DNA from: Rhodocyclaceae bacterium
GTDB taxonomy: Bacteria > Pseudomonadota > Gammaproteobacteria > Burkholderiales > Rhodocyclaceae
DNA length: 8,460 nt
Assembly: GCA_013821865.1 (NCBI GenBank)
Contig: PNJM01000102.1
Span: 1-8,460 of the forward strand
Reading direction: 5' to 3'
Positions 1 through 8,460 of the stretch are shown piece by piece. The notes beneath the pieces were generated by a model. That model saw nothing but the letters and a program-made list of their open reading frames with translations, was not told the origin of the DNA and made no database searches. Positions within the stretch are counted from its first letter, which is position 1; each line of letters opens with the position of its first letter. The translations under genes and the position numbers were made by a program.

Positions 1-1015
1 CATGGCGGAAGCGGTGGCCGGCGGGCGCGCGCCGCTCGCCGTCGGCACCCACGCGCTGATCGAGGAGGCGGTCGACTTCCGCAAGCTGGGGCTGGCCATC
101 GTCGACGAGCAGCACCGCTTCGGCGTGCGCCAGCGCCTGGCGCTGCGCACGAAAGGAGTCCGCGCGCCGGAAGTCCCGGAGGCCGCCGGCAGGAGCCCCC
201 ACCAGCTCATGATGTCCGCCACGCCCATCCCGCGCACGCTCGCCATGAGCTACTGCGCCGACCTCGACGTGTCGGTCATCGACCAGCTGCCGCCGGGACG
301 CCAGCCCGTGCTCACCAAGCTGGTCTCGGACGCCCGCCGCGACGAAGTGATTGGCCGCATCCGCGATGCCTGTGCGCAGGGGCGGCAGGCCTACTGGGTA
401 TGCCCGCTCATCGAAGAGTCGGAGAAATTGCAGTTGCAGACGGCGGTGGAGACCTTCGAGCGCCTGAAAGCCGAACTGCCGGAGCTGACCGTCGGCCTGG
501 TGCACGGCCGCCTCAAGGCCGACGAGAAGACGGCGGTGATGGCCGATTTCGTGGCGGGCAGGGTGCACCTGCTGGTTGCCACCACGGTGATCGAGGTGGG
601 CGTGGACGTGCTCAACGCCTCCCTCATGGTGATCGAGCACGCCGAGCGCTTCGGTCTCTCGCAGCTGCACCAGTTGCGCGGCCGCATCGGGCGCGGCATC
701 GACGACTCGGTGTGCATCCTGCTCTACGCCCCCCCGCTGTCCCAAACGGCGCGCACGCGCCTGAAGATCATCTACGAAAACGCCGATGGCTTCGAGATCG
801 CCCGCGAGGATCTCCACCTGCGCGGCCCCGGCGAATTCCTCGGCGCCCGCCAGAGCGGCGCACCGCTGCTGCGCTTCGCCGACCTGGAAGCCGACGCCGA
901 TCTGCTGGAAGCGGCGCGGGACATGGCGGCGCTGTTTCTGCGCGATCATCCGGAAGCGGCGGAGCGCCACCTGGCGCGCTGGCTGGGCTCACGCAACGAC
1001 TATCTGCGGGTATGA
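1..1015 (+). CDS. recG: ATP-dependent DNA helicase RecG, C-terminal half (5' end outside window)
   Basis: RecG remodels stalled replication forks and branch-migrates Holliday junctions, using ATP hydrolysis to drive a superfamily 2 motor. The visible 337 codons, counted from base 2, start just before motif II (DEQH, residues 35-38, followed by RFG). Next come motif III with the RecG signature MSATPIPRTLA (about 71-81), motif V VATTVIEVGVDV and motif VI QLRGRIGRG. The C-terminal GEFLGARQSG block matches the FLGxRQSG element typical of RecG. Full-length RecG is about 680-700 residues, so the wedge domain and motif I lie upstream of the window. The ATG at position 2 is an internal methionine, not a start. 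A stretch of about 15 extra residues (around 51-65, GVRAPEVPEAAGR) between motifs II and III looks like a small lineage-specific insertion. The gene ends in TGA at 1013-1015. Identification is secure from the motifs. Confidence 0.97.
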   Translation, partial: MAEAVAGGRAPLAVGTHALIEEAVDFRKLGLAIVDEQHRFGVRQRLALRTKGVRAPEVPEAAGRSPHQLMMSATPIPRTLAMSYCADLDVSVIDQLPPGRQPVLTKLVSDARRDEVIGRIRDACAQGRQAYWVCPLIEESEKLQLQTAVETFERLKAELPELTVGLVHGRLKADEKTAVMADFVAGRVHLLVATTVIEVGVDVLNASLMVIEHAERFGLSQLHQLRGRIGRGIDDSVCILLYAPPLSQTARTRLKIIYENADGFEIAREDLHLRGPGEFLGARQSGAPLLRFADLEADADLLEAARDMAALFLRDHPEAAERHLARWLGSRNDYLRV

Positions 1016-1195
1016 ACCCCGTGGGGCGGGTTAGGTGCCGCCGTCCCACAGGGACTTCCTTCGGTCGCAATACGCTGCGCTATTCCGCCCTGCGCGGGCT
1101 CCACCGGTTGATGGGATGGCGTTGTGATGGGGAGACGCACGCCGCGATTTGCGGCTATGATTCGCGACTCGGCCCGTTGAAATTCGCACCCCGCA
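1016..1195. other. Intergenic region between recG and ubiC with small inverted repeats
   Basis: This 180-base gap contains two short perfect inverted repeats soon after the recG stop: CCCC-GT-GGGG at 1017-1026, and GTCCC-ACA-GGGAC at 1043-1055. Neither is followed by a T-tract, so they are weak candidates for a recG terminator. The middle part (about 1060-1100) contains AATACGCTGCGCTATT, an imperfect palindrome, and has the look of a dispersed intergenic repeat, though only one copy lies in this window. No convincing ORF or RNA gene was seen here. Confidence 0.4.
1156..1161 (+). promoter_or_regulatory. Possible -10 box for ubiCA
   Basis: TATGAT matches the sigma-70 -10 consensus TATAAT at five of six bases and lies 34 bases before the ubiC start codon. 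No good TTGACA-like -35 is found 16-18 bases upstream, and there is no extended TGn motif. It is offered only as the best candidate in the gap. Confidence 0.25.
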
Positions 1196-1747
1196 ATGTC
1201 CCGTTCTCCCCGTCACGATTTCTGGCACACGCGCCTGCCCGGCGAGACGCGCGACCTGCCGCAGCGCGCCTGGCTGGCGGACGAGGGTTCGCTTACCGCC
1301 CGTGTGGCGAGCCGGTGCAGGAAGTTCTCCGTCGCCCTGGTGCGCCAGGAGCTGACCCGGCCCAATCGCGACGAGCTGCGCCTGCTTGGGCTCACCCGCC
1401 GCGAGAGCGCCTGGGTGCGCGAGGTGGTGCTGAAGGCCGACGGGCGGCCGGTGGTGTTTGCGCACAGCGTGCTGCCGCGCGAAAATGTGCGGGGCGCCTG
1501 GCGGCTGTTCGCCGGCATGGGCGGCCGGCCCCTCGGGGCGGCGCTGTTCGCCGATCCGCGCATCGAGCGCGCGCCGCTGCAGTTCCGCCGGCTGGACGCG
1601 CGGCATCCGCTCTGGCAGGCGGCGGCGCGGATCGTCGGGCGAGTGCGCGGTGAGCTGTGGGCGCGGCGCTCGCTGTTTTTTCGCCGCGGCAAGCCGCTGC
1701 TGGTTACGGAAGTTTTCCTGCCCGACATCAAGCGACTGAAACCATGA
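1196..1747 (+). CDS. ubiC: Chorismate lyase (chorismate pyruvate-lyase) UbiC
   Basis: UbiC removes pyruvate from chorismate to give 4-hydroxybenzoate, the head-group precursor of ubiquinone, in the cytoplasm. The 183-residue product is close to the family's usual length (165 in E. coli). It carries the signature blocks WVREVVL (73-79), VVFAHSVLP (86-94), PLGAALF (112-118) and LWARRSLF followed by LLVTEVFLP (154-176). Arg75, Leu113/Gly114 and Glu172 fall where the E. coli active-site residues Arg76, Leu114 and Glu155 are expected. The ATG at 1196 places the conserved N-terminal DFWHTRLP segment at residues 8-15. There is no clear Shine-Dalgarno sequence before it. The stop codon overlaps the ubiA start by 4 bases (ATGA), so the two genes are translationally coupled and follow the pathway order. 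The product has no signal peptide, as expected. Confidence 0.95.
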
Positions 1748-2628
1748 CCCTGGTCGAACGCCTGAACAATTACGAACGCCTGATGCGGCTGGACAAGCCC
1801 ATCGGCACGCTGCTGCTGCTGTGGCCGACCATGTGGGCGGTGTGGATCGCGGCGGAGGGCGCACCGAGCCTGTTCATCGTCTGGATCTTCGCGCTGGGCA
1901 CGCTGCTGATGCGCTCGGCCGGGGTGGTGATGAACGACTACGCAGACCGGCATTTCGATCCGCATGTCGAGCGCACGAAGAACCGGCCGCTGGCCGCCGG
2001 TATCGTTTCGGAGCGCGAGGCGCTCCTGCTGGCCGCCGGGGTGACGCTGTGCGCTTTCCTGCTCATCCTGCCGCTGCACAAGCTGGTGTGGCTGCTCTCG
2101 GTGGTGGCGCTGTTCCTCGCGGCGAGCTATCCCTTTACCAAGCGCTTCCTCGCCATTCCGCAGGCCTACCTGGGCGTGGCCTTCGGCTTCGGCATCCCGA
2201 TGGCTTTCGCGGCGCAGCTCTACAGCGTGCCGCCTCTGGCCTGGGTGATGCTCGCCGCCAACATCTTCTGGGCCATCGGCTACGATACCTGCTACGCCAT
2301 GGTGGATCGCGACGACGACCTCAAGATCGGCATCAAGACTTCCGCCATCACCTTCGGCCGCTTCGACGTGGCGGCGGTGATGCTGTGCTATGCGGCGATG
2401 CTGGCGATCATGGCGTGGGTGGGCTGGGCGGCGGATCGCGGCATCTACTACTACGCCGGGCTGGCTGTGGCGGCAGCCATGATGGCGCGGCACTACGCGC
2501 TTATCCGCACCCGCGAGCGCGACAAATGCTTCAAGGTCTTCATGAACAACAACTGGGTCGGCGCGGTGATTTTCGCCGGGCTGCTCGCCGACTACGTGTT
2601 GCGCTCGGATCGCTGGCCGACGATCTGA
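1744..2628 (+). CDS. ubiA: 4-hydroxybenzoate polyprenyltransferase UbiA
   Basis: UbiA is an integral membrane prenyltransferase that joins a polyprenyl diphosphate to 4-hydroxybenzoate, the step after UbiC in ubiquinone synthesis. The chosen start at 1744 gives 294 residues, normal for the family. It begins [19 protein letters not shown], the typical N-terminus, and an in-frame upstream ATG at 1657 would add 29 atypical residues lying inside ubiC. Both Mg2+-diphosphate binding motifs are present: NDYADRHFD (64-72), followed by the conserved TKNRPLA, and [12 protein letters not shown] (181-192), followed by [10 protein letters not shown]. The rest is a series of hydrophobic segments consistent with about eight or nine transmembrane helices. 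The gene is the last of the rightward ubiCA unit. Its stop lies 115 bases from the stop of the convergent peroxidase gene. Confidence 0.97.
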
Positions 2629-2640
2629 ACGCAGACGGAA

Positions 2641-2655
2641 GCCGGCACTGCCGGC
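2641..2655. terminator. Weak hairpin between convergent ubiA and the di-heme peroxidase gene
   Basis: GCCGG-CACTG-CCGGC forms a GC-rich stem 13 bases beyond the ubiA stop. There is no T-tract on either side, so it would be an imperfect or Rho-assisted terminator at best. The remaining bases up to 2743 are GC-rich and contain a further self-complementary GGCC pair but nothing recognisable. Confidence 0.25.
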
Positions 2656-2743
2656 ACCGGACCGGGCGCGAAGGGCCGCCGGGCCGACAAGCGCGGATAC
2701 CGGCTCGGATCGGGCAGTGCGGCGGCGAAAAACAGGGGGAGAT

Positions 2744-3937
2744 CTAGGGGTTGCGTCGGTAAGTGCTCGCCGGATCTTTCTCCGGCGGCGTCTCCGCCGG
2801 TTGCGCCGTCCGGGCTTCGGCCGCCAGTCTCGGCACATTATCGCCCGTGAGGCTTTTCAGGAACGAGACCAGCGCCGCCTTCTCCTCCGCCGACAGTCCG
2901 AGCGGCCGCAGATGCGGACTCTTCTGCGGATTGTCGATGCCGCCGCGGTCGTAGAATTCGACGACGGCTTCCAGCGTGGCGAATGAACCGTCGTGCATGT
3001 AGGGCGAGGTGAGCGCGACGTTGCGCAAGCCTGGCGTGCGGTAGGCCCAGGTGTCCGCCGGGTCGAGGGTCACTTCGTAGCGTCCGACGTCGGGTTGCGG
3101 CGGCTCGAACGATTCCAGCGCCTTGTCCTCGACCTCGGCGAATACACCCGGTGCGAGCTGGACGCGGTGCCTGCCCGGCTGTCCCATGCTTTTCGCGTAG
3201 CCGATGCCGGTGTTATGGAAGCCGTTGTCGGAAAACAGGGCGAATTTCCCGCCGATCGAGTGGCAGGCGCTGCAGCCGGCCTTGCCGGCAAATAGCCGGA
3301 AGCCTGCCTGCTCTTCGGCTGTCAGGGCATTTTGCTCCTTGCCGTAATGCCAGCGATCGAAACGGGAATTGCCGGAGACCAGGGTGCGCTGGTAGGCCGC
3401 CAGCGCCTGGCCCACGGTCAGCACGTCGGGGCCGCGTCCGCCGAAGGCCGATTCGAAGCGGCCGGTGTATTCCGGAAGGACCTTGATCTTCTCGATGACG
3501 TAGCCGATGGACGGATTGGCCATTTCGTTGCCGGCGAGCAGCGGCCCCCACACCTGGTTCTCCAGGCTGAACTCGCGGCCGTCGTGGAACAGCTGCTCGA
3601 CGTATGCCACGTTGTATACCGTGGGCGAATTGCGGCGGATGCTCTGGCCTTCCAGCCCGATGGCGGTACCCAGTTCGTTGGAGGTGAAGCCCTGCTCGGG
3701 CACATGGCACATGGCGCAGGACAAGGTGTTGTTGTGCGAAAGGCGGCGGTCCATGAACAGCGTCCGCCCGAGTTCGACTCTGGCTTGCGTGAGCGGATTT
3801 TCCGGCGGCAGCGGAACCGGCGGCAGCCCGAGCGGCGGCGCCAGGCCGAGCGGCGCATTGCCCGGTGCGCCTGGCCGTTCGCAGGCAGGCAGGGCCAGCC
3901 CCCACAGCATGAGGAAGGCGCAGGGCAACCGCTTCAT
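2744..3937 (-). CDS. Di-heme cytochrome c peroxidase / MauG-family lipoprotein
   Basis: The 397-residue protein has two c-type heme sites, CAMCH (74-78) and CSACH (222-226), in the order and spacing of the CCP_MauG family. These periplasmic enzymes reduce H2O2 or, as in MauG, use it to modify a partner protein. The N-terminus MKRLPCAFLMLWGLALPAC has a lipobox ending at Cys19, so the mature protein is probably lipid-anchored on the periplasmic side. A Pro-rich tether (about 20-47) follows. Late motifs are RTPGLRNVALTSPYMHDG (300-317) and TLEAVVEFYDRGG (321-333). Tyr329 aligns, from memory, with the distal ligand position that is Met in classical CcpA and Tyr294 in MauG. The start ATG overlaps the SCO stop by 4 bases, making it the third gene of the mtoX operon. 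There it may mature MtoX or remove the H2O2 that MtoX makes. The family is certain; the exact activity is not. Confidence 0.9.
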   Translation of the reverse strand: MKRLPCAFLMLWGLALPACERPGAPGNAPLGLAPPLGLPPVPLPPENPLTQARVELGRTLFMDRRLSHNNTLSCAMCHVPEQGFTSNELGTAIGLEGQSIRRNSPTVYNVAYVEQLFHDGREFSLENQVWGPLLAGNEMANPSIGYVIEKIKVLPEYTGRFESAFGGRGPDVLTVGQALAAYQRTLVSGNSRFDRWHYGKEQNALTAEEQAGFRLFAGKAGCSACHSIGGKFALFSDNGFHNTGIGYAKSMGQPGRHRVQLAPGVFAEVEDKALESFEPPQPDVGRYEVTLDPADTWAYRTPGLRNVALTSPYMHDGSFATLEAVVEFYDRGGIDNPQKSPHLRPLGLSAEEKAALVSFLKSLTGDNVPRLAAEARTAQPAETPPEKDPASTYRRNP

Positions 3938-4629
3938 TTCAGCCTGACCCCGTCTTCCATGAGGAGGGTCTTGATGTCGTTCAGCACCATCTCGGGCAGA
4001 AGATAGTCAGTGGTGTAGATCTCGCGCACCGCGCCATGCCGGTCGATGAGGAATACCTTCAGCACGTGGCTGTAGGTGCCGACCGGTTTGCCGGTCGTCT
4101 TGTCGATGTCCACCCCCACATCCTGGCCGAAACCGTTCAGGATCGGCAACAGCTCGCGTCGCGAGCGCGTGGTCAGGAAATCCCAGGCAACATGCTGTCG
4201 CGCCCCACTGTGATCGCGCCCGTAGAGGGCGATGACCTGCGGCGTGTCGCGTCCCGGGTCGAAGGACAGGCTGACGAAGCGGACCCGGCCGCGGGTTTCC
4301 GGCAGCTTTTCGAGTTCGTTCTTCACCAGGTGCATGACCGTGAAGGCATAGGGACAACCGTTCGGGTCGGCGCAGGAGGAATACATGAAGGCGAGCAGGG
4401 TGACCCTGCCGCGCGTAAACCCGGACAGCTTGCGGCGCCTGCCGTCGGCATCGAGCACCGCGCCTTCCGTCGCCGGCTGGATCCGCTCCAGCTTGTAGGT
4501 GCCGGCCATCGGCGGCACGAAATCCATGACCGGCGCGGCCGGCGCGGCGCAGGCAGCCAGCCAGCCCAGGAAAAAAAACCCGCCTCTTGTCAGGAGGCGG
4601 GTTGTACGCGACACCGCGAAGAACCCCAT
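3934..4629 (-). CDS. SCO1/SenC-family copper chaperone lipoprotein
   Basis: SCO proteins are membrane-anchored thioredoxin-fold copper carriers or thiol reductases that metallate copper enzymes. The 231-residue product starts with a basic region and a hydrophobic stretch ending in LAAC (24-27), a lipobox giving Cys27 as the lipidated residue. The thioredoxin-like core includes LLAFMYSSC (78-86), VSLSFDPGRDTP (119-130) and YSHVLKVFLID (186-196). Probable copper ligands are Cys86, Cys92 and His188. The cysteines are five residues apart (C-ADPNG-C) instead of the usual three (CxxxC). The start at 4629 lies 3 bases after the mtoX stop and is the only one that keeps the signal peptide; it has no strong ribosome site, so translation is likely coupled to mtoX. 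Codons 9-20 also encode a perfect intrinsic terminator. The most plausible client is the copper enzyme MtoX next door; this is inferred from position. Confidence 0.92.
   Translation of the reverse strand: MGFFAVSRTTRLLTRGGFFFLGWLAACAAPAAPVMDFVPPMAGTYKLERIQPATEGAVLDADGRRRKLSGFTRGRVTLLAFMYSSCADPNGCPYAFTVMHLVKNELEKLPETRGRVRFVSLSFDPGRDTPQVIALYGRDHSGARQHVAWDFLTTRSRRELLPILNGFGQDVGVDIDKTTGKPVGTYSHVLKVFLIDRHGAVREIYTTDYLLPEMVLNDIKTLLMEDGVRLK
4571..4603 (-). terminator. Intrinsic terminator/attenuator inside the SCO signal-peptide codons
   Basis: Read on the minus strand, AACCCGCCTC pairs perfectly with GAGGCGGGTT around the 7-base loop CTGACAA, and the right arm runs straight into a T-tract (10 consecutive T including the last two stem bases). 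This is a canonical Rho-independent terminator, oriented for the mtoX operon and placed 30 bases after the mtoX stop. It lies wholly inside the SCO reading frame, encoding residues 9-20 (TTRLLTRGGFFF). It should end many transcripts after mtoX and let a fraction read through to the SCO and peroxidase genes. On the plus strand the hairpin is not followed by T, so it works in one direction only. Confidence 0.85.
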
Positions 4630-4632
4630 GCG

Positions 4633-5994
4633 CTACGGTTTCCGTGCGATCAGGGCCGGCGGGCTTTGCGCCGACTCCAGCGGCTTGAGAGTGGACAGGT
4701 CGCGCGCCTGGAACTTCATGTGGTGGGCGCGGCCGAGCTTCTCCTTGTAGAAGTCGATCTCGAATGCCAGCTTGAGATCCTTGCCGTCCCAGTGGTACAT
4801 CTTCAGGAACTGCTCGTCGTCCTTGCCTTTCTTGTCCCAGTTGCCCAGCAGCGACGAGGTGAAATACACGCGCTTGCCGTCATAGCTTTGCGACACCATG
4901 TTGACCTGGGAGCCGATTTTCTTGGTGAAGACTTCCTTCGGCTGCATCGGGTCGGACATATCCCAGTAACGCGTGGTGCCGTCCATGAAGGTGTTGATCC
5001 ACATGCCCCTGCCGTCGTTGGTGATGCTGATATCCACGGGCAGCGGAATTTTGACCGGATCGCCGATGGTGGCGACGTCCTTCACCTGCCATTCCCCCTT
5101 GGCATCCTGCTTGTAGACCCAGATCTTGGACGTCAGGGCAGTGGTGGTGACGGCCCAGTTGTCGCCCGGCTTCCATGACCAGCGCACCTCCAGCGGCGCG
5201 CCCGGTGTCTGGAACACCTTGAGCGGCTTCATGGTCTTCATGTCCCACATGACGGAAGTGTTGCCGAAGCGCTTCATCGCTTCGCCGTCCTTCACCAGCT
5301 TGCCCAGGTCCATCATGTAGTTGTTCCACCCCGTGAACGATGAGGTGAGGAAGACGTTCTTCTGCGGGTTGATACCGGCATCGTAGCCGTAGCCGTCGCC
5401 GCCTCCTTCCTTGGGCATCGGGTGGTGGGCGACGTAGTCACCCTTGTTGTTGTACACGGCGATGCCCGTTTCCCCGCCGTGATCCTTGTTGTTGGACAGG
5501 GGCGTGATCAGCATGCGGCCCGGCATGGCGATGAAGGAGTGAGGCCCGACGAAGCCGGTCTTCTGCACGAAGTTGGTGATGGTTTTCGTCAGCTTCGGCT
5601 TGGCCGGGTTGGTGCCGATGTCGAAGATGTAGATCTTGTTCGAGTCGAGCGCGCCGCCCCAGAGATAGCGGCGATCGTCCGAAAGGCCGACGTGATGGAC
5701 CTCGCCGCGGCCGCCGAGCGACAGCTTGTGGATGATCTTGCCGTAGGTCTTGGAGTGGGGATTGACGTCCACGGTCACCAGCTTGTCGGAGCCGTCGCCG
5801 ACGCCCTTGACGCCCAGGGTCCACACGTAGACCAGATCTTCCTGCCCTTTGATCAGCGGCGTGTAGGGCGAGCAGCTGGTTTCGTCGGCGAGCGCCGGGC
5901 CGCTCGGCAGCGCGACACCGGCCAGAGCGGCGGAGACCGCCAGCGCCAGCGCCATCTTGCGGGGTCGGTTTCTTCCTTGTGTTGTGTTTTTCAT
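4633..5994 (-). CDS. mtoX: SBP56-family periplasmic protein, probable methanethiol oxidase MtoX
   Basis: MtoX oxidises methanethiol to formaldehyde, H2S and H2O2 and is a copper-dependent enzyme of the selenium-binding protein (SBP56) family. The 453-residue product follows the family from end to end. It has CSPYTPL (41-47), LVTVDVNPHS (72-81), EVHHVGL (98-104), KIYIFDIG followed by KPKL (120-135), GPHSF (150-154), a beta-propeller-like middle, RYWDMSDPMQPK (342-353), DGKRVYFTSSL and NWDK (372-388), and RAHHMKF (422-428). Candidate copper-binding histidines are 100/101, 152 and 424/425. A Sec-type signal peptide (basic NRPRK, hydrophobic stretch, ALA-DE) predicts cleavage after Ala36, leaving about 417 residues (roughly 46 kDa) in the periplasm. 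The start is fixed by an AAGGAG site 6 bases upstream. The Cys-rich WNxCxSC motif of animal SBP56 is absent. Adjacent SCO and MauG-like genes, the known partners of mtoX, support the assignment. A different thiol substrate cannot be excluded. Confidence 0.9.
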   Translation of the reverse strand: MKNTTQGRNRPRKMALALAVSAALAGVALPSGPALADETSCSPYTPLIKGQEDLVYVWTLGVKGVGDGSDKLVTVDVNPHSKTYGKIIHKLSLGGRGEVHHVGLSDDRRYLWGGALDSNKIYIFDIGTNPAKPKLTKTITNFVQKTGFVGPHSFIAMPGRMLITPLSNNKDHGGETGIAVYNNKGDYVAHHPMPKEGGGDGYGYDAGINPQKNVFLTSSFTGWNNYMMDLGKLVKDGEAMKRFGNTSVMWDMKTMKPLKVFQTPGAPLEVRWSWKPGDNWAVTTTALTSKIWVYKQDAKGEWQVKDVATIGDPVKIPLPVDISITNDGRGMWINTFMDGTTRYWDMSDPMQPKEVFTKKIGSQVNMVSQSYDGKRVYFTSSLLGNWDKKGKDDEQFLKMYHWDGKDLKLAFEIDFYKEKLGRAHHMKFQARDLSTLKPLESAQSPPALIARKP

Positions 5995-6000
5995 GCTGTT

Positions 6001-6006
6001 CTCCTT
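6001..6006 (-). promoter_or_regulatory. Strong ribosome binding site of mtoX
   Basis: AAGGAG on the minus strand, 6 bases before the ATG at 5994-5992, is a near-perfect Shine-Dalgarno sequence. It is the best ribosome site in the window and contrasts with the weak sites before the SCO and peroxidase genes, fitting high production of the oxidase. Confidence 0.8.
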
Positions 6007-6020
6007 GTACGGGGTGTACT

Positions 6021-6026
6021 ATTTTA
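6021..6026 (-). promoter_or_regulatory. Candidate -10 box of the mtoX operon promoter
   Basis: TAAAAT on the minus strand matches TATAAT at five of six positions and sits 26 bases upstream of the mtoX ATG, which would give a leader of about 20 bases containing the ribosome site. The hexamer 17 bases further upstream (CGTCCA) is a poor -35, suggesting an activator-dependent promoter. An alternative -35-like GTGACA lies at 6083-6088 but has no good -10 at the right distance. Confidence 0.35.
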
Positions 6027-6104
6027 GTGACCGCCTGCGGCGCTGGACGGGGTACCCAGCACATGTAACCACGCGACGGTTTGTCACGCTTCAGGTATGA
6101 AATT

Positions 6105-6121
6105 GTTATTATTGAAATAAC
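6105..6121. promoter_or_regulatory. AT-rich inverted repeat upstream of mtoX, possible operator
   Basis: GTTATT-ATTGA-AATAAC is a 6-base perfect inverted repeat with a 5-base centre, lying in the only strongly AT-rich patch of the window (about 6098-6126). It sits about 80-95 bases upstream of the candidate mtoX -10 box, a distance typical of activator sites. The bound regulator is unknown. It also lies about ten bases before the junction where the response-regulator remnant begins. Confidence 0.35.
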
Positions 6122-6133
6122 TTAACAGAGTAG

Positions 6134-6538
6134 CCGGCGCGCAAGGTTCTGCTGCCCATCATTTTCATTACCGGGCACGGCGACGTGCAGATGGCGGTCC
6201 GGGCGGTGAAGTCGGGCGCCTTCGATTTCGTGGAAAAGCCGTTCAATGATCAGGATTTGCTCGACCGGATTCAGAAGGCGATCGCCAGCGACGCCGAGTG
6301 CAGCGAGCGGCAGGCTCGCCAGGCCCGGTTGCGGACGCGCTTCGACAGCCTTACCGGGCGCGAACGCGAGGTGCTCGATCTGGTCGTCGAAGGGCTCTCC
6401 AACAAGGCGATTGCCAATTCGCTTGGCGTGAGCGCGAAAACAGTCGAAGTGCATCGGGCGAAAATGATGGAGAAGATGCAGGCGCATTCGGTTTCCGACC
6501 TGGTGAAAATGGCAATGCAGAACCAGGCGGCATCCTAG
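6134..6538 (+). pseudogene. 5'-truncated FixJ/NarL-type response regulator remnant
   Basis: The reading frame after the TAG at 6131-6133 translates directly into the second half of a FixJ-like receiver domain: [19 protein letters not shown], then [14 protein letters not shown] linker follows, then a complete LuxR-type helix-turn-helix: [20 protein letters not shown], then [16 protein letters not shown]. FixJ-family proteins are about 200-210 residues; this one lacks about the first 70, including the acidic pocket and the phosphoacceptor Asp. The conserved Thr (ITGHGD) and Lys (EKPF) of the receiver remain. The 130 bases upstream do not encode the missing part in any frame I could recognise, so the loss looks like a deletion or rearrangement rather than a point frameshift. 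A 117-residue DNA-binding product from GTG 6185 or ATG 6191 is conceivable but has no good ribosome site. It is divergent from mtoX and convergent with lpdA; no partner kinase is visible. Confidence 0.8.
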
Positions 6539-6598
6539 TCCGAACGGATTGTCCCCGGGACGGAATCGACGCAGGTCTTTCGCTCGGCAGGTCTCGAT

Positions 6599-6629
6599 CC
6601 CCCTGCGGGGAAAGTTCCCCATGGGGAAC
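6599..6629. repeat. Cluster of GC palindromes between the regulator remnant and lpdA
   Basis: CCCC-TGC-GGGG (6600-6610) is followed by the perfect 16-base palindrome GTTCCCCATGGGGAAC (6614-6629). The central GGGGA and TCCCC blocks (6607-6620) can also pair with each other, so three mutually exclusive hairpins are possible. A further palindrome, GTCCC-C-GGGAC, lies at 6551-6561. All lie in the 108-base gap between two convergent reading frames. A transcription-ending role on both strands is plausible, but there is no T-tract. Confidence 0.5.
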
Positions 6630-6646
6630 AGCGACAGCTTGAAGGA

Positions 6647-8446
6647 CTACAACCGCCGGCTCTGCATTGCCGGCAGGTCGGTGCAAGTGCCATGGGCCAC
6701 GATTGCGGCCATGCCGATCGTCTCCCCCAGGGTGGGGTGGGGATGGTGGATGGCTTTGCCGATGGCCGCGGCATCGCACTTCAGGCTGATCGCCAGGGTG
6801 ATTTCCCCGATTATGTCGCCGGCAGTGGGACCGACGATGGCGCCGCCCAGTATCGTGCCGCTCGCCCGGTCGAACACGAGCTTGGTCATCCCGTAGTCGG
6901 CGCCGTTGGCTATGGCCCGTCCTGAGGCGGCCCAGGGAAACCTGGCCACATCGACCTCCACGCCCTTTCGTTTCGCTTCGTCCTCCGACAAGCCGACCCA
7001 GGCGATTTCCGGATGCGTGTAGGCCACCCCGGGAATCAGCGAGGAATCATGGTGGCTCGCGAGTCCCGCGGCGGACTCGGCGGCTACGTGAGCCTGGTGG
7101 ACCGCCTTGTGGGCCAGCAGCGGCACGCCCGCAATGTCGCCGATTGCAAAGATGTGAGGCACATTGGTGGACATCCGGCTGTCTACCGGGATGAAGCCGT
7201 CCTCGCTGACGGCAATGCCCGCCTTGGCGGCATCGATTTTCATGCCGTTCGGCTTGCGGCCGGCCGCCTGCAGGATCATGTCGTAGCAGCGGGCTTCCGC
7301 CGGGGCTTCTTCCCCTTCGAACCTGACCCACAGGCCATCCTCCCGGGCATCCACCGCCACCGTCCTTGTCTTCAGCATGATGTCGTCGAAGCGATGCCGG
7401 TTCTGCTTTTCCCAGATTTTCACCAGGTCCCGGTCGGGCCCCGGCATCAGGCTGTTTTGCATCTCCACCACATCGATGCGTGCGCCCAGGGCGGAATAGA
7501 CCGTGGCCATCTCGAGGCCGATGACGCCGCCGCCGATCACGAGCATCTTCCGCGGAGCAAAGCGAAGCTCCAGCGCGCCGGTGGAATCGACAATGCGCTC
7601 ATCCTTGGGCAGGAATGGCAGATGTACCGGGTGGGAGCCGGCGGCAATAATGCATTTTTTGAAGCGGATCGCCTGCCGGACGCCCGGTGTTCCGCTGTCC
7701 GCGCTTTCGGCAAGATCGACCTCGATGCTATGCGCGTCGCGGAAACGGCCGCTGCCGCACACCATGCGCACCTTGCGCGCCTTGGCCATGCCGGCAAGGC
7801 CGCCGGTGAGCTTGCCCACCACCTTCGCCTTGTGGGCACGGAGTTTGTCGATATCGATGTCGGGCGCGGCAAAGCGTATGCCCGCATCCGACATGCCGGC
7901 GGCTTCCTCCATTGCTATGGTCAAGTGAAGCAGGGCCTTGGATGGAATGCAGCCGACATTGAGGCAGACTCCTCCCAAAATGGGGTGGCGCTCCACCAGC
8001 ACCGTGTCCATTCCCAGGTCTGCGGCGCGAAAGGCCGCGGAATAGCCTCCGGGGCCGGCGCCGAGCACCAGTACATCGCATTCGAGATCCTCCGGTTGCC
8101 GCGGGGCAGCCTGGGAAGCGGCGATAAATGCGGCGAAAAGGGAAAAGCGATGCGGAGGAATCGGCTTGCCGGCATCCGGCAGATGACGCCTTGGCCGCTG
8201 CTCCCGGCTTGCCTTCATCACGACGACTACGCTGCCCGCGGCCACGTTATCGCCCTTGGCGATCCTGACTTCAGTGATTGTGCCGTCGACGGGTGCCGGC
8301 ACGTCCAGTGCCGCCTTGCCTGATTCGACCGTTACCAGCGGATCGTCGGCCCAAACCAGGTCGCCGGGCTTGACAAGGATTTCAGCGACAGACAACGCCT
8401 CTTTGCCGCCGACATCAGGAACGGCAACTTCGTGAACTTGAGTCAT
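6647..8446 (-). CDS. lpdA: Dihydrolipoyl dehydrogenase with N-terminal lipoyl domain (E3 component)
   Basis: E3 reoxidises dihydrolipoyl groups of the pyruvate dehydrogenase or related complex and passes electrons to NAD+. The 599-residue protein begins with a lipoyl domain (about 3-79), with Lys44 as the expected lipoylated residue in VESGKAALDV. A linker of about 40 residues follows. The flavoprotein core has the FAD motif GAGPGG (129-134), the redox disulfide CLNVGC (Cys161, Cys166), the NAD motif GGGVIG (305-310), AIGDIAG (434-440) and the catalytic pair His570 and Glu575 in HPHPTLGE. Such lipoyl-E3 fusions are typical of betaproteobacterial lpdA genes beside aceE and aceF, which would be expected upstream, beyond the right edge. 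Odd points are Gly43 where most lipoyl domains have Asp before the lysine, and a basic then hydrophobic linker (REQRPRRHLP, then FSLFAAFIAA) rather than the usual Ala/Pro-rich one. The start at 8446 has a weak GGGACGG site before it. Confidence 0.95.
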   Translation of the reverse strand: MTQVHEVAVPDVGGKEALSVAEILVKPGDLVWADDPLVTVESGKAALDVPAPVDGTITEVRIAKGDNVAAGSVVVVMKASREQRPRRHLPDAGKPIPPHRFSLFAAFIAASQAAPRQPEDLECDVLVLGAGPGGYSAAFRAADLGMDTVLVERHPILGGVCLNVGCIPSKALLHLTIAMEEAAGMSDAGIRFAAPDIDIDKLRAHKAKVVGKLTGGLAGMAKARKVRMVCGSGRFRDAHSIEVDLAESADSGTPGVRQAIRFKKCIIAAGSHPVHLPFLPKDERIVDSTGALELRFAPRKMLVIGGGVIGLEMATVYSALGARIDVVEMQNSLMPGPDRDLVKIWEKQNRHRFDDIMLKTRTVAVDAREDGLWVRFEGEEAPAEARCYDMILQAAGRKPNGMKIDAAKAGIAVSEDGFIPVDSRMSTNVPHIFAIGDIAGVPLLAHKAVHQAHVAAESAAGLASHHDSSLIPGVAYTHPEIAWVGLSEDEAKRKGVEVDVARFPWAASGRAIANGADYGMTKLVFDRASGTILGGAIVGPTAGDIIGEITLAISLKCDAAAIGKAIHHPHPTLGETIGMAAIVAHGTCTDLPAMQSRRL

Positions 8447-8460
8447 CTTGTCCGTCCCGC

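Follow-up and report, generated by a model that had tools for sequence, protein, structure and literature searches.

The mtoX operon and its neighbourhood

The window, by which we mean the whole 8,460-base stretch of DNA that was analysed, belongs to a Rhodocyclaceae genome of 2.76 Mb in 548 contigs. On its minus strand lie three co-directional genes, mtoX, then SCO1/SenC, then a MauG-type gene, which is the gene order of the mtoX operon, together with a hairpin and a run of T near the start of the second gene:

4633..5994, minus strand: mtoX, methanethiol oxidase, 453 aa (NCBIfam NF052453, 732.7 bits, cut-off 650)
3934..4629, minus strand: SCO1/SenC gene (SCO), predicted copper chaperone, 231 aa (Pfam PF02630, 39.8 bits, cut-off 22.8)
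2744..3937, minus strand: MauG-like di-haem peroxidase, 397 aa (Pfam, above cut-off)
4531..4629, minus strand: predicted SCO signal-peptide codons (basic residues, FFFLGWLAAC, then APAAP)
4577..4603, minus strand: hairpin with a 10-bp stem and a 7-nt loop, in SCO codons 9-18
4571..4578, minus strand: run of eight T, the first two shared with the stem, in Phe codons of the hydrophobic stretch

The SCO ORF has no match in NCBIfam, and the NCBIfam matches of the MauG-like ORF (MbnH family, MauG) fall below cut-off. Three nucleotides separate the mtoX stop codon (4635-4633) from the SCO ATG (4629-4627), and the SCO and MauG-like ORFs share 4 nt (3934-3937), so that the initial annotation's description of overlapping genes holds for SCO and the MauG-like gene and not for mtoX and SCO. 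With three co-directional genes spaced in this way, the hairpin is placed inside a predicted operon. Among named records, the closest SCO sequences are from Rhodocyclaceae, Rhodocyclales and Sulfuritalea assemblies. An SCO of the window's kind (E <= 1e-20) was found in 20 of 395 genomes of the family, the window's own included, and in none of 15 other genomes of the genus, and the distribution of the operon is therefore patchy.

Upstream of mtoX, on the plus strand (6146-6538), lies a FixJ/LuxR-type response regulator that lacks the N-terminal half of its receiver; the ORF matches the FixJ model only from position 89 and below cut-off, and its frame becomes open past a stop near 6130. Eight relative loci, extending no further than about 1.6 kb beyond mtoX on that side, were searched for the regulator and yielded no copy. 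By eye, an inverted-repeat-like element, TTGACAC-tggaa-GTGTGACAA, is visible ahead of mtoX in L035; L033 has a similar element, and the window a degenerate version of it (5995-6130, minus strand). It is possibly an operator.

A hairpin and T-run in predicted signal-peptide codons

The minus strand reads AACCCGCCTC-CTGACAA-GAGGCGGGTT, in which the stem occupies 4603-4577 and is followed by six further T. The ten pairs are perfect, seven of them G-C, as expected of an intrinsic terminator stem (at least about 5 bp and G+C-rich), and the eight T directly 3' of the stem provide the expected U-run. This is the hairpin and T-tract that had been described on the strand of SCO; its distance into the SCO ORF was correctly given as 26 nt, and its distance from the mtoX stop codon is 29 nt rather than 30. 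The folding energy of a 41-nt piece carrying the element is -18.4 kcal/mol, where shuffled sequences give -7.4 (sd 2.3; z -4.8, 0 of 200 as low). A 61-nt piece departs less from its shuffles (z -1.6, 12 of 200 equally low or lower) and has no competing antiterminator stem in its minimum-energy fold. An attenuator of the trp or pyrBI type would have a separate short leader ORF, and this hairpin lies within the 231-aa SCO ORF. A search of the window against Rfam at gathering score returned no known RNA family.

The element was also said to lie in codons for a signal peptide, and the predicted peptide bears this out, with basic residues followed by a hydrophobic Phe stretch. One stretch of DNA is able to serve both roles because a G+C-rich stem is readily written in basic and glycine codons, and a U-run in Phe codons.

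Recoding and background frequency

A loose terminator scan of the window gave 8 sites, which is no evidence by itself since 6.8 (sd 2.7) were expected. A strict scan (dG <= -8, at least 6 T of 8) returned this element as the sole site on both strands of the 8,460 bases. When the element was recoded synonymously, preserving the protein and local codon usage, only 1 of 3000 recodings was as good and 27 of 3000 reached -14. TTT and TTC occur in a ratio of 1:22 in mtoX and the SCO body, yet the T-run is written TTT TTT TTC. Recoding was extended to 25 loci; a hairpin with 6 of 8 T is present in 16 of them, equalled in each case by 0-22 of 3000 recodings, and absent from the other 9; one of the 25, L043, was recoded with mtoX in a wrong frame, as its odd codon usage and very long branch indicate, and has no qualifying hairpin. 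The mtoX and SCO-body DNA of the 25 loci, the misframed L043 again included, contained no hairpin with dG <= -14 and 6 T, either in the 51.2 kb read in sense or in the 51.2 kb read in antisense. At L106-L109, loci of the f43 family, a hairpin is favoured by the encoded peptide alone, with 130-194 of 3000 recodings attaining -14.

In 240 kb of the window's genome there are 14 strong hairpins (dG <= -14, 6 T), one of them within 120 nt of an ORF start (198 ORFs), and in 400 kb of a genome of the same genus there are 24, four of them near an ORF start (305 ORFs); these counts use raw longest-ORF starts, and start calls are uncertain. Folded singly, the elements of L033 and L035 stand out from their shuffles (3 and 2 of 200 as low) and the regions of L034 and L036 are ordinary (30 and 36 of 200). 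We rejected a mobile repeat as the source of the element, the lone second match in the genome being weak (37 bases at 84%) and located in mtoX, outside the hairpin. Slippage of transcription on the T-run was rejected as the function being kept, the longest T-run ranging from 3 to 8 among loci with the hairpin in the SCO ORF.

mtoX-SCO junctions in relatives

The survey of junctions, drawn from contigs of named genomes and from further species genomes, examined 77 distinct loci and counted hairpins with dG <= -10 and at least 5 of 8 T that start -6 to +140 nt from the mtoX stop. In 73 of these mtoX adjoins SCO, and the other four (L071, L081, L096, L103) were excluded for having no adjacent mtoX by script. 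Same-genome duplicates (L004-L007, L037, L045, L055-L058, L060, L104, L105, L118-L120), weak remote SCO matches (L008-L032) and five class-level matches without an issued locus were also excluded. A terminator-like hairpin is present at 38 of the 73 junctions and absent from 35, and the same count applied to 572 windows cut from mtoX coding sequence gives 1. Of the 38 hairpins, 23 lie inside the SCO ORF and 15 in ordinary spacer before it, the latter including L097 and L098, which were placed there by hand as their full signal peptide starts downstream. In a wider sample of the phylum, 5 of 398 genomes matched and gave three new loci outside the 73 (L161-L163), none of which has a junction hairpin (at least 5 T, dG <= -10).

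In an mtoX tree of 71 rows, the tree program having discarded L088 and L089, one supported clade of 26 (97/84) contains 21 of the 23 in-ORF cases; the other five rows of this clade have no hairpin, and the in-ORF cases L066 and L068 lie apart. Spacer cases are similarly grouped, with 14 of 15 in a separate clade of 24 whose other ten rows have no hairpin. A terminator-like element just past mtoX is thus recurrent, and in one clade the predicted SCO frame starts ahead of it and reads through. The close relative L036 has lost the hairpin, and L039, its neighbour on a fork of 80/89 support in a 13-row tree that includes the misframed L043, has a different stem in another register. Three side observations concern these junctions. 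The in-ORF stem of L111, L112 and L113 consists of 9-10 C facing 10-11 G, a tract of variable length that could shift the SCO frame. At L055, the same place as L063, a terminator-like hairpin lies on the opposite strand (7 of 8 T, dG -13.6). The motif GG-x-FF occurs in the signal peptides of several distant SCO proteins (P0084-P0120, among the 120 listed of 4077), a hint, from protein sequences only, that overprinted terminators may be more widespread.

Paired base changes in the stem

Nine sequences of the window's group share one register, L039 being left out for its differing register, and 95.6% of their stem positions pair. Their covariation score is 0.300 against 0.193 in shuffles (0 of 500 as high). 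The counts of doubly changed pairs (3, reached in 72 of 500 shuffles) and of pair types (8, reached in 374 of 500) are unremarkable. A second group of nine sequences, eight of them distinct, has its register one codon away (L111-L113 left out) and shows 92.5% pairing, five doubly changed pairs and a score of 0.264 against 0.132 (1 of 500 shuffles as high); in both groups the shuffles ignore relatedness. Sliding the partner strand by 1-3 columns lowers pairing to 37-61% in the window's group and 59-64% in the second. Pair 4-28, which is A-U or G-C, needs at least two changes on the weakly resolved 13-row mtoX tree, which has only two starred branches and includes the misframed L043 row. The changes are not silent: ACC with TTT in the window (Thr, Phe) becomes GCC with CTT (Ala, Leu) in L034 and L035. 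It had been asked of relatives with the same gene order whether the stem is kept by paired changes while the encoded residues differ; it is so kept, yet 35 of the 73 junctions have no hairpin. Together the data from relatives point to selection on the hairpin.

Function of the element

We consider it probable that the hairpin and T-run form a partial intrinsic terminator under selection at the nucleotide level, such that most transcripts would end after mtoX, and SCO and the MauG-like gene would be expressed by readthrough. The observations behind this reading are the element itself, its improbability given the codons, the paired changes in relatives and its distribution over clades; from the sequence, termination, its efficiency and the resulting expression ratio are plausible. 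As RNA polymerase exits mtoX, the hairpin would form at a distance of 29 nt from the stop codon, roughly where it escapes coverage by a ribosome at that codon, and too early in SCO for a newly loaded ribosome to have caught up, so that most polymerases would be released at the U-run. In the excerpts of PMC5739008, SCO and MauG are proposed to mature the oxidase, and from these roles we infer a benefit in unequal amounts, the oxidase being required in bulk and the chaperone and maturase in small amounts. Against a partial terminator stand the 35 of 73 junctions without a hairpin, the loss in L036, the poor T-runs of some relatives, the spacing in L044 and L068 and the ordinary counts of double changes, and this reading has a cost, in that each terminated mRNA would contain the SCO start codon but no stop codon to go with it.

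Alternatively, a ribosome passing from mtoX to SCO by re-initiation might cover the hairpin before it folds, so that readthrough would follow translation or export. Coupling is suggested by the 3-nt gap and by the lack of a clear ribosome-binding site ahead of the SCO start codon, and ribosomes are described as able to suppress terminators in translated regions (excerpts of PMC4824070 and PMC5021804). However, in an E. coli operon studied by Li et al., translation of the ORF cut the efficiency of a terminator 30 bp past the AUG by only about 10%, and efficiency in E. coli is maximal once the upstream stop codon is more than about 27-30 nt away (both from the excerpted text of PMC4824070). The 29 and 26 nt of the window fit the slot that would be permissive by analogy with E. 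coli, and plain partial termination is favoured over a ribosome-controlled gate because of this match. Across the in-ORF cases the hairpin starts 20-50 nt past the mtoX stop (median 39) and 13-48 nt past the first possible SCO start, and L044 and L068, at only 20-21 nt past the mtoX stop, would fall outside the slot. The suggestion in the initial annotation that a ribosome entering SCO melts the hairpin has therefore become less likely, and with the antiterminator stem absent from the 61-nt fold we regard a regulated gate as doubtful. We hold equally doubtful a dual-coded element for export and termination, in which the Phe codons of a Sec signal peptide would be the U-run kept in the clade and coupled translation from mtoX into SCO would tune readthrough, the supply of chaperone and maturase tracking translation of the oxidase.

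It is rather unlikely that the hairpin mainly protects the mtoX mRNA after processing, as a 3' barrier and not a terminator. Strong hairpins with poor T-runs do occur in some members of the clade (L040, L044, L111-L113), and the hairpin of L043 is almost without T, but at least 6 of 8 T are kept in 18 of the 23 in-ORF cases (recoding and junction surveys pooled) despite a strong preference for TTC.

Still less likely is a late start of SCO, past the hairpin and from a promoter of its own, by which the element would be an ordinary intergenic terminator, as at the 15 junctions with one in the spacer. An in-frame start codon closely follows the T-run in L107-L109 and L115, and in a comparison of five close relatives there is no excess of third-position differences in the nine codons ahead of the hairpin (21, 22 and 16 at positions 1, 2 and 3). 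The same relatives show a slight excess in the 17 codons after the hairpin (38, 32 and 51), and four mature SCO sequences show a strong one (74, 54 and 275); these patterns are compatible with a loosely constrained signal peptide but are no proof of translation. In all 23 in-ORF cases one to four basic residues precede a hydrophobic stretch. However, the window, L034, L035, L038, L059 and L110 have no in-frame ATG, GTG or TTG between the hairpin and the end of the hydrophobic stretch, and in these six an exported SCO must therefore be read through the hairpin. A promoter scan of the window found no sigma-70-like site, other promoter types being outside its reach.

Chance, by which a G+C-rich arginine and glycine stretch followed by Phe codons would mimic a terminator, is the least probable reading and was already disfavoured, for although the loose scan is at chance level and strong in-ORF hairpins lie near raw ORF starts elsewhere too, the recoding test, the excess at junctions and the paired changes speak against it.

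A partial terminator in these codons would be a natural and testable case of one sequence used for both transcription termination and protein export, and a possible way to obtain unequal amounts of a cofactor-dependent enzyme and its maturation proteins from one promoter. Paired changes that alter the protein suggest that selection at the nucleotide level would outweigh particular signal-peptide residues. Predicted terminators inside genes are easily set aside as noise, and in annotation a terminator call and a gene start at one place need not be mutually exclusive.

Comparison with known systems

Partial terminators inside operons set expression ratios in E. coli rplL-rpoB and rpsU-dnaG-rpoD. 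They do so also in Methanococcus maripaludis (PMC10450193, in excerpt), and early-ORF terminators can be active (PMC4824070 and PMC7815308, in excerpt), so that both elements of our proposal are already known. The apparent novelty is that compensatory change conserves a terminator which also forms the predicted signal-peptide codons of the downstream gene, a case of which we found no report in the open-licence literature searched. Like the partial terminators described in the available text on M. maripaludis, the element lies between co-directional genes and would pass a fraction of transcripts; unlike those, which are intergenic (PMC10450193), it is written in codons of the gene that follows, where compensatory change maintains it. 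The mtoX-SCO1/senC-mauG operon of PMC5739008 has identical genes in identical order, and the available part of that paper describes no terminator between them, the word being used once, for a sequencing kit. As in the E. coli W48 construct and the pyrBI leader (PMC4824070) and ORF-internal 3' ends (PMC7815308), all of which can terminate according to the excerpted texts, a hairpin and U-run lie within about 100 nt of a start codon. W48 is a construct, however, pyrBI a leader peptide and the 3' ends those of a single genome, whereas the element described here lies in the predicted signal peptide of a functional protein and occurs in many genomes.
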